The position numbers were made by a program, and so were the translations under genes. Shown in pieces: positions 1 to 64,000 of a stretch of 64,000 bases of DNA; the first letter of the stretch is position 1, and every line of letters starts with the position of its first letter. The notes beneath the pieces are model-generated. The model saw only the letters and a program-made list of their open reading frames with translations. It did not search any database and was not told the origin of the DNA. This stretch comes from Streptomyces sp. NBC_00236 (GTDB taxonomy: Bacteria; Actinomycetota; Actinomycetes; Streptomycetales; Streptomycetaceae): assembly GCF_036195045.1 (NCBI RefSeq), contig NZ_CP108100.1:3534001-3598000 (forward strand), written 5' to 3'.

Positions 1-341
1 TGCCGGTAGAGCACCGCCCAGCCGTCCGGGTTCTCCGCGGTGTGCGTGAAGAACGCCCGCAGCCCCTCCCAGAGTTGCCGGTCCGCCGGAAGCCCCGGCT
101 GAACACCCGCCTGCACGGCTGCGACCAGCGCTTTCGCCTCACGCCCGATACAGGCGGAGAAGAGTTCGTCCTTGGAATTCAGATAGAGATAGACCAACGG
201 CTTGGACACGCCGGCCAGCTCCGCGATCTCGTCCATCGAGGCCGCACGGAATCCACGCTGCCCGAAGATCTGCACCGCGGCGTCCATCATCTGCTGCTCA
301 CGCACCGCGCGCGGCATCCGTTTGCTCTTCACAGCACCCAC
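1..341 (-). CDS. TetR-family transcriptional regulator, N-terminal part (truncated by window edge)
   Basis: The minus frame is open from a GTG at 341 to the window edge, giving about 113 codons. It begins with a typical TetR helix-turn-helix: a DAAVQIFGQRGF stretch, then SMDEIAELAGVSKPLVYLYLNS, where the recognition helix is followed by the usual Y-x-Y/F and K-x-E-L pattern. TetR proteins are dimeric DNA-binding repressors whose C-terminal half binds a ligand; that half is mostly outside the window. GTG 341 was chosen because a GGAGG lies 8 bases upstream; GTG 332 is an in-frame alternative. It is divergent from the integrase at 636. The target and ligand are unknown. Confidence 0.85.
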   Translation of the reverse strand, partial: MGAVKSKRMPRAVREQQMMDAAVQIFGQRGFRAASMDEIAELAGVSKPLVYLYLNSKDELFSACIGREAKALVAAVQAGVQPGLPADRQLWEGLRAFFTHTAENPDGWAVLYR

Positions 342-582
342 GTCGACTTCCTCCCACCCCCGATGCGCTACTCCTCGGTAAGCGTACGGCGCGGGGCGCC
401 TCGCCGTCGTACGGAGCGGGGTTCACCCGGCCCGGGCGGCCGGAAGTCGTACCCCACGACGCACGGAAGCGCCCCCGGCCCACAGCGGACGAGCCGAGAC
501 CGGTTGCAGGCGTCACGGTCGAGGACCTTCTCGCGAGCCGAGACGAGCACCGGCACAACAGCTTGACCGGCACCATTCGTAA

Positions 583-610
583 CTGTTTGACATGTATGCA
601 TGTTGTACAG
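583..610. promoter_or_regulatory. Imperfect dyad upstream of the integrase (operator or attP candidate)
   Basis: A 28-base imperfect dyad is centred on ACATG-TATG-CATGT (590-603), with outer CTGT/ACAG arms matching at 583-586 and 607-610. A TTGACA-like hexamer overlaps the left arm. Serine integrase genes commonly carry their attachment site just upstream, and attP cores are imperfect dyads, but the spot is also right for a promoter operator. The rest of 342-635 shows only GC-rich sequence and no gene. Confidence 0.3.
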
Positions 611-635
611 CGCGGTATGACAGTCGGAGGGTTCC

Positions 636-2072
636 ATGTCCAAGCCGCAACGTGTGGCCATCTATGTCCGGATCAGCAAGGACCGCAAGGGTCAGGAACT
701 CGGCATCAACCGCCAGGAGAACGCGTGCCGGGAGTTGTGCGCCCGCCTCGGGTGGACCCTCTACAAGGTTTACTCCGAGAACGACACATCCGCCTCCACC
801 ACCAGCAAGCGCAAGCGCCCCGCGTACACGGAGATGCTGCGCGACGCCCGTGACGGGCTGGTGGACGCGATCGTCGTCTACTCCATCGACCGCCTGACTC
901 GTCGCATCTCCGAATTGACCAGTTTCCTCGAAGATCAGAAGGAGCACGGCTTCGCCTTCGCCACGACCGAGGGCGAAGACACCGATACGGCCAACGGGCG
1001 CATGATTCTGACGATCAAGGGTGCCGTCGCTCAGCAGGAGACAGAACGCATGTCGGAGCGCATTAACGGCTCATTGCTTCAGCGGCGCGAAAAGGGCAAG
1101 CCACACGCAGGCGGTCCCCGCGTCTTCGGGTTCGTCCCGGACTCGGGCTTTCAGCAGGTCGTTCCCGAGGAGGCGGAGTTGATCGTGCGAGGGTACGACA
1201 TGCTCATGAGCGTCCCGGCAAAGACGCCCGGAGACGTGGCGCGTCTCTGGAACGAGGCGGGCGCCCGATCTCCCGGCGGAACCGCCTGGTCGATCCAGAA
1301 GGTCAAGCGGGTGTACCGGTCCGAACGGATCGGCGGGATCATCACGTACAAGGGGCAGGACATCGGAGACAGCATCTATCCCCACCCGCTCACCCGCACA
1401 CAGTGGGACAACGTCCAAACGGTTCTGAACGGTCGGGCAACTCCCGCCGCGCAGGGGTCCGGCAAGCGCAAGCACCTGTACTCGGGCTTCCTCAAGTGCG
1501 GACACTGCCAGTCGATCATGCGTGTTCAGTGGGCGACGATCCAGGGCCGGACGTTCCGACGGACGCTCTGCCACTCGGGCCAGGTGGGCCACAACGGTGA
1601 ACTGGGCTGCGGGAAGGTGAGCCGGTCGTACGCCTGGATCGAGGAGCAGTTGAACGAGGTGGTCGAAGCAGCCTTGGCATCGCGGCGGCCGCAGCCGCAG
1701 GAGGTACCTGCCATGGACTTGTCCGGGCCGATTGCAGTGCAGGAGGAGCGGATCAGGAACCTGCGCCAGCGGTGGAAGGACGACAACATGACAGACGAGG
1801 ACTACTTCGACTCGCTCGGCCACATTCGCGGCGAATTGCAGGCCCTACGCACCCGCGAGGCGGCAACGGTCGTCAGGCAGTCGCGCCGCGTGGTTGACGC
1901 ATTGGCTGTGTGGAACGACTCGGCCGAGAACCTTGACCGACGACGGGCGATCGTTGCGCAGGTGATCGAGACGGTCGAAGTCTTCAGCATCGGCCGCGGA
2001 CGCCGAAGGCCACCCGAACTGGATTCGATCAAGGTGACCCCCGTCGGGGATTCCGATGAGGAGGCAGAGTAG
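636..2072 (+). CDS. Large serine recombinase (site-specific integrase)
   Basis: The protein is 478 aa. The N-terminal resolvase-type catalytic domain (about 1-150) has YVRIS with the nucleophile Ser14, the INRQ motif, and SIDRLTRR. A recombinase domain (about 150-270) follows, then a zinc ribbon (LKCGHC ... LCHSG ... LGCGK, about 285-330) and a coiled-coil-like charged region near 365-415. This is the architecture of large serine integrases that join attP and attB without host factors. GGAGG lies 5 bases before the ATG. No excisionase, phage or conjugation genes are nearby, so it may be the surviving gene of a decayed element or one edge of an element that extends left of the window. Confidence 0.93.
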   Translation: MSKPQRVAIYVRISKDRKGQELGINRQENACRELCARLGWTLYKVYSENDTSASTTSKRKRPAYTEMLRDARDGLVDAIVVYSIDRLTRRISELTSFLEDQKEHGFAFATTEGEDTDTANGRMILTIKGAVAQQETERMSERINGSLLQRREKGKPHAGGPRVFGFVPDSGFQQVVPEEAELIVRGYDMLMSVPAKTPGDVARLWNEAGARSPGGTAWSIQKVKRVYRSERIGGIITYKGQDIGDSIYPHPLTRTQWDNVQTVLNGRATPAAQGSGKRKHLYSGFLKCGHCQSIMRVQWATIQGRTFRRTLCHSGQVGHNGELGCGKVSRSYAWIEEQLNEVVEAALASRRPQPQEVPAMDLSGPIAVQEERIRNLRQRWKDDNMTDEDYFDSLGHIRGELQALRTREAATVVRQSRRVVDALAVWNDSAENLDRRRAIVAQVIETVEVFSIGRGRRRPPELDSIKVTPVGDSDEEAE

Positions 2073-2180
2073 TTTCCGTGGCCCGATCCACGCAGGGCCC
2101 TCGCTGCGGACGAGGCACGCCACGAAGGGCACAGGCCCAGAACCTCGATCATTGGACACACTCTGCGATCGACGAGACAC

Positions 2181-2217
2181 GAAGAATCCCCCCACCAGCG
2201 CGGCAGAGGGATTCTTC
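2181..2217. terminator. Intrinsic terminator between integrase and symporter
   Basis: A perfect 10-bp stem (GAAGAATCCC / GGGATTCTTC) with a 17-base loop lies between the convergent integrase and symporter genes. It could serve both strands. Confidence 0.7.
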
Positions 2218-2247
2218 AGCGTTGAAACGAGGTGTTCCGCGCCGACG

Positions 2248-3585
2248 TTACGCGGCGACCGCAACCTTTTCGCGCGGCTCGGACGGCTCCTCGACCGGGG
2301 AGGCCGAGGCCGAGTTGAGCTTGTCGCGGTCGAGGATGCCCTCTCGTGCTGCCACGATCAACGGTGATACGACCTGGCCGGCCACGTTCGTGGCGGTCCG
2401 CATCATGTCCAGGATCGGGTCGATGGCCATCAGCAGACCGACACCCTCCAGCGGGAGGCCCAGCGTCGACAGGGTGAGGGTCAGCATGACCGTGGCGCCG
2501 GTCAGACCGGCGGTGGCCGCCGAGCCGATCACCGAGACGAACGCGATGAGGATGTAGTCACCGACACCCAGCTGCACGTCGAAGATCTGCGCGATGAAGA
2601 TCGCGGCGAGCGCCGGGTAGATCGCGGCGCAGCCGTCCATCTTGGTCGTCGCGCCGAACGGGACCGCGAAGGAGGCGTACTCCTTCGGGACGCCGAGGCG
2701 CTCGGTGACCTTCTGGGTGACCGGCATCGTGCCGACGGAGGAGCGGGAGACGAAGGCGAGCTGGATCGCGGGCCAGGCGCCCTTGAAGAACTGGAGCGGG
2801 CTGACCTTGGCGACGGTGGCGAGCAGCAGCGGGTAGACGCCGAACATCACCAGGGCGCAGCCGATGTAGACGTCGGCGGTGAACGTGGCGTACTTGCCGA
2901 TCAGGTCCCAGCCGTAGTCGGCGATGGCGTAGCCGATGAGGCCGACGGTGCCGAGGGGGGCGAGGCGGATGACCCACCACAGCGCCTTCTGGAGGAGCTC
3001 CAGGACGGCTTCGCTGAGGGTGAGGATCGGCTGGGCCTTCTCGCCGAGCTGGAGGGCGGCGATGCCGGCGACGGCGGCCATGAAGACGATCTGGAGGACG
3101 TTCAGCTCGGTGAACGGCGTGATCACGTTGTCCGGGATGATGCCGGTCAGGAAGTCGAGCCAGGAGCCTGCGTGCTCCGGGAGCTTGCCGTCCTTGGGCG
3201 TGAGGCCGGTGCCGGAGCCCGGGTTGGTGATCAGGCCGATCGCGAGGCCGATGGCGACCGCGATGAGCGAGGTGATCATGAACCAGAGCAGGGTGCGGGT
3301 GGCCAGCCTGGCGGCGTTGTTGACCTTCCGCAGGTTGGTGATCGACACCAGGATCGCGAAGAAGACGAGGGGCGCGACGGCCAGCTTCAGCAGCTGGACG
3401 AAGATGTGGCCGACCTTGTCGAGCGTGGTGTAGAGCCAGTCGATGTCCTGGCTGCGGGCGAGCCAGCCGAGCAGGACGCCGAGCACGAGGCCGGCGACGA
3501 TCTGGGCCCAGAAGGGGATCCTGGGTATGCGGAAACCGGAGCCGGAGGGCTCATCGGTGGTGGTGGACGCGGGGTTCGCGGACAC
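2248..3585 (-). CDS. Dicarboxylate/amino acid:cation symporter (DAACS family), possibly cystine uptake
   Basis: The protein is about 445 aa with many hydrophobic helices. DAACS hallmarks are present: the serine-rich hairpin SRSSVGTMPVT and the TTKMDGCAAIYP segment, followed by a helix like those that carry substrate and sodium contacts. Members import aspartate, glutamate, C4-dicarboxylates or L-cystine (TcyP type) with Na+ or H+. GTG 3585 is preferred because a GGAG sits 7 bases upstream; ATG 3609 has no clear ribosome site. A cysteine-rich leader peptide is encoded about 105 bases upstream (3691-3798), which suggests cysteine-responsive control and therefore cystine as substrate. The family call is firm; the substrate is inference. 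Confidence 0.88.
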   Translation of the reverse strand: MSANPASTTTDEPSGSGFRIPRIPFWAQIVAGLVLGVLLGWLARSQDIDWLYTTLDKVGHIFVQLLKLAVAPLVFFAILVSITNLRKVNNAARLATRTLLWFMITSLIAVAIGLAIGLITNPGSGTGLTPKDGKLPEHAGSWLDFLTGIIPDNVITPFTELNVLQIVFMAAVAGIAALQLGEKAQPILTLSEAVLELLQKALWWVIRLAPLGTVGLIGYAIADYGWDLIGKYATFTADVYIGCALVMFGVYPLLLATVAKVSPLQFFKGAWPAIQLAFVSRSSVGTMPVTQKVTERLGVPKEYASFAVPFGATTKMDGCAAIYPALAAIFIAQIFDVQLGVGDYILIAFVSVIGSAATAGLTGATVMLTLTLSTLGLPLEGVGLLMAIDPILDMMRTATNVAGQVVSPLIVAAREGILDRDKLNSASASPVEEPSEPREKVAVAA

Positions 3586-3647
3586 GGACACACTCCAGAT
3601 GTGACGCATCGGGACGCACGGGGACGGTGTGCGGAGGGGACGGGGGT

Positions 3648-3675
3648 GCGGCGCCCGCGTCAGGGGCGGCGCCGC
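3648..3675 (-). promoter_or_regulatory. Hairpin between leader peptide and symporter (candidate attenuator)
   Basis: A perfect 8-bp inverted repeat (GCGGCGCC / GGCGCCGC, 12-base loop) begins 15 bases after the leader-peptide stop codon and lies before the symporter start. Its position fits an attenuator whose folding depends on ribosome progress through the leader. It lacks a U-tract, so any termination would be of the GC-rich, U-poor kind or Rho-assisted. Confidence 0.45.
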
Positions 3676-3690
3676 TGCATGATGCCGGTA

Positions 3691-3798
3691 TCAGACGTTG
3701 CGGCAACAGACCGCGGACATACAGCGGCAGAGATCGACATGCAGGCGCTCCACGAGCGGGATGCTCGTGGCAGGTCGGAGGCGCACAGCTGTCTTCAT
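3691..3798 (-). CDS. Cysteine-rich leader peptide (35 aa) upstream of the symporter
   Basis: ATG 3798 opens a 35-codon frame ending in TGA at 3691. The peptide has a basic start, then RLHVDLCRCMSAVCCRN. HVDL-R-x-x-S-A-x-CCR resembles small leader peptides that precede sulfur-assimilation and cysteine-related genes in Streptomyces and other actinobacteria. Cysteine codons occur at positions 24, 26, 31 and 32, the last two adjacent, as expected for a peptide whose translation stalls when charged tRNA-Cys is low. Cysteine-responsive attenuation by polycysteine upstream ORFs is known in mycobacteria. It lies upstream of, and on the same strand as, the DAACS symporter. Confidence 0.75.
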   Translation of the reverse strand: MKTAVRLRPATSIPLVERLHVDLCRCMSAVCCRNV

Positions 3799-3820
3799 GT
3801 CGAACACGTTAACACTTGAA

Positions 3821-3837
3821 CTTTGAGAACCTCAAAG
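3821..3837. promoter_or_regulatory. Perfect 17-bp palindrome at the symporter/leader promoter
   Basis: CTTTGAG-AAC-CTCAAAG is a perfect 7-bp inverted repeat with a 3-base spacer, 23 bases upstream of the leader ATG. Read on the minus strand, a TTGAGG hexamer (possible -35) overlaps it and a TTAACG-like hexamer lies about 17 bases further on. The site looks like a repressor operator. The cognate regulator is not identifiable here. Confidence 0.5.
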
Positions 3838-3892
3838 GTCTTCTTTGGGCCCGAAGGGTGGGCCACGACCCGCTTCCCGGTCCCGGGGAACG

Positions 3893-3937
3893 CGAAAACC
3901 CCAGTACAGGAGCGCTCGCTCCGGTGCTGGGGTTTCG
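3893..3937. terminator. Intrinsic terminator downstream of the DUF4229 gene
   Basis: A long stem-loop pairs CGAAAACCCCAG with CTGGGGTTTCG and continues inside as GGAGCG / CGCTCC with a very short loop. It lies 62 bases past the DUF4229 stop on the minus strand, so it most likely ends that transcript. A tRNA was considered and rejected because the cloverleaf features are missing. Confidence 0.65.
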
Positions 3938-3998
3938 AGAAGAAAGGCGAGGGGTGTGAGGAAGCTTACAAAGTCCTTACGTCGCCCTCACTCGCTCA

Positions 3999-4295
3999 TC
4001 ACTGGGTGACGCTGTCCTCGCGGGTGCGGTTCGCCTCAAGACGCGCCTTGGCGCGGTCGACCGAGGACACGATCTGCTCGGACATCTCGTCACGCTGCTT
4101 GCGCAGGAGTACGTAGCTGAGCGGCGCGGAGAGCACCAGCGCGAGCAGGACGACCCAGACGATGTTGGATCCCCCGGCGCCGGAGGGGATGAGCCCGAAG
4201 TTGACGGCGATGGCGGCGACGACGAGGCAGCCGACGAAGATGCTCAGACGCATCGCGGTGTACCGGACGGTTGCGCTCGGCTTGGCAGCGGACAC
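3999..4295 (-). CDS. DUF4229-type small membrane protein
   Basis: The protein is 98 aa. It has two hydrophobic segments (about 14-35 and 43-63) and a basic, Arg-rich cytoplasmic tail from LLRKQRDEMSEQ onward. This matches the actinobacterial DUF4229 family, often found near menaquinone genes and without known function. The GTG start at 4295 is preceded by GAAGG. It is followed on the same strand by the terminator at 3893-3937 and preceded by the GNAT gene, about 100 bases away. Confidence 0.75.
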   Translation of the reverse strand: MSAAKPSATVRYTAMRLSIFVGCLVVAAIAVNFGLIPSGAGGSNIVWVVLLALVLSAPLSYVLLRKQRDEMSEQIVSSVDRAKARLEANRTREDSVTQ

Positions 4296-4398
4296 AGCTG
4301 GCCTTCTCTCTACGTACGACAGTCCTGCCCGACCAGTGAAGCATGCCCCACAATCGATCAGTTCGGAGGGCTGCGGCTACCACCGCGCCGGGGCGCGC

Positions 4399-4923
4399 TC
4401 AGCCGAGCGGCAGGAGCATGATGACGTCGTCGCGGTCGTCGCCTTCGGCCACCCGGATCGCCCCCGGCACCCGCCCGACCTCCTTGTATCCGCAGGCGCT
4501 GTAGAAGCGGTCGGCGCCCGTGCCGCCGCGGCAGGTGAGGCGGATCGCCTCGATGCCGTCGATGGAGCGGGCGGCGTCGGCGGCCGCCGCCATCAGGTCG
4601 CGGCCGTAGCCGCGGCCCTGGTGGCGGGGGTGGACCATGACGGTGTAGATCCAGAGCCAGTGCGCCATCAGGCGGTGCGTGTTGTGGGTGAGGAAGGCCG
4701 TGGCGGCGATGGCGCCCTCCTCGTCGTAGCCGACGAGGATCCGGGTGCGGCCCTCGGCCATGGACACGAGGTGCTTGACCAGTGCGGGCCGTACGTCCTC
4801 GGCCGTCACGGGCGGCACGAAGCCCACCGCGCCGCCCGCGTTGGACACATCGGACCAGAGCTCGGCTATGCCGTCCCGGACCGACCGGTCGAACTTCGGA
4901 TCCAGCTCAAATGTAAGCGCCAT
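4399..4923 (-). CDS. GNAT-family N-acetyltransferase
   Basis: The 174-aa protein has a GNAT core. The VHPRHQGRGYGRDLM segment (about residues 96-110) contains the R/Q-x-x-G-x-G pyrophosphate-binding loop for acetyl-CoA, and a C-terminal FYSACGYKEVGR forms the typical beta5-alpha4 region. GNATs transfer an acetyl group to an amine on a small molecule or protein. The substrate cannot be told from sequence. It stands as a single gene between DUF4229 and mqnE, with a terminator at 4978-5010 on its upstream side. Confidence 0.85.
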   Translation of the reverse strand: MALTFELDPKFDRSVRDGIAELWSDVSNAGGAVGFVPPVTAEDVRPALVKHLVSMAEGRTRILVGYDEEGAIAATAFLTHNTHRLMAHWLWIYTVMVHPRHQGRGYGRDLMAAAADAARSIDGIEAIRLTCRGGTGADRFYSACGYKEVGRVPGAIRVAEGDDRDDVIMLLPLG

Positions 4924-4977
4924 GAGTGCAGATTAACCATTACCCGCCGCCTGCTCAACCACCGTCCGGAACGCGAG

Positions 4978-5010
4978 AAAGCTCCGGCCGGGGACGGCGG
5001 CCGGAGCTTT
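4978..5010. terminator. Intrinsic terminator of mqnE
   Basis: A perfect 12-bp stem (AAAGCTCCGGCC / GGCCGGAGCTTT) with a 9-base loop lies 37 bases after the mqnE stop on the minus strand. Confidence 0.8.
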
Positions 5011-5047
5011 CGTTCAGCGCTGCGCGCGCGACGGGGCGCGCGCCGGT

Positions 5048-6211
5048 TCAGACCCGCATCGGCTGCGGCGACTCGCGCCGGTCCGCGTCCGGGCCCGGGT
5101 ACTCGCGGATGATCTCGTACCGGGTGTTGCGCTCCACGGGCCGGAAGCCGGCGTCGCGGATCAGGTCCAGCAGATCCTCACGGCCCAGCTTGTTCGGCGT
5201 GCCGTAGTTGTCCGCGTCGTGCGTGATCTTGTACTCGACGACCGAGCCGTCCATGTCGTCGGCACCGTGCTGGAGGGCGAGCTGGGCGGTCTGCACGCCG
5301 TGCATCACCCAGAAGACCTTGACGTGCGGAACGTTGTCGAAGAGCAGCCGGGAGACCGCGAAGGTCTTCAGTGCCTCGGCGCCGGTCGCCATCGTCGTCC
5401 GCGCCTGGAGCTTGTTGCGGACCTTGCCGTCCTTCATGTCCACGAAGTCGTGCTGGTAGCGGAGCGGAATGAAGACCTGGAAGCCGCCGGTCTCGTCCTG
5501 GAGCTCACGCAGCCGCAGCACGTGGTCGACGCGGTGACGGGGCTCCTCGATGTGCCCGTACAGCATCGTCGCCGGGGTCTTGAGACCCTTCTCGTGCGCG
5601 AGCCGGTGGATGCGCGACCAGTCCTCCCAGTGGGTGGCGTGGTCGACGATGTGCTGGCGGACCTCCCAGTCGAAGATCTCCGCGCCGCCACCGGTCAGCG
5701 ACTCCAGACCGGCCTCGATGAGCTCGTCGAGGATCTCGGAGGCGGAGAGCCCGGAGATGGTCTCGAAGTGGTGGATCTCGGTGGCGGTGAACGCCTTGAG
5801 GGAGACCTCCGGCAGCGCTTCCTTCAGCGCGCTCAGCGAACGCGGGTAGTAGCGCCACGGCAGGGTGGGGTGCAGCCCGTTGACGATGTGCAGCTCGGTG
5901 AGGCTCTCGCCCTCCATCGCCTTCGCGAGGCGGACGGCCTCCTCGATGCGCATCGTGTACGCGTCCTTCTCCCCCGGCTTGCGCTGGAAGGAGCAGTACG
6001 CGCACGAGGCGGTGCACACGTTGGTCATGTTGAGGTGGCGGTTGACGTTGAAGTGGACGACGTCGCCGTTCTTGCGCGTACGCACCTCGTGGGCCAGTCC
6101 GCCCAGCCAGGCCAGGTCGTCGGACTCGTAGAGCGCGATCCCGTCCTCGCGGGACAGCCGTTCGCCGTCCCGGACCTTCTGCTCCAGCTCGCGCTTGAGT
6201 CCCGCGTCCAC
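5048..6211 (-). CDS. mqnE: Aminofutalosine synthase MqnE (radical SAM)
   Basis: The 387-aa radical SAM enzyme carries the cluster motif C-x3-C-x2-C in NVCTASCAYCSF (Cys66, Cys70, Cys73). It matches MqnE over its whole length, including FTATEIHHF and GGGAEIFDWEVR. MqnE converts the enolpyruvyl benzoate from MqnA into aminofutalosine, the second step of the futalosine route to menaquinone. GTG 6211 is chosen because GGGAGGT lies 6 bases upstream and the protein then starts at the conserved DAGLKRELEQK; ATG 6226 is an alternative. The other late menaquinone genes are 1-4 kb to the right. Confidence 0.95.
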   Translation of the reverse strand: MDAGLKRELEQKVRDGERLSREDGIALYESDDLAWLGGLAHEVRTRKNGDVVHFNVNRHLNMTNVCTASCAYCSFQRKPGEKDAYTMRIEEAVRLAKAMEGESLTELHIVNGLHPTLPWRYYPRSLSALKEALPEVSLKAFTATEIHHFETISGLSASEILDELIEAGLESLTGGGAEIFDWEVRQHIVDHATHWEDWSRIHRLAHEKGLKTPATMLYGHIEEPRHRVDHVLRLRELQDETGGFQVFIPLRYQHDFVDMKDGKVRNKLQARTTMATGAEALKTFAVSRLLFDNVPHVKVFWVMHGVQTAQLALQHGADDMDGSVVEYKITHDADNYGTPNKLGREDLLDLIRDAGFRPVERNTRYEIIREYPGPDADRRESPQPMRV

Positions 6212-6259
6212 TAGGGCACCTCCCATTTCTCTCCGTAACCGACTCAGATCACCGTACGC

Positions 6260-6425
6260 CTAGGGTCTCTCGTTCGGATCAGGGCGGGTCAGGGAGCGGG
6301 GTGTGGTGCGTGCAGCTGCAAGGCGGAGGACTGAGGCATGGCGGAGCCATGGTGATGGACGACAACGCCGCAGATGCGCGTGCCGGACCCCGCGAGCCCG
6401 GCCTGATCCGAACGAGAGGCCCTAG
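6260..6425. repeat. 166-bp inverted-repeat-flanked element, copy 1
   Basis: Terminal inverted repeats of 24 bp (6260-6283 and 6402-6425) match except at one position, which would be a G-U pair in RNA. CTAG stands at both outer ends. The interior holds AAGGCGGAGGA (6320-6330), a CATGGC-GGA-GCCATG hairpin and GACGACAACGCCG (6358-6370). All three motifs recur at the same offsets in the copy at 57167-57332, although the terminal repeats differ in sequence. The right end contains the TAG stop codon of the adjacent AsnC-type gene. It is non-coding as far as I can see and looks like a MITE or structured-RNA repeat. Confidence 0.8.
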
Positions 6426-6877
6426 CCTTCCTCGGGAAGGTCTCCGACCCGGTTCTCCCACTTGGTGGAGAGCACGATCGTCGTACGCGTCCGCGAGACA
6501 CCCTTGGTACCGCTGAGCCGGCGGATGGTCTTCTCCAGGCCGTCCACGTCTCCGACCCGGACCTTGAGCATGTAGGAGTCGTCGCCCGCGATGAACCAGG
6601 CGTCCTCGATCTCGGCGAGGTCCTTCAGCCGGTGGGCCACGTCCTCGTGGTCGGCGGCGTCCGAGAGCGAGATGCCGATCAGGGCCGTGACCCCCAGGCC
6701 GAGCGAGGCCGCGTCGACGGTGGCGCGGTAACCGGTGATGACACCGGCGGTTTCCAGCCGGTTGATGCGGTCGGTGACGCTGGGCCCGGAGAGCCCGACG
6801 AGCCGTCCCAGCTCGGCGTACGAGGCCCTGCCGTTCTCCCTGAGGGCCTGAATGAGCTGCCTGTCCACCGCGTCCAT
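6422..6877 (-). CDS. Lrp/AsnC-family transcriptional regulator
   Basis: The 151-aa protein has an N-terminal winged helix-turn-helix (MDAVDRQLIQALRENG, then ASYAELGRLVGLSGPSVTDR) and a C-terminal RAM/effector domain (GIDD-like DAWFIAGDDSYMLKVRV). Lrp/AsnC proteins are octameric regulators that sense amino acids. ATG 6877 is chosen because GGAAGG lies 10 bases upstream; ATG 6895 lacks a ribosome site. It sits between mqnE and the UbiX-type gene in what appears to be a conserved Streptomyces order. Its stop codon lies inside the end of the repeat element at 6260-6425. Confidence 0.92.
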   Translation of the reverse strand: MDAVDRQLIQALRENGRASYAELGRLVGLSGPSVTDRINRLETAGVITGYRATVDAASLGLGVTALIGISLSDAADHEDVAHRLKDLAEIEDAWFIAGDDSYMLKVRVGDVDGLEKTIRRLSGTKGVSRTRTTIVLSTKWENRVGDLPEEG

Positions 6878-6936
6878 GTGACTGAAACCTTCCATTGTTC
6901 AGCAGTTTCGCGAGTCTACGTGTAGAATCTAAGGCA

Positions 6937-6956
6937 TGCAGGCTTCAGGGCCTGCA
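6937..6956. promoter_or_regulatory. Inverted repeat in the AsnC / small-gene intergenic region
   Basis: TGCAGGC-TTCAGG-GCCTGCA is a 7-bp perfect inverted repeat between the divergent AsnC-type gene and the 44-aa gene. A TAGAAT hexamer (6923-6928) upstream could be a -10 element for the rightward transcript. The dyad may be an operator for the adjacent Lrp/AsnC protein or a hairpin in the leader RNA. Confidence 0.4.
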
Positions 6957-7009
6957 AATCTTTCCGAACTTCCAAAAAATGCTTTCGAATCTTCAGGAGT
7001 GGATACACC

Positions 7010-7144
7010 GTGTACACGATCGAGATGGCCTACGCCCGGATGCGCGAGCTGCAGGACCTGGCCAACCGCTCGCGTGCCCACCAGCCCACCACGGCCCACC
7101 GGGCCGGCCGGACGCGCAAGCTGCGCGCCCCCAAGAAGCGCTGA
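7010..7144 (+). CDS. Small basic protein, 44 aa, unknown function
   Basis: A GTG at 7010 with AGGAG 10 bases upstream opens a 44-codon frame: a helical, slightly acidic start (YTIEMAYARMRELQDLA) and then an Arg/Lys-rich tail ending RTRKLRAPKKR. It lies 11 bases before the convergent stop of the UbiX-type gene. The good ribosome site and strong third-position GC argue that it is real. The basic tail suggests nucleic acid or membrane contact, but I recognise no family. Confidence 0.6.
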   Translation: MYTIEMAYARMRELQDLANRSRAHQPTTAHRAGRTRKLRAPKKR

Positions 7145-7155
7145 CCCCACCCGGG

Positions 7156-7818
7156 TCAGCCACGAGAGCCACCCAGCTCTCCCTCCCAGCGGCGGTACAG
7201 CTGGTGCGGCACCCCTGCCGCGTCCAGCACCCGCCCCGCGACGAAATCCACCAGATCCTGGATGTGCGTCGCCCCCGCGTAGAACGCCGGAGAGGCGGGC
7301 AGCACGACCGCGCCCGCCTCGTCCAGGGCCACCATGTGCCGCAGCGTCTGGCCGTTCAGCGGCGTCTCGCGCACCGCGACGACCAGCTTCCGCCGCTCCT
7401 TGAGCGTCACGCTCGCGGCCCGCTGCAGCAGGTCCTTCGAGAGCCCGAGCGCCACCCCGGCCACGCAGGCCGTCGACGCGGGCACGATCAGCATCCCCTT
7501 CGCCGGGTACGACCCCGAGGACGGCCCCGCGGCCAGATCGCCGGCCGCCCAGTGCCGTACGCCGGACACGTCCACGTCGAAGGTGTGCGGCTTCCCGTCC
7601 GCCCCCCGCGCCAGCCAGCCGGCCAGGTCCTCCCGCCAGTGCGCGTCGCGGAACGCGATCCCGGTCTCGTCCAGCAGCGTGAGGCGCGAGGCCCGGCTCA
7701 CCACCAGATCGACGCTCTCCCCCGCGGCCAGCAGGCCGCGCAGCACGGAGGCGGCGAATGGGGTGCCCGAAGCGCCTGAAACCCCGACAATCCAAGGCTT
7801 TCGCTGCTGCTGACTCAC
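7156..7818 (-). CDS. mqnM: UbiX-type flavin prenyltransferase of the menaquinone pathway
   Basis: The 220-aa protein has the UbiX FMN-binding start GVSGASGTPFAA and the C-terminal signature VPASTACVAGVALGLSKDLL...LKERRKLVVAVRETPLN. UbiX proteins make prenylated FMN, the cofactor that UbiD-type decarboxylases need. The UbiD partner is two genes away (8904-10361). GTG 7818 is chosen because AGGA sits 5 bases upstream and the protein then starts just before the conserved KPWIVGVSGASG. Upstream in-frame codons exist to 7857. The symbol mqnM follows usage for the UbiX homologue of the futalosine pathway. Confidence 0.88.
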   Translation of the reverse strand: MSQQQRKPWIVGVSGASGTPFAASVLRGLLAAGESVDLVVSRASRLTLLDETGIAFRDAHWREDLAGWLARGADGKPHTFDVDVSGVRHWAAGDLAAGPSSGSYPAKGMLIVPASTACVAGVALGLSKDLLQRAASVTLKERRKLVVAVRETPLNGQTLRHMVALDEAGAVVLPASPAFYAGATHIQDLVDFVAGRVLDAAGVPHQLYRRWEGELGGSRG

Positions 7819-7900
7819 TGAAGTCCTGGAATCCACACCCCCGAGCCTATCCGGCACCCCGGTCCGGCGATGTGTCAGGAGTTCGAGGCCCTGACGGGTA

Positions 7901-8806
7901 CTACACCGTTAGGCCGCGCACCAGCAGGTCCAGCAGCGCGCACGCGAAGAGTGCGATCCCGATGAAGCCGTTGACCTGGAAGAACGCCCGGTTCAGCCGG
8001 GAGAGGTCGTGCGGCCGCACCACCCGGTGCTCGTACACGAAGGCCACGGCGACGATCACCATGCCCACCCAGTAGAAGAGCCCGGCCTCCGTGGCCAGTC
8101 CGAACCAGGCCAGCAGGCCCGTCGTCACCACGTGACAGACGCGCGCGCCCCACAGCGCCGCCGGGACACCGAAGCGCGCCGGGACGGACAGCACCCCGTG
8201 GGCGCGGTCGGCCTGGACGTCCTGGCAGGCGAAGATCAGGTCGAAGCCGCCGATCCAGACACCGACGGCGAGGCCCAGGATCACCGCGTCCCACGACCAG
8301 CTGCCCGCCACCGCAAGCCAGGCGCCGACGGGCCCGATGGCCTGGGCGAGGCCCAGGATCGCGTGCGGGTAGTTCGTGAACCGCTTGCCGTACGGGTAGA
8401 CGACCATCGGGATCACGGCGACCGGCGCCAGCACCAGACAGAGCGGGTTCAGCAGGGCCGCCGCCCCGAGGAACACGACGACGGCGACGAGCGCGCCGGT
8501 CCACGCCGACTTCACCGACACCGCGCCGGTCACCAGCTCACGCCCGGCGGTGCGCGGGTTACGGGCGTCGATCTCGCGGTCGATGATCCGGTTCGCGGCC
8601 ATGGCGAACGTGCGCAGTCCGACCATCGCGACGGTGACGAGCAGCAGCGTCACCCACTGGACCGACCCGTCATCCAGGAACATCGCGGTCAGCGCGGCGA
8701 TGTAGGCGAAGGGCAGCGCGAAGACCGAGTGCTCGATCATCACGAGCCGCAGGAACGCGCGGGACTTCCCGCGGGGTTGCGGCACAGCGGCGGCCGAGGC
8801 GCTCAC
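7901..8806 (-). CDS. mqnP: Menaquinone biosynthesis prenyltransferase MqnP (UbiA family)
   Basis: The 301-aa integral membrane protein has both Asp-rich UbiA motifs, NRIIDREID (about 72-80) and DLIFACQDVQADR (about 190-202), and several hydrophobic helices. MqnP attaches the polyprenyl chain to the naphthoate-type ring in the late futalosine pathway. The GTG start at 8806 overlaps the stop of the 34-codon micro-ORF by a GTGA and has GGAAGGG upstream, so translation is probably coupled to the UbiD-type gene and the micro-ORF. Confidence 0.93.
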   Translation of the reverse strand: MSASAAAVPQPRGKSRAFLRLVMIEHSVFALPFAYIAALTAMFLDDGSVQWVTLLLVTVAMVGLRTFAMAANRIIDREIDARNPRTAGRELVTGAVSVKSAWTGALVAVVVFLGAAALLNPLCLVLAPVAVIPMVVYPYGKRFTNYPHAILGLAQAIGPVGAWLAVAGSWSWDAVILGLAVGVWIGGFDLIFACQDVQADRAHGVLSVPARFGVPAALWGARVCHVVTTGLLAWFGLATEAGLFYWVGMVIVAVAFVYEHRVVRPHDLSRLNRAFFQVNGFIGIALFACALLDLLVRGLTV

Positions 8807-8907
8807 AGGCCGTATCCCTTCCGGCGGCGATCGGCCGGCTCACCTCCGCAGCGGCGGAGAATCCCCGCCACCGCTGTGTCTTCTTCCAGCATCAGCCTGG
8901 CCGTCAC
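8803..8907 (-). CDS. 34-aa micro-ORF coupled between the UbiD-type gene and mqnP
   Basis: A GTG at 8907 overlaps the UbiD-type stop codon (GTGA) and the frame ends in a TGA that overlaps the mqnP GTG in the same way. The peptide starts TARLMLEEDTAVAGILRRC and ends DRRRKGYGL. Its last codons and preceding bases resemble the 3' end of the UbiD-type gene (GGAAGGATACGG-CTGTGA pattern), so it may have arisen by a small tandem duplication. It bridges the spacer in the operon and may mainly serve ribosome hand-over. Whether the peptide has a function is unknown. Confidence 0.45.
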   Translation of the reverse strand: MTARLMLEEDTAVAGILRRCGGEPADRRRKGYGL

Positions 8908-10361
8908 AGTCCGTATTCCTTCCAGCGCCGCGTCACCCGATCGGCTGTCTCCGGGTCGGACTCGACCATGTCCGGCCAGCCCCCGTCCCGGGTGTAGCCC
9001 TCCTCGGGCCACTTCTTCGTCGCGTCGATGCCCGCTTTGCCGCCCCAGAACTGCTGGTACGAGGCGTGGTCGAGGTGATCGACCGGTCCCTCGGCGACGG
9101 TGAGGTCACGTGCGTAGTCGGTGTTGCCCAGCGCCCGCCAGGACACCTCGTGCAGATCGTGGACGTCGCAGTCGGAGTCCACGACGACGATCAGCTTCGT
9201 CAGCGACATCATGTGCGCACCCCAGATCGCGCTCATCACCTTCTGGGCGTGCTTGGGGTACTTCTTGTCGATCGAGACGATCGCACAGTTGTGGAAACCA
9301 CCGGACTCGGGCAGGTGGTAGTCCACGATGTCCGGCACGATGATCTTGAGCAGCGGCAGGAAGAACCGCTCGGTGGCCCGCCCCAGCGGACCGTCCTCGG
9401 TCGGCGGCCGGCCGACGACGATGGACTGGAGCAGCGGCCGCTTGCGCATGGTGACGCAGTCGATGGTCAGTGCGGGGAACGGTTCCTGCGGCGTGTAGAA
9501 GCCGGTGTGGTCGCCGAACGGCCCCTCGGGGAGCATCTGGCCGGGCTCCAGCCAGCCTTCGATGACGACCTCGGCGTTGGCCGGGACCTGGAGCGGCACG
9601 GTCTTGCAGTCGACCATCTCGATGCGCTTGCCCTGGATGAACCCGGCGAAGAGGTACTCGTCGATGTCCCCGGGCAGCGGGGCGGTGGAGGCGTACGTGA
9701 CCGCGGGCGGTGCGCCGAAGGCGATGGCGACCGGCAGCCGCTCGCCGCGCTTGGCGGCGACCTGGTAGTGGTTGCGGCTGTCCTTGTGGATCTGCCAGTG
9801 CATGCCGATGGTGCGGCGGTCGTGGCGCTGGAGGCGGTAGAGCCCCAGGTTCCGGACGCCGGTCTCGGGGTGCTTGGTGTGGGTGAGCCCCAGGTTGAAG
9901 AAGGAGCCGCCGTCCTTGGGCCAGGTGAACAGCGCGGGCAGCCGGTCCAGGTCCACGTCGTCGCCCGTGAGGACGACCTCCTGGACGGGGGCGTTCTCGG
10001 ACTTCACCTTCTTCGGCGGTACGTGCACCATCGTGCCGAGCTTGCCGAAGGCCTCCCGGACGCCGACGAAGCCGTGCGGCAGTTCGGGCTTGAGCAGTCC
10101 GCCGATCTTGTCGCTGATGTCGGCGTAGGACTTCAGCCCGAGGGCCTTGAGGAGGCGCTTGTCGGTGCCGAAGACGTTCATGGCCAGGGGCATGGATGAG
10201 CCCTTGACGTTCTCGAAGAGCAGCGCGGGCCCGCCGGCCTTGTTCACCCGGTCGACGATCTCACCGACCTCCAGGTAGGGGTCGACCTCGGCCTTGATGC
10301 GCTTGAGCTCGCCCTCGCGCTCCAGGGCCCGGAGGAGGGAACGAAGATCGTCGTAAGCCAT
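8904..10361 (-). CDS. mqnL: UbiD-type decarboxylase of the menaquinone pathway
   Basis: The 485-aa protein matches the UbiD family throughout: LRSLLRALEREGELKRI at the start, LYRLQRHDRRTIGMHWQIHKDSRNHY, and the prenyl-FMN/metal region EGPFGDHTGFYTPQ with the conserved E-x-P-x-G-E/D-H-T-G pattern. UbiD enzymes decarboxylate aromatic acids using prenylated FMN made by UbiX, which is encoded at 7156-7818. In the futalosine pathway this acts on the dihydroxynaphthoate intermediate. It is the first gene of the minus-strand set UbiD type, micro-ORF, mqnP. Confidence 0.92.
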   Translation of the reverse strand: MAYDDLRSLLRALEREGELKRIKAEVDPYLEVGEIVDRVNKAGGPALLFENVKGSSMPLAMNVFGTDKRLLKALGLKSYADISDKIGGLLKPELPHGFVGVREAFGKLGTMVHVPPKKVKSENAPVQEVVLTGDDVDLDRLPALFTWPKDGGSFFNLGLTHTKHPETGVRNLGLYRLQRHDRRTIGMHWQIHKDSRNHYQVAAKRGERLPVAIAFGAPPAVTYASTAPLPGDIDEYLFAGFIQGKRIEMVDCKTVPLQVPANAEVVIEGWLEPGQMLPEGPFGDHTGFYTPQEPFPALTIDCVTMRKRPLLQSIVVGRPPTEDGPLGRATERFFLPLLKIIVPDIVDYHLPESGGFHNCAIVSIDKKYPKHAQKVMSAIWGAHMMSLTKLIVVVDSDCDVHDLHEVSWRALGNTDYARDLTVAEGPVDHLDHASYQQFWGGKAGIDATKKWPEEGYTRDGGWPDMVESDPETADRVTRRWKEYGL

Positions 10362-10414
10362 GCCGTCCAGTCTGACATCCCGCCTGCCGTCGGCTGCCGG
10401 GGCTCCCCCGCGTC

Positions 10415-10454
10415 GGCGCCACCTCTCCGCGGTGTCCTGCGGAGAGGTGGCGCC
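10415..10454. terminator. Intrinsic terminator downstream of the LPMO gene
   Basis: A perfect 16-bp stem (GGCGCCACCTCTCCGC with its complement) and an 8-base loop lie 30 bases past the LPMO stop on the minus strand and upstream of the UbiD-type gene. Confidence 0.85.
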
Positions 10455-10484
10455 GGCTGCGGGGCCGGGCAGGTGCGACGGACG

Positions 10485-11201
10485 TCAGCAGGCGCCGAGG
10501 TCCTTCCAGACGCCCCAGTCGCCGGTGGTGCCGGGCCGCTCGCCCTGCGTCCACCACTTGGCCTGCCAGGTGTGGTCGTTCAGGGAGGTGGTGTCCCCGG
10601 CGTTGTAGACGCGTCCGGCGTCCCAGGCCGATGCCGCGCAGTCGCCCGGGTCCGGATCGCCGGGGTCGCCCGGGTCGGTGCCGCCGCCACCGATGTTCAC
10701 GTCGATGCAGGCGTAGAAGGCGTTTGACGTGTCGGCGACGTTCCAGACCGCGAGGACCTTCTGCTTGCCCGAGATGGACCCGAAGTTCACGTTGTGGGTC
10801 ACTGTGGCGCCGGGCTGGGCACCGCCGTCGTTGAACTCGGCCACCTTCGTGCCGCCGACGTAGTACTGCCAGGTGCTCGTGGCGTGCCGGGCGGTCAGCG
10901 TCCAGGAGAAGTTGGCCGAACCGGCGACCGGGGTGACCTTCCAGCCCTTGCTGTCGTCGTCGAGCTCGGCGAACTGGGAATTTCCGCCGCTGCAGCTCCG
11001 CAGGCCCTTCGGGCCCTCGACGCTCTGCGGTTCGTACTTGATCTGACCACAGGGGACGGTGCCCGCGGCGCACTGGGCCTGGCGGCTCGGAGGTGAGGAG
11101 ATGTAGCCGTGCGCACTCGCTGTGGTGGCGGGCAGGGCCACCGCGATGAGGGGGGCGACCGCCGCACCGATCACGAGAGCCAGTTTTCGCTTGGCGTTCA
11201 T
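10485..11201 (-). CDS. Secreted AA10 lytic polysaccharide monooxygenase with C-terminal CBM5/12 module
   Basis: The 238-aa preprotein has a signal peptide (residues 1-30, ending ATTASA). Cleavage leaves His31 as residue 1 of the mature protein (HGYISSPPSRQ). With His106 (TARHATSTW) this forms the copper histidine brace of AA10 LPMOs, which oxidatively cut chitin or cellulose outside the cell. A Gly/Pro/Asp linker (about 185-195) leads to a short aromatic-rich carbohydrate-binding module (AWDAGRVYNAGD...WWTQGE) of the CBM5/12 type. The ATG at 11201 has GGAG 5 bases upstream. A DasR-type operator lies about 190 bases upstream, so control by N-acetylglucosamine is expected and chitin is the likelier substrate. 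Confidence 0.92.
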   Translation of the reverse strand: MNAKRKLALVIGAAVAPLIAVALPATTASAHGYISSPPSRQAQCAAGTVPCGQIKYEPQSVEGPKGLRSCSGGNSQFAELDDDSKGWKVTPVAGSANFSWTLTARHATSTWQYYVGGTKVAEFNDGGAQPGATVTHNVNFGSISGKQKVLAVWNVADTSNAFYACIDVNIGGGGTDPGDPGDPDPGDCAASAWDAGRVYNAGDTTSLNDHTWQAKWWTQGERPGTTGDWGVWKDLGAC

Positions 11202-11390
11202 GCCAACTCCTTCGCTGAAGGGGCTGCCGAAGGCAACGGCAGCATCAGGACGCGCCCGCACCGGCGTGGTCCCGTGGCGTGATGCGTACCGGGCACGGTG
11301 AACACACGGGTGCGGCCGGTGGCGAGGGGGGCGCCGCCCCGCAGACCCTTCGCGCGCCGCCGGCCACGCACTGTCGACCGGGGCTCACCT

Positions 11391-11406
11391 TTAGGTCTAG
11401 ACCATA
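11391..11406. promoter_or_regulatory. DasR-responsive element (dre) upstream of the LPMO gene
   Basis: TTAGGTCTAGACCATA contains the perfect palindrome GGTCTAGACC (11394-11403), the core of the DasR operator (consensus ACTGGTCTAGACCACT). DasR is the GntR-family repressor of chitin and N-acetylglucosamine genes in Streptomyces. The site fits control of the minus-strand LPMO. The rest of 11202-11768 holds a tandem repeat and no gene. Confidence 0.85.
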
Positions 11407-11581
11407 CTCGGGACGGGGTCTCCGTCAAGAGAACGCACCACCCGGAATCACTCCGTCGCACTCGCGGCGATCCGCCAACAACGCCCTTGCTTCATGCGGG
11501 AGTTGACGGCCACCTGTGCAGTCGGGCCGCGCGGGAGGCGCGATGAGTCCCTTCGGGGAGAAGAGCGGGGAATGGGCCGTG

Positions 11582-11671
11582 CCCCGGACAGCCGCCGCAC
11601 GGTCACGGCCGGACAGACCTGTCCCCGGACAGCCGCCGCACGGTCACGGCCGGACAGACCTGTCCCCGGAC
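11582..11671. repeat. 41-bp tandem repeat, two full copies plus a partial one
   Basis: Units at 11582-11622 and 11623-11663 appear identical, and the first 8 bases of a third follow. Each unit holds GGACAG-AC-CTGTCC, a near-perfect dyad, so the array forms repeated hairpins. It lies about 100 bases upstream of the 11769 gene, in a region without coding signal. Confidence 0.75.
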
Positions 11672-11768
11672 CCGCTCCCCCGAGGACGTAACGGACACCC
11701 GCTACTCTGGGCGCGTCACCGGGGCGGGGCGTCGCCCCGCCAACTCTCCTCGGGGGGACCTCTCCACC

Positions 11769-12164
11769 ATGCTCCGGGCCCTGATCTATCTCCTGCCTCT
11801 GGCGCTGACGATCTACGCGTTCATCGACTGCCTGAACACCCCGGAGGACGAGGCCAAGCACCTGCCGAAGGTCGCCTGGGTCTTCATCATCCTGCTGTTC
11901 TGGATCGTCGGCCCGATCGTGTGGCTGGCCGCGGGCAAGCTGCGCCAGGTGCCCGACGGGGGCCGTACGCCGTCCGAATGGCACCGCAACCACCGTCAGC
12001 AGTGGGTGGCCCCCGACGACAACCCCGACTTCCTGAAGTCGCTCAAGGACGAGAACGAGAAGGACGAGGCCGTCCTCAAGGACTGGGAGGCGGACCTGCG
12101 CCGCCGCGAGGACGAGCTCAAGCGGCGGGAGAGCGGGCCGGAGTCGACCCCGCCCGCTTCCTGA
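11769..12164 (+). CDS. PLDc_N-type two-helix membrane protein with charged C-terminal tail
   Basis: The 131-aa protein starts with two hydrophobic helices (about 2-20 and 32-55) around a short loop, FIDCLNTPEDEAKHLPKVAWV, which fits the phospholipase D-nuclease N-terminal (PLDc_N) family found as small membrane proteins in actinobacteria. The tail from about 90 is strongly charged and predicted to be helical or coiled coil (KDENEKDEAVLKDWEADLRRREDELKRRE). No phospholipase domain is present, and function is unknown. A G-rich ribosome site precedes the ATG. It is monocistronic between the tandem repeat and the NTPase gene. Confidence 0.75.
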   Translation: MLRALIYLLPLALTIYAFIDCLNTPEDEAKHLPKVAWVFIILLFWIVGPIVWLAAGKLRQVPDGGRTPSEWHRNHRQQWVAPDDNPDFLKSLKDENEKDEAVLKDWEADLRRREDELKRRESGPESTPPAS

Positions 12165-12288
12165 TCCCGGGCACACCGCAGCGCCCGATCGCGATCGTTC
12201 GAAAATCTTCACCCCCCTCCAACACCCGGCCGATATCCTGGTGTTGACGGAGTGACAGATCAGGGCGGGCGGCGGCGCTGGGGGTGCT

Positions 12289-14394
12289 GTGGAGCGAGAC
12301 CTGTACGGGCGCGAGGCAATTTTCGGTGACGACGGACTCGCGGCGCGCCTGACCGGTCTCACCCCGCACGGTTCGCGGCGGGTCAGCTGTGAACACGGTG
12401 ACGACCCGCCCGTCGCGGTGCTGACCGGCGGCCGGGGCATGGGCAAGACGGCCGTGCTCAAGCAACTGCGCAGCCTGTACCGGGAGATCACCCCGGTCGC
12501 CCTGGTGGACTGCGAGGCGGTACGGCCGCCCGCGGACCCGGGCCCCGGCTGGACACCCGTGACGGGAGTGCTGCCCGAACTGGCCACCCAGCTCACGGCG
12601 CGGGTGCACGCGGCCCGCCCGGTGCAGTTCCCCCGGCTCAGCCTGGGTCTGGTGGCGGTGGCCTCGGTGTCCTGGCGGCGGGAGGACGAGTCACGGGCCC
12701 AGCGCGACCTCCAGTCGCTCGGGCCGGTACTGGCGACGCTCGACACCCGGGCCGACACCGCGACGGGCTGGGTCACCAAGGTCCTGACGAAGCTCGCGGC
12801 CGGGGCGTTCGACTCGATGGCGCCGATGGCCGGCATGGTCGCCGAGGCGACCGTGGAGACGGTGCTGGAGGAGACGTTCAGCCGGTTCCAGCGGCGTTCG
12901 GCGGACTGGTACGGAACGTATCCGCACGCGGGCGGCAACGGGCGCATCGGCCTGCGGCAGTTGGCCGTCGACTTCGAACGCGGCGGCGACCTGCGCCGTC
13001 GCGCCGAGGACCACCTGGTGCTGGCCCTGGTCGAGGACCTGGTCCGGGCCTACCGCGGGATGGCGCGCGGCGCCCGGCGGGGCCGCCCGGTCCTGCTCCT
13101 CGACAACGCCCACACCCCGCTGGGCCGGCAGCTCGTCGAACCCCTGCTGCGGCAGCGCGCGGGCGGGGTGCGGGACCAGATCGCCGTGTTCGCGTCCTCG
13201 CGCATCCATGACCACGCGGGCCTGAGCCACGCGGTGCGCCGACGGCTGCCCGAGGTGGCGCACGCCTCGCACTGGGTACGGGGCACCGAGGTGACGTCCG
13301 GGATCCTGGCCGTCGGCCTCACCCCGCTGGACGCCGGACATGTGCGCTCCGCGCTCGACCGGCACGATCCGCACGGTCGCACCCCGGCCGGGCTGGCGCG
13401 CGGGGTCCACCGGCTCACGGGCGGCCGGCCGCTGGGGGTGGCCCTGCTGGCCCAGGCGGCGGGCGAGTCGCCGGACCCGGGCGGCCTGGTGCCGGGGTCG
13501 CTGCTGGAGCGCACGGTGGAGCTGCGGGAGGACCGGCCGCCGGTCCGGGTGGCCGACGAACTGCTGGAACGGCTGCTGCCCGGACAGCGCCCGGACGTGC
13601 TGAGCGTGCTGGCCGCCGCGCACGGCGAGGACTCGGCGCGGCTGCTGGCCACGACCCGGCTGCGCGGGGAGTCCCTGGACGGCGACGTGGCGCTGCGGGT
13701 GCGGGACGCGCTGCGGTCGGAGGACTGGCCGGTGGGGCCGGAGCACTTCGTCGCCGATCCGCTACTGCGGTCGCTGCTGCTGCACCGGCTGCGCTTCCAG
13801 GACGACGACCCGCCGTACTACGCGGTGTGGCGCGCGGTGCACGAGACGCTGCGGTCGGCGTACGCCGCCGGGGGCAGCTGCCCGAGCGAACCGCACCGGC
13901 TGCACCAGGAGCTGGTGCTGGGCGCGGCGGAGGACTGCGTGACGCATCTGCGGGTGCAGTTCGCCCGGCCCGACGTGCTGAGCTGGCTCGACGCGCTGCG
14001 TTTCATCGCCTCGGCCCCCTGCCCCCGCCCGCCCGGCAGCACCGGCCCCGATCCGCGGCGGGCCGTCGCGCTGGGTCGGGCGACCGCCTCCGACGAGGAA
14101 CGGGACGCGCTCGCCGGGCTCGACGAACGGGCCGCCGAACTCCAGTTGCAGCTGCGGCGGCTGCTCCACGCCGTCTGGCTGCTGTCCGATCCGCTGGCCC
14201 TGCCCGACGAAGAGGTGATCGACAAGATGGCGCACGAGCTGCGGCAGCTGTCCGGCAGGCATCCCACCGGGCACGCGGTGCTCTGGGACGCGGCGACGCA
14301 CTGGCCGCGCGACCTGCGGGACTGGCGGGCGCTGTCCATGCCGCCGGGCGCAGCCGTGCCCGCCCGTCCGGGGGAGGGTGGTCCGGATGCGTAA
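12289..14394 (+). CDS. Large P-loop NTPase, possibly STAND-like, unknown function
   Basis: The 701-aa protein has a Walker A motif GGRGMGKT (47-54) and a Walker B-like hydrophobic strand ending in Asp (RPVLLLDNAHTP), followed by FASSRIHD and helical sequence of the kind seen in AAA/STAND ATPases. No enzyme domain is visible at either end. The stop overlaps the start of the next gene by 8 bases, so the two are probably made together. The next gene encodes a membrane-anchored solute-binding-like protein, suggesting a cytoplasmic NTPase working with an extracellular sensor. This is inference from context. Confidence 0.6.
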   Translation: MERDLYGREAIFGDDGLAARLTGLTPHGSRRVSCEHGDDPPVAVLTGGRGMGKTAVLKQLRSLYREITPVALVDCEAVRPPADPGPGWTPVTGVLPELATQLTARVHAARPVQFPRLSLGLVAVASVSWRREDESRAQRDLQSLGPVLATLDTRADTATGWVTKVLTKLAAGAFDSMAPMAGMVAEATVETVLEETFSRFQRRSADWYGTYPHAGGNGRIGLRQLAVDFERGGDLRRRAEDHLVLALVEDLVRAYRGMARGARRGRPVLLLDNAHTPLGRQLVEPLLRQRAGGVRDQIAVFASSRIHDHAGLSHAVRRRLPEVAHASHWVRGTEVTSGILAVGLTPLDAGHVRSALDRHDPHGRTPAGLARGVHRLTGGRPLGVALLAQAAGESPDPGGLVPGSLLERTVELREDRPPVRVADELLERLLPGQRPDVLSVLAAAHGEDSARLLATTRLRGESLDGDVALRVRDALRSEDWPVGPEHFVADPLLRSLLLHRLRFQDDDPPYYAVWRAVHETLRSAYAAGGSCPSEPHRLHQELVLGAAEDCVTHLRVQFARPDVLSWLDALRFIASAPCPRPPGSTGPDPRRAVALGRATASDEERDALAGLDERAAELQLQLRRLLHAVWLLSDPLALPDEEVIDKMAHELRQLSGRHPTGHAVLWDAATHWPRDLRDWRALSMPPGAAVPARPGEGGPDA

Positions 14395-15952
14395 CCCGCT
14401 GCGGTACCGCCTGTGGTGGACCACCCGGCAGAAGATCATCACCTCGGTTGTCGTGGGCTCCCTGCTGGTCACGGCCGGCTGGTACGGGGCGGACCGGCTG
14501 ACCGAGCCCGCGGACCGGTCCTGCGCGACGGGGGTCTCCCGCCCGCCGGGCAGCGACGAGTGCGTCGGGGTGTCCGGGGACGGCTACGACTTCGGGCAGT
14601 CGCAGCTGACCGCGGTCGCCGCGGCGATCGGCAGGGAGAACAGCTCACTGAAGGCGGGCCGGTACGCGACGGTCGCGCTGCTGCTCCCGCTGACCTCGAC
14701 CGACGCGTCCATGCGGACGAAGGTGCTGCACGAGCTCCAGGGCGCGTTCGCCGCGCAGTACCGGTCCAACCACCGGGCCAACGGGCAGGTCCCGCAGATC
14801 CGGGTGGTGCTCGCCAACACCGGGAGCAACAGCCGGCAGTGGCAGCCCGTGGTGGACCGGCTGCTGAAGATGACGGGGGCCCCGCACCAGCTGCGCGCGG
14901 TGTCCGGGGTGGCCATCAGCAGTCGGCAGAACAAGGACGCGGTGACGGCGCTGACCAAGGCCGGAATTCCGGTCGTGGGCTCCACCATCACCGCCGACGA
15001 CCTCGCGAACGGCCCCGGTGGCGACCCGTTCCCCGGCCTCGCCCGGGTGTCCCCCACCAACCGGGACGAGGCCCGCGCCCTCGCCTCGTTCGGTGAGGTC
15101 GAGGCGGACAAGGCGCTGCTGGTGCAGGACACCCGCAGCGGCGACCACTACACGGACACCCTGAAGTCGGCGTTCAGCACGCTGCTGAAGGGCTCGAAGT
15201 ACGAACCGGAGCTGTTCACCTCGCGGAAGGATCCGTACGACGAGGGGACCACGGCCAACACCTTCGAGCAGATCACCCATCTCATCTGCGACACGGACGC
15301 GGACACGGTGTTCTTCGCCGGACGCCATGTCCAGTTGCGCCAGTTCGTCAACGCGCTGGGCGCGCGCGGCTGTCAGAGCCGCCGCTTCACGGTCCTCACC
15401 GGTGACGAGGGCTCCTATCTGGGCGACGACAAGAAGCTCGACCGCAACGCGCTGCGGCGCAAGGTGACGGTCCGCTACGCCTCGCTGGCGCATCCGGACG
15501 CCTGGCCCGCGGTGGCGGCCGGGAAGAAGCAGCCGACCGGCGGTTCGGCGGAGGACTACCGGGCGTTCACCGATCTGCTGGCCGAGGTGGGGAAGAAGCC
15601 GGTCGGCCCGATCGGGCCGACCGCGCACGACGACCTGACCGACGGCCAGCTGATCATCGCCCATGACGCGATGACGCTGGCGGTGGCGGGGATCCGGCGG
15701 GCGACCACGGACGGGAAGGAGCTGCCGGGCCTGGAGGACGTGGGCGGCCAGTGGCCCCGGGTGAAGGGATCGCTGCGGGTGCGGGGGGCCAGCGGCTGGA
15801 TCTGCCTGGACAACCACGGCAACCCGTACAACAAGGCCGTACCGGTGGTGGAGCTGGCACCGGACCCGCCGCACCAGCGGTTCTCGGCCCTGGCGTGGCC
15901 GGAGGGCGCGCCGCCGAAGGAGCAGTGCCTGCCCCCGTCGTCGGCCCCCTGA
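14387..15952 (+). CDS. Membrane-anchored periplasmic-binding-protein-like (type 1 fold) receptor
   Basis: The 521-aa protein has a basic start, one transmembrane helix (about 17-35, ITSVVVGSLLVTAGWYGA), and an extracellular region that looks like the leucine-binding/ABC substrate-binding type 1 fold (VALLLPLTSTDASM near 85, AVSGVAISSRQNKDAVTALTKAGIPVVGSTIT, ADTVFFAGRHVQLRQFVNAL). There is no lipobox and no adjacent permease or transporter ATPase, so a signalling or scaffold role is more likely than import. ATG 14387 has GGAGG 9 bases upstream; an upstream GTG at 14378 also fits. It is coupled to the NTPase gene. Confidence 0.65.
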   Translation: MRNPLRYRLWWTTRQKIITSVVVGSLLVTAGWYGADRLTEPADRSCATGVSRPPGSDECVGVSGDGYDFGQSQLTAVAAAIGRENSSLKAGRYATVALLLPLTSTDASMRTKVLHELQGAFAAQYRSNHRANGQVPQIRVVLANTGSNSRQWQPVVDRLLKMTGAPHQLRAVSGVAISSRQNKDAVTALTKAGIPVVGSTITADDLANGPGGDPFPGLARVSPTNRDEARALASFGEVEADKALLVQDTRSGDHYTDTLKSAFSTLLKGSKYEPELFTSRKDPYDEGTTANTFEQITHLICDTDADTVFFAGRHVQLRQFVNALGARGCQSRRFTVLTGDEGSYLGDDKKLDRNALRRKVTVRYASLAHPDAWPAVAAGKKQPTGGSAEDYRAFTDLLAEVGKKPVGPIGPTAHDDLTDGQLIIAHDAMTLAVAGIRRATTDGKELPGLEDVGGQWPRVKGSLRVRGASGWICLDNHGNPYNKAVPVVELAPDPPHQRFSALAWPEGAPPKEQCLPPSSAP

Positions 15953-15965
15953 GCCGGGAACGCGG

Positions 15966-16005
15966 ACGGCTGCCCCTCCCTGCCGGAGCGGGGACGGGCA
16001 GCCGT
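15966..16005. terminator. Bidirectional terminator between the receptor gene and ccsB
   Basis: A 10-bp stem (ACGGCTGCCC / GGGCAGCCGT) lies between convergent genes ending at 15952 and 16021. Confidence 0.8.
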
Positions 16006-16020
16006 GTTGGTGCGGGCGGC

Positions 16021-17103
16021 TCAGACGCCGGCGTAGGAGTGCTTGCCGGTGACGAAGATGTTGACGCCGTAGTAGTTGAAGATCCAGCAGCCGAAGGCGA
16101 TCAGCGCCAGGTAGGCGGCCTTGCGGCCCTTCCATCCGGCGGTCGCGCGGGCGTGCAGGTAGCAGGCGTACGCGACCCAGGTGATGAAGGACCAGACCTC
16201 CTTGGGGTCCCAGCCCCAGTAGCGGCCCCAGGCGTCGCCGGCCCAGATCGCGCCCGCGATGATCGTGAACGTCCACAGCGGGAAGACCGCCGCGTTGATC
16301 CGGTACGAGAACTTGTCGAGGCTGGAGGCGGACGGCATCCGGGAGAGCACGGAGTGGGCGAACGAGCCCGGCTCACCACCGTTGGCGATCTTGCTCTCGT
16401 AGCTGTCGCGGAAGAGGTAGATGAGCGTGCCGATGCCGCCGATGAAGAACACGGCGCCGCAGATGATGGCGGTGGAGACGTGGATCCACAGCCAGTACGA
16501 GTGCAGTGCGGGCACCAGCTGGTCGCTGGAGGTGTAGAGCACCGTGGTCGCGAGGCCCAGGTCCAGCAGGACGGCCGTGATGAGGATCAGACCCATCCAG
16601 CGGACGTTCTTCTTCAGGGCCAGCAGGGCCAGGTACGCGCCGACCGCCACCGTGGAGAAGGTGATGGAGAACTCGTACATGTTGCCCCAGGGGGCGCGCT
16701 GCACGGACAGCGCGCGGGCGATGACCCCGCCCGCCTGGATCAGGAAGGCGAGCACGGTCATGGAGACCGCGATCCGCCCGTAGAGGTCGCCCTTGAACGT
16801 GCCGCCCGCGGCGCCGGGACCGTCCGGCACGTCGCGTGATCCGGCCGCGGACCGGGTGACGATCTTCGGCCGTTCCAGGACGGCGGTGGTCCCGCCCTTC
16901 TGCGCGACCTGGACCTTCACCGTGCCGGCGGCGGCCTGTTCGGTGGTCAGCGAGGCGGCGGTACGGCCGACCTTGCTGCGGGACCCGAACACCCACTCCG
17001 CGATGTGCGCGAAGAAGGCCAGGGTGTAGACGGCCATCGACGAGTAGATCAGCACATTGCTGGTGTGTGCCAGGTTCTCGTTGGTTGCGGCGGCGAGATT
17101 CAC
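16021..17103 (-). CDS. ccsB: Cytochrome c maturation protein CcsB/ResC
   Basis: The 360-aa polytopic membrane protein carries the tryptophan-rich heme-handling motif WGRYWGWDPKEVWSFITW near the C-terminus, typical of the CcsA/CcsB/CcmC superfamily. With ResB it forms the system II synthase that exports heme and attaches it to apocytochrome c at the outer face of the membrane. A hydrophilic insert of roughly 60 residues near the N-terminus (after VFGSRSK) is a common actinobacterial feature. GTG 17103 overlaps the resB stop codon (GTGA), so the two are co-translated. It is the last gene of the tlpA-ccdA-resB-ccsB set. Confidence 0.95.
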   Translation of the reverse strand: MNLAAATNENLAHTSNVLIYSSMAVYTLAFFAHIAEWVFGSRSKVGRTAASLTTEQAAAGTVKVQVAQKGGTTAVLERPKIVTRSAAGSRDVPDGPGAAGGTFKGDLYGRIAVSMTVLAFLIQAGGVIARALSVQRAPWGNMYEFSITFSTVAVGAYLALLALKKNVRWMGLILITAVLLDLGLATTVLYTSSDQLVPALHSYWLWIHVSTAIICGAVFFIGGIGTLIYLFRDSYESKIANGGEPGSFAHSVLSRMPSASSLDKFSYRINAAVFPLWTFTIIAGAIWAGDAWGRYWGWDPKEVWSFITWVAYACYLHARATAGWKGRKAAYLALIAFGCWIFNYYGVNIFVTGKHSYAGV

Positions 17104-18887
17104 TTCTCAGCCCCTTCGGAAGGTTCTGCGGAGGACGCGGCGGCGACAGGGGTGCCGGGGTCCGGATCGGTGTCGGGGTCGGTGTCTGGGCCGGGCGCCG
17201 TGGGCGCGACGGCGTTGAGCGTGACCGCGAGATCGGCCAGCTCCTCGGGAAGCTTCGCGGACTCGCTGCGGCCGAGCCCCGCCATTTCGACGACGGTGAC
17301 GCCGTCGGCGCCGCGCACGGCGCGGATCCAGACCCGGCGGCGCTGGATGAACAGCGAACCGGCCAGCCCTGCGATCGCGCCGATGGCTCCGGTGAGCGCC
17401 CAGCCGCTGGCGGGCTGCTCCGAGATCTGGAAGCTCGCCCACTCCTGGAGGCCCTCGAAGGTGATGGAGCCGGCCCCGTCGGGCAGCTTCATCGTCTCGC
17501 CGACGAGCAGCCGCTGCTTGAGCTGCTTGCCCTCGGAGTCCTTGAACTCCTTCATCTTCGACTTGTCGAGCTGGTAGACGTTCTGCGCCAGTCCGGAGTC
17601 GACGCCGAGCGAGCCGTGGTAGCCGTTGAGCGCGAGGACCGGCATGTCGGCGGCCGGGAACTGCGAGAACATCGTGCCCTTGCCGCTGCCGGCGAAGGTC
17701 GGCACGAAGAAGGCCTGGAAGCCCAGCTGGTCCTTCTTGCCGTTCTTGTCGCGGTAGCCGTCCATCACCTTGATCGCACCGGACGAGGTGACGTTGTTGT
17801 CGAGCGGCAGCAGCGGCACGGCGGCCTTGTAGACCTCCTTGCCCCTGCCGTCCTTGACGGAGACGACGGGCGCGTAGCCGTGGGCGTTGAGATAGACCTT
17901 CGTACCGTCGACGACCAGCGGTTCGTTGACCCTGATGACCTTCTTCCTCGGCTTGCCGTAGGCGCCGTCGGAGTACGTCACGTGCGCCTCGTACGTCCGG
18001 GGCGTACCGACCTGCGGGCCGCTGCGCTCGTACGTGCCGATGAAGTCGTCGAGGGTGAAGCTGAAGGGCGACAGCGAGTCGTCGTCGAAGAGCGAGCCGG
18101 ACTTGAAGTTGTCGTACTGCGTGATCGTGTTGGAGAACCCGTCGCCCTCGACGACCAGCTTGGCGCCCTCCGACTTGAAGAGCTGTCCCCAGGCGAAGGC
18201 CACCAGCATCACGATGAGCGCGATGTGGAACATCAGGTTCCCGGCCTCGCGCAGATAGCCCTTCTCGGCGGCGACCGCGTTCCCGTCGACGTGGGCCCGG
18301 TAGCGGCGCTTGCGCATCATCGCGAGCGCGGCCTCGTGGACCTGCCCGGGCTCGGCCTCGGTGCGCCAGGTGGTGTACGCGGGCAGCCGGGTCAGGCGCT
18401 TGGGGGCGCCCGGCGGGCGGCTGCGCAGCTGGCCGATGAACGTGCCGGTGCGCGGCACGATGCAGCCGATGAGGGAGATGAACAGCAGGATGTAGATCGC
18501 GGAGAACCACACCGAGCTGTAGACGTCGAAGAACTGGAGCTTCTCGTAGATCGGCGTGACGGTGGTGTGGAGCCCCTTGAAGGTCTGCACCTTCAGTTCG
18601 TCGACGCTGTTCTGCGGGATCAGCGAGCCGGGGATGGCGCCGAGCGACAGCAGGAAGAGCAGGATCAGCGCGACCCGCATGGAGGTCAGCTGGCGCCAGA
18701 ACCAGCGCGCCCAGCCGATGACGCCCATGGCGGGAAGGCTCGCCATGGCCTCCTCGCGCGGCGCTGTGGAGAGCTGGGAGCCGGCGGCGCCGAGCTCCCG
18801 GGCGGTCTCCCGGTCCTGCTCCGCGCGCACCTCCCGCTCATCGGGACGCTCGCGCTCCTGGGACGGGTTGGACTTGGTGTTGCTCAT
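17100..18887 (-). CDS. resB: Cytochrome c maturation protein ResB/Ccs1
   Basis: The 595-aa protein has a hydrophilic N-terminus, then membrane helices (MRVALILLFLLSLGAIPGSLIPQ; AIYILLFISLIGCIVPR), a large extracytoplasmic domain, and a last helix near residue 505 (GWALTGAIGAIAGLAGSLFI). This is the ResB layout. ResB partners with CcsB in heme delivery to cytochrome c. The extreme C-terminus is an Asp/Pro repeat-like tail (DTDPDTDPDPG) of low complexity, probably dispensable. It sits 6 bases downstream of ccdA and overlaps ccsB. Confidence 0.95.
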   Translation of the reverse strand: MSNTKSNPSQERERPDEREVRAEQDRETARELGAAGSQLSTAPREEAMASLPAMGVIGWARWFWRQLTSMRVALILLFLLSLGAIPGSLIPQNSVDELKVQTFKGLHTTVTPIYEKLQFFDVYSSVWFSAIYILLFISLIGCIVPRTGTFIGQLRSRPPGAPKRLTRLPAYTTWRTEAEPGQVHEAALAMMRKRRYRAHVDGNAVAAEKGYLREAGNLMFHIALIVMLVAFAWGQLFKSEGAKLVVEGDGFSNTITQYDNFKSGSLFDDDSLSPFSFTLDDFIGTYERSGPQVGTPRTYEAHVTYSDGAYGKPRKKVIRVNEPLVVDGTKVYLNAHGYAPVVSVKDGRGKEVYKAAVPLLPLDNNVTSSGAIKVMDGYRDKNGKKDQLGFQAFFVPTFAGSGKGTMFSQFPAADMPVLALNGYHGSLGVDSGLAQNVYQLDKSKMKEFKDSEGKQLKQRLLVGETMKLPDGAGSITFEGLQEWASFQISEQPASGWALTGAIGAIAGLAGSLFIQRRRVWIRAVRGADGVTVVEMAGLGRSESAKLPEELADLAVTLNAVAPTAPGPDTDPDTDPDPGTPVAAASSAEPSEGAEK

Positions 18888-18893
18888 CGGTAC

Positions 18894-19652
18894 TCAGATC
18901 CCCACCGTGAAGCCGGCGGACCAGCCCTGTAGTTCCTGCATCATGCTGCCCCACACACCGGTCAGCAGGAGCAGACCGGTCACGATCATCATGCCGCCGC
19001 CGATGCGCATGACCCATGCGTAGTGGCGCTTGACCCAGCCGAACGCGCCGAGCGCCTTGCGGAAGGCGACCGCCGCGAGGACGAAGGGGATGCCGAGGCC
19101 GAGGCAGTACGCGACGGTCAGTATCGCCCCGCGTCCGGCGGTTCCCTGGTCCATCGCGAGGATGCTCACCGAGCTCAGCGTCGGGCCGAGGCACGGAGTC
19201 CAGCCGATCCCGAAGAGCGCTCCGAGCAGCGGTGCCCCCACCAGGCCGGTCACCGGCTTCTTGTGGATGCGGAACTCGCGCTGGGTCATCCACGGCATCA
19301 GGCCCATGAAGAAGACCCCCATGAGGATCATCAGCACGCCGAGGATCTTGGTGAGCGGCCCGCTGTTCTCCTGGAGCGTGTCGCCGAAGTAGCCGAAGAG
19401 CGCGCCGCCGGAGACGAACACGGCGGTGAAGCCGACCACGAACAGCGAGGCGCCCGCGACCATGCGTCCCCGTCGGGCGTCGGCCAGATCGGCGCCGCTG
19501 ACCCCGGTGACGTAACTGAGGTAGCCGGGGACGAGCGGCAGGACGCAGGGCGAGAAGAAGGAGACGAGCCCGCCGAGCAGGGCGATGGGCAGGGCGACCA
19601 GCAGGGCCCCGCTCAGGACCGTCTCGTTGGGGCCGGCGGCGAGGGCGATCAC
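18894..19652 (-). CDS. ccdA: CcdA-type thiol-disulfide electron carrier
   Basis: The 252-aa protein has six or more transmembrane helices with the two reactive cysteines Cys36 in FFSPCVLPLVPGY and Cys154 in GWTPCLGPTLS, the DsbD/CcdA signature. CcdA passes electrons from cytoplasmic thioredoxin across the membrane to extracytoplasmic thioredoxin-like proteins that keep apocytochrome c cysteines reduced. Its partner TlpA-type lipoprotein is encoded 4 bases upstream. The start is GTG 19652. Confidence 0.95.
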   Translation of the reverse strand: MIALAAGPNETVLSGALLVALPIALLGGLVSFFSPCVLPLVPGYLSYVTGVSGADLADARRGRMVAGASLFVVGFTAVFVSGGALFGYFGDTLQENSGPLTKILGVLMILMGVFFMGLMPWMTQREFRIHKKPVTGLVGAPLLGALFGIGWTPCLGPTLSSVSILAMDQGTAGRGAILTVAYCLGLGIPFVLAAVAFRKALGAFGWVKRHYAWVMRIGGGMMIVTGLLLLTGVWGSMMQELQGWSAGFTVGI

Positions 19653-19656
19653 CTGA

Positions 19657-20265
19657 TCACTTCTCCGCGATCAGGGGGTCGAGCATCTCGCGCAGCCGGG
19701 TGTCGTCGAGCGGGCCCACGTAGCGGGCGGCCAGCTTGCCCTGCCGGTCGATGACGACGGTCGAAGGGATGGACTGCAGCTTGAACGTCCCCTTGGGGAA
19801 CCGCAGCAGGAGCTTCCCCGTCGGGTCGTAGAAGCTGGGGTAGGTGACCCCGAAGTCCTTCTCGAAGCTGATGGCCTGGGCCGGCTCCGGGTCGCGGGTG
19901 TTGACCCCGATGAACTGGACGCCCTGGTCCTCGGTGGCCTTGGCCACCTTGGTGAAGTACTTGGCTTCCAGTCTGCAGGGGGCGCACCACGAGCCCCAGG
20001 CGTTGAGGACGACGACCTTGCCCTTGTAGTCGGCGAGGTCGAGCTTCGTGCCGTCCAGGCTCTTGCCGTCGAGCTTCGGCGCGTCGGCCCGCTCGCCCTT
20101 GGCCGCGGTCGAGATCCCGCCATTGCCGGTGACGAAGTTCGTGTCGCCACCGCCACCGGTCGTGCCGCCCGAACCGCACGCGCTCAGCGTCAGTGCGAGC
20201 GCGACGGCCGCCGCGGGTGCGGCGAGCAGGGTGAAGCGGCGTCGGTATGCGCGGCCATAGCTCAT
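19657..20265 (-). CDS. TlpA/ResA-type thioredoxin-like lipoprotein
   Basis: The 202-aa protein has a lipoprotein signal (basic start, hydrophobic core, LSAC with Cys30) and a thioredoxin fold with the active site WCAPC (Cys94, Cys97) and the cis-proline strand SIPSTVVID. It reduces the CXXCH cysteines of apocytochrome c outside the cell, using electrons from CcdA. It is the first gene of the tlpA-ccdA-resB-ccsB operon. No clear ribosome site precedes the ATG at 20265. Confidence 0.92.
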   Translation of the reverse strand: MSYGRAYRRRFTLLAAPAAAVALALTLSACGSGGTTGGGGDTNFVTGNGGISTAAKGERADAPKLDGKSLDGTKLDLADYKGKVVVLNAWGSWCAPCRLEAKYFTKVAKATEDQGVQFIGVNTRDPEPAQAISFEKDFGVTYPSFYDPTGKLLLRFPKGTFKLQSIPSTVVIDRQGKLAARYVGPLDDTRLREMLDPLIAEK

Positions 20266-20299
20266 GTGAAAAGTTTCGCATGACGGTTTCGGGGATCTT

Positions 20300-20319
20300 G
20301 GGCACCCCCCTCGGTGCCC
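20300..20319. terminator. Hairpin after the deacetylase gene
   Basis: GGGCACC / GGTGCCC with a 6-base C-rich loop lies 14 bases past the deacetylase stop on the minus strand. No U-run follows, so termination strength is uncertain. Confidence 0.5.
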
Positions 20320-20332
20320 GTAAAGCCCGTTG

Positions 20333-21607
20333 TCAGGCCTGTTTAAAGAACGCGTTCCAGCCGCCTTCGGGAGCCTGACCGACCTCCAGCGTACGAAGCT
20401 TCGCCAGCACCGCCGGGTCCTGGACGTCGAGCCAGTCGACGAACTGCCGGAAGGAGACGAGGCGCACATCCGGCTTCCCCGCGATGTGCTTGAGCGCGTC
20501 CTCGACCGCATCCATATAGATGCCGCCGTTCCACTCCTCGAAGTGGTTTCCGATGTAGAACGGCGCACGGTTCGTCTCGTACGCACGCTGGAAACCGCTG
20601 AGGTACGCCTGGGTGGCCTGGTTCCGCCAGCCCGGATACCGGGACGGCATTCCCTTGGTCGAATTCTGCGACTGGTTGGCCAGGATGTTGTAGTCCATGG
20701 AGAGGACCTCGAAACTGTGCCCGGGGAACGGGATGCCCTGGAGCGGCAGGTCCCAGACGTCCATGCGCTTGGTGGGCCACACCTGGGTGCCACCGGGCGA
20801 ACTGGCGTCGTAGCGCCAGCCCAGCTTCTTCGCGGTGGGCAGCAGATTGTCCTGGCCGAGCAGACAGGGGGTGCGGCCGCCGACGAGTTCCTTGCGGTAA
20901 TCGAAAGGCAGCGGGTCGAGGTCGGTCCAGCCGGTGTTGGTGCGCCATTCGGTGACGAAGGAGATCGACTGATCGATTTCGCTCTGCCACTGGGAGGGCG
21001 ACCAGTTGCCCACCGATCCGGAGCCGCCGCAGAAATGCCCGTTGAAGTGCGTGCCGATCTCATGGCCGTCGAGCCAGGCCTGGCGCACACCCTTCAGCGT
21101 CTCCTTGATGTGATCGTCGGTGAGATAACCGATGTCGGAGGCGCCGATGGGGTTGCCCGGCGGACGGTAGAGGGATTTCTTCGATTCGGGCAGCAGATAC
21201 AGACCTGAGAGGAAGAAGGTCATCTTCGCGTCGTGTTCCCTGGCGAGTTCCAGGAAGCGCGGGAACAGCCCGTTGCCGACCTCGCCGGCCCCGTCCCAGG
21301 AAAAGATCACGAACTGCGGCGGCTTCTGCCCGGGTTCGAGCGGAACGGGCGTGGACGGCTGGTGCGGCTGCTTCCCGGTGTCGGCGGTGGAACCGTCACC
21401 GATGGCGCGGACGTCCTTCTTCGCGGGCCCGTTGCCCTTGACCGCGCCGTCGGCACCCTTCTCCCCCTTGGCGCCCTTGTCCGGACCCGCCCCACCCGTA
21501 TCGGAACCGCCGGAGGAACTGCAGCCCGCCATCCCGATGGCGGCCGCGGCCCCAAGTCCGGCTCCGAGCAAACCCCTTCGGCTGATGTCGCGCATGCTGT
21601 TTCCCAT
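20333..21607 (-). CDS. Polysaccharide deacetylase-like Tat lipoprotein
   Basis: The protein is about 424 aa. The N-terminus has a twin-arginine signal (SRRGLLGAGLGAAAAIGMAGC), where the final Cys would be lipidated. A Gly/Lys-rich linker follows. The catalytic region starts near VIFSWDGAGE, with the metal-binding Asp, and contains GTHFNGHF, an H-x3-H zinc motif as in NodB-type carbohydrate esterases. It probably removes acetyl groups from a cell-wall or exported polysaccharide at the outer membrane face. ATG 21607 or ATG 21595 may be the start; neither has a strong ribosome site. Confidence 0.85.
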   Translation of the reverse strand: MGNSMRDISRRGLLGAGLGAAAAIGMAGCSSSGGSDTGGAGPDKGAKGEKGADGAVKGNGPAKKDVRAIGDGSTADTGKQPHQPSTPVPLEPGQKPPQFVIFSWDGAGEVGNGLFPRFLELAREHDAKMTFFLSGLYLLPESKKSLYRPPGNPIGASDIGYLTDDHIKETLKGVRQAWLDGHEIGTHFNGHFCGGSGSVGNWSPSQWQSEIDQSISFVTEWRTNTGWTDLDPLPFDYRKELVGGRTPCLLGQDNLLPTAKKLGWRYDASSPGGTQVWPTKRMDVWDLPLQGIPFPGHSFEVLSMDYNILANQSQNSTKGMPSRYPGWRNQATQAYLSGFQRAYETNRAPFYIGNHFEEWNGGIYMDAVEDALKHIAGKPDVRLVSFRQFVDWLDVQDPAVLAKLRTLEVGQAPEGGWNAFFKQA

Positions 21608-21966
21608 CTGCGGTCGTTTTGCCTCAAGTCCATACAAACTGGCAAAGGCTTAGATGGGTGAAGCAACACGAGGGTTCCTCGAATTAGCACACAATTCTTT
21701 ACGGAACCAGACCCCAGCCATGCCCGAACGCGAGAGCGACCCCGAACCCCCAGAAAACCGGCAGGCCGAAACCCCGGACGGCGAAATTCCGCCCGGTCGG
21801 CCTACGAAATGATCAGCACGAGCCGGAGACGGTCACATCCCGGACCGCAACGCCCAGATCCAGCCCGTCCGGTGATTGAGGACAAAACGGCCACCTGGTC
21901 GCACCCGGGCCCATCCCCGGCCCACCCGGGGCGGGCCCGGACCGAAACCCCCGGCCCAACGGCCGG
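21608..21966. other. Intergenic region, no gene seen
   Basis: About 360 bases separate the deacetylase start from the phosphatase stop. The part near 21640-21720 is comparatively AT-rich (for example AATTAGCACACAATTCTT) and probably holds the deacetylase promoter. I see no credible coding frame, RNA gene or clear terminator in the remainder. Confidence 0.4.
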
Positions 21967-22671
21967 CTACGCGCCGAACCCCTTCGACGCCCCCTTCACC
22001 GGCTTCGCCCCCGCCAGCAGATGCGCCGGCACCAGATCCCGGGCCGGCTCCGAGTACCCGACCGACACGATCTTGTCGCCCTGGTACGTGAAGCTGGTCA
22101 GCGAGGCGAGCGTGCACTGACGCTTGCGCGGGTCGTGCCACAGGCGCCGCCGCTCCACGAAGCTGCGGACGATCCAGATCGGCAGCTGATGGCTGACGCA
22201 CACCGCCTCGTGACCGCGCGCCGCGTCGCGCGCCGCGTCCAGGGCGCCCATCATCCGTACGACCTGCTCGATGTACGGCTCACCCCACGACGGCCGGAAC
22301 GGGTTCGTCAGGTGCTTCCAGTTGTCCGGCTTGCGCAGCGCCCCGTCGCCCACACCGAAGGTCTTGCCCTCGAAGACGTTGGCGGCCTCGATGAGCCGCT
22401 CGTCGGTGGCGAGGTCCAGGCCGTGCGTCTTGGCGATCGGCGTCGCCGTCTCCTGGGCCCGCTCCAGCGGGGAGGCGACGACATGCGTGATGTCGCGCTT
22501 GTCCAGGTGCTCGGCGACCCGGTCGGCCATCTGCCGGCCGAGCTCGGAGAGGTGGTAGCCGGGCCGGCGCCCGTACAGCACGCCCTCCGGGTTGTGCACC
22601 TCTCCGTGGCGCATCAGGTGGACGACGGTGATGTCCCGGCGTCCGGTGCCGGTACTGCTGGTCTCGCTCAT
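21967..22671 (-). CDS. Histidine phosphatase family protein (phosphoglycerate mutase-like)
   Basis: The 234-aa protein has the catalytic VHLMRHGEV motif (the RHG His carries the phosphate), [14 protein letters not shown], and a second active-site histidine in CVSHQLPI. Family members are phosphatases or mutases; the substrate is not evident. The ATG at 22671 has GGAGG 7 bases upstream and overlaps the hemL stop codon as ATGA, so it is translated together with hemL. Confidence 0.9.
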
Positions 22672-23984
22672 GCGGTGGCCTCCGATGCGGCTCGGGCTGC
22701 GGCGGGCAGCGCGGCGGCGATCCGCTCGACGGCCCGGCTGTCGTGGGCGGTGGAGACGAACCACGACTCGAACGCGGACGGCGGGAGATAGACCCCCTGC
22801 GCCAGCATCGAGTGGAAGAACGCGGTGAAGCGGAAAGCTTCCTGCCGCTTGGCGTCGTCGTAGGTGCGGACCGGCCCGTCGGTGAAGAAGACGGAGAACA
22901 TGTTGCTCGCGGCCTGCACGGTGTGCACGACCCCCTCCTTGTCGAGGGCCCGGCTCACCAGCCCCCGGATCTCCGCGGAGACCGCGTCGACCTTCGCGTA
23001 CGCGGCGTCGTCCAGCAGACGCAGCTGGGCGAGACCGGCGGCGGTCGCGACCGGGTTACCGGAGAGGGTGCCCGCCTGGTAGACGGGGCCGACGGGGGCC
23101 AGGTGCGCCATCACGTCGGCGCGGCCGCCGAACGCCGCGGCCGGGAAGCCGCCGCCCATGACCTTGCCGAACGTCATCAGGTCGGGCCGCACCCCGTCGA
23201 CGCCGAACCAGCCGGCCTTCGACGTACGGAACCCGGTCATGACCTCGTCGGAGATGTACAGCGCACCGTTGGCGGCGCAGATCTCCTTGAGCCCCGCGTT
23301 GAAACCGTCCAGGGGCGGCACGACGCCCATGTTGCCCGGCGACGCCTCGGTGATCACACAGGCGATCTCGCCGGGCTGCGCGGCGAAGGCGGCCCGCACG
23401 GCCTCCAGGTCGTTGTACGGCAGCACGATCGTGTCGCCGGCCTGGGCGCCGGTGACCCCCGGCGTGTCCGGCAGGCCGAAGGTCGCAAGACCGGACCCGG
23501 CGGCGGCGAGCAGCGCGTCGACGTGGCCGTGGTAGCAGCCGGCGAACTTCACGATCTTCGCCCGGCCGGTGAAGCCACGGGCGAGGCGGATCGCGGACAT
23601 GGTCGCCTCGGTGCCGGACGACACGAGCCGTACCTGCTCCACGGGCTCGACCCGGGCCACGATCTCCTCGGCGAGTGCGACCTCGCCCTCGCCGGGCGTA
23701 CCGAACGAGGTGCCGCGGGCGACGGCCTCCTGGACGGCGGCGATGACATCGGGGTGGGAATGGCCGAGAATCATCGGCCCCCACGAGCACACGAGGTCGA
23801 CATACTCGCGACCGTCGGCATCGGTGAGGTACGGACCGGTACCGGAGACCATGAAGCGGGGCGTACCGCCCACGGCCCGGAAGGCACGTACGGGAGAGTT
23901 CACGCCACCGGGCGTCACGAGGGACGCGCGGTCGAAAAGCGTCTGCGAAACTGGGGCGTCATAGGGAAAGCTCACACATGCCAT
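22668..23984 (-). CDS. hemL: Glutamate-1-semialdehyde 2,1-aminomutase
   Basis: The protein is about 438 aa. It matches GSA aminomutase across its length: [13 protein letters not shown] near the start, [28 protein letters not shown], and the PLP-lysine segment [11 protein letters not shown]. The enzyme converts glutamate-1-semialdehyde to 5-aminolevulinate in heme and corrin synthesis. The start could be ATG 23984 or GTG 23975; the latter gives the conserved [10 protein letters not shown] start. Neither has an obvious ribosome site, so a leaderless or short-leader mRNA is possible. It lies next to the cytochrome c maturation genes. Confidence 0.93.
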
Positions 23985-24263
23985 GGTGTCAGAGCCACGG
24001 ACGGTCTTGCGGACAGGTGTTTCACCGCACGTTCATGGGGGAGGTCACTGACACGATGATCGGGTTGCGCGGCGGGGGCTGTGTCTCCTAGTTAGTAGTC
24101 GGGTGGATGAGATATGCATCGCGGTGGCGAAGTGGGCGAAGGCACCGACGACCTGGGGCCCGAGCCTGCCCGGCGGGGTCGGCACCGGCGCGAGGCTGAG
24201 CGCAAGCAGGGCATACAGGCCGGTGGTGCGCAGGTCGGAGCCGGAAGCAGGAGCAGTGGCGGG
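23985..24263. other. Divergent intergenic region of hemL and the 24264 gene
   Basis: This region holds the promoters of two divergent genes. An AT-richer patch near 24075-24116 (including CCTAGTTAGTAG and GATGAGATATGCAT) is the most promoter-like part. An upstream in-frame ATG at 24114 would add 50 Gly/Arg/Glu-rich residues to the next protein, but this extension has no family-like character. Confidence 0.4.
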
Positions 24264-24701
24264 ATGGGGGTGACCTACAAGTACTTCGGGGCCCCGGACG
24301 GCGCCACTGCCGCACGTGTGCCCATTTCCATGCGGCCCGAGGAGCTCGGCGGCGACGAGCTGGGCATGGGCGGCATGTTCACCAAGATCAAGCCGGAGAC
24401 GGTCGCCGCGATGGTCCTCACCGGCATACAGGGCATACCCCTGCACAAGGTCCCGCCGCTGGAGCTGGTCGTGCTGCACCCCGACTACGCGGTGGTCAAG
24501 CTCCCCATGACGGTGGTGGACCCGCTGCGCGGCGTGGGCGAGGAGTCCGTGGGGGCCGCGGCCTTCATCTGGTCGACGGTTCCGGACCGCGGCGGTCCGC
24601 GCGACGCGTTCAACGTCTACCAGCTGCTGCACGAGTGGCAGGACTTCAGCCACCGTCTGCACGATGCGGGGCATCAGGCCTACTGCCTGGTCTGGCCCTG
24701 A
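24264..24701 (+). CDS. Conserved hypothetical protein, 145 aa
   Basis: I do not recognise a named family. The protein is soluble, starts MGVTYKYFGAPDGATAARVP and has a Gly/Met-rich patch (LGGDELGMGGMF), then VVLHPDYAVVKLPMTVVDP and a C-terminal LLHEWQDFSHRLHDAGHQAYCLVWP. ATG 24264 is chosen because AGGAG lies 10 bases upstream; GTG 24270 is close by. It is divergent from hemL and about 80 bases upstream of the ArsR-like regulator. Confidence 0.65.
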   Translation: MGVTYKYFGAPDGATAARVPISMRPEELGGDELGMGGMFTKIKPETVAAMVLTGIQGIPLHKVPPLELVVLHPDYAVVKLPMTVVDPLRGVGEESVGAAAFIWSTVPDRGGPRDAFNVYQLLHEWQDFSHRLHDAGHQAYCLVWP

Positions 24702-24784
24702 CGCGCTCTTTTGCGGATGCCCCGCCCGAGCCGTCCCATCGAAGCCACCCCTTCGTCAATCGCTGTTAGTTATAGAATTGAGCC

Positions 24785-25465
24785 GTGAGCAGCGAGGATG
24801 CCGCCCTGGAGGCGTTGGTCGCACTGGGGGACCCGGTGCGGCGCGGACTGTATCGGCACGTCAGCGGGACACCGGGCGAGGTGGGGCGGGACGCGGCGGC
24901 CGAGGCGGTCGGGGTCTCCCGTTCACTGGCCGCGTTCCACCTGGACAAACTGGTCGAGGCCGGGCTGCTGGAAGTGTGCTTCCGGCGGCTTTCGGGCCGC
25001 AGCGGCCCGGGGTCCGGGCGGCCCTCGAAGCTGTACCGGCGAGCGGAGGGCGAGCGCACCGTGTCGGTGCCGCCCCGGTCCTACGACACGGCGAGCCGGC
25101 TGCTGGCCGAGGTGGTGGAGCGGGCCGGGCTCGACGGGGAACTGCAGTCGGCGGCACGGGCGGCCGGGGAGGCCTCGGGACGTGACCCGGGGTGCGAGGC
25201 GGATCCGGTCGAGCTCCTGCGGGCACGTGGTTACGAGCCGTTCTGGGACGACGGGACGCTCCGACTGAACAACTGCCCCTTCCATGCGCTGGCCGATCAG
25301 TTCCCCGCCCTGGTCTGCGGGATGAACCTGGCCGGAATCGAGGGCCTGCTCGCGGGACTGCCGGGCGGACAGGACTGGAGCGCGGCGATGGCCCCCCTTC
25401 CGCACGGCTGCTGCGTCGCGCTCGAAACCGCGGAAGGAGCGCCCGGGGCCGCAACCGATGTCTAA
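24785..25465 (+). CDS. ArsR-like winged-helix regulator with C-terminal Cys/His metal-site motif
   Basis: The 226-aa protein begins with a winged helix (LEALVALGDPVRRGLYRHV...VSRSLAAFHLDKLVEAGLLEV). The C-terminal half has NNCPFHALADQFPALVCGMN and a late HGCC. A C-P-F-H ... C pattern is seen in helix-turn-helix proteins that bind an Fe-S cluster or another metal, such as SufR-like and related regulators. A TAGAAT -10-like box lies only about 10 bases before the GTG start and there is no ribosome site, so the mRNA is likely leaderless or nearly so. Target unknown; it is just upstream of a DUF3291 gene. Confidence 0.78.
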   Translation: MSSEDAALEALVALGDPVRRGLYRHVSGTPGEVGRDAAAEAVGVSRSLAAFHLDKLVEAGLLEVCFRRLSGRSGPGSGRPSKLYRRAEGERTVSVPPRSYDTASRLLAEVVERAGLDGELQSAARAAGEASGRDPGCEADPVELLRARGYEPFWDDGTLRLNNCPFHALADQFPALVCGMNLAGIEGLLAGLPGGQDWSAAMAPLPHGCCVALETAEGAPGAATDV

Positions 25466-25514
25466 AACAAAACTTCGTTGACTTTAGAAGGTTCGCCCGG
25501 GCATGCTTGCCCCC

Positions 25515-26051
25515 GTGAGCGACTTCCACCTTGCCCAAGTCAATGTCGGGCGCATGCTCGCCCCACTCGACAGCCCTCAGCTGGCCGGCTTCGTCGACCA
25601 GCTCCAGGAGATCAACGCCGTCGCCGACCAGGCGCCCGGTTTCATCTGGCGCATGGTCGACGACAGCGGAGCCGACGCGACGAACCTGCGCCCCGAGCAC
25701 GACGACGACCTGCTCCTCATCAACTGCTCGGTCTGGGAATCGGTCGAAGCGCTGCGGAACTACACGTACCGCAGCGACCACCTCAAGGTGCTGGCGCGCC
25801 GCCGGGACTGGTTCGAGCGCCTCGCCGGCGTCTCCGTCGCGCTGTGGTGGGTCCCCGCAGGGCACCGTCCGGGCATGGAGGAGGCGATGGGCCGCATCGC
25901 CCTGATCCGCGAGAAGGGCGAAGGGCCTGAGGCGTTCACCTTCCGGGCGCCGCACCCCCCACCGTCCGGCTCCCCCGCCGAACCCGCGCACCCCCTTCAG
26001 AGCGCCCCCTCCCGCACTGAACACACAGCCGCCGAACACGCACCCCGCTGA
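25515..26051 (+). CDS. DUF3291 family protein
   Basis: The 178-aa protein matches DUF3291: SDFHLAQVNVGRM at the start, FVDQLQEINAVADQAPGFIWRM, and SVWESVEALRNYTYRSDH with RRDWFERL. The fold is a dimeric ferredoxin-like barrel as in EthD/monooxygenase-like proteins; no catalytic role is established. GTG 25515 gives the conserved start; ATG 25503 is 4 codons upstream. A Pro/Ser/Ala-rich tail of about 40 residues is not part of the domain. It follows the ArsR-like gene in the same direction. Confidence 0.8.
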   Translation: MSDFHLAQVNVGRMLAPLDSPQLAGFVDQLQEINAVADQAPGFIWRMVDDSGADATNLRPEHDDDLLLINCSVWESVEALRNYTYRSDHLKVLARRRDWFERLAGVSVALWWVPAGHRPGMEEAMGRIALIREKGEGPEAFTFRAPHPPPSGSPAEPAHPLQSAPSRTEHTAAEHAPR

Positions 26052-26060
26052 GCGGGGTGC
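26040..26060. terminator. Compact hairpin at the DUF3291 stop codon
   Basis: GCACCCCGC-TGA-GCGGGGTGC is a perfect 9-bp stem with a 3-base loop; the loop is the stop codon itself. Confidence 0.65.
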
Positions 26061-26222
26061 CGCCGAACACACGGCCCAGCCCGCGTCACCCCCCGGTGCC
26101 GTCCTGCACGAAGGGCGTCCGCCAGCCAGCCCTATCCAGCCATTCATTGGCCGAAGAATGATCTTCAGTAGACATGCCGAACCTGCCGATGCAGGAGGCA
26201 TCGACGCTGAAGGAGGCCTGCC

Positions 26223-26540
26223 ATGGGCGACACTCTGCTGGCACTGTCCATCCCCCTGCTGGTCTTCGCCTCCGGCATCTACGCGGCATGCGATACCTGG
26301 TGGCGGCGCAGGCACCCGGCGCCGCCGTCCCCGTACACCCACCAGGCCGCCCGGCTCGCCGAGCGCGCGATGCTCGTGGACGCCGAGCAGATCGTGGACG
26401 GCGCCTACGCGAGTCTCGGCACGCTCTACGACGGCCCGACGGCGGCGGACACGCGCATTCCGGCCACCGGCATCACGCCCGGGGCGGCTGCCAGCCCGGA
26501 TCACGACCGGTCAGCGCCAGCACCCGCGCAAAGGGGCTAG
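26223..26540 (+). CDS. Small membrane-anchored protein of unknown function
   Basis: The 105-aa protein has a hydrophobic N-terminal helix (about 4-22, LALSIPLLVFASGIYAACD), a basic WWRRRH segment and a soluble helix (QAARLAERAMLVDAEQIVDGAYASL). AAGGAGG precedes the ATG by 8 bases. Its last 68 bases overlap the 3' end of the opposite-strand gene at 26473-27045. The C-terminal 25 residues are low-complexity, consistent with a tail that has drifted into the neighbouring gene. Confidence 0.55.
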   Translation: MGDTLLALSIPLLVFASGIYAACDTWWRRRHPAPPSPYTHQAARLAERAMLVDAEQIVDGAYASLGTLYDGPTAADTRIPATGITPGAAASPDHDRSAPAPAQRG

Positions 26541-27045
26541 CCCCGTCCGGTACGGGGAAGGGCTCGCCGAACACCTTCGCCTCCCGGGCCTTGGGAGCCA
26601 TCCCCGCCATGGCGGGCCCGATCTCGTCCACCACGTCCGCGTCCGGCACGAACTCCTGACCGGTGGCCCGCGCCAGGTCCCACGCGTGCACCGTCAGATC
26701 GCCGAGCACCATGTGCCCGACCGTCCGCGCGGGGAATCCCATGGCGCCCGTGGTCCCCTCCTCCGCACCCGGCGCCGCCCACGCTTCGACCAGCGCGGCC
26801 GTCTCCTCGCCGAATCGTTCCCGCCAGTCCCCGGTCACCGCGTCCGGGGACTCACCGAGCTCCGTGTCCCGCTTCGCCGCGAGCGCGGTGAAGTTGACGA
26901 CCACCTGGGAGAGATGACAGACCAGGGCACGCACGTCGTACTCCGCGCACGGTGTGGGGTCGCCCAGCCGGCTGTCGTCGATCCCCCGCACCACGGGCAG
27001 CGCGCGGCCGGCCGCGGCATCGAGCAATTCACTGATCCTCTTCAT
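26473..27045 (-). CDS. TIGR03086-type (DinB-like/MDMPI N-terminal) metal-binding protein
   Basis: The 190-aa protein has the DinB-like helical bundle of mycothiol-dependent maleylpyruvate isomerase N-terminal domains: RGIDDSRLGDPTPCAEYDVRALVCHL, with a putative metal His in the VCHL helix, and LGDLTVHAWDLARATGQ further on, with the other metal ligands. These proteins are thought to act with mycothiol, but the reaction is unknown for this subfamily. It is divergent from the AraC-type regulator, and the 90-base gap between them is a shared promoter. Confidence 0.85.
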   Translation of the reverse strand: MKRISELLDAAAGRALPVVRGIDDSRLGDPTPCAEYDVRALVCHLSQVVVNFTALAAKRDTELGESPDAVTGDWRERFGEETAALVEAWAAPGAEEGTTGAMGFPARTVGHMVLGDLTVHAWDLARATGQEFVPDADVVDEIGPAMAGMAPKAREAKVFGEPFPVPDGASPFARVLALTGRDPGWQPPRA

Positions 27046-27135
27046 GCTTCGACCATGCATCCGGTGACGGCCGGGGTCTTGAACAAACGCGACAGCCGGG
27101 ACGCGAAAGCGGACCACGTCATAGGATCGGCAGCC

Positions 27136-27975
27136 ATGCCCGGCTCCCCAGGTCCCCGACGCGACACCCGGGGCATCGTCGACGCCCCCGAGCTGTTCAC
27201 ACACGTACGCTTCCGGCGCCGCGAGCCCGCCCCCGCGCTGCGGCCTTACCTGGAGCACTACTGGCTGATCGACTGGGACCTGCGCGAGCCGTACGCCTCC
27301 CATCTGGTCCCGCACCCCAGCGTCAACCTGGTCTTCGAGCGGTACGCGGGCTGCGGGGACGAGGACGCCGGGTTCGCGGAGGTCTCGGGCATCGGCCTGG
27401 AGCTCTTCACGCAGAAGCTGGAGGGGCGGGGACGGGTCTGCGGTGTGCAGTTCCGGCCGGGCGGCTTCCGGCCGTTCGCACCGGACCGGCCGGTGTCCGA
27501 CTGGACGGGCCGCCGGGTCCCGGCCGCCGAGGTCTTCGCGCCGCCCGCCCCGCCGTCGGCCGTACTGGACCCCGGACAGGAGGACGCACGGGTCGCCGCG
27601 CTCGACGCGTACCTCCTGGCGCTCGGCCCGCAGCCGGATCCGCAGGCCGAGCGGGCGATGGCCCTGGTCGATCTCGTACGCACCGACCGCACGGTCCGCC
27701 GCGTCGGCGAACTGGCCCGCTCCGAGGGACTGTCGGTGCGGTCGCTGCAACGGCTCTTCGCCACGTACGTGGGCGTCGGCCCCAAGTGGGTCATCCTCCG
27801 CTACCGCATCCACGAGGCGCTGGAACGCGCCGAGTCGGACCCGGCGGTGGACTGGGCGGCACTCGCCGCGGATCTCGGCTACAGCGACCAGGCGCACCTG
27901 GTCAGAGACTTCACCGCGACGGTCGGCGTCCCGCCGACCGTGCTGGTGCCGCGTCAGCCAGGGTTTGCCCGGTAA
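27136..27975 (+). CDS. AraC-family transcriptional regulator
   Basis: The 279-aa protein has a C-terminal AraC double helix-turn-helix (VRRVGELARSEGLSVRSLQRLFATYVGVGPKWVILRYRIHEALE, then AALAADLGYSDQAHLVRDFTATVGVPP). The N-terminal half has the DUF6597-like start (PALRPYLEHYWLIDWDL, HPSVNLVFE, GVQFRPGGFRPF) of AraC proteins that bind a small effector. ATG 27136 follows a stretch with no strong ribosome site. It is divergent from the TIGR03086 protein, which may be its target. Confidence 0.87.
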   Translation: MPGSPGPRRDTRGIVDAPELFTHVRFRRREPAPALRPYLEHYWLIDWDLREPYASHLVPHPSVNLVFERYAGCGDEDAGFAEVSGIGLELFTQKLEGRGRVCGVQFRPGGFRPFAPDRPVSDWTGRRVPAAEVFAPPAPPSAVLDPGQEDARVAALDAYLLALGPQPDPQAERAMALVDLVRTDRTVRRVGELARSEGLSVRSLQRLFATYVGVGPKWVILRYRIHEALERAESDPAVDWAALAADLGYSDQAHLVRDFTATVGVPPTVLVPRQPGFAR

Positions 27976-28020
27976 GGAGCGGCGCCGCTGAATGTCAGTG
28001 CCCCGTCCTACAGTTCCGGC

Positions 28021-28551
28021 ATGGAGCGCACCGAAGCACCATCCGTACGGATCGAGCCCTGGTCGGACAGCGACCTGGAACTGCTCCGCCGTGCCAACGC
28101 ACCGGAGCTGATGGACCATCTGGGCGGCCCCGAGTCGGAGGAGCAGCTCATGGGCCGTCACGGGCGCTACGTGGCGCTGAGCGCGGACCGGACGGGCCGG
28201 GGCAGGATGTACCGCATCGCGCTGCCCGGCGTGGCCGAGGCCGTGGGCACCATCGGGTTCTGGGAGCGCACCTGGCAGGGCCGGGAGGTGTACGAGACGG
28301 GGTGGGCCGTCCTCGCGGAGTTCCAGGGCCGGGGCATCGCATCGGCCGCGACGGCGGCCGTGGCCGGGCAGGCGCGCGCCGCGCGCAAACACCGCTATCT
28401 GCACGCCTACCCGTCCGTGGACAACGCCGCGTCGAACGGGGTGTGCCGCAGGGCGGGATTCCTGCTGATGGGCGAGTGCGAGATCGAGTACCCACCGGGG
28501 CACCCACTGCTGACCAACGACTGGCGGCTGGACCTCCACCCGGACCGCTGA
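28021..28551 (+). CDS. GNAT-family N-acetyltransferase (RimJ/RimL-like)
   Basis: The 176-aa protein has the GNAT acetyl-CoA loop EFQGRGIASAATAAV (about 100-115) and the downstream YPSVDNAASNGVCRRAGF typical of the RimJ/RimL branch, which acetylates amino termini or small amines. It is a single gene 45 bases after the AraC gene, in the same direction. Substrate unknown. Confidence 0.85.
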   Translation: MERTEAPSVRIEPWSDSDLELLRRANAPELMDHLGGPESEEQLMGRHGRYVALSADRTGRGRMYRIALPGVAEAVGTIGFWERTWQGREVYETGWAVLAEFQGRGIASAATAAVAGQARAARKHRYLHAYPSVDNAASNGVCRRAGFLLMGECEIEYPPGHPLLTNDWRLDLHPDR

Positions 28552-28662
28552 CCGGCCGCCGACCGGCCGCCAGCTGGGCCGAGGACCGGACTTCTGACGG
28601 ACCGTCGACCGGGCCGCTGACGGGCCGAGGAGCGCGGACGCGGACGCGGACGCGTTAAGGAT

Positions 28663-28691
28663 TTGACGGGTGCGGCCGCCTCCTGGATATT
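28663..28691 (+). promoter_or_regulatory. Predicted promoter of the NmrA-like gene
   Basis: TTGACG (28663-28668), a 17-base spacer and GATATT (28686-28691) form a plausible housekeeping promoter about 90 bases before the NmrA-like start. The gap 28552-28660 before it holds only GC-rich short repeats (for example GCGGAC three times at 28634-28651). Confidence 0.45.
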
Positions 28692-28777
28692 TATCTGCGC
28701 GACACAGCTTATGCGTATCACAGGTAATATTCGGCCCGTGATCATCCATCCGGGCCCTTCACCCAGGAGACCTCTTC

Positions 28778-29617
28778 ATGCTCACCCTCGTCACCGGCTG
28801 CCGCGGCCGCGTCGGCTCCGCACTCGTATCGCTCCTGCACGGGGGCGGCCACGCCGTGCGCGCCGGCTCCCGCAACCCCGCCGGACTCTCGCTGCCGGCC
28901 GGAGTTCCGTCCGTGGCCTGCGATCTCGGCGACCCCAGCACCTTCGCGGCCGCCCTGGAAGGCGTCGACTCCGTCTTCCTCTACGCCGAGCCGTCCCACA
29001 TCACCGAGTTCCTCGCCGCCGCGCAGACCGCGGGCGTGACACACATCGCCCTGCTCTCCTCCAGCTCGGTCCTCGACCCGGACGCCGGGTCCAACCCGAT
29101 CGCCGCCCTCCACCACGCGGTGGAACAGGCGCTGACCGACTCACCCCTCACCACGACCCTCCTGCGCCCCGGCGCCTTCGCCGGCAACGCCTACCAGTGG
29201 TCGGAGTCCATCCGGTCGGGCCGCCCCGTCGAACTGCCCTACCCGCACAGCGGGACCAGCCCCATCGACGAGACCGACATCGCCGAGGCGGCACTCGCCG
29301 TCCTCACCGACGCGCGGCTCCAGGGCTCGGCGTACCACCTGACCGGCCCCGAATCCCTCACCGCGGCCGAGCAGGTCGAGCTCCTGGCCGCCGCGTCCGG
29401 CAGCCCCGTCACGGTCCGCACCGTGAGCAGGGCCGACTGGAAGGCCACCGTCTCCCCCTACATGCCGGAGGAGATCGCCGAGGGACTGCTCGACTACTGG
29501 GCCTCCACGGACGGCTCCGCAGACGAAGTCACCGGTGACACGGAGAAACTGACCGGCCGTCCGCCTCGTACGTTCGCCGCCTGGGCTGCCGGACACGCCG
29601 CCGCCTTCCGCGCCTGA
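28778..29617 (+). CDS. NAD(P)-binding NmrA-like oxidoreductase
   Basis: The 279-aa protein has an N-terminal Rossmann motif TGCRGRVGSALVSLL (T-G-x-x-G-x-x-G-like) and the atypical short-chain reductase/NmrA course (SVFLYAEPSH, TLLRPGAFAGNAYQW, SPIDETDIAEAALAVL). Such proteins are NAD(P)-dependent reductases or redox-sensing regulators. It is probably transcribed alone from the promoter at 28663. Substrate not evident. Confidence 0.85.
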   Translation: MLTLVTGCRGRVGSALVSLLHGGGHAVRAGSRNPAGLSLPAGVPSVACDLGDPSTFAAALEGVDSVFLYAEPSHITEFLAAAQTAGVTHIALLSSSSVLDPDAGSNPIAALHHAVEQALTDSPLTTTLLRPGAFAGNAYQWSESIRSGRPVELPYPHSGTSPIDETDIAEAALAVLTDARLQGSAYHLTGPESLTAAEQVELLAAASGSPVTVRTVSRADWKATVSPYMPEEIAEGLLDYWASTDGSADEVTGDTEKLTGRPPRTFAAWAAGHAAAFRA

Positions 29618-29679
29618 CGCCCGCGTGACCCGACCGAATCCCATGGCTTCGGCCCCCGCTCCGATGGCATCCTGACCGG

Positions 29680-30435
29680 GTGAACGGACCCGAGATCCAC
29701 CTGGAAGTCGCCCCCGAGCTGCGCCTCTTCGTCGCGCACGAACGCCGCAGCGGACGGACGGCCGTGACCACCGACGGCTCGTCCACCCTCGGCCACGTCG
29801 TGGAATCGCTCGGCGTCCCGCTCACCGAGGCCGGGCAGCTCCTCGTCGACGGACACCCCGTGCCCGTGTCACACATCCCCGCGGCGGGCGAACAGGTCGA
29901 GGTCCGGGCCGTCCAGCGCCCGCAGCACGTACCGGGCGCACCCCTGCGCTTCCTCCTCGACGTCCACCTCGGCACCCTCGCGCGGCGACTGCGGCTGCTC
30001 GGCGTCGATGCGGCGTACGAGAGCGAGGACATCGGCGACCCCGCACTGGCCACCCGCTCGGCCCAGGAGCGGCGGGTCCTGCTCTCCCGGGACCGGGGAC
30101 TGCTGCACCGGCGGGAGATCTGGGCGGGGGCGTACGTCTACAGCGACCGCCCCGAGGCGCAGTTGCGCGACGTACTGGAGCGGTTCGCGCCGGACCTCGC
30201 CCCGTGGACGCGGTGCACGGCGTGCAACGGACCGCTGGCGGCAGCCGACAAGGACTCCGTCAGCGGGCAGCTCGAGCACGGAACACAGCAGTCCTACGAC
30301 GTCTTCGCGCAGTGCACGGAGTGCGACCGGGTCTACTGGCGCGGCGCCCACCACGCCCGCCTGGAGGCGATCGTCACCGAAGCCGTCCGCGACTTCGGCA
30401 ACGCCCTGGCCGGACCCGGCCCGTCGGGCGGCTGA
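29680..30435 (+). CDS. Mut7-C RNase-domain protein with N-terminal ubiquitin-like domain
   Basis: The 251-aa protein has an N-terminal ubiquitin-like domain (about 1-85, ending EQVEVRAVQRP), the Mut7-C PIN-like RNase domain (RFLLDVHLGTLARRLRLLGVDAAY...LLSRDRGLL with conserved acidic residues) and a zinc ribbon (CTAC ... CTEC, about 183-226). Mut7-C proteins are predicted nucleases of unknown target, widespread in bacteria. The start is GTG 29680. Its stop is 14 bases from the convergent MarR gene. Confidence 0.88.
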   Translation: MNGPEIHLEVAPELRLFVAHERRSGRTAVTTDGSSTLGHVVESLGVPLTEAGQLLVDGHPVPVSHIPAAGEQVEVRAVQRPQHVPGAPLRFLLDVHLGTLARRLRLLGVDAAYESEDIGDPALATRSAQERRVLLSRDRGLLHRREIWAGAYVYSDRPEAQLRDVLERFAPDLAPWTRCTACNGPLAAADKDSVSGQLEHGTQQSYDVFAQCTECDRVYWRGAHHARLEAIVTEAVRDFGNALAGPGPSGG

Positions 30436-30449
30436 GCCCGCACGCCGGG

Positions 30450-30938
30450 TCAGGGGGCGTCGCCGTCGCGCAACCGCTCGACCTGCGCGGCGCTCAGCTC
30501 CGCCGTCCGCCGCATATGGGCGATGAGGAAGGCGACCTCATCATCGTCGTACGCCTCGAACAGCGCCGCCCAGCCGCCGTTCAGCCGTTCCCAGACCGCG
30601 CCGAACCCCGCCATCCGCTCCGGCACGGTCGTGACCAGCACCCGCCGCCGGTCGGCCGTGTCCCGGGCGCGGGTCACATAACCGGCCCGCTCCAGCCGGT
30701 CGACGAGCCGGGTCGCAGAGCCCGTGGTGAGCCCGGTGAGCTCCGCGACGCGGCCCGTGGTGACAGGCCCGGCCTCCAGACCCAGCAGGTTGAGGCACTG
30801 CAGGTCGGTGGGATGGAGCCCCAGATGGTCGGCCACGGCCTGGTTGAACAGGGCGTAGGAGGCCATGTAGCGGCGCGAGGTGACGGCCAGCTCGGCCAGC
30901 AGGGCGCTGCGACGGGGTGAGGACGACTTCTGCGGCAT
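30450..30938 (-). CDS. MarR-family transcriptional regulator
   Basis: The 162-aa protein has a winged helix ([50 protein letters not shown]) and the MarR wing ([13 protein letters not shown]). MarR dimers usually repress nearby genes and release DNA on binding phenolics or oxidants. ATG 30938 is chosen over ATG 30962, but neither has a good ribosome site. The upstream neighbour is a secreted protein on the same strand, 50 bases away. Confidence 0.88.
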
Positions 30939-30988
30939 GCAGAAAGTGTACGGAGCAGACATTGCCCCGGGCTCCGCCCGCCCGCGGC

Positions 30989-31510
30989 TCAGAACACGTA
31001 CTCGTCCCCCGTCGCGAGAGCCAGCACCTCGTGCTCACTGTTCTTCGCGTTCCGGTCCGTCGCCCCGCCGTTCCACACGGTGTCGATCCGGACGACCACC
31101 TCGGCCGGCCGCCCGGCGAGCCGGAGTTCGAGGGCGAGCTGCCGCTGCTCGGAGCCGTCCGCGTGCAACGCGCCCGTCCGGCACAGCACGGTCCTCAGGT
31201 CGGCCCGCAGGCACTCCTGCGGCAACCGCTGACGGCCCGCCAGCGGTACGGAGATCCGCAGCCGCACGGTCGTTCCGTCCAGATCCGACGGCCCGCGGTT
31301 CTCGCTGCGCAGCCAGATCCCGAGCCCGGTACCCCACAGCGAGACATGTCCGTGGTGCGATACATCCGCCTCCGGCGCGATGTTCCGCGCCGGAGGCGTA
31401 CCGGAGGGCGCGCCGACGGCGGCGGCCGTCCCGCCCACACCCAGCGTCACCATCGACGCCATCGCCGCCGCAGCGGCCACCCCAAGCAGAGCCTTACGCG
31501 TCACTACCAT
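30989..31510 (-). CDS. Secreted protein of unknown function
   Basis: The 173-aa protein has a Sec signal peptide ([30 protein letters not shown]). The mature part is beta-rich, with [33 protein letters not shown], resembling an immunoglobulin-like (DUF11/CARDB-like) fold, and two cysteines (QECL, TVLCRT) that could form a disulfide. I do not recognise a specific family. Start ATG 31510. Confidence 0.6.
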
Positions 31511-31599
31511 GCCCTGAAGATACAGATCATCACGAATTATCCATATTTACCCACTGGTTCGGCGCGTCTTGGGTACGCGGGCATGGCACCCTTCCCCCC

Positions 31600-31935
31600 A
31601 TGTCCGTGATCCGCTCCATCGCCCTCTTCGTCGTCGCCGCGCTGTTCGAGATCGGCGGCGCCTGGCTCGTGTGGCAAGGGGTCCGGGAGCACCGCGGCTG
31701 GGCCTGGATCGGCGGGGGCATCATCGCGCTGGCCACCTACGGTTTCGTCGCCACCCTCCAGCCCGACGGCGAGTTCGGGCGGGTGCTCGCCGCGTACGGC
31801 GGGGTCTTCGTCGTCGGGTCGATCGCCTGGGGCATGGCCGCCGACGGCTACCGCCCCGACCGCTGGGACGTGACGGGTGCGCTGATCTGCCTGGCCGGCA
31901 TGGCGGTGATCATGTACGCCCCCCGCAACCACTGA
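31600..31935 (+). CDS. YnfA-family small membrane protein
   Basis: The 111-aa protein has four transmembrane helices and the YnfA/UPF0060 signatures [19 protein letters not shown] and [24 protein letters not shown], ending [13 protein letters not shown]. The family is related to small multidrug resistance proteins; transport activity is suspected but not settled. It is divergent from the secreted-protein gene. Confidence 0.92.
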
Positions 31936-31989
31936 CCGCGCCCCTGCCTATCCTGAGCCCGTACCGATCAGCTGTCCGAGGAGCCCGCC

Positions 31990-32751
31990 ATGGCCGCCGC
32001 ATCCCCCATCGCCGTCATCACCGGAGCGAGCAGCGGCATCGGTGCCGCGACCGCCCGGCAGCTGGCGGCAGCCGGCTTCCGCGTGGTGCTGACCGCCCGC
32101 CGCAAGGACCGCATCGAGGCGCTCGCCGCCGAGATCACCGAGGCGGGCCACGAGGCCACGGCCTACGCGCTGGACGTCACCGACCGCGCCGCGGTCGACG
32201 AGTTCGCCACCGCGTTCCGTACCCTCGCCGTCCTCGTCAACAACGCCGGCGGCGCGCTCGGGGCCGACCCCGTGGCCACCGGTGACCCGGCGGACTGGCG
32301 TCAGATGTACGAGACCAACGTCATCGGCACACTCAACGTCACCCAGGCCCTGCTCCCGGCCCTGACCGCGAGCGGGAACGGCACGGTGGTCATCCTCTCC
32401 TCGACCGCGGGCCTCTCCACGTACGAGGGCGGCGGCGGCTACGTGGCCGCCAAGCACGGCGAGCACGTCCTGGCGGAGACCCTCCGCCTGGAGATCGTCG
32501 GCACCCCGGTCCGCGTCATCGAGATCGCCCCCGGCATGGTCAAGACGGAGGAGTTCGCCACCACCCGCTTCCGCGGCGACGCCGAGAAGGCCGCCAAGGT
32601 GTACGCGGGCGTCGACGCCCCCCTCAGCGCGGACGACGTGGCCGACACGATCACCTGGGCCATCACCCGCCCCAGCCACGTGAACATCGACCTCCTGGTG
32701 GTCCGCCCCCGCGCCCAGGCCTCCAACTCGAAGGTCCACCGGACGGTGTGA
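31990..32751 (+). CDS. Short-chain dehydrogenase/reductase
   Basis: The 253-aa classical SDR has ITGASSGIGAAT (cofactor loop), LVNNAGG, ILSSTAG (catalytic Ser) and YVAAK (catalytic Tyr/Lys). It resembles the YdfG/serine-dehydrogenase-like branch that oxidises 3-hydroxy acids, but the substrate is not clear. GAGGAGCCCGCC upstream of the ATG provides a ribosome site. It lies 54 bases after the YnfA gene. Confidence 0.9.
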   Translation: MAAASPIAVITGASSGIGAATARQLAAAGFRVVLTARRKDRIEALAAEITEAGHEATAYALDVTDRAAVDEFATAFRTLAVLVNNAGGALGADPVATGDPADWRQMYETNVIGTLNVTQALLPALTASGNGTVVILSSTAGLSTYEGGGGYVAAKHGEHVLAETLRLEIVGTPVRVIEIAPGMVKTEEFATTRFRGDAEKAAKVYAGVDAPLSADDVADTITWAITRPSHVNIDLLVVRPRAQASNSKVHRTV

Positions 32752-32910
32752 GGGCCGATACGGTCGTCACCCGTCCGGGGGAACCCGCACGATCGCCGGG
32801 TCGCCTTTCGCGCTCTCGTCCTACGGTTGATCACAACTGAACACAGAACGGCTCCCGGCCGGATTGCAGTCCGGACCGAGAGCCTCACCACCAAGGAAGT
32901 GGAGCTTCCC

Positions 32911-33795
32911 GTGGCTGAGCACGACCCTAACGCCCCCGCGCTATTCGAAGTCGACGCTCTCGTGGCCCCTTCAACCGGGTACATGGACCTCACCGATCCC
33001 CGGTACGCCTACATGTTCGGCTTCGTGCAGGCGGACGGGCACCTATCCGCGGGGCCGGGCCGGAAGGGCCGCCTGAGTGTGGAGATCAACGTGCGGGACA
33101 TCGCGATCCTTCGCGAGTTCCAGCAGCTGACCCCGTACAACAGCAGCATCACGGAGCGCATTCGCTCCACCAATTTCTCCGAACGCCATCACTCGGCGAT
33201 CTGGACCGTCTGCTCCCTCGAAGCCAGGTCCTTGATCAATGAGCTGGGGATCCCGTACGGACACAAGTCACGGCGGATCACACCGCCCCGAGTCGACTTC
33301 TCGGCCCGCGACTACCTTCGCGGAGTCATCGACGCCGACGGCTCGGTGGGCATCACCGGACAGGGGTTCCCATTCGTCTCCCTGACCACGGCCAGCACGG
33401 CCGTGGGGGCCTACCTCTGCTTCTACGCGAAACAAGTGACCGGAGCCCAGCGCTACAGCAAACGCAACAGCCGTGACGGCATCTACAACGTCATGTACAC
33501 CATGGAGGCCGCGGTCCGACTGGCCGAGCACCTCTACTACCCAGGCTCCCTCGCGCTGCACCGCAAACAGAAGGCCGCAGAAAGCGTGTTCGCCTGGCAA
33601 CGCCCTCCGGGCGTGAAACCCCGTGGGAAGAACCGGCGTTGGAAGCCCTGGGAGGACGAAGTCCTCCTCCGGCTCGACAGCGCCGACAGCGCGTCACCCG
33701 AGCTCGACCGAAGCGTGGCGAGCTGCTCGGTCCGGCTGTGGCGGCTTAAAACCGGCCAGATCCCAGCGCCCGCAGACGTGACGCCCAGCCAGTGA
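32911..33795 (+). CDS. Free-standing LAGLIDADG homing-endonuclease-like protein with C-terminal Myb-like domain
   Basis: The 294-aa protein carries two LAGLIDADG-type motifs, MFGFVQADG (35-43) and YLRGVIDADG (135-144), each with the acidic residue needed for metal-dependent DNA cutting. This matches a monomeric two-motif endonuclease. The C-terminus (about 240-285, RRWKPWEDEVLLRLDSADSASPELDRSVASCSVRLWRLK) resembles a Myb/SANT-like helix bundle and may add DNA binding. GTG 32911 is chosen for GGAG 6 bases upstream. The 5' region (32850-32884) can fold into a nested hairpin. No intron or intein host is apparent, so it may be a free-standing mobile gene; it is convergent with rtcB. Confidence 0.78.
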   Translation: MAEHDPNAPALFEVDALVAPSTGYMDLTDPRYAYMFGFVQADGHLSAGPGRKGRLSVEINVRDIAILREFQQLTPYNSSITERIRSTNFSERHHSAIWTVCSLEARSLINELGIPYGHKSRRITPPRVDFSARDYLRGVIDADGSVGITGQGFPFVSLTTASTAVGAYLCFYAKQVTGAQRYSKRNSRDGIYNVMYTMEAAVRLAEHLYYPGSLALHRKQKAAESVFAWQRPPGVKPRGKNRRWKPWEDEVLLRLDSADSASPELDRSVASCSVRLWRLKTGQIPAPADVTPSQ

Positions 33796-33799
33796 CCGG

Positions 33800-33857
33800 G
33801 CGTGGGCGGAGGCCCTCCTGAGGCGTCCACTCCAACAGGCGGACCCACCGCCCACGC
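33800..33857. terminator. Bidirectional terminator between endonuclease gene and rtcB
   Basis: GCGTGGGCGG (33800-33809) pairs with CCGCCCACGC (33848-33857), between two convergent stop codons; an inner GGAGGCCCTCC dyad lies in the loop. Confidence 0.6.
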
Positions 33858-33858
33858 T

Positions 33859-35052
33859 TCAGCCCTTCACACAGATGACCTGCTTCAGCTTCGCGACGAC
33901 CTCGACCAGGTCGCGCTGCTGCTGCATGACCTGCTCGATGGGCTTGTACGCACCGGGGATCTCGTCCACGACCCCGGAGTCCTTGCGGCACTCCACCCCC
34001 TGAGTCTGCTCCACCAGGTCACGTGTCGAGAACCGCTTCTTGGCTGCGTTACGGCTCATGCGGCGGCCCGCCCCGTGCGAGGCGGAGTTGAACGCCTTCT
34101 CGTTGCCGAGGCCCTTCACGATGTACGTGGCCGTGCCCATGGAGCCCGGAATGATCCCCAGCTCGCCGCTGCCCGCCCGAATGGCCCCCTTGCGGGTGAC
34201 CAGCAGGTCCATACCCTCGTACCGTTCCTCGGCCACGTAGTTGTGATGGCAGCTGACTTCCTGGCCGAAGGCCACGCTCGCCTTCTTGAACTCCTTGCGC
34301 ACCACGCCCTTCAGAAGCGCCATCATCGTCGCGCGGTTGTACTTCGCGTACTCCTGCGCCCAGAAGAGATCGTTGCGGTAGGCCGCCATCTGCGGGGTGT
34401 CCGCGAGGAAGACCGCCAGGTCGCGATCGACCAGGCCCTGGTTGTGCGCCAGCTGCTGCGCCTGGCCGATGTGGAAGTCGGCGAGCTCCTTGCCGATGGC
34501 CCGCGACCCGGAGTGCAGGGTCAGCCATACGGCGCCGACTTCGTCGAGGGAGACCTCGATGTGATGGTTTCCCCCGCCGAGCGTTCCCATCTGCTTTGTG
34601 GCACGTTCCTGACGGAATTTGACCGCATCGGCCACCCCGTCGAACCGCGCCCAGAAGTCGTCCCAACGGGCCGCCGGGAGGTCGTGCAGACGGTCCGGGT
34701 CCACCGGGTCGGTGTGCATCCCCCGGCCCACCGGAATGGCCTGCTCGATCTTCGACCGGAGCGGGGACAGGTCCCCGGGCAGGTCGTTGGCGGTCAGCGA
34801 CGTCTTCACCGCGGACATGCCGCAGCCGATGTCCACGCCCACCGCCGCCGGGCAGACCGCTCCGTGCATCGCGATCACCGAGCCGACCGTGGCTCCCTTG
34901 CCGAAGTGGACGTCCGGCATCACGGCCAGGCCCTTGATCCATGGCAGGGTGGCGACGTTGCGCAGCTGCTGCATGGCGACGTCCTCGACCGAAGCCGGAT
35001 CGGCCCACATACGGATGGGGACCTTCGCACCCGGTACCTCTACATACGACAT
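33859..35052 (-). CDS. rtcB: RNA-splicing ligase RtcB
   Basis: The 397-aa protein matches RtcB: MPDVHFGKGATVGSV, GVDIGCGM (metal-binding Asp/Cys), GGGNHHIE, SHGAGRRMSR (with the His that is guanylylated) and the C-terminal CRKDSGVVDEIPGAYK. RtcB joins RNA 3'-phosphate (or 2',3'-cyclic phosphate) and 5'-OH ends using GTP and Mn2+. It is a single gene without archease or RtcA/RtcR nearby. It is divergent from a DUF3558-like lipoprotein gene across a 160-base region. Confidence 0.95.
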   Translation of the reverse strand: MSYVEVPGAKVPIRMWADPASVEDVAMQQLRNVATLPWIKGLAVMPDVHFGKGATVGSVIAMHGAVCPAAVGVDIGCGMSAVKTSLTANDLPGDLSPLRSKIEQAIPVGRGMHTDPVDPDRLHDLPAARWDDFWARFDGVADAVKFRQERATKQMGTLGGGNHHIEVSLDEVGAVWLTLHSGSRAIGKELADFHIGQAQQLAHNQGLVDRDLAVFLADTPQMAAYRNDLFWAQEYAKYNRATMMALLKGVVRKEFKKASVAFGQEVSCHHNYVAEERYEGMDLLVTRKGAIRAGSGELGIIPGSMGTATYIVKGLGNEKAFNSASHGAGRRMSRNAAKKRFSTRDLVEQTQGVECRKDSGVVDEIPGAYKPIEQVMQQQRDLVEVVAKLKQVICVKG

Positions 35053-35213
35053 AACCCCTCGATTCCCCCGAAAAGACTGAAAGCGCAAAACCGGTGCCAA
35101 GATCGGCAAATGAGTCGGCCGACCGGCATTCACGGCGGCGCGTGCGATACACATTGTGTCCACCGGCCGCCATCGAGCGGCAACCGTTTTTCGCGCGAAG
35201 GGAGCCCAGGACC

Positions 35214-36128
35214 GTGCGACGAATGGCGTACGTACCCGGCGCCGTGCTGATCGCGGCACTCGTCGCCGGCTGCAGTGCCGGCACCGAGGGCGACGCATCC
35301 GCCACCGACAGCAAGCCCGGCACCCTGTCCGCCTCCGCCGCACCCCCGGGCAAGTACCGCACCCTTCCCGAGGCCTGCCGCGCCATCCCGCTCGCCACGC
35401 TGAAGGACCTGCTGCCGGGAGCCGCGCAACTGCCCGAGGCCCAGCAGGAGCAGGTGTACGAGGGCACGCCCGCCGGAACGTTCGACACGGACCGCCGCGT
35501 CGGCTGCAGCTGGAAGTCCGAGGCGGCCGACGCCTCCCGCGGCGTCACCATCGACTTCGAGCGCGTCGTGTCGTACGACCCGGCCGTGAGCGACGACGAC
35601 CGCGCCCGCGAGGTGTACGCGAAGAAGGAGGAGGCCGCGGATCTCCCCGCGCCCTCCGTGCCGCCCGGGAACACGGAGAAGGAGACGGAGAAGGACCCGG
35701 TCTCGCCCGAGGGCTCCCCGACCGCGAAGGCGGGCGCCGACGGGAAGACGGACGCGACGCCGGGCGCCGGCGCCGACCCGGAGAGCAGCCCGGGCGCCGA
35801 TGCGGACGCCGGCACGAGCGGCGGCGACGCGGACGGCGGTACGGATGACACCGCGGACGGCGGCACCGAGGGCAGCCCCGCCGAGAACCTCCAGCCCCGG
35901 GTCCTCGACACGCTCGGAGACAGTGCGTTTCTGGACGATCTGCTCACCCCGGCAGGTTCCGCCGCGCAGCAGCGCACGGTGAGCGTGGTATTCCGCACAT
36001 CGAACGTCATCGTCACCATCCGGTACACCGCGCAGCCGGCCCTCTCCACCGAGGTCCCCGACAGCAAGGAACTGCAGGAGAAGGCCCAGGCACTGGGCGA
36101 GAAGCTGGTCGACGGACTCAGCGAGTAG
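35214..36128 (+). CDS. DUF3558-like lipoprotein, large form
   Basis: The 304-aa protein has a lipoprotein signal (RRMAYVPGAVLIAALVAGC). The domain contains CRAIPLATLKDLLPGA and GCSWKSEA, the paired Cys pattern of actinobacterial DUF3558 proteins. Between the two halves lies a Pro/Gly/Asp/Thr-rich low-complexity insert (about residues 145-220). Function is unknown; members sit on the outer membrane face. GTG 35214 has GGAG 9 bases upstream; ATG 35223 is an alternative. A second, related lipoprotein follows. Confidence 0.8.
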   Translation: MRRMAYVPGAVLIAALVAGCSAGTEGDASATDSKPGTLSASAAPPGKYRTLPEACRAIPLATLKDLLPGAAQLPEAQQEQVYEGTPAGTFDTDRRVGCSWKSEAADASRGVTIDFERVVSYDPAVSDDDRAREVYAKKEEAADLPAPSVPPGNTEKETEKDPVSPEGSPTAKAGADGKTDATPGAGADPESSPGADADAGTSGGDADGGTDDTADGGTEGSPAENLQPRVLDTLGDSAFLDDLLTPAGSAAQQRTVSVVFRTSNVIVTIRYTAQPALSTEVPDSKELQEKAQALGEKLVDGLSE

Positions 36129-36254
36129 CCCCGCCCCCGGCCGCCACGGGCCGCCCCCGGGACTCCCGGCCGAGGCGGCATCCGAGACCCGTCCGTCGTA
36201 CCGTGGCCCTCCGGACCACCCGCCCGACCGCCGCGCCACCCGAGTGAAGGAACC

Positions 36255-37100
36255 ATGCACCGATCAGCCCCGCGACTCACCCGCATACTCGCCTGCGCCG
36301 CCGTCCCGGTGATGCTCGTCGTCGCCGGCTGCTCGTCGGACTCCGACGGAAAGAAGGACGGCGCCTCCTCGTCGTCCGCCGCACCGGACGCGACGAAGAC
36401 CGAAGCGGCCGTCGCACCGGCGAAGTTCGCCGCGCTGCCCGACCCGTGCAAGTCGATCACCGCGAAGACGGTCAAGTCCCTGGTCCCCTCGGCCAAGAAC
36501 AAGAGCGGTACGCGCGGCAAGTCCAGCGACACGGCCGCCCGCGGCGGCTGCTCCTGGAACGGCCTCGACGACAACGGCGTCAAGGGCTCCCAGTACCGCT
36601 GGCTCGACGTCGGTTTCACCCGCTTCGCGTCCGACCAGGCCCTGGGCAGCGGCGCGGACCGGGCCGAGGCGGACTACACGAAGCAGGTCGCCAAGGCCCA
36701 GGCGGCCGAGGGTGCGAAGAAGCTCGCCACCGCCCCCGCCCCGGCCGGCTCGATCGACGAAGCGGCCACCACGGTCACGTACGACCTCACCAAGACGGGT
36801 GAGGACTTCAAGTACGCGACGGTCATCGCCCGTACGGGCAACGTCGTCGTCACCGTCAACTACAACGGTGCGGGCTACGCGGGCGCCAAGACCCCGTCCG
36901 CCTCGGACATCCTGAAGGGTGCCCAGAAGGCCGCCAAGGAGGCGGTCGCCGCGGTGGCCGCCGCCAACGACGCCGGCCAGCCGAGCGGCTCGCCGAAGCC
37001 CGCCGGGTCCGCCTCCGCCGAGGCGTCCACGAAGGCCTCGTCCAAGAGCTCCACCAAGAGCTCGGCCAAGAGCTCGGCCTCAGTCAAGAAGACGGGCTGA
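36255..37100 (+). CDS. DUF3558-like lipoprotein, paralogue
   Basis: The 281-aa protein has a lipoprotein signal (PRLTRILACAAVPVMLVVAGC) and the DUF3558 core with PDPCKSITAKTVKSLVPSA and GGCSWNGL. The C-terminus is a Ser/Lys/Ala-rich repeat tail (KSSTKSSAKSSA) likely to be disordered and cell-wall facing. It looks like a diverged duplicate of the preceding gene (same order of Cys motifs). Strong terminator at 37124-37157. Confidence 0.8.
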   Translation: MHRSAPRLTRILACAAVPVMLVVAGCSSDSDGKKDGASSSSAAPDATKTEAAVAPAKFAALPDPCKSITAKTVKSLVPSAKNKSGTRGKSSDTAARGGCSWNGLDDNGVKGSQYRWLDVGFTRFASDQALGSGADRAEADYTKQVAKAQAAEGAKKLATAPAPAGSIDEAATTVTYDLTKTGEDFKYATVIARTGNVVVTVNYNGAGYAGAKTPSASDILKGAQKAAKEAVAAVAAANDAGQPSGSPKPAGSASAEASTKASSKSSTKSSAKSSASVKKTG

Positions 37101-37123
37101 CCACCCCCGGCCCTCTCCTGCCA

Positions 37124-37157
37124 CGAAGCCCGGTCCTCGCCCGAGAACCGGGCTTCG
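37124..37157. terminator. Intrinsic terminator after the lipoprotein pair
   Basis: CGAAGCCCGGT pairs with ACCGGGCTTCG around a 12-base loop, 23 bases after the stop codon at 37100. Confidence 0.85.
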
Positions 37158-37269
37158 CCCCTCCCCGCGCAACACCACGCTCCGGCATGTGCCAGGCTGT
37201 GCCCGCCGGATCTCGAAGTCGTCCCGCTGGAACGGACGTCGGGGACAAAGAATTGGGGAGGGGTCGCGG

Positions 37270-38691
37270 GTGGCCGCGATGCAGCTGACACGCACTCACC
37301 GGATACTCGTCGGGCTCGTGGTCGCCGGTGCGGTGCTCATCGCGGCGATCGGTTTCGCGGGCTCGTACGCGGCCGTGCGCGAGCTCGCCGAGCAGAAGGG
37401 CTTCGGCAGTTTCTCCGTCGTCTTCCCGATCGGCATCGACGCCGGCATCTGTGTCCTGCTCGCGCTGGACCTGCTGCTGACCTGGCTGCGCATCCCGTTC
37501 CCGCTGCTGCGTCAGACCGCGTGGCTGCTGACCGCGGCGACGATCGCGTTCAACGGTGCCGCCGCCTGGCCCGACCCGCTGGGCACCGGCATGCACGCCG
37601 TGATCCCGGTGCTGTTCGTCGTCTCCGTCGAGGCCGCCCGCCACGCGGTGGGCCGGATCGCCGACATCACCGCCGACAAGCACATGGAGGGTGTCCGCCT
37701 CACCCGCTGGCTGCTCTCCCCCGTGCCGACGTTCCGGCTGTGGCGGCGGATGAAGCTGTGGGAGCTGCGGTCGTACGAGCAGGTCATCAAGCTCGAACAG
37801 GACCGGCTGATCTACCAGGCCCGCCTCCAGGCCCGCTTCGGCCGCAGCTGGCGCCGCAAGGCCCCCGTCGAGTCCCTGATGCCGCTCCGCCTCGCCAAGT
37901 ACGGCGTCCCGCTCGCCGAGACGGGCCCCGCCGGACTCGCCGCGGCCGGCATCGAACCGGCCCTGCTGCCCCCGGCCCCCGCTCAGCCGACGGCCCAGGC
38001 CGCCGCCGCCGTGGAGACGGCCCCGCAGCCGGAGCTCGCGTACGCACCGCAGCAGGACCCGCAGGCGCGGCAGCAGCAGCCGGTTCAGCAGGAGCAGTAC
38101 GCCAAGACGGTTCCCGGCGAGTGGGCCGAGGAGCAGCAGCCGGCGGAGGGGCCGCCCGGCTCGCACGACAGCCCGTGGTTCGCGGCGCAGGTGCCGGACG
38201 GGGCGTACGAGGGCTCGTACAACCCGATGTACGTCGAGGGCCTGGAGCCCACCCCGGTGATGATCCCGTCGGGTCCCGGGGGCCGCACCCGGCCGCTGGG
38301 CAACGTCGGCACGATCGGTGGGGTGCCCGGGCAGCGTACGGAGCAGATGCCGATGGCCCCCGAGGCCGAGGAGGCTCCGGGGCAGGACCAGGGGCCCGTG
38401 CAGGAGCAGTTCCCGGTGCAGGAGCAGCAGCCGAAGGCCGTCGTCGAGGCCGCCGACGAGTGGGCCGAGGAGTGGGCGCAGGAGGACGCGGAGTTCAGCG
38501 AGATCGCGTACGAGGTCTTCGCCGCGTTCGTGACCCAGCACAGCACGTATCCCAGTATCGAGGTCCTCGACATACATCTGTCGGACGGGCACAACGTGCG
38601 GCATCCGCGCAGTGCGGCCCTGCTCCGCCAGCTGATCCAGGGTTTCAAGAACCGGTACCACGCCGAACTCGAGGCCGACCACATCGCGTGA
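37270..38691 (+). CDS. DUF2637 membrane protein with long Gln/Pro-rich region
   Basis: The 473-aa protein has four hydrophobic helices in the first 130 residues (ILVGLVVAGAVLIAAIGFAGSYAAV; SVVFPIGIDAGICVLLALDLLL; LLTAATIAFNGAAAW; AVIPVLFVVSVEAARHAVG), as in DUF2637, a family seen in actinobacterial chromosomes and conjugative elements. A charged cytoplasmic region follows, then about 170 residues rich in Gln, Pro, Ala and Glu. The C-terminus ends with a helical segment (YEVFAAFVTQHSTYPSIEVLDIHLSD) that resembles a DNA-binding or dimer domain. GTG 37270 is chosen for GGGAGGGG 7 bases upstream. Function unknown. Confidence 0.75.
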   Translation: MAAMQLTRTHRILVGLVVAGAVLIAAIGFAGSYAAVRELAEQKGFGSFSVVFPIGIDAGICVLLALDLLLTWLRIPFPLLRQTAWLLTAATIAFNGAAAWPDPLGTGMHAVIPVLFVVSVEAARHAVGRIADITADKHMEGVRLTRWLLSPVPTFRLWRRMKLWELRSYEQVIKLEQDRLIYQARLQARFGRSWRRKAPVESLMPLRLAKYGVPLAETGPAGLAAAGIEPALLPPAPAQPTAQAAAAVETAPQPELAYAPQQDPQARQQQPVQQEQYAKTVPGEWAEEQQPAEGPPGSHDSPWFAAQVPDGAYEGSYNPMYVEGLEPTPVMIPSGPGGRTRPLGNVGTIGGVPGQRTEQMPMAPEAEEAPGQDQGPVQEQFPVQEQQPKAVVEAADEWAEEWAQEDAEFSEIAYEVFAAFVTQHSTYPSIEVLDIHLSDGHNVRHPRSAALLRQLIQGFKNRYHAELEADHIA

Positions 38692-38753
38692 TCGGGCCAT
38701 AGGGCGACGGCGGGAAGCGAAAAGGACAACCACAGGAACAGCGACGAAAACGG

Positions 38754-38794
38754 CTGAGGGCCGCCACCCGCATCACCGGGGTGGCGGCCCTCAG
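38754..38794. terminator. Strong intrinsic terminator after the DUF2637 gene
   Basis: A 16-bp perfect stem (CTGAGGGCCGCCACCC and its complement) isolates the following gene cluster from upstream transcription. Confidence 0.85.
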
Positions 38795-38835
38795 TCGTGC
38801 GCGTTTGGCCAGGTCCACGCGGGTCGACGCGGTCG

Positions 38836-38905
38836 GGGAATGTTTCGAAAGAGGCATTCCCGGTGCGTCCTAGGTCCTCTACATATCGCGCGGCGGCCGA
38901 CCTAG
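38836..38905. promoter_or_regulatory. Two dyads in the promoter region of the gene cluster
   Basis: GGGAATG / CATTCCC (38836-38842 and 38855-38861) encloses a TTTCGAAA palindrome. CTAGGT / ACCTAG (38870-38875 and 38900-38905) encloses an AT-richer CTACATAT stretch. These stand in the 380-base gap before the first cluster gene, which otherwise shows no coding signal. They are candidate operators for a cluster regulator that is not in the window. Confidence 0.4.
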
Positions 38906-39071
38906 ATTCGATGGTGTGCCGCAGTGGACGCGCCCCCGCCCATTCACGCGGCACGGAAATCAATCGACCTCGCACCGTTCGTTGCGCCGCCGGAATTCGC
39001 ATGCTCCGTGCACCCGTTTCCCCTCACTTCACGGAGTCCGGATCCCGCCGACCCACCATGAGAGGAACACC

Positions 39072-40184
39072 GTGTCCCGCGCCCTTCCGCTAAGAGCCGT
39101 GCTCGCCTCCGCGGCCGTTCTCACGGCGATCGCGCCGATTGCCCTCCCGGCCCCCGCCCTGGCGAATTCGCCTGCCCCGGCGGCCTCGGTCGCCGGCCGA
39201 CACACCGGTCCGGACGTGATCAACACCCGGGCGGCCGACGTCTACCCGGAGGGCGTCGCCTGGGACCCCACGCGCCGCGCCTTCCTGGTCGGCTCCGCCC
39301 TGAAGGGCACCCTCTCGGTGATCCGGCTGGACGGCACCGTCGAGGAGCTCGCGCCGAGCATCGGCATGGTGTCCACCCTCGGTGTCCGGGTGGACACCGC
39401 GCGCAATCGCATCCTCGTCGCGTACAGCGACTTCTGGATCCGTCAGCGCCTGGAGGTCGGGGATCAGCCCCCGACCTCGGGTGTGGCCGTCTTCGCCCTG
39501 GACACCGGCAAGCTGCAGCGTCGTATCGACGTCGCCCAGGGGCTTCCCCGGACGTTCGCCAACGACCTGACCTTCGACCCGCAGGGCAACGTCTACGTCA
39601 CGGACTCCGTGTCGCAGACCCTGCAGCGGATCGACCTCGCCGGCCATGTCACCCCGGTGGTGAGCGACCCCCGCTTCGCCGCGCAGATCGTCGGTCTGAA
39701 CGGCATCGTGTGGCATCCGGACGGTTATCTGCTGGCCGTGCGCTACGACGACGGCCGGATGTTCAAGATCCGTCCCGACGCCCCGGCCGGCCGCAAGGTG
39801 GCCGAGGTGGACCTCGCTGAGCCGCTGGTGGGTACGGACGGGCTCGGACTGCGTCCCGACGGCTCCCTGGTCGTCGTCACCAACTCCATCGGTGCCGCCG
39901 TCGGCGCGCCGGGCGGCGTGGACGCCGTCAAGGTCGTGGGTTCGCGCGACGGATGGCGCAGCGCGTCGGTCCGCTCGCGGGTGGACCCGTGGCCCGTCGG
40001 CGGCCCCACGACGGTGGCGGTGACGCCGTACGGCGACTACGTGCTCAGCGGTGAGGTGGGGACGGTTCTGGTCGGGGAGACCTCGGACCGGATCGTCCTG
40101 CGTCGCCTTCCCTGCCCGGGCCCGGTGCGCCACGGGCACTCCACGAGCAGCAACTCCACGAGCAGCAAGGGGATCATCCGATGA
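39072..40184 (+). CDS. Secreted SMP-30/gluconolactonase-like beta-propeller protein
   Basis: The 370-aa protein has a Sec signal peptide (ALPLRAVLASAAVLTAIAPIALPAPALA). The mature part has six-bladed propeller repeats of the SMP-30 type: YPEGVAWDPTRRAFLVGS (metal-ligand Glu), TFANDLTFDPQGNVYVTDS (Asn/Asp), GLNGIVWHPDGYLLAVR, and GTDGLGLRPDGSLVVVTNS. SMP-30 proteins are Ca/Zn lactonases. GTG 39072 has AGAGGA upstream. Its stop overlaps the MFS start as ATGA, tying it to the cluster. Next to an AfsA homologue, a role in opening or sensing a lactone product is plausible but unproven. Confidence 0.75.
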   Translation: MSRALPLRAVLASAAVLTAIAPIALPAPALANSPAPAASVAGRHTGPDVINTRAADVYPEGVAWDPTRRAFLVGSALKGTLSVIRLDGTVEELAPSIGMVSTLGVRVDTARNRILVAYSDFWIRQRLEVGDQPPTSGVAVFALDTGKLQRRIDVAQGLPRTFANDLTFDPQGNVYVTDSVSQTLQRIDLAGHVTPVVSDPRFAAQIVGLNGIVWHPDGYLLAVRYDDGRMFKIRPDAPAGRKVAEVDLAEPLVGTDGLGLRPDGSLVVVTNSIGAAVGAPGGVDAVKVVGSRDGWRSASVRSRVDPWPVGGPTTVAVTPYGDYVLSGEVGTVLVGETSDRIVLRRLPCPGPVRHGHSTSSNSTSSKGIIR

Positions 40185-41617
40185 CGACAACCAAGAGCCG
40201 AGGCGTTCTCTGGGCGTTGGTGGCCACCTCTCTGCCCATGTTCATGGTCTCGCTGGACAATCTCGTCGTCACCAACGCGCTGGCGGAGATCAGCCAGGAC
40301 TTCGACGTGAAGCAGTCGGAGCTGCAGTGGGTGATGAACGGCTACGTGCTGGCCTTCGCCGGTCTCTTGCTGGCCGGTGCGGCGCTGGGTGACCGGTTCG
40401 GGCGCCGCCGGGTGTTCCTGGGCGGCATCGCCCTGTTCACCCTGTCCTCCGTGGCGTGTGCGATGGCCGGTTCGGTCGTGACGCTCGTCATCGCCCGGGT
40501 GTTCCAGGGTGCGGGCGCGGCGGCCATTCTTCCGGTCTCGCTGACGCTGGCCGTCGGCGCGGTGTCGCGGGCGCAGCGGAACCTGGCCGTCGGTGTGTGG
40601 GGCGGTGTCAACGGTCTCGGTATCGCGGCGGGTCCGCTCGCGGGCGGTCTGGTGACCGAGAAGATCGAGTGGAGCTGGATCTTCTGGATCAACGTGCCGG
40701 TCGGTGTGATCGCTCTGCCGCTCGCCCTGTGGGCGGTCAGCGAGAGCCGCGGCAAGGAGCGGAGCCTGAACGTCCCGAGCATGGTGCTGGTGACCGCGTC
40801 GGTCGTGTCGGCGGTCTGGGGCATCGTGTCGGCGGCCGACCACGGCTGGACGCACGTCACCACGCTGACCGGGCTGTCCCTCACGGTGGTTCTGGCGGTG
40901 GCGTTCATCGTGTCCGAGCGCAACAGCAGGCACCCGCTCATTCCGACGCACATGTACCGGGCGCCGGCCTTCGTGCTGAGCAACGTGGTCTCGATCACGA
41001 TGTACTTCGGTGTCTTCGGGTCGATCTTCTTCCTCACGCAGTTCCTTCAGGGCCCGATGGGCTACTCCCCGTTCGAGGCGGGTCTGCGCACCATCCCGTG
41101 GACGCTGGCGCCGATGTTCGTGGTGCCGGTCGCCAGCCAGTTCGTGGACCGGATCGGCGGCGGAGTGCTGCAGGCGGCGGGCTGCGCCCTTCAGGGCGTC
41201 GGCCTGGGCTGGATCGCCCTGGTCGTGACGCCGGACGTCGGGTACGGCGCCATGGTGCCGGCGCTGGCGCTGGCCGGTATCGGTATGGGCCTGGTCTTCG
41301 CGGGCAACCCCGCCACGGTGATCTCGGCGGTGCCGGAGAACGAGCAGAACAAGGCGTCGGGTGCCAACAACACCAGTCGTGAGTTCGGTGGCGCGCTGGG
41401 TGTGGCGGCACTGACCACCGTGTTCAGCCGTCAGTTCGCCGACAACACCTCGGGCGATCCGGCCGCGGCGTTCACCGACGGTCTGGAGGCCGCTCTGTGG
41501 ATCGGTGTGGCCGTCGTGATGATCGGCGCGGTGAGCGGCATGTTCATCCGGCGCAGTGCGGAGCGGGCCGGCGACGAGGCGGCCGAGGAGAACGCGGTGT
41601 CGGTCCCGGTCGGCTGA
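40181..41617 (+). CDS. MFS drug transporter, DHA2 (14-helix, EmrB/QacA-like)
   Basis: The 478-aa protein has about 14 hydrophobic helices. Motif A (GDRFGRRRVFLGG, after loop 2) and motif C-like GVNGLGIAAGPLAGGLVTEKIEWSWIFWINVPVG are those of DHA2 exporters, which use the proton gradient to expel drugs or antibiotics. It is coupled to the SMP-30-like gene and followed 49 bases later by the AfsA-like gene, so it is likely the product or signal exporter for the first module. Confidence 0.92.
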   Translation: MTTTKSRGVLWALVATSLPMFMVSLDNLVVTNALAEISQDFDVKQSELQWVMNGYVLAFAGLLLAGAALGDRFGRRRVFLGGIALFTLSSVACAMAGSVVTLVIARVFQGAGAAAILPVSLTLAVGAVSRAQRNLAVGVWGGVNGLGIAAGPLAGGLVTEKIEWSWIFWINVPVGVIALPLALWAVSESRGKERSLNVPSMVLVTASVVSAVWGIVSAADHGWTHVTTLTGLSLTVVLAVAFIVSERNSRHPLIPTHMYRAPAFVLSNVVSITMYFGVFGSIFFLTQFLQGPMGYSPFEAGLRTIPWTLAPMFVVPVASQFVDRIGGGVLQAAGCALQGVGLGWIALVVTPDVGYGAMVPALALAGIGMGLVFAGNPATVISAVPENEQNKASGANNTSREFGGALGVAALTTVFSRQFADNTSGDPAAAFTDGLEAALWIGVAVVMIGAVSGMFIRRSAERAGDEAAEENAVSVPVG

Positions 41618-41666
41618 CCGGTCCGAGGCCCGGCAGACCACCCCGAGAACTGGTTCGGAGGAACCG

Positions 41667-42713
41667 ATGACCACCCAGGTGCTGGAAGACGCCACGACGC
41701 CCGTGGCTCCGGCCGTCGAGTACGGCCGCACGATCGAGCGCTCGCTCGCCCACCGTTCCGCCATCTCCGAGGTCTTCGTCACGGACGTCAGGAGTCTGCG
41801 GCCGATGGCGGTGACCGCGGGTATCCACCTGCCGCTCACCCACCTCTACTACAGCGACCACCGGCAGCGGCCGAAGCTGCACGACTCCCTGCTGCTGCTG
41901 GAGGCGGGCCGGCAGTCGGCGATCGCCGGGTCCCACACCAACGCCGGTGTTCCGGCGGGAACCATGGCCATCGTGCACGCCTTCCAGTTCTCTCTGCGGA
42001 ACCTGCACGCGCTGCGGATCGGCGGCGAGCCGGGGCCGCCGAGGGTCGACACGGACTTCTTCGGCAAGACCGCCCGGCACAGCGGGCGTTACCGCAAGGG
42101 CCGGCTGGAGCAGCGGATCTTCATGGGTGACGTGCATGTCGCCGACCACTCCATGGACGTGCTCTTCCTCAAGGGGGACGAGAACGAGATCCTGCGCCAC
42201 GCGCAGCGCGGTACGCCCGCGCCGCTCAGCTCGGACTTCACCGAGGCTGCGGGTGACGTCGAGCGGGTGGCGCCGGAGCTGGTGGGCCGTGACAACCCGT
42301 TGAACGTCGTGCTCACGGAGCCGGAGTTCACCGAGGGTTCCGTCACGGCCCGGGTCGCACCGCGCTTCGACAACCCGGCGCTGTTCGACCACGTCTACGA
42401 CCATCTGCCGGCCATGACGCTGGTGGAGGCGGCCCGCCAGCTGGCGCTGCTCACGGTGGCGTCCGCCGGTACCGGCCGGGCCGCCGCGTCCGGTTCGGGC
42501 TCGCTGTGTGCCATCGGTTACGAGGGCGGGTTCGAGCGCTTCGCGGAGCTGGACATCCCCCTGACGGCCACCGCGACGCCGGCTCCCGCGGGTGCCGGGC
42601 AGCACGCGGTGCGGATCCGTTTCCATCAGGACGCAGCTGAGATCGCGGAGCTCACCGTCGCCGTGGCCGATGTCTCCCACCTCGACGGATCCTCCAGGAG
42701 CCGGCATGCCTGA
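41667..42713 (+). CDS. AfsA-family butenolide synthase homologue
   Basis: The 348-aa protein has two AfsA hotdog repeats: DSLLLLEAGRQSAIAGSH (about 73-90) and DHVYDHLPAMTLVEAARQLALL (in the C-terminal half). AfsA proteins condense a beta-ketoacyl thioester with dihydroxyacetone phosphate to give a butenolide phosphate, the first step of gamma-butyrolactone signals and of MmfL-type furans. The next gene encodes a HAD phosphatase (overlap of 8 bases), and an ACP plus ketosynthase pair follow, which could supply a dedicated beta-ketoacyl-ACP. AGGAGG-like GGAGGAA precedes the ATG. Confidence 0.87.
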   Translation: MTTQVLEDATTPVAPAVEYGRTIERSLAHRSAISEVFVTDVRSLRPMAVTAGIHLPLTHLYYSDHRQRPKLHDSLLLLEAGRQSAIAGSHTNAGVPAGTMAIVHAFQFSLRNLHALRIGGEPGPPRVDTDFFGKTARHSGRYRKGRLEQRIFMGDVHVADHSMDVLFLKGDENEILRHAQRGTPAPLSSDFTEAAGDVERVAPELVGRDNPLNVVLTEPEFTEGSVTARVAPRFDNPALFDHVYDHLPAMTLVEAARQLALLTVASAGTGRAAASGSGSLCAIGYEGGFERFAELDIPLTATATPAPAGAGQHAVRIRFHQDAAEIAELTVAVADVSHLDGSSRSRHA

Positions 42714-43362
42714 CACCACACCACCGCGTCTGGCCGTCTGGTCGGACTTCGGCGGGGTTCTCACCCCTCCGCTCGCCCACACGATGAAGACGTTCTGCGC
42801 CTCGATGGGCCTTGACCAGCAGGTCCTCGGTCGCGCCCTGGCCACGGTCACGGCCCGTTACGGCACCAGCGACATCATGGAGCCGATCGACACCCCGGTG
42901 GTGACCGAGGAGGCGTGGCTCCAGGAGATCGGCGATGTGCTGGAGGCCGAGCACGGCGTCACGCTCCGCCTCACCACGATGGCGGACGCCTGGTTCGACG
43001 GGCGGGAGACCAACCACGCCTGGGTGGCCCAGTTGCGCAAGGCGCGGGAGCGCGGGGCGTTCGTCGGGATGCTCTCCAACATGGTGCCCGCCTGGGACCC
43101 GTACTGGCGGCGCATGATCGAGCCCGACGGGCTCTGGGACGACGTGATCCTGTCGTTCGAGGTGGGCCACCGCAAGCCGTCACCGGGCATGTTCGAGCTC
43201 GCCTCGCGGCGGGCGGGTGTGCCCGCGGAGCGCTGTGTGCTCGTGGACGACATGGCGCAGAACTGCGCGGGTGCCGAGGCGGCCGGCTGGCAGTCGGTGC
43301 TGTTCCTCGATGCCGAGAGCGCCGGTGACCGGCTCGCCTCCCTGTGGGAGGACTTCGCGTGA
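42706..43362 (+). CDS. HAD-family phosphatase
   Basis: The 218-aa HAD subfamily IA protein has motif I SDFGGVL (nucleophile Asp), motif II LSNM, the conserved Lys in GHRKPSPGMF, and motif III VLVDDMAQN. Placement directly after an AfsA homologue, with overlapping reading frames, parallels phosphatases that act on butenolide phosphates (for example MmfP in the methylenomycin furan pathway). It would dephosphorylate the AfsA product. AGGAG lies 6 bases upstream of the ATG. Confidence 0.88.
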   Translation: MPDTTPPRLAVWSDFGGVLTPPLAHTMKTFCASMGLDQQVLGRALATVTARYGTSDIMEPIDTPVVTEEAWLQEIGDVLEAEHGVTLRLTTMADAWFDGRETNHAWVAQLRKARERGAFVGMLSNMVPAWDPYWRRMIEPDGLWDDVILSFEVGHRKPSPGMFELASRRAGVPAERCVLVDDMAQNCAGAEAAGWQSVLFLDAESAGDRLASLWEDFA

Positions 43363-43456
43363 CGCACCGTACGCCCGCCCCGGCCACCACCACGCCCCCG
43401 ACCGCGGTCCGGCCTCGTCCGGCCGGACCGCGGCACCCCACCAGGAGGAAGTGCAT

Positions 43457-44161
43457 ATGAGCCGCTCCGTACTCGTCACCGGCGGAAACCGGGGCATCGG
43501 GCTCGCCACCGCGCGGGCCCTGGCGGCCGAGGGACACAAGGTCGCCGTCACCTACCACAGCACGCCGCCCCCGCCCGGCTTCTTCGCCGTACGGTGCGAT
43601 GTGACGGACCCCGCGCAGGTGAAGGCCGCCGTCGAGGAGGTCACCGTCCAGCAGGGGGCCGTCGAGGTCCTGGTCTCCAACGCGGGCATCACCCGCGACC
43701 AGTTGCTGATCGGTATGCCGGAGGAGGACTTCCGGGCCGTGATGGAGACCAACTTCCAGGCCGCGGTCACCGTCACCCGCGAGGTCGTCCCGGCGATGAT
43801 CAAGGCCCGCTGGGGCCGGCTGATCTACATGTCGTCCATCAACAGCATGTCCGGCGCGCCGGGGCAGACCAACTACGCGTCCGCGAAGGCCGCGTTGATC
43901 GGTTTCGCCCGCTCGCTGGCCATCGAGCTGGGCCGGCGCAACGTCACCGTGAACGTGGTGGCTCCCGGAATGATCGAGACCGACATGGTGGAGCACGTCA
44001 CCGACGCGCGCCGCGAGGCCGCCCTGGCCAGGACCGCGCTGGCCCGCACCGGCACCCCCGAGGAGGTGGCCGCGGCCGTGCGCTTCCTCGCCGGTGAGGA
44101 CGCCTCGTACGTGACCGCCGGGGTCATTCCGGTCACCGGCGGTCTGGGCGCCGGGCACTGA
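43457..44161 (+). CDS. 3-oxoacyl-ACP reductase (FabG-like)
   Basis: The 234-aa SDR has TGGNRGIG (NADPH loop), SNAG, YMSSINSMSG (catalytic Ser) and YASAK (catalytic Tyr/Lys), the FabG pattern. It would reduce a beta-ketoacyl-ACP made by the adjacent ketosynthase pair, or a butenolide ring. AGGAGG lies 9 bases before the ATG. It is followed by the SnoaL-like gene. Confidence 0.92.
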   Translation: MSRSVLVTGGNRGIGLATARALAAEGHKVAVTYHSTPPPPGFFAVRCDVTDPAQVKAAVEEVTVQQGAVEVLVSNAGITRDQLLIGMPEEDFRAVMETNFQAAVTVTREVVPAMIKARWGRLIYMSSINSMSGAPGQTNYASAKAALIGFARSLAIELGRRNVTVNVVAPGMIETDMVEHVTDARREAALARTALARTGTPEEVAAAVRFLAGEDASYVTAGVIPVTGGLGAGH

Positions 44162-44241
44162 GCAGCCCCGCCGGGCCAGCGAAAAGAAGATTTCCGGGGT
44201 ATCTCCCCGGGTTCCCTCCCCACCGTTCGAGGAGTCATCAG

Positions 44242-44676
44242 ATGAGCACCGAAGCACTCGACCTCTCCATCAACATGGGCCTGATCTTCAACGACCTGAG
44301 CGAGGAGGCCGCCCTCAAGTACGTCGCGGACGACTTCGTCGACTACGAGGCCCAGGCCGGCGTCCCGAACGGCCCGTACGGCTACCTCGGCACCGCGCGC
44401 TGGGTGCACAGCGCGTTCGAGGGCGCCAAGTGGGAGCACCTGGACAGCTTCTCCGAGGGTGACCGCGCCGTCCTGCGGCTGCGCTTCACCGGCAAGCACA
44501 CCGGCGACTTCCTCGGTATCGCGCCGACCGGGCGCGACGTGGACGTCGAGCAGTCCCACATCTACCGGATCGAGAACGGCAAGGTCGTCGAGCACTGGGG
44601 CTTCCGCCAGGACCTGCTGCTGCTGACGCAGATCGGCGCCATCACCCTCGTGCCGCCGACCCCGGCCGCCGTCTGA
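44242..44676 (+). CDS. SnoaL-like / NTF2-fold ester cyclase-type protein
   Basis: The 144-aa protein resembles the SnoaL-like polyketide cyclase/ester cyclase family: EEAALKYVADDFVDYEAQ at the start and DRAVLRLRFTGKHTGDFLGIAPTGRDVDVEQSHIYRIENGKVVEHWG at the end. Members catalyse aldol-type ring closure or dehydration of polyketide intermediates, but many do other things. GGAG precedes the ATG. It lies between the ketoreductase and ACP genes. Confidence 0.87.
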   Translation: MSTEALDLSINMGLIFNDLSEEAALKYVADDFVDYEAQAGVPNGPYGYLGTARWVHSAFEGAKWEHLDSFSEGDRAVLRLRFTGKHTGDFLGIAPTGRDVDVEQSHIYRIENGKVVEHWGFRQDLLLLTQIGAITLVPPTPAAV

Positions 44677-44755
44677 CCCGCCCGGCCTTTCCGGCCCCTT
44701 TCCTGAGACCTGTCGCGCCACCCCTTCACGTTCGCTCCTTACGAAAGGACCCACC

Positions 44756-45022
44756 ATGACCGTGCAGACCGTGGAACTGGATGCCGAGCTGCGGACCCGC
44801 GTCATCGACATCGTCAACGAGGAACTGGAACTGGAAGACGGTGAGCTGACCGAGGACGGTCTGTTCATCGAGGACTACGACAGCGACTCGCTCACGCTGA
44901 TAACCGTCGTCTCCCGAATAGAGAAGGAACTCGGTTTCGTCCTTCCCAAGGAGGAGCTGGAGTCCCTGACCACGCTCCGCACGCTGCTTCTCGCCGTCGA
45001 GGGATGCGCGCGGAATGCCTGA
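44756..45022 (+). CDS. Acyl carrier protein
   Basis: The 88-aa protein has the phosphopantetheine site in EDYDSDSLTLITVVSRIE (the Ser of DSDSL) and the usual four-helix ACP pattern. The short, acidic protein overlaps the ketosynthase start by 8 bases, so ACP and ketosynthase are co-translated. AAAGGA lies upstream of the ATG. Confidence 0.93.
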   Translation: MTVQTVELDAELRTRVIDIVNEELELEDGELTEDGLFIEDYDSDSLTLITVVSRIEKELGFVLPKEELESLTTLRTLLLAVEGCARNA

Positions 45023-46238
45023 GCCGACCTTGCGCCGAGTCGTCATCACGGGGCTCGGAGCGGTCAGCCCGGTCGGAATCGGCGTGCGGGACTTCGCCGA
45101 TTCCCTCCGGGCGGGCCGGGTCGGCATCGGGCCGGCCCGCAGCTTCGACGCCACCCCCTTCCCCAGCCGCAAGGCCGCCGAGGTCGACGACTTCGACCCG
45201 GCCGCCCTCCTGCACCACCTCGACCCCGACCGCTGGGGCCGCAGCGCGCTCCTGGCCGCCGCCGCCTCCCGGCTCGCGGTCGAGGACTCCGGCATCGATC
45301 CCCTGCTGCTCTCCGCCGGCCGGTCCGGCTCCATCATGGGCACCACCAGCGGCGAGTCCGCGGTGGCCCAGAGCCTGGGCGGCCAGTGGGTCACCCAGGG
45401 CCTGAAGGGCCTGGAGCCCCGCCTGGTCGGCCAGTTGCCGGCGGGCCAGATCGCGGGCGCCGTCAATGCCGAACTCGGCCTGAGCGGTGACGCGCAGACC
45501 ATCCCGACCGCCTGCTCGGCCAGCAACTACGCGCTGGGGTACGCCTTCGACATGGTGCGCCTGGGCGAGGCCGACTTCATGCTGGCCGGCGGCGCCGACT
45601 CCGTGAACCGGCTGACCCATGCCGGGTTCTACGCCCTGGGCGCCATGGCCCAGGACCTGCCGCAGCCCTTCGACGCCAACCGTTCGGGCATCATCACCGG
45701 CGAGGGCGGGGCCGCCCTGCTGCTCGAACCGCTGGAGCACGCCCTGGCCCGCGGTGCCCGCATCTACGCCGAGGTGCTCGGCTACGCGGCGAACTGCGAC
45801 GCCTCCCACATGGTGCACCCGGACGCCACGAGCATCGCGGACTGCATCAAGGCGGCGCACCGCAACGCGGGCGTCGTCCCCGACCAGATCGACTACATCT
45901 GCGCCCACGGCACCGGCACGCCGACCAACGACGCGACCGAGGTCCGGGCCGTCCGCCAGGTCTTCGGTGACCGGCTGCCACCGATCAGCTCGATCAAGTC
46001 GATGCTCGGCCACACCATGGGCGCGGCCAGCGGCTTCGGCGCCATCGCCTGCTGCACCGCCCTGGAGCAGGGCTTCCTGCCGCCGACCGCGAACCTGGTC
46101 GAGACGGATCCGGAGCTCGGGCCCGGCGTGGACTGTGTCCCGGGCCGGGGCAGGGACGCCCGGGTGGAGATCGTCCAGAACCACGGCTTCGCCTTCGGCG
46201 GCAACAACGTCATCACCATCCTCGGGAGGTACCTGTGA
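45015..46238 (+). CDS. Beta-ketoacyl-ACP synthase (KS-alpha type)
   Basis: The 407-aa condensing enzyme carries the full catalytic triad: Cys167 in TACSAS, His298 in CAHGTGTPTND, and His333 in SMLGHTMGAA. It belongs to the FabF/KS-alpha branch. It decarboxylates malonyl-ACP and extends the acyl chain on the neighbouring ACP. The following gene is a KS-like protein with missing catalytic residues, as in KS/chain-length-factor pairs. The two frames overlap as GTGA. Confidence 0.94.
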   Translation: MPEPTLRRVVITGLGAVSPVGIGVRDFADSLRAGRVGIGPARSFDATPFPSRKAAEVDDFDPAALLHHLDPDRWGRSALLAAAASRLAVEDSGIDPLLLSAGRSGSIMGTTSGESAVAQSLGGQWVTQGLKGLEPRLVGQLPAGQIAGAVNAELGLSGDAQTIPTACSASNYALGYAFDMVRLGEADFMLAGGADSVNRLTHAGFYALGAMAQDLPQPFDANRSGIITGEGGAALLLEPLEHALARGARIYAEVLGYAANCDASHMVHPDATSIADCIKAAHRNAGVVPDQIDYICAHGTGTPTNDATEVRAVRQVFGDRLPPISSIKSMLGHTMGAASGFGAIACCTALEQGFLPPTANLVETDPELGPGVDCVPGRGRDARVEIVQNHGFAFGGNNVITILGRYL

Positions 46239-47359
46239 CCACGGCCGCGCCCGTGCAGCCCCTGCCGGTCGTCGGCGCCGGAGTGGTCTCCAGCGCGGGC
46301 TACGGGCTGGCGCCCCTGGCCGGAGCGCCGGCCCGGGACGCGTCGCCGGAGTCCGCCGCCGGGGCGGACGCGGCCTACCCGCCGCGTCCGCTGCGGCCCG
46401 TCCCCGGCTTCAGGGCCGCCGACCACCTGGGCCGCAAGGGCATCAAGAACCTGGACCGGCTCGCCCAACTGAGCCTGGTCGCCTGCAAGCAGGCCCTCGA
46501 AGCGGCGGGACCGGCCGCGGCCGGCACGGACCCGGCCAGGACCGGTGTGGTGCTGGCCACCAACACCGGCTCCATCGCGGGCTACTCCGACCTGCTGTAC
46601 GAGACCCTCACCCTCGACAAGCCCTACCTCATCAACCCGGGCAAGTTCGCGGGCAGCGTCATGAACTGCAGCGCCGGCCAGATGGCCATCCGGCACGGTC
46701 TCAAGGGCCTGAACGCCACGGTGGCCGGCGGCCGCAGCGCCAGCCTCTACGCCTTCCGGCACGCGAGGCTCGCCATGGCGGCGGGGCGTGCCGAGGAACT
46801 GCTCGTCGGCGGTGCCGAGGAACTCAGCGCCCCGACGGCCTGGGCCTGGCACCACGCGGGAACGCTGCGGGAGGCCGCCCCGGTCGGCGAGGGCAGCGCC
46901 GTCTTCGTCGTCAGGGCCGAGGAGTCCGCCGGCGAGCCGGTCCTCGCGGAGCTGCTGGCCTGCGAGGTCGGCTTCTTCGGCTGGACCGGGGTCAACCGGC
47001 GGGCCGGGCTCGGCCGCGGTCTGACGAACGGCCTGGTCACCGCGATCAACCGAGCCCTGGAGCGCAGCGCGGTGGCGGCCGAGGACGTGGCCGACGTGTC
47101 CCTGGGGGCCGGTGACCACATCGGGCTCGACCGGGTGGAGGAGCGTGCCGTGCGGCTCGCCCTGGGCCGGCTGCCGGACCCGGTGCGGGTCACCGAGGTA
47201 CTGGGCGAGACGTACAGCGCCGGCGGGGCCATGCAACTCGCGGCGCTCCTCGCCCGCTGGCAGGACTCACCGGGCGGCGGGAAGCCCCGTATCGGCCTGA
47301 TCACCTCGGTCGGCCACGACGGCAACGCCGGTGCGCTGGTCGTGCGCGAGCGGGTCTGA
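46235..47359 (+). CDS. KS-like partner (chain-length-factor-type), catalytic histidines lost
   Basis: The 374-aa thiolase-fold protein pairs with the KS. It keeps a cysteine at the active-site position (Cys145 in SVMNCSAGQM), but the first catalytic His region reads LGAGDHIGLD and the second reads LGETYSAGGAM, so the AHGTGT and GHT motifs are gone. It would not act alone and probably forms a heterodimer that sets chain length. Keeping Cys while losing both His is unlike typical chain-length factors, in which Cys is replaced by Gln. Confidence 0.85.
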   Translation: MTTAAPVQPLPVVGAGVVSSAGYGLAPLAGAPARDASPESAAGADAAYPPRPLRPVPGFRAADHLGRKGIKNLDRLAQLSLVACKQALEAAGPAAAGTDPARTGVVLATNTGSIAGYSDLLYETLTLDKPYLINPGKFAGSVMNCSAGQMAIRHGLKGLNATVAGGRSASLYAFRHARLAMAAGRAEELLVGGAEELSAPTAWAWHHAGTLREAAPVGEGSAVFVVRAEESAGEPVLAELLACEVGFFGWTGVNRRAGLGRGLTNGLVTAINRALERSAVAAEDVADVSLGAGDHIGLDRVEERAVRLALGRLPDPVRVTEVLGETYSAGGAMQLAALLARWQDSPGGGKPRIGLITSVGHDGNAGALVVRERV

Positions 47360-47387
47360 CCCGCGACAGGAACGTCAGCCCCGCCCT

Positions 47388-47443
47388 GGTCCTGTCCGGC
47401 GTTCCAGCGCGGGAGAGGAAGCGGCGGAACTCCGGACAGGACC
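47388..47443. repeat. 56-bp inverted-repeat element, copy 3 (internally deleted)
   Basis: An 18-bp inverted repeat with one mismatch (GGTCCTGTCCGG-N-GTTCC and its complement) surrounds AGCGCGGGAGAGGAAGCGGC. The left half matches the left end of the 166-bp copy at 57167 (AGCGCGGGAGA and AGCGG shared), then the sequence jumps to the right end. A 10-bp direct repeat CGACAGGAAC stands on both sides (47364-47373 and 47443-47452). As a hairpin it may also affect expression of the downstream oxidoreductase. Confidence 0.7.
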
Positions 47444-47468
47444 GACAGGAACAGGACGGTTGAGCCGC

Positions 47469-49145
47469 ATGGTGAAGCGGGATGAGTGGGACGCCATCGT
47501 CGTCGGAAGCGGCATGGGCGGCCTGGTGTGTGCGGCGTACCTGGCCGTGAGCGGCCGCCGCGTCCTCGTACTGGAGCAGCACGACGTGGCGGGGGGAAAC
47601 AGTCATGTGTTCCGCCGCCGCCGGGCCTACGAGTTCGACGTGGGCGTCCACTACCTCGGTGACTGCGGTCCGGGCGGGCTGCTGCCGGCGATCTTCTCCG
47701 GCCTGGGGCTCGAAGGCCGGGTGACCTACCGGGAGATGGACCGGGGCGGCTTCGACCGGATCGTGCTGCCCGGTCTCACGGTCGACGTGCCCGTGGGCTG
47801 GGAGGCGTACACGAAGCGGCTGACGGCGGCGCTGCCCGCCCAGCGTGAGGGCATCGAGCGGTTCACCCGGATCTGCGCCGCCGTCGGCGCGGAGACCCGT
47901 TCGATGATGCTGTCGGACGGTGAGCCGTCGCTGGCCGACCTGCTGGCGCGTACCCCGGTCACCGCCGAGTGGGGCCGCCGAACGCTCTCCGAGCTGTTCG
48001 ACCACTGCGGGCTGGGCCCACGGGCCCGTACCGTGCTCGCCGCCCAGTCGCCCAACTACGGGATGGGGCCGCGCCAGGCCACCGTCTCCACCCACGCGGC
48101 CGTCACCGACCACTATCTGCGGGGCGCCTACTACCCCGAGGGCGGCGGCCAGGTGCTCGCCGCGGCGCTCGTCGAGGCGCTGGAGGCGCACGGCGGGGAG
48201 CTGCGGACCAGGAGCCGGGTGGAGCGCATCCTCGTCGAGGACGGCCGGGTCACCGGGGTGGGGATGACGGGCGGCGACGTCCACAGCGCTCCCCTGGTGG
48301 TGTCGAACGCCGACTACTCCCGGACCGTGTTCGACCTCGTGGGAGAGGAGCACTTCGGCCGCAGGGTGGTGTCGAGGACCCGGCAGGCGAAGATGGCGCT
48401 GCCGCTCGCCACGCTCTACATCGCCACCGACAAGGAGCTGCCGGCCCGTCCGAACGCCAACCTGTGGTGGTACCGGGACGACGACATCGAGGCCTACTAC
48501 GAGCAGGTGGCGAAGGAGACCATCAGTCCGGTTCCCTTCCTCTTCGCGTCGTTCGCCTCGCTGAAGGACCCGGGCACCGCGGCCGTCTGCCCGCCGGGGC
48601 ACAGCAACTTCCAGGTGATGACGCTGTGTCCGCCCGGATACGACTACTGGGGGGTGGACAAGGGCCCGGCGGCCGGTGAGCGCTACCGGCGCAACGAGGG
48701 CTACCAGCGGCGCAAGGCGGAGCTGACCGAGGCGATGCTGAGCACGGCGGAGGAGGCGCTCGGCCCGTTCCGGGAGAACATCGTGCACCTGGAGACGGCG
48801 ACCCCCATCACCCACGAGCGCTACACGCTCGCCACCGGCGGGACCCCGTACGGGCTGGCCGAGTGGGGCGGTACGGGCAGCCGCCCCGACACCCGCACCA
48901 GCATCGAGGGCCTCCACATGGTGGGGACCAACACCCGGCACGGCACCGGCATCACGGGCTCCGCGGCCGGCGGAATGGCGCTGGCCGGTCAGCTCCTGGG
49001 CCGCGGCCTGATGGCCGAGGTCCACCGGGGCGCGCTCCTGGGTGACCCGGACCTGTTGCCGGAGCGTGCGGAGGGCTGGGACCCGCTGGCCGTCTCCCGC
49101 GGCTCCGGCCGGCAGGGCGCCCGCGGGCTGGCCCGGATCGGCTGA
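47469..49145 (+). CDS. FAD-dependent oxidoreductase, phytoene desaturase/RetSat-like
   Basis: The 558-aa flavoprotein has the N-terminal Rossmann motif VVGSGMGGLVCAAYLAVSGRRVLVLEQ (GxGxxG then Glu) and YEFDVGVHYLG, and near the C-terminus the FAD-contacting HMVGTNTRHGTGITGSAAGGMALAG. It belongs to the carotenoid desaturase / retinol saturase superfamily, which oxidises or reduces conjugated C=C bonds. It may act on an unsaturated acyl chain made by the KS/ACP/KR set. It is the last gene of module A, before a strong terminator. Confidence 0.88.
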   Translation: MVKRDEWDAIVVGSGMGGLVCAAYLAVSGRRVLVLEQHDVAGGNSHVFRRRRAYEFDVGVHYLGDCGPGGLLPAIFSGLGLEGRVTYREMDRGGFDRIVLPGLTVDVPVGWEAYTKRLTAALPAQREGIERFTRICAAVGAETRSMMLSDGEPSLADLLARTPVTAEWGRRTLSELFDHCGLGPRARTVLAAQSPNYGMGPRQATVSTHAAVTDHYLRGAYYPEGGGQVLAAALVEALEAHGGELRTRSRVERILVEDGRVTGVGMTGGDVHSAPLVVSNADYSRTVFDLVGEEHFGRRVVSRTRQAKMALPLATLYIATDKELPARPNANLWWYRDDDIEAYYEQVAKETISPVPFLFASFASLKDPGTAAVCPPGHSNFQVMTLCPPGYDYWGVDKGPAAGERYRRNEGYQRRKAELTEAMLSTAEEALGPFRENIVHLETATPITHERYTLATGGTPYGLAEWGGTGSRPDTRTSIEGLHMVGTNTRHGTGITGSAAGGMALAGQLLGRGLMAEVHRGALLGDPDLLPERAEGWDPLAVSRGSGRQGARGLARIG

Positions 49146-49155
49146 TGGAAGGAGA

Positions 49156-49194
49156 GCGGGAAGCCCCGGGGAGATGCTCCCCGGGGCTTCCCGC
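49156..49194. terminator. Bidirectional terminator between convergent cluster genes
   Basis: A perfect 18-bp stem (GCGGGAAGCCCCGGGGAG and its complement) with a 3-base loop separates the convergent oxidoreductase and reductase genes. Confidence 0.93.
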
Positions 49195-49216
49195 GTTCCC
49201 GCGCCGTGCCGCCGGA

Positions 49217-49987
49217 CTACTTCGCCCGGCCGAGGCCGAGCTGGCCGGCCCATCCGCCGTCCACGCGCAGCAGTTCACCGGTGATGTAGGTGGAGTCCTC
49301 GCCGGCCAGGAACGACACCGCGCCGGCCACCTGCTCGGGGGTCGCGAACTCGCGCAGCGGCAGTTGCCGTTTGATGGCCTTGCCGCCGTCCTTCTCCAGC
49401 AGTCCGCCGATCAGGTCGGTGGTGGTGAACCCGGCGAGGACCGCGTTGACCCGGACCTCGAAGCGGGCCAGTTCGACGGCGGCGGCGCGGGTGAACGCGT
49501 TGACGGCGCCCTTGGAGGCGGAGTAGTTGGACTGCCCGACCCAGCCGCCCTCGCCCATGACCGACGAGATGTTGATGACGTTGCCTTCGCGCTGGGACAT
49601 GAAGTGGCCGGCGACGGCCCGGGTGCAGTGGTAGACGCCGCCGACGTTGACCTTGAGCACCTCCCACCAGTCCTCGGGCGACTGGTCGAATATGAGCCCG
49701 TCCTGCGCCACTCCGGCGTTGTTCACCAGGATGTGCAGCCCGCCGAGCCCCGCCATGGTCTCGTCCACCAGTCGCTGGGCGGCGTCCGGGTCCGACACGT
49801 CGGCCTGAAGGGCGATCGCCCGCCCTCCCAGGGCGGTGATCTCCTCGACCGTGCGCTCGGCCTCGTCCTTGCGGGAGCGGTAGTTCACGGCGACCGCGGC
49901 ACCGTCGGCCGCGAGACGGAGCGCGATGGCCCGTCCGATGCCGCGGGAACCACCGGTGACCAGGGCGGCCCGGCCTTCGAGGCTCAT
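49217..49987 (-). CDS. 3-oxoacyl-ACP reductase (FabG-like), second copy
   Basis: The 256-aa SDR has TGGSRGIG, NNAGVAQDG, NISSVMGEGGWVGQ (Ser) and YSASK (Tyr/Lys), and it ends LRVDGGWAGQL. It is a classic NADPH beta-ketoacyl reductase. GGAG lies 7 bases before the ATG at 49987. It is on the opposite strand from both large operons and shares the 276-base intergenic region (49988-50263) with the divergent Gfo/Idh gene; that region probably contains two promoters. Confidence 0.92.
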   Translation of the reverse strand: MSLEGRAALVTGGSRGIGRAIALRLAADGAAVAVNYRSRKDEAERTVEEITALGGRAIALQADVSDPDAAQRLVDETMAGLGGLHILVNNAGVAQDGLIFDQSPEDWWEVLKVNVGGVYHCTRAVAGHFMSQREGNVINISSVMGEGGWVGQSNYSASKGAVNAFTRAAAVELARFEVRVNAVLAGFTTTDLIGGLLEKDGGKAIKRQLPLREFATPEQVAGAVSFLAGEDSTYITGELLRVDGGWAGQLGLGRAK

Positions 49988-50263
49988 CAATTGACTCCTT
50001 CTCCAGGTGAACCGGATGCGTACCGCAATGTGTTCCGAAATTCCGAATACGTCGAACAACCTTATCCAGCATGCCTGTTGACCATGCCGTCGACCGATAC
50101 CACCTCGGCAGCCGCACCTGTTCCTTTCGAGGCACGAACAGGCACCGCCGGCCGCGGGAAATCCTTTCAAGTGGTCCGCCGGGGGTCCGCGGAATTGGCC
50201 TGGAAGTCTCTCCCGGCCCGCTGCGAAGCTCCTTTCACTACGACAGCGAAGGGCGGTAAACAG

Positions 50264-51280
50264 ATGAGGAAGAAAGGCAATTCACCTTCCGTCATCGTCG
50301 GATACGGACACGCGGGCCGCGATCTGCACCATCGCGCGCTGCGGGACATCACGGGCGGCCGGTCGACGGTGATCGCCGTCGATCCCCGCCCCGCCGAGGT
50401 GGCGGGAGGGGAATGGGTGCCGGACGTCCGCGGCGCCGTGACGGCGCTGTGGGCGGCGGGCCACCGGGTCGCCGACGCCGTCTTCCACGTGGCGGTGCCG
50501 CCCGACGCCCACCGGGACTGCCTGGAGCAGCTCCTGCACGCCGGGGCGCAGCGCTTCATCCTGGAGAAGCCGATCGCGCACACCGTCCAGGAGGCCGCCC
50601 ACCTGGTGGACCTGGCGGAGGCCACCGGGGCCGTGGTGCTGCCGATGAGCGTCTGGCCGGCCAGCAGGGTCACCGAGGCCGCCGAGGAGCTCGTCGCCTC
50701 TGGGACGATCGGTGAGCCGGTCTCGTACCACATGGAGCAGAGCAAGCCGCGCTTCCGCCGTTCGCTGCAGACCCAGGGGCACGGCAGTGCCTTCGAGGTG
50801 GAGCTGCCGCACCAGCTGCTGCTCGCCCTGCATCTCGCCGGGCCCGTCGCGGAGGTCACCGGTTCGCGCGGCTGGGACCTGCCGCTGCCGTCCGGCCGGC
50901 TGGCCCGGCTGGGCGGTGCCGAGGTCACGTTGCGGCACACCTCCGGCGTACGGACCACGCTGTACACCGATCTGGCCTCGCCGGTACGCCGGCGGCGGCT
51001 GCACATCCACGGCACCGAGGGCACGCTCGTGGCGGACTACCCCGTCTCCGGCGACGACGACTTCGGCCAGGTCCGCATCGCCGGACGGCCGGTCCGCAAG
51101 GTCGTCCAGGACGCCCCGCTGACCCGGTTCATCGAGCAGGCGTACGCCCACTTCCGCGGCGAGGCCCCCGCGCCGCGCAGCAATCTCGCCCTGCACCTGG
51201 AGTCCATGGAACTCCTCGACACCGCCCGCGCCGCCGCGTTCGCGGACTCCGGCACCCCGGCCCCGCAGGAAGCAGCATGA
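50264..51280 (+). CDS. Gfo/Idh/MocA-family oxidoreductase
   Basis: The 338-aa protein has an N-terminal NAD(P) site VIVGYGHAGRDLH (GxGxxG, 13-18) and the family signature EKPIAHTVQEA (Glu101-Lys102-Pro103), whose Lys normally takes part in catalysis. Gfo/Idh enzymes oxidise or reduce sugars, inositols or imines. It opens module B, and its stop overlaps the next start as ATGA. A second family member is encoded at 63074 on the other strand. Confidence 0.9.
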   Translation: MRKKGNSPSVIVGYGHAGRDLHHRALRDITGGRSTVIAVDPRPAEVAGGEWVPDVRGAVTALWAAGHRVADAVFHVAVPPDAHRDCLEQLLHAGAQRFILEKPIAHTVQEAAHLVDLAEATGAVVLPMSVWPASRVTEAAEELVASGTIGEPVSYHMEQSKPRFRRSLQTQGHGSAFEVELPHQLLLALHLAGPVAEVTGSRGWDLPLPSGRLARLGGAEVTLRHTSGVRTTLYTDLASPVRRRRLHIHGTEGTLVADYPVSGDDDFGQVRIAGRPVRKVVQDAPLTRFIEQAYAHFRGEAPAPRSNLALHLESMELLDTARAAAFADSGTPAPQEAA

Positions 51281-52491
51281 GCACCGTTCTGATCATCGAG
51301 CCCCGCTCCTCCGGACTGGAACTGGTCACCCGCGCCCATGAACTCGGGCACACCGCCCTCGTACTGACCGCCGGCCTCGGGCCGGGCAGCGCCCCGGCGA
51401 AGGCCGACCGGGTGATCACCGCCGACACCTCCGACCAGGCCGCCGTACTCGACCTCATCCGTACCCTGCACGCCGAGACGCCGCTGGACGCCGTCCTGCC
51501 CGGCTTCGAGCACTTCGTCTCGCTCGCCGCCCACGCCGCCGCCGCGCTCGGCCTGCCCGGCATCGACCCGGCGGGAGTGGAGTTCCTGCGCCACAAGCAC
51601 CGGATGCGCCGGGCCGTGGACGCGGCGGGCCTCGACCAGCCCCGGTACCGGATCGTCTCCGGCGCACGGTCGGCCGCCGCCGCCTACGCGGAACTCGGAC
51701 CGGTGTGCGTGGTCAAGCCGGTCGACCAGTCGGGAAGCCTCGACGTCCGCAGGGCCGGCACCGGGGCGGAGACCGTGGCCGCGTTCCGCAGGGCGCTGCG
51801 CTCCGGCCGGGCCGACGGCTCGCGCGGCGGTCTCGGACTGGTGCTGGTCGAGGAGTACGTCGAGGGGCCCGAGTACAGCGTCGAGGGGTACGTCGAGGAC
51901 GGCCAGGTGCACATCCTCGGCATCACCGAGAAGATCCTGGGGGCCGAACCGCACTTCGTCGAGGTCGGGCACATCGTGCCCGCCCAGCTGAGGACGACGG
52001 CGGCCCGGGAGATCAGGACCTACATCGCCCGCGTGCTGGACGCCGTCGCCCTGGGCATCGGGCCCTTCCACGCCGAACTGCGGATGTCCGCGCGCGGCCC
52101 GCTGCTGATGGAGGTCGCGGCCCGGCTGCCCGGCGACCGCATCCCCGACCTGCTGCGCCTGGCCTGCGGCCACGATCTGTACGAGATCATGCTGCGCTGC
52201 TACCTGGGCCTGCCCAACCCCGAACCGGCCGTGTCCCGTACCGGCGCCCGGGCCGGCATCCGCTACTTCCTGCGTCCCGGCCTCGACACCTACCGCGAGT
52301 TCCGCGTCGACCCGGTGATCGAGTCCGATCCGCGGGTGCGCGAGATAGGTGTCCTCCTGCCGCCGGGCAGCGCCCTGCCGGATCCCGGCAGCTCGGCGGG
52401 CCGGCTCGGTTACGTGCTCGCCGCGGGCGCCTCGTACCGGGAGACGGCGAGCGTGCTGCGACGCGCCGAACGTGCCGTGACCTTCAGCTGA
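51277..52491 (+). CDS. ATP-grasp ligase (first of two)
   Basis: The 404-aa ATP-grasp protein has a pre-ATP-grasp N-terminal domain (VLIIEPRSSGLELVTRAHELGH) and then CVVKPVDQSGS (Lys phosphate loop), LVEEYVEGPEYSVEGYV and GPLLMEVAARLPGDRIPDLL with the Mg-binding Glu. These enzymes activate a carboxylate as acyl phosphate and form an amide with an amine. It is coupled to the Gfo/Idh gene and followed 49 bases later by a second ATP-grasp gene. Confidence 0.9.
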   Translation: MSTVLIIEPRSSGLELVTRAHELGHTALVLTAGLGPGSAPAKADRVITADTSDQAAVLDLIRTLHAETPLDAVLPGFEHFVSLAAHAAAALGLPGIDPAGVEFLRHKHRMRRAVDAAGLDQPRYRIVSGARSAAAAYAELGPVCVVKPVDQSGSLDVRRAGTGAETVAAFRRALRSGRADGSRGGLGLVLVEEYVEGPEYSVEGYVEDGQVHILGITEKILGAEPHFVEVGHIVPAQLRTTAAREIRTYIARVLDAVALGIGPFHAELRMSARGPLLMEVAARLPGDRIPDLLRLACGHDLYEIMLRCYLGLPNPEPAVSRTGARAGIRYFLRPGLDTYREFRVDPVIESDPRVREIGVLLPPGSALPDPGSSAGRLGYVLAAGASYRETASVLRRAERAVTFS

Positions 52492-52540
52492 GCCGTCCGA
52501 GCCATCCAGAGCACCTGTCCACGAACCATCCGGAGACCCG

Positions 52541-53824
52541 ATGAACCGCCATGTCCTCATCATCAACCGCTGGACCAACTCCTTTGCCGAGTACCACCGT
52601 TACCTCGACCACACCGCCGATCGCGTCGCCTATCTGACCACTGCGGCGGGCCGTCCGCCGCTCGACGAGGAGCTGGCCGAGGACATCCGTGTGCTCTCCG
52701 ATCTCTCCGACACCGCCGAGGTCCTGGCACAGACCACTCAACTCGTCGAGCAGTACGGCCCGTTCACGCATGTCCTCGCGCTCTCCGAGTTCGACCTGGA
52801 GCCCGCGGGCGAGATCCGCCGGCACTTCGGCATCCCCGGCCGCGGCCCCGAGGAGGTCGCCGCCGTCCGGGACAAGGTCGTGATGAAGGGCCTGGTCGCG
52901 GCGGCCGGCCTGCGGGTGCCCGCCTTCGCGGAGACGCCCACGGCCGGTCTGGTGCGGGAGTTCGCCGCACGGCACGGCTATCCGTTCGTCCTCAAGCCGC
53001 GCGCGGGCGCCGACAGCCAGGGCGTGCACGTGGTGCGCTCCGAGGCACAGCTGGACACCCTGCTGAGCGTTGCCGGGCTCGCCGACGCCCAGTGCGAGGA
53101 GTTCATCGACGGGGCGCTCTACCAGATCGACGGGGTGGTGCAGGGCGGCAGGCTGCTCACCTCACGCGCCTGGCGCTGCGGCGGCAGCTGCCTCGACTTC
53201 GCCACCGGCACGGCCTTCAGCTCGGTCGCCAACGACGACCGGGACTTCGAGCAGCGGGTGACCGACTTCGCCGAGCGCGTCTGCGCCGCCCTGGACCTCA
53301 CCGACGACGTCTTCCACCTGGAGGTCTTCCGTGCCCCGCGGCCCTCGGGCGACGGCGACGACCTGGTGTTCCTGGAGATCGGGGCACGGGCCGGCGGCGG
53401 TCAGGTCCGGGTCATCTGGGAGGAGGTCTACGGGGTCGATCTGGTCGCCGCCTCCGCACGGGTGCAGCTCGGCGACGACGTGACGATCGCGCCGATGGAC
53501 CTGGACGGTCCGGTCGCCGGGTATCTGATGATGCCCGAGCCTCCCGTACGCCCCGCCGTCGTGGACGCGGTGACCTCGCTGGTGGGCCAGGTGCCCGCGC
53601 TCTGCTCGGAGACCCTGCCGCCGCCCGGCACCGTGCTCAGCGGCAACGGCGGCGCCGTCCACACCGCCGGCACGTTCCGCTACCGGGCGGAGCGCTCGGA
53701 GCAGGTCGAGGAGGCCATCCGGCAGACGCTCGCCGCCTACCGGCTCGACTGGCACCCGCAGGGCGAGCAGCCGGCCGACGCCCGGGGCCCGGCAAGCCGG
53801 GAGGCCGTCCATGTCGTCGGCTGA
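52541..53824 (+). CDS. ATP-grasp ligase (second of two)
   Basis: The 427-aa ATP-grasp protein starts with a distinct pre-domain (HVLIINRWTNSFAEYHRYLDH) and has PFVLKPRAGADSQGVHVV (Lys loop), QCEEFIDGALYQIDGVVQ and DDLVFLEIGARAGGGQV (Mg-binding Glu). It differs enough from the first ligase to act on another substrate. It overlaps the MFS start by 14 bases, so ligase and exporter are co-translated. A CGGAGACCCG sequence precedes the ATG. Confidence 0.9.
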   Translation: MNRHVLIINRWTNSFAEYHRYLDHTADRVAYLTTAAGRPPLDEELAEDIRVLSDLSDTAEVLAQTTQLVEQYGPFTHVLALSEFDLEPAGEIRRHFGIPGRGPEEVAAVRDKVVMKGLVAAAGLRVPAFAETPTAGLVREFAARHGYPFVLKPRAGADSQGVHVVRSEAQLDTLLSVAGLADAQCEEFIDGALYQIDGVVQGGRLLTSRAWRCGGSCLDFATGTAFSSVANDDRDFEQRVTDFAERVCAALDLTDDVFHLEVFRAPRPSGDGDDLVFLEIGARAGGGQVRVIWEEVYGVDLVAASARVQLGDDVTIAPMDLDGPVAGYLMMPEPPVRPAVVDAVTSLVGQVPALCSETLPPPGTVLSGNGGAVHTAGTFRYRAERSEQVEEAIRQTLAAYRLDWHPQGEQPADARGPASREAVHVVG

Positions 53825-55088
53825 GCTCCTCGACCGGGCCGGACCCCCGGCCCCAGAACCGCCGCCCCGCGGACTCTGGCACCACCGGGACTTCCGCAGG
53901 CTGTGGGCCGGACAGACGGTCTCCCTGCTCGGCTCCCGGGTCACCGAACTGGCCCTGCCGGTCACCGCGATCGTGCTGCTCGACGCGAGCCCGGCCCAGC
54001 TGGGACTGCTGAACAGCGCCCAGTACCTGCCGGTGCTGTGCGTGACCCTGTTCGCCGGGGTGCTGGCCGACCGGGTGCGCCGCCGTCCGCTCCTGATCAC
54101 CGCCAACCTCGGGCGGGCCGCGATCCTCACCGCGGTGCCGCTGCTCGCCTGGCTGGGCGGGCTCGGCATCTGGGCCCTGTGTGCCGTGGCGTTCGCGACC
54201 GGGGTGCTCACCGCCCTGTTCGACGTGGCGTACCAGGCCTATGTGCCGTCCCTGGTGGCCAAGGAGCAGCTGGTCGAGGGCAACAGCAAGCTCCAGGCCA
54301 GCCGTTCGGTCGCGGAGACCGCCGGGCAGGGACTCGGCGGGACACTGATCCAGGTGCTCACCGCGCCCGTCGCCATCCTGGTCGACTGCCTGGGCTATCT
54401 CTTCGGCGCGGCCATGCTGCTGCGGATCCGCACCCCGGAGACCCGGCCGGTCCGCGCGGCCGGTGGCCGGTCCTCGGTGCGCAAGGACATCGCCGCGGGG
54501 CTGCGCATGACGCTGAACAGCCGGCTGCTGCGCGTGATCATGCTGCACGCCTCCTTGTACAACCTGCTCTGGGACGTCGTCCTGGTCGTCTTCCCGCTCT
54601 ACGCCCTCCGCGTCCTGCACCTCGGCCCGGCCGGCCTCGGCATGGTCATCGCGGTCGGCAGTATCGGCGCGTTCGGCGGCGCACTGTCCGCGGGCCGGCT
54701 GGGGAAGCGGCTCGGGGTGGGCCGCGCGATGGTGTCCGGCATGGCGGTCGCCTCCTCGGCGACCCTGCTGCTGCCGCTGGCGGCCGGTGCCGGCACCGGG
54801 GCCGGATACGCGCTCCTCGGCATCAGCTACGTCCTCAACGGCTTCGGCATCGCGATCTTCAACATCCACTCGATCACGCTGCGCCAGGCCACCGTGCCCC
54901 CCGAACTCATCGGCCGGGTCAGCGCCACCTTCCGGTTCCTCACCTGGGCGGTGATCCCGGTGGGCGGGCTGCTCGGCGGGCTGCTCGCGTCCGCGGCCGG
55001 TCCGCGGACCGCACTGGCCCTGACGGCGGGCGGGCTGACCGCGGCGGCGGTGGTCTTCCTGTGCTCCCGTACCGCCGTCCGCTCGTAG
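53811..55088 (+). CDS. MFS exporter, EntS/DHA3-like (12-helix)
   Basis: The 425-aa protein has about 12 helices, motif A LADRVRRRPLLITANLGR after helix 2, and the FRRLWAGQTVSLLGSRVTELALP start of the EntS/MefA (DHA3) family that exports siderophores and macrolides. It is the second exporter in the cluster and likely serves the module B product. A 14-base overlap links it to the ATP-grasp gene. Confidence 0.9.
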   Translation: MSSAELLDRAGPPAPEPPPRGLWHHRDFRRLWAGQTVSLLGSRVTELALPVTAIVLLDASPAQLGLLNSAQYLPVLCVTLFAGVLADRVRRRPLLITANLGRAAILTAVPLLAWLGGLGIWALCAVAFATGVLTALFDVAYQAYVPSLVAKEQLVEGNSKLQASRSVAETAGQGLGGTLIQVLTAPVAILVDCLGYLFGAAMLLRIRTPETRPVRAAGGRSSVRKDIAAGLRMTLNSRLLRVIMLHASLYNLLWDVVLVVFPLYALRVLHLGPAGLGMVIAVGSIGAFGGALSAGRLGKRLGVGRAMVSGMAVASSATLLLPLAAGAGTGAGYALLGISYVLNGFGIAIFNIHSITLRQATVPPELIGRVSATFRFLTWAVIPVGGLLGGLLASAAGPRTALALTAGGLTAAAVVFLCSRTAVRS

Positions 55089-55168
55089 CAGCCCGGCCTG
55101 ACAGCATTGATGATCCCGACAGCATCGATGTCCCCGTTCCCGTCCCCGTTCCGGATCCAGGAGAAGAC

Positions 55169-55771
55169 ATGTACGTCAAGGTATGCGGTCTGAGCCGCCC
55201 GCAGGACGTGGCGGCCGCCGTCGAGGCCGGGGCCGACGCGATCGGCTTCGTCCTCACGCCGAGCCCTCGCCAGGTCGCCCCCGCCGACGTCCGCGCGCTG
55301 GCCGCGCTGGTGCCGGAGGGAACCGCCACGGTCGCCGTGTTCCGCGGGGAGCCGCTCGACGAGGTGCGCCGGGCCGCCGCCGAGGCGGGCGTCGACACCG
55401 TGCAGCTGCACGGGGCGGAGCCCCCCGAGGCGTTCGCCGCGCTGCGCGCCGACGGGTTCCGGCTGATCCGGGCCACCTCGCCGGAGGGCGGGGCACCGCT
55501 GGAGACCGGTGCGTACGGCGAGGACCTGCTGATCATCGACTCACCCCGGCCCGGTTCCGGGGAACGCTGGGACCCGGCCGCGCTCGGCGTCTCCCCCACC
55601 GGCCCGTGGCTCCTCGCCGGCGGTCTCGCCCCGGACAACGTCGCCGGGGCCGTCGCCGGCCTGCGGCCCTGGGGAGTGGACGTCTCCAGCGGCGTCGAGC
55701 GCACCCGCGGAGTCAAGGACCCGGAGCTGATCAGGCAGTTCGTGGCCGCGGCCAAAAAGGCGGCGGCATGA
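55169..55771 (+). CDS. trpF: Phosphoribosylanthranilate isomerase-like protein
   Basis: The 200-aa TIM-barrel protein has the TrpF signatures KVCGLSRPQDV (general base Cys6), TVQLHG, LIID (general acid Asp124) and LLAGGLAPDNV. TrpF isomerises phosphoribosylanthranilate in tryptophan synthesis. Streptomyces normally uses bifunctional PriA for this step, so a separate TrpF inside a cluster points to specialised metabolism. The catalytic residues are intact. No TrpD, TrpC or TrpA/B is in the window. AGGAGAA lies upstream of the ATG. Confidence 0.88.
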   Translation: MYVKVCGLSRPQDVAAAVEAGADAIGFVLTPSPRQVAPADVRALAALVPEGTATVAVFRGEPLDEVRRAAAEAGVDTVQLHGAEPPEAFAALRADGFRLIRATSPEGGAPLETGAYGEDLLIIDSPRPGSGERWDPAALGVSPTGPWLLAGGLAPDNVAGAVAGLRPWGVDVSSGVERTRGVKDPELIRQFVAAAKKAAA

Positions 55772-55957
55772 CCCACGCGGCCCGCCGGGCACTGCCACCA
55801 AGTGCGGAGGGACTGTCTCCTAAGGCTAATTGAGGGCGCATCGGTGCGGACCGCAGTATCGGATTGCCGCTTCCCGGACGCGTACGGGCGCACCCGGCCA
55901 CGTGCCCGGTGCACGGCACTGACGTCCACCGCACCCGCCGAATCACCTGGGGGATCC

Positions 55958-57532
55958 ATGTGGCTGCCCACATCCGGGAAGCACCGCGACTTCATCGAGC
56001 GCTATCTGACGCTGCACGACCGGTACACCGCGGGTGAACTCGGCGAGGAGGAGTGGCGTACCTGGGCGCAGCGGCAGCTGCGCGCGGTCGTCGCGCTCGC
56101 GCAGGAGGGCTCGCCCTTCTACGCACGGCACCTGGCCGGCGTGCCGGCCGGCCGGCTCACCCTCGACGACGTGCGCTCGCTGCCCTTCACCACGAAGGAC
56201 CACCTGCGCACGGCCATGTCCGACGTCCTGAGCCGCGATCTCGACGAGGCCTGCTTCTTCTACGAGACCACCGGCACCACCGGACCGGCCACGCCCTGTC
56301 CCCGTGACCCGCGCGAGGTGATCGCCTCCAACGCCCATGTGACGGAGAGCTGGCGGAACATCTTCACGGACGTCTTCGGCGACCGGGCCCCGCGCGTCGG
56401 CGTGATGGGTCCCACCGAGGTGCACTCGCTCGGCGACACCCTGGGTGACGTGGCCCGTAACGTGGGTTCGGCCGTCGCCAAGATCTGGCCGTACTCCCCC
56501 GTCATCGGCTTCCCCAAGGCCCTTCAGCTGATGCGGGACCTGGCCCTGGACGTCGTGTTCTGCACACCGAACGTGGCGCTCTCGCTGGCGCGGGCCGCCC
56601 GTGAGCAGGGGCTCGACCCGCGCCGCGACTTCGCCGTGAAGGTCTTCCTGGTCACCGGGGAGATGTGCACCCCCGACCTGGCCCGCCAGATCGACCAGGC
56701 CTGGGGCGCGCGGACGTACAACGCGCTCTACGGCTCCCAGGAGACCCTGGTCATCGCCTCGGCCTGCGCACACGGCCGGCTCCACCTGGCCCGGCCCAAC
56801 TACATCGCCGAGCTCGTCGATCCGGACACCGGCGCCGCACTCGGCGACCGGGGTACCGGGGAGCTCGTCGTCACCATGCTGATCGACGGCATCAAGCCGC
56901 TGATCCGCTACCGGACCGGCGACCTGGTCGAGCTCTCCGACAACGTGTGCGGCTGCGGCATCCGGGGCCCCGTCATGCGGGTCGTCGGCCGCACCCGCGA
57001 CCGGATCGTGCTCGGCGGTCACAGCTTCCAGGCCTGGCAGATCGAGCAGGCCGTCCTGCGCCGGATCGACCACAGCTACGGCTACCAGGTCGTCATCGAC
57101 CGGGCCGAGGACGGCGAGGACCTGATCACCGTCCGGCTCGACCTGCCCGACGGGCGCGTGCAGGGGCCAGGTCCTGTACGGAGTTCCAGCGCGGGAGAAG
57201 GAGCGGTGTCCGGTGCCGTCGGATCCAAGGCGGAGGAGGGAGTGATGGCGGAGCCCTCGCGACTGACGACAACGCCGGAGGCGGCGGTGCCGGACGCCGT
57301 GACGCCGCGGGGGAACTCCGTACAGGGCCTGGAGGCCGCCCACGCGGCACGGGTCGCCGACGCGCTCGGGGTGCGCTGCCGGGTGGAGCTGCCGAGCGAA
57401 CTGGACCCGGTCACCACGACCGGCGCCTTCGTCAGCTGGAAGGCGGCGCGCATCCACGACCGGCGTGCGCCCATCGACCACGAGACGGCAGCCGCCCGCC
57501 GGCTCGCCGGGGCCCGGGGGCACCGCGCATGA
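55958..57532 (+). CDS. PaaK-like adenylate-forming ligase carrying an in-frame repeat insertion
   Basis: The 524-aa protein resembles the phenylacetate-CoA ligase / coenzyme F390 synthetase family: FYETTGTTGPATPCPRDP (ATP loop), YNALYGSQETLVIASAC, IRYRTGDLVELSDNVCGCG, and MRVVGRTRDRIVLGGHSF before the C-terminal domain. It activates an aryl or alkyl carboxylate as acyl-AMP or acyl-CoA, plausibly an aminobenzoate given the anthranilate-synthase genes. After DLPDGRVQG, about 54 residues of Ser/Ala/Glu-rich sequence are encoded by the 166-bp repeat (57167-57332), then the domain resumes at LEAAHAARVADALG. Whether the protein is still active is unclear. ATG 55958 follows GGGGGATCC. Confidence 0.83.
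   Translation: MWLPTSGKHRDFIERYLTLHDRYTAGELGEEEWRTWAQRQLRAVVALAQEGSPFYARHLAGVPAGRLTLDDVRSLPFTTKDHLRTAMSDVLSRDLDEACFFYETTGTTGPATPCPRDPREVIASNAHVTESWRNIFTDVFGDRAPRVGVMGPTEVHSLGDTLGDVARNVGSAVAKIWPYSPVIGFPKALQLMRDLALDVVFCTPNVALSLARAAREQGLDPRRDFAVKVFLVTGEMCTPDLARQIDQAWGARTYNALYGSQETLVIASACAHGRLHLARPNYIAELVDPDTGAALGDRGTGELVVTMLIDGIKPLIRYRTGDLVELSDNVCGCGIRGPVMRVVGRTRDRIVLGGHSFQAWQIEQAVLRRIDHSYGYQVVIDRAEDGEDLITVRLDLPDGRVQGPGPVRSSSAGEGAVSGAVGSKAEEGVMAEPSRLTTTPEAAVPDAVTPRGNSVQGLEAAHAARVADALGVRCRVELPSELDPVTTTGAFVSWKAARIHDRRAPIDHETAAARRLAGARGHRA
57167..57332. repeat. 166-bp inverted-repeat-flanked element, copy 2, inside the ligase gene
   Basis: Terminal inverted repeats of 21 bp (57167-57187 and 57312-57332) match except at one position, which would be a G-U pair in RNA. 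AAGGCGGAGGA (57227-57237), ATGGCGGAGCC and GACGACAACGCCG (57265-57277) occur at the same offsets as in the copy at 6260-6425, and both copies are exactly 166 bp. All three reading positions needed by the ligase frame are free of stops, and removing 162 bases would restore DGRVQG-LEAA. The terminal repeats differ from copy 1 in sequence yet remain paired. Confidence 0.82.
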
Positions 57533-58251
57533 CCGAGCCCCTGCTCCGCGCCCAGGACGTCCTCGGCGCCGACTCCGACGCCGACACGACGCCGTTCCCC
57601 ATCCTGTGGGAGCCCGCCCGGATACCCCACTCGCCGCTGCTGCGGCCCGGCACCCTGCGGGTCGGCACGCTCGGCCCGGACGGCACCACGTCGATGGTCG
57701 CCCTCTCCCGTCTCGGGTACCGGCTGGCCCACCTCGGCGGCCCCGTCGTGGAGCCCGTGCCGTACGACTCCTTCGAGGAACTGCTCGCCGCCGTCGGCAG
57801 CCGCGGTGGTCCCGCCTACGCCCTGGTGCCGGGGGCCGCCGAGTGCGCGACCCGCTTCTTCTGGTCGCCCCGGCTGCGGCTGGACGCCACCTTCTCCTCA
57901 CCGACCCCCGAGTACGGCATCGCCTCCGGTCCTTCGGGGCTGCGTGAGGGCATCCTGCGCCTCGCGACCCTGCACGAGACCCGCCGTCTGGTGGAGCTGC
58001 TCGACGGGGCCGAGGGGGGCCGGGGCGGGTACGACATCGCCTGGGTGCCCGCCGAGTCCACGATCCACGCCGCCCAGCTCGTCGCCGAGGGGCGCGCGGA
58101 CGCCGCCGTCACCAACGAACCGGGGCGCGCCCGGCACCAGCTGGAGTTCCAGGTCTCACGGCCGGGTGTCCCCATGGTGTGGATGGTGTTCGGGCCCGCG
58201 GTACTCGCCCGCTCCGAGGGTGCCCGGCCGTCCGTGGGGAGCCGGCCGTGA
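57529..58251 (+). CDS. Prephenate dehydratase-like (PBP2-fold) protein
   Basis: The 240-aa protein has VGTLGPDGTTSMVAL (about 45-59), like the G-x-x-G-T-x-S start of prephenate dehydratase, and CATRFFW with a TRF motif at 108-110, though earlier than in the true enzyme. The C-terminal lobe (GLREGILRLATLHETRRL, IHAAQLVAEGRADAAVTN) completes a two-lobed periplasmic-binding-type fold. It may act on a chorismate-derived or aryl substrate, or be a non-catalytic binder. It overlaps the ligase stop (ATGA) and the amidohydrolase start (GTGA), so the three are made together. Confidence 0.65.
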   Translation: MTEPLLRAQDVLGADSDADTTPFPILWEPARIPHSPLLRPGTLRVGTLGPDGTTSMVALSRLGYRLAHLGGPVVEPVPYDSFEELLAAVGSRGGPAYALVPGAAECATRFFWSPRLRLDATFSSPTPEYGIASGPSGLREGILRLATLHETRRLVELLDGAEGGRGGYDIAWVPAESTIHAAQLVAEGRADAAVTNEPGRARHQLEFQVSRPGVPMVWMVFGPAVLARSEGARPSVGSRP

Positions 58252-59519
58252 CCACTGACCGCCGACTGCTGCTGCACGACGTCACCGTCCAGGAGGGGCT
58301 GGGCCGCGCCTCGCTGCCCGCCCGCTCCGTGCTGGTGTCGGGCGAGCGCATCGAGGCCGTGCTGCCGGCCGCGGAGGCTCCCGCCGAAGGCGACTTCGTC
58401 CGCTGGGACCTGGCCGGGGCCACCGTGCTCCCCGGCATGACGCTGGGCCACACCCACATCGCGTACGTCAATGTCACCACCGGCCGCGAGACGCTGTTCA
58501 AGTACCGGGTGCCCGAGGTCGCGCTGCATGCCGCCCGGCACGCGGCGGACCTGCTGAGCTGCGGTTACACGGCGTTCGTCGGGGCCGGATCGGTCGCCGG
58601 GATCGACATGGCGCTGAAGAACGCCATCGAGGCCGGCGTGATCGCGGGCCCGCGCATCACCCCGTGCAGCCGCGACCTGATGGTGTCGGGCCCGCCGGGA
58701 CGGCGTTCGCCCGAGCTCAAGGAGCGGATGCCGCGCGAGCTGATGCCGGTCGTGGACGTCCTGGGCGATCTGGTGAAGTACACCGAGGAGGAGATCGACG
58801 AGGGCGCCGAGATCATCAAGGTGTTCTCCTCCGGGGACGACACGTTCCCTAACGCCCGTTCCGAGGAACTCCTCTTCACCCGTGAGGAGTTGTCACTCGT
58901 CGTCGAGACCGCGCACCGGCGCGGCGCCCGGGTGCGGGCCCACTCCCGGGGCCTGGCCGGCATCCGCAACGCGCTGGCCGCCGGGGTCGACGTCATCGAC
59001 CACGCCACGTACGCGGACGACCGGGCGCTCGACGAGATCGCCGGGCGGGGCGTGTTCGTGGTGCCGAGCCTGTTCCAGCCGGACCGGCTGCTGGCGCTCG
59101 GGGAGCGGTTCGGCAAGGCTCCCGACTATCTGGAGTCGCTGGACTTCCGGGACGAGATCGAGAACACCCTGCGCTTCCTCCCGACGGCCGAGGGCCGCGG
59201 CATGAAGATCGTGCCGGGTGACGACTTCGGCTTCGCCTGGACCCCGCACGGTACGTACGCGGACGAGCTGGTGATGTACGTGGAGCGGGCCGGGATCGCG
59301 CCCGAGACGGTCATCAAGTGGGCCTGCGCCAACGGGGCCGAGCTCGCCGGACGCGGTGCGGACGCCGGGGTGGTGGCGGCGGGCCGCCTCGCCGACCTGG
59401 TGGTGTGGGACCGCGACCCGGCGGCGGACCTGACGGTGCTCCAGGACAAGGGGGCGCTGCGGTCGGTGCTGGTCGGCGGGCGCCACGCGGCGGGCCCGGT
59501 GGCACCGCCCGCATCCTGA
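58248..59519 (+). CDS. Amidohydrolase-family metal-dependent enzyme
   Basis: The 423-aa protein has the amidohydrolase metal site: GHTH (His68, His70), a probable carboxylated Lys191 in EIIKVFSSG, His232 in RAHSRG, His252 in DHATYAD, and Asp325 in VPGDDFGF. The family cleaves amides or related bonds. In nataxazole-type benzoxazole synthesis an amidohydrolase-like protein instead closes a ring after a ligase step, and here the gene is directly coupled to a PaaK-like ligase. Start GTG 58248. It is the last gene of module B. Confidence 0.88.
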   Translation: MTTDRRLLLHDVTVQEGLGRASLPARSVLVSGERIEAVLPAAEAPAEGDFVRWDLAGATVLPGMTLGHTHIAYVNVTTGRETLFKYRVPEVALHAARHAADLLSCGYTAFVGAGSVAGIDMALKNAIEAGVIAGPRITPCSRDLMVSGPPGRRSPELKERMPRELMPVVDVLGDLVKYTEEEIDEGAEIIKVFSSGDDTFPNARSEELLFTREELSLVVETAHRRGARVRAHSRGLAGIRNALAAGVDVIDHATYADDRALDEIAGRGVFVVPSLFQPDRLLALGERFGKAPDYLESLDFRDEIENTLRFLPTAEGRGMKIVPGDDFGFAWTPHGTYADELVMYVERAGIAPETVIKWACANGAELAGRGADAGVVAAGRLADLVVWDRDPAADLTVLQDKGALRSVLVGGRHAAGPVAPPAS

Positions 59520-59530
59520 ACCATGCGTCC

Positions 59531-59571
59531 GGGCCGGGCTGTTCACCCTGCGGGGCTGAGCAGCCCGGCCC
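59531..59571. terminator. Terminator between modules B and C
   Basis: A perfect 11-bp stem (GGGCCGGGCTG / CAGCCCGGCCC) lies between the convergent amidohydrolase and FMN reductase genes. Its right arm is within the last codons of the reductase gene. Confidence 0.85.
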
Positions 59572-60208
59572 TTTCGTTGCGGGGCAGCGACAGCAGCCGG
59601 GCGGTGTCGCCGCGACCGCCGTGCGGCAGGAGCAGGATCCGCATCAGGTCGATCATCCGGTCCATCAGTCCGCGTGCGGCGGCCAGGCCCTCCTGGTCCT
59701 CGCCCGGGGCGAACTGGTCGTGCACGAAGGCGGGGAAGCCGCTGCCCGGCACGATCATCCGGTTGAGCAGGACGTTGTCGATGAGCTGCCCGTAGACCCG
59801 GTCGTGGCTGTAGCGGCGGCCGGTGACCACGACGCCGGCCACCTTGTTGGCGAGCGGGCGGTCGAAGCGCAGATGGCCGACCCCGGCCCGCTCGATGAAG
59901 TTCTGCATGACGCCCGCAAGACCGAAGCCGTGCACCGGCGCCGCGTACAGCACCCCGTCGGCCCGCACGAGGCGGTCCACCAGGGCCGGCACGTCGTCGT
60001 CCAGGGCGCACGGCAGCGGGCGCACATTGCAGTCGCCGCACGGCCCGCAGGGCGTGATGTCGTACTCGGCGAGCGGGATCACATCGAGGTGCACCCCGTG
60101 CTCGGCGGCCTGGGCCGCCAGCATGCGCAGCACCCTTCCGGTGAGTCCGTCGGGCCGTTCGGAGCCGTTCAGGGCGGCTATCGACGCCCAGGGACCGTGG
60201 TCGACCAT
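59543..60208 (-). CDS. NADPH-dependent FMN reductase / flavodoxin-like protein
   Basis: The 221-aa protein has the flavodoxin-like start SIAALNGSERPDGLTGRVLRML (FMN phosphate loop), YAAPVHGFGLAGVMQNFIERAG and a short TPCGPCGDCNVRPLPC segment with four cysteines, as in NADPH-dependent FMN reductase family members with a cysteine-rich loop. It may supply reduced flavin to a monooxygenase or reduce a quinone. It overlaps the end of the TrpG-like gene by 31 bases, so it is in the same operon. Confidence 0.82.
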   Translation of the reverse strand: MVDHGPWASIAALNGSERPDGLTGRVLRMLAAQAAEHGVHLDVIPLAEYDITPCGPCGDCNVRPLPCALDDDVPALVDRLVRADGVLYAAPVHGFGLAGVMQNFIERAGVGHLRFDRPLANKVAGVVVTGRRYSHDRVYGQLIDNVLLNRMIVPGSGFPAFVHDQFAPGEDQEGLAAARGLMDRMIDLMRILLLPHGGRGDTARLLSLPRNERAGLLSPAG

Positions 60209-60777
60209 GGCTGTATCCCTTCGAGGAAGTTGGCGATGAACGCGGATCCGGTCTGTGTGGTGATGCTTTCGGGGTGGAACTGCACGCCCTCGACGGCCAG
60301 CCGGCGATGGCGCAGCCCCATCACGCAGCCGTCCTCGCGGGCCCGTGCGGTCACCAGGAGTTCGGCGGGCAGCGGGTCGGCGACGGCCAGTGAGTGGTAG
60401 CGGGTGACCTCGGTGCCGTCGGCGAGTCCGGTGAGGATCCCGGAGCCGTCGTGGTCGAGGCGGCTGGTCTTGCCGTGCACGGTGCGCGCCGCCCGTTCGA
60501 TCCGGCCGCCGTAGGCGAGCCCGATGGCCTGGTGGCCCAGGCAGATGCCGAGGAGCGGTACCCGTCCGGCGAAGTGGCGTACGAGTTCCGGGTGGCCGGA
60601 GTCGGCCGGGTGCCCGGGGCCGGGGCCGAGGACCACCGCGTCGGGGCGGCGGGCGTCCAGCTCGGCCGGGGAGTGCGTGAGCGCGGTGACGACGTCCGTG
60701 CGGGCGCCCTGCTCGCGCAGGTAGTGGTCGATGATGTGGACGAAGCTGTCGCGTGCGTCGACGAGCAGGATCCTCAT
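60178..60777 (-). CDS. trpG: Glutamine amidotransferase, TrpG/PabA type
   Basis: The 199-aa class I glutamine amidotransferase has the nucleophile Cys79 in GICLGHQAIG and the His169/Glu171 pair in QFHPES. It provides ammonia to a chorismate-using synthase, here the TrpE-type protein whose stop overlaps its start (ATGA). It is more likely part of a cluster-dedicated anthranilate (or aminodeoxyisochorismate) synthase than the housekeeping copy. Confidence 0.92.
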   Translation of the reverse strand: MRILLVDARDSFVHIIDHYLREQGARTDVVTALTHSPAELDARRPDAVVLGPGPGHPADSGHPELVRHFAGRVPLLGICLGHQAIGLAYGGRIERAARTVHGKTSRLDHDGSGILTGLADGTEVTRYHSLAVADPLPAELLVTARAREDGCVMGLRHRRLAVEGVQFHPESITTQTGSAFIANFLEGIQPWSTTVPGRR

Positions 60778-62270
60778 GCCGTCAGCACCTCGCCCGTCAG
60801 GGCGGCGTACACCGCGCTCATCTTGATCAGGGTCTCGCGCCATTCGCCGTCGGCCGAGGAGTCGGCAACGACGCCGGCGGACGCCTGCAGCGCGTACGTC
60901 CCGGTGTCGGGGTCGTGGACGGCGGTACGGATGCACAGGGCGAGGGTCGCCGCGTGCCCGCGTACGTCGATCAGGCCCAGCGCGCCCGCGTAGGCGCCGC
61001 GCGGCCGGCCCTCGATCTCCTGGATCAGTTCCATGGCGCGGACCTTGGGCGCCCCGGTCATGGTGCCCGCGGGGAAGGTGGCGCGCAGGGCTGACCACAC
61101 GTCGGCGCCGTCGGCCAGTTCACCGCGGACCGTGGAGACGAGGTGGTGGACCTGGGCGAAGTGCTCGACGGCCATCATCCGCTCCGCGGCGAGAGTGCCC
61201 GGCACGGACACCCGGGCCACGTCGTTGCGGCACAGGTCGACGAGCATGATGTGCTCGGCGCGTTCCTTCTCGTCGGCGTGCAGCGCGGCGACCCGGCGGG
61301 CGTCCTCGGCGGGGTCGGCGGCCCGGGCGGTCGTGCCGGCGATGGGCCGCATCGCCAGGGTCCGGCCCTCGATCCGCAGCAGCAGTTCGGGACTGGCCCC
61401 GACGAGGGTGCGGCCCGCCCACGGCACCAGGTACATGTACGGCGACGGGTTGCTCCGGCGCAGCCGGCGGTAGGCGTCGATGGCCGGCAGCGGGGTCCTC
61501 ACCTCGATGCGGTGGCCGATCTGGATCTGGTAGACGTCGCCCGCCCTGATGTGCTCCAGGCAGCGGCGCACCCGGTCGGTGAACTCGTCCCGTCGGACGG
61601 TGCGGCGCACGCTGTACGCCGGCGGGGCGGGCGGCACGGGGTCCGTCGCCGGCTCGGGCGGCAGGGTGGCCACGAGCGCGGAGAGATCGGCACCCAGAAT
61701 GCCGGGGCCCCCGAACTCGGGTGCGTCCGAAAGAAGTTGGTGGCTCTCACCGGTCGCCAGGTTGTAGGTGACGACGTACCGGAAGAGGGTGAGGGTGATC
61801 TCCGGGTCGTGGCCGGGGGCAAGCGGCGGCAGCTGCTCCAGGTGCCAGGCGGCCTCGTAGCCGAGCACGGCCAGGAACCCGAAGGCGTAGGTGTCCAGCG
61901 GTACGTCGGTCTCCACGGCGAAGGCCCCGTTCACGGCCTCCAGCAGGTGCCGGACGTCTTGGCGGGCGCGGTCGGTGAGCGGACGCAGCCGCTCCACGAC
62001 CTCCGGGACGCCGTCCAGGCCGATCCGTCCGTCCCGCACGGTGATCCGGGCCAGTGGCTCGGCGCCGACCGCGGCGAAACGGCAGTCCTCGTCGGGGCCG
62101 GCCAGGCTCTCGAAGAGGAACACCTGGTCCTCACCGAGCAGCCGGCGCAGCTCGGCGCCCAGGGCGAGCGGGGGGTGCGGCGGCAACGGGGTGCGCGCCA
62201 CGGTCACCCGCAGGGGTTCGGCGACCGCCCCGGGTGGTGCTGCGGCGGGCTCGACGGCGGTCATGGTCAT
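60774..62270 (-). CDS. trpE: Anthranilate synthase component I-type chorismate-utilising enzyme
   Basis: The 498-aa protein is of the chorismate-utilising family: [84 protein letters not shown] and GLIDVRG. With TrpG it makes anthranilate, or possibly aminodeoxyisochorismate. I cannot tell TrpE from PabB/PhzE type with certainty, but the whole-length match is best to TrpE. ATG 62270 (MTMTAVEP) is assumed; 62264 is possible. No clear Trp-rich leader peptide precedes it. It starts the trpE-trpG-reductase set. Confidence 0.88.
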
Positions 62271-62411
62271 CGCGGGCGGTCTCTTTTCGGTACGGGGGTC
62301 GGTCAGCGGCTCGATCCCAGCCAACCAACAGCGCGTACCTGCACGGCAGTCCACTGTTCCGGGCCGGCGGCGGACCACTTCACCGCGCTGCCCGGGAGAC
62401 CCCCGGGGCCG

Positions 62412-63077
62412 CTACCGCACCGTTCCGCCCAGGAGTGCGGCAGCAGCCAGCAGGGCGTCCCGGCAGGAGTCCTCGTCGACGCCGGGGACCGAACAGGCCA
62501 GCAGCAGCACCCGGCGGGTCTCCGCGGTCACCGCCTGGTGCACGCCGTCGCGGTGGGCGAACTGCGAGAGCACGCGCTTCTCGTCGGCGAGCACCAGACC
62601 GCCCGCCTCCAGCGTCACCGGACCGTCCGCGCCGAGTGCGATGAACTCCTCGGTGCCGTCGGTCAGTCGGAGCGCGACCTCACCCTCCAGCATGTCCCGG
62701 TCGAACAGGCCGAGCGCGACGAGGTCGCGTACCGCCACCGCGTTGACGGCGTCGACGGCCGGGTTGATCCTCGGCCAGGCGCCGAGCGGCTTGGCCCGCA
62801 GCCCCCGGTCGATCAGCGCCTGCACGGAGGGCGGCCGCTTGTCGGGGTGGCTGCCGATCAGGCGGCTCAACTCCCGGTAGGCGGCGACGTTCGGGGCCGC
62901 GCGCACCTCGGCCCGGCTCGCCCCGGTCCACTGCGCGTGCGCCTCGGCCCAGACGTCGTCGGCCGGTGCGGGGCCGGCGGCGGGGATCTGCGCCTCCAGG
63001 GTCAGCACCTGGACGCCGGGCACGAGTGCGCGGGCCTCGGGTGTCACGGCGACCTTGCGGAAGGTGGGGGTCGTCAT
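62412..63077 (-). CDS. B3/B4-domain protein (PheT-like), free-standing
   Basis: The 221-aa protein resembles the B3/B4 domain of phenylalanyl-tRNA synthetase beta subunits without the rest of the synthetase: VAAYRELSRLIGSHPDKRPPSVQALIDRGLRAKPLGAWPRINPAVDAVNAVAVRDLVALGLFD, then SQFAHRDGVHQAVTAETRRVLLLACSVPG. In the synthetase this domain handles tRNA and aminoacyl editing. Free-standing forms are known, but their role is unclear. In this cluster it might recognise a tRNA or a free amino acid. It overlaps the upstream Gfo/Idh gene (ATGA) and has GGAGGAA before its ATG. Confidence 0.75.
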   Translation of the reverse strand: MTTPTFRKVAVTPEARALVPGVQVLTLEAQIPAAGPAPADDVWAEAHAQWTGASRAEVRAAPNVAAYRELSRLIGSHPDKRPPSVQALIDRGLRAKPLGAWPRINPAVDAVNAVAVRDLVALGLFDRDMLEGEVALRLTDGTEEFIALGADGPVTLEAGGLVLADEKRVLSQFAHRDGVHQAVTAETRRVLLLACSVPGVDEDSCRDALLAAAALLGGTVR

Positions 63078-64000
63078 CGGGTTCCTCCGGAGAAGGTGAA
63101 GGTGTCCAGCGTATGCAGGTTCAGGTCCTCGGCCGTGAGGACGCGTTCGGTGTCGATGAGGATGTTGTAGTGGTTCGGCGCGTGGCACTCGTCGAATCCG
63201 GCCACCCGTCCGATCGGCCCGTCCGGCCCCGACACCACGTCGCCCCGGTCGATGACCGTGCCGGAGGGGAACTCGGCGAAGCCCAGGAATCCCACGTGGT
63301 CGACGCGGTCCCCGGTGGCGGAGGGCCGGTCGGTGGTGGTGACCAGCTCGTGGACGTCGCCGGCCCGCACGCAGCGCGACTGCCAGGGCGACAGCCGCAT
63401 CCCGCGGTCCGTGCGCCGGTGGAACAGCAGCTTCACCAAGTGGGCCGAAACAGGCTCCTTGGCGGACATCCGCAGCCGCTGCTCCTTGGTCCGCCCGATG
63501 CCGTACGCCTCCTCGACGAGGTCGACGATGTGCGGACCCCGGTCCGGTCCGCTGCGTCCGTCGCGCACGACGCGGTGGAAGTCCGCCATGATGCCCGCGT
63601 ACTCGTGGTCGAGGGAGGACTTGAACGCCTCGAAGCCGTCCAGCATGTCGGCGTGCAGCTCCCGGCCGTCCTTGAGGTGCACGGTGATGTCCTTGCGCTC
63701 ACCGGTCTCCAGGGCCCAGTCCAGGTCCACCTGGACGGGTATGCCGCCGGCGGTGGCCAGGGTGAGTTCGGCGACGAACTCGACGCCGGACCTGACGTCC
63801 CCGATCGTGGCGTCGGTCAGCGTGAGGGGGCCGAGCACGGTCTCCAGGGCGTCCAGGGCGTTGGGGCCGTTGTCGATGATGCAACCGCCGCCGCAGCGGT
63901 CGAGGTCCTGGTACCAGCGGTCGGCGCCGGTGTGCTCCTCGATCTTCTCCTGGTAGCGGCTGGTGACGTGCGAGATGAGCTCGGGCTCCGGCAGCCGGTC
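63074..64000 (-). CDS. Gfo/Idh-type oxidoreductase with extra C-terminal domain (5' end outside window)
   Basis: The 308 codons in the window are open to the right edge. They begin within the Gfo/Idh C-terminal domain (DRWYQDLDRCGGGCIIDNGPNALDALE, VDLDWALETGERKDITVHLKDG, EYAGIMADFHRVVRDG). From about AKEPVSAHLVKLLFHRRTD onward, 120 residues form a separate domain (GFLGFAEFPSGTVIDRGDVVSGP, DECHAPNHYNILI), which I do not firmly recognise. It is coupled to the B3/B4 gene. The NAD(P)-binding N-terminus is not visible, so activity cannot be judged. Confidence 0.8.
   Translation of the reverse strand, partial: DRLPEPELISHVTSRYQEKIEEHTGADRWYQDLDRCGGGCIIDNGPNALDALETVLGPLTLTDATIGDVRSGVEFVAELTLATAGGIPVQVDLDWALETGERKDITVHLKDGRELHADMLDGFEAFKSSLDHEYAGIMADFHRVVRDGRSGPDRGPHIVDLVEEAYGIGRTKEQRLRMSAKEPVSAHLVKLLFHRRTDRGMRLSPWQSRCVRAGDVHELVTTTDRPSATGDRVDHVGFLGFAEFPSGTVIDRGDVVSGPDGPIGRVAGFDECHAPNHYNILIDTERVLTAEDLNLHTLDTFTFSGGTR

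Follow-up and report, generated by a model that had tools for sequence, protein, structure and literature searches.

MITEs are short elements (about 50-600 bp) without a transposase gene, defined by terminal inverted repeats, dispersed copies, a target duplication and an autonomous partner. Among the systems closest to the repeat considered here, the Rickettsia palindromic elements (RPE), of about 150 bp, are described as inserting in frame into unrelated protein genes, where they encode peptides (PMC10969869). ERIC, RU-1 and RU-2 are MITE-like repeats with open frames, some of them fused to genes, 3' ends included, and in the fusion examples described the normal stop codon is removed and the protein ends within the repeat (PMC2759123). 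GTAG REP palindromes, which are only 20-40 bp long, often supply with their ends the TAG stop codon of flanking ORFs, and some lie within ORFs (PMC3733652). The preliminary description of the locus studied here had seen in a repeat that enters coding sequence without a frameshift an unusual way to lengthen proteins. Precedents exist in Rickettsia and in enterobacteria (PMC10969869, PMC2759123, PMC3733652), and the phenomenon is thus not unprecedented, because the Rickettsia elements insert in frame and the enterobacterial repeats fuse with genes. For Streptomyces, no description of this repeat was found in the literature as judged by titles and the openings of abstracts, and the main text of the MITE review (PMC10969869) contains neither 'streptomyces' nor 'actinobacter'.

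The window analysed here, a stretch of 64,000 nucleotides from Streptomyces sp. NBC_00236, contains a gene for a PaaK-like ligase with an AMP-binding Pfam match (Table 1); PaaK, AjiA1 and NatL2 are among the best solved-structure matches to its product. The gene has 524 codons with the insert, compared with 469-476 in eight aligned orthologues, chosen as the strongest among many PaaK-like hits from searches of 150 and 392 genomes. About 54 repeat-derived codons without a stop had been proposed to separate DGRVQG from LEAAHAARVADALG, and this is borne out by the empty sites of relatives, relative to which the window gene has gained 162 nt, consisting of a flank dinucleotide CA and a 160-bp element; the frame is open across 57167-57332 and the 54 codons contain no stop. 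The coordinates first assigned to the repeat, 57167-57332, correspond to the full extent of the palindrome, within which the insertion itself occupies 57168-57329. The undisturbed site reads ...GGGAC/TGGAGG in G070 and ...GGGGC/TGGAGG in G313 (slash, point of insertion), two relatives whose ligases share 99% and 98% identity with the window protein, respectively; around the site the DNA of G070 is about 96% identical. The insert is also absent from the orthologue of G195 (83%) and from five more distant ones (44-59%). The comparison with orthologues suggested in the preliminary description therefore gives a uniform answer for this set: all eight lack the residues, and none carries them as ordinary protein sequence.

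Table 1. Features of the ligase gene and of the inserted element, in window positions.
Feature	Position	Strand	Basis
PaaK-like (ANL superfamily) ligase gene	55958..57532	+	orthologue starts and ends, AMP-binding Pfam match, structure matches
Inserted 162 nt, 54 codons in frame	57168..57329	+	empty site in G070 and G313
CA dinucleotide on the left flank (TA in most copies of G057)	57168..57169	.	
MITE proper, 160 bp (GGTCC...GGGCC)	57170..57329	+	unit common to 40/40 fetched G057 copies and two home copies
Left terminal inverted repeat GGTCCTGTACGGAGTTCC	57170..57187	+	inverted-repeat and copy comparison
Conserved core of the wider Streptomyces hairpin family (AAGGCGGAGGAGGGAG ... GCGGAGC ... 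GACGACAACGCCG)	57200..57309	+	alignment A3, covariation, genus-wide matches
In-frame ATG after purine-rich GGAGGAGGGAG stretch (57230-57247), candidate internal start	57245..57247	+	sequence
Right terminal inverted repeat (GGCCCTGTACGGAGTTCC on - strand)	57312..57329	-	inverted-repeat and copy comparison
Right flank dinucleotide TG, as in empty sites of G070 and G313	57330..57331	.	

The inserted element is 160 bp long with no transposase gene inside, bears terminal inverted repeats (17 of the first 20 bases of the two arms match in the window copy) and belongs to a set of dispersed copies with empty sites in relatives. It folds into a single hairpin of -120.1 kcal/mol (57165-57334; z = -10.6 against 200 shuffles). 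Within the ligase subfamily, as the copies sharing these terminal repeats are called here, both arms of one copy share the same variant (TACGG, TCCGG or TCTGG), a pattern that could stem either from selection on the folded form or from correction of one arm by the other. No Pfam family matches the inserted peptide above cut-off, and in an Rfam scan of 17 own-genome loci (E up to 1) the element itself had no match above gathering score; the four matches obtained, all to miRNA models and below gathering score, lie away from the element in L013. No phage record matched the element. The ligase copy is flanked by CA/TG and not by TA/TA, G070 and G313 having TG at the target. Another home site, L015, likewise has CA/TG flanks, with CA in G313 and a filled site in G070. 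At L015 and at the ligase (57168-57331), the two flank dinucleotides are reverse complements of each other. In G057, another Streptomyces, six of 40 copies depart from TA at one end, their elements being identical or nearly so. Non-TA flanks at one or both ends are in all seen at L015, L191, L219, L245, L246, L248, L249 and the ligase. A simple TA duplication followed by mutation accounts poorly for them.

In the genome of the window strain, copies were collected as the best 16 matches plus a short copy inside the window. They include two further near-full copies, more diverged, with 94% and 89% identity, and 13 places that match the core only (74-78%). The short copy, at window positions 47388-47443, is a 56-nt deletion derivative that keeps both terminal repeats, has lost the core and is apparently intergenic. 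The subfamily is far more abundant in G057, which holds at least 40 copies: 40 of 41 matches were fetched (loci L191-L249) and 40 of 187 candidates were scored. Thirty-nine of the 40 fetched copies are identical, and this burst of identical 160-bp copies marks a recently active MITE. Since one terminal motif occurs 48 + 53 = 101 times in that genome, it holds more copies than those fetched. The flanks there, read without an empty-site comparison, are TA on both sides in 34 of the 40 copies, mostly in a C-TA-G context. Beyond these genomes the subfamily looks rare, because the exact degenerate left-end pattern gave a single stretch, in Streptomyces sp. AW19M42, among 84,980 named species genomes, a collection from which the genome of the window strain is possibly absent and in which diverged copies would be missed by this pattern.

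The three near-full home copies all lie in frame within genes, namely the ligase, a GAF-domain protein and an oxidoreductase. In the GAF-domain protein the copy follows codon 6 in frame and is absent from the orthologue of G313, and in the Gfo/Idh/MocA-like oxidoreductase it lies in frame eight codons before the end, with a short remnant in G313. The AW19M42 copy sits in a TetR regulator, in the same frame as in the ligase and in a loop that is variable among orthologues; the frame runs to the end of the contig, which includes the left junction but not the right one. Entry into coding sequence without a frameshift, as first noted for the ligase, is thus seen in three other genes. A related copy on a plasmid of Streptomyces sp. 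NBC_00727 adjoins the stop codon of an amidase gene. Among six copies examined outside G057, four are in frame inside genes, one is on a stop codon and one, the T1-like copy in G147 (L088), was left outside the gene-context classes. All gene contexts were assigned by an own codon-usage score trained on the window and not by annotation, and the classes are approximate. In G057, by the same score, 25 of 40 copies are on stop codons, where TA and the first G of the element restore TAG, and none of the 40 is inside a gene, so the gene interior is the exception there and not the usual fate; several sites do have long open frames across them with weak coding scores, and interior cases are possible among these. 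At ten other nearby CTAG sites of G057, taken as a control, three are on stops, seven are elsewhere and none is interior. A transposase that targets stop codons was considered for this pattern and not retained, CTAG itself being rare near the G057 sites and the comparison of 25 of 40 with three of ten being suggestive only. Target scarcity accounts for much of the placement.

The likeness to RPE lies in in-frame insertion into unrelated genes, here for a ligase, a GAF protein, an oxidoreductase and a TetR regulator. It is a likeness of behaviour alone, across phyla. The elements described here form a subfamily of a wider family whose members have TA flanks and mostly occupy stop codons or positions outside genes. 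ERIC and RU repeats differ from the ligase element in length and hosts, and REPs differ in that the ligase element has 160 bp, long terminal repeats and TA flanks. With IS5-type MITEs the element shares terminal inverted repeats and the lack of a gene inside, and the TA on both sides of most G057 copies would fit their short target duplication. The ends of a sibling family (TTACGACCTCACCCGCGATTG) closely match one end of the DDE_Tnp_4 insertion sequences of G057, which we take to be of IS5 type, and match the other end less closely; no such end match was seen for the ligase subfamily itself. An autonomous element with the terminal repeats of the ligase subfamily was not found in a non-exhaustive look at seven isolated ends in this one genome, six of which have an imperfect second end 80-171 nt away and for one of which no partner was found; no transposase was evident on inspection of the frames near these ends.

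Sites elsewhere in the home genome show how much DNA each insertion adds. Thirteen other home sites were set against G070 and/or G313 (L006 and L016 left out). Ten are empty in at least one of these relatives, with a net insertion of 162 nt at six, 163 nt at two, 161 nt at one and 159 nt at one. At the remaining three the difference is 138, 105 and 78 nt, and a shortened derivative seems to be present in the relative. L010 measures 162 nt against G313 and 172 nt against G070, L009 has another repeat in G313, L005, L011 and L014 lack clean junctions, and the two 163-nt sites fit a 3-nt duplication (TTA/TTA; TAA/CAA). In the proposed mechanism, a non-autonomous, palindromic 160-bp MITE would have entered the ligase gene after the split from the two nearest sampled relatives, presumably mobilized in trans by an IS5-type DDE transposase. 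With TA on both sides in a C-TA-G context, each insertion would add 160 + 2 = 162 nt, a multiple of three. Within a gene, CTAG has just two possible readings, CTA-G and NCT-AG, C-TAG being a stop, and all four permitted frames (both phases, both strands) are open in each of the four distinct subfamily sequences tested. The frame is kept because the added length is 162 nt and because there is no stop in the four frames possible at CTAG.

That the repeat is foreign to the ligase and mobile is supported by these observations, and the explanation that in our view probably holds is that a MITE inserted in the ligase gene, kept the frame open and persists as a tolerated selfish passenger. The idea that the 54 residues belong to the ligase by origin and were lost from the relatives can draw on the open frame as its sole point, and it is extremely improbable given eight of eight orthologues without them, the occurrence of the same DNA as a dispersed palindrome elsewhere and the exact empty site in relatives. 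Misassembly was also considered and is unlikely, because the ligase copy is not identical to either of the other home copies and shows nine differences from the consensus of G057. More has to be said about the idea that selection keeps the subfamily translatable, preserving its length and its open frames because entry into genes in frame would be a cheap way to spread. The four open frames in all four sequences tested speak for such selection, as do the four of six copies outside G057 that are in frame inside genes and the finding that, among 22 comparable copies with other terminal repeats, not one is open in all four frames (boundaries were set by script for 48 copies; a terminal-repeat filter left 34, of which 22 were of frame-keeping length). 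Four open frames nevertheless arise in 15% and 18% of same-composition shuffles, which together with a one-in-three chance for the length makes the case a weak one; the length of 160 also occurs in families without open frames, and none of the 40 scored G057 copies is inside a gene. We regard selection for translatability as improbable, and the frame-keeping arithmetic is no proof of selection for an open frame. A length designed for frame keeping, considered as a separate proposal, is weakened by the 160-bp families that are not open and by the insertions of 163, 161 and 159 nt.

Whether the ligase is still functional is a closer question. In ANL enzymes the C-terminal subdomain moves in catalysis, and it is in this subdomain, between a strand and a helix, that the insertion would place a largely disordered loop of 54 residues rich in Ser, Ala, Glu and Pro. 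AlphaFold assigns residues 400-454 a pLDDT below 50 (the insert comprises residues 404-457), with the flanking strand (388-395) and helix (455-470) present in the model. Structure prediction with and without the loop had been suggested at the outset, and the model of the orthologue that lacks the insert has nearly the same order of elements. The predicted model suggests that the ligase most likely still folds with the loop disordered. These 54 largely unstructured residues in a moving subdomain, a lineage replacement (P>Q) that adjoins the insert and the strong mRNA hairpin would fit an inactivating insertion, in which case the open frame would be that of a young pseudogene. Set against this are the lack of any frameshift or stop, the position of the insert at a turn whose length varies among orthologues, the retention of the conserved C-terminal VSWKAAR segment, neighbouring DNA that aligns to G070 at about 96%, and silent and replacement changes on the lineage (13/4) that resemble those of the relatives (14/3 and 17/5). 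dN/dS is 0.086 and 0.099 against the two relatives and 0.085 between those two, a test that has low power because few changes have accumulated. On the sequence evidence we consider inactivation rather unlikely and lean towards a tolerated loop, by about two to one as a rough judgement that sequence alone cannot settle. The main effect could instead be exerted at the RNA level, through an internal translation start or as a polarity or stability element in the operon. The hairpin, with its z of -10.6, the conserved GGAGGAGGGAG with covarying stems and the in-frame ATG of the window copy, found in the G057 copies too, are compatible with this, but the ATG is missing from the other two home copies, and such a main effect seems doubtful. 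The ATG at 57245 is a speculative internal start, and the mRNA hairpin of -120 kcal/mol could lower ligase expression. As far as the sequence indicates, the insertion should most likely be read as a selfish passenger that is tolerated, and not as an adaptation.

The ligase subfamily possibly descends, as one of several derivatives, from a structured element found across the genus. For a home-type relative that shares the core but has other terminal repeats, 277 of 392 Streptomyces genomes contain matches (E up to 1e-6); when genomes were sampled across the order, 77 of 119 did, all in one of the five genera sampled; the share of the 119 that comes from the other four genera is not given. Alignment A3 of 33 copies, mostly 160 bp long with a conserved core and several unrelated-looking terminal repeats, supports one long hairpin, and at 43 of 57 predicted pairs, in terminal and inner stems, both bases have changed while at least one sequence preserves the pairing. 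These covarying stems may imply that the wider family functions as a folded nucleic acid. A copy of the family with other terminal repeats (GGGTCTCTCGTTCGG) lies in the window at 6263-6422, on the stop codon of a gene; its site is empty in G070 and holds a different palindromic repeat in G313. A related palindrome with a different core (GCAAGGCGCGGAAAGGG) adjoins a DDE_Tnp_4 match at about 1170-1280 of L114 (G313:C195). The window also contains, at 11582-11663, a perfect 41-bp tandem duplication.

It is possible, and is put forward here tentatively, that these copies represent a coding-compatible mobile hairpin subfamily that seeds translated, disordered loops of 54 residues into enzymes and regulators, which would be, to our knowledge, the first of its kind among high-GC actinomycetes, and one that may derive from the genus-wide structured element. 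The ligase provides a clean and datable case, with an empty site in a relative of about 96% DNA identity and with natural short and long forms of the enzyme. It is a case in which to ask whether selfish DNA lengthens a working enzyme, in an apparent biosynthetic cluster and with a function that can be measured. The parent repeat, with its matches in 277 of 392 Streptomyces genomes, is a candidate for a genus-wide structured mobile element, which annotation may translate or overlook.
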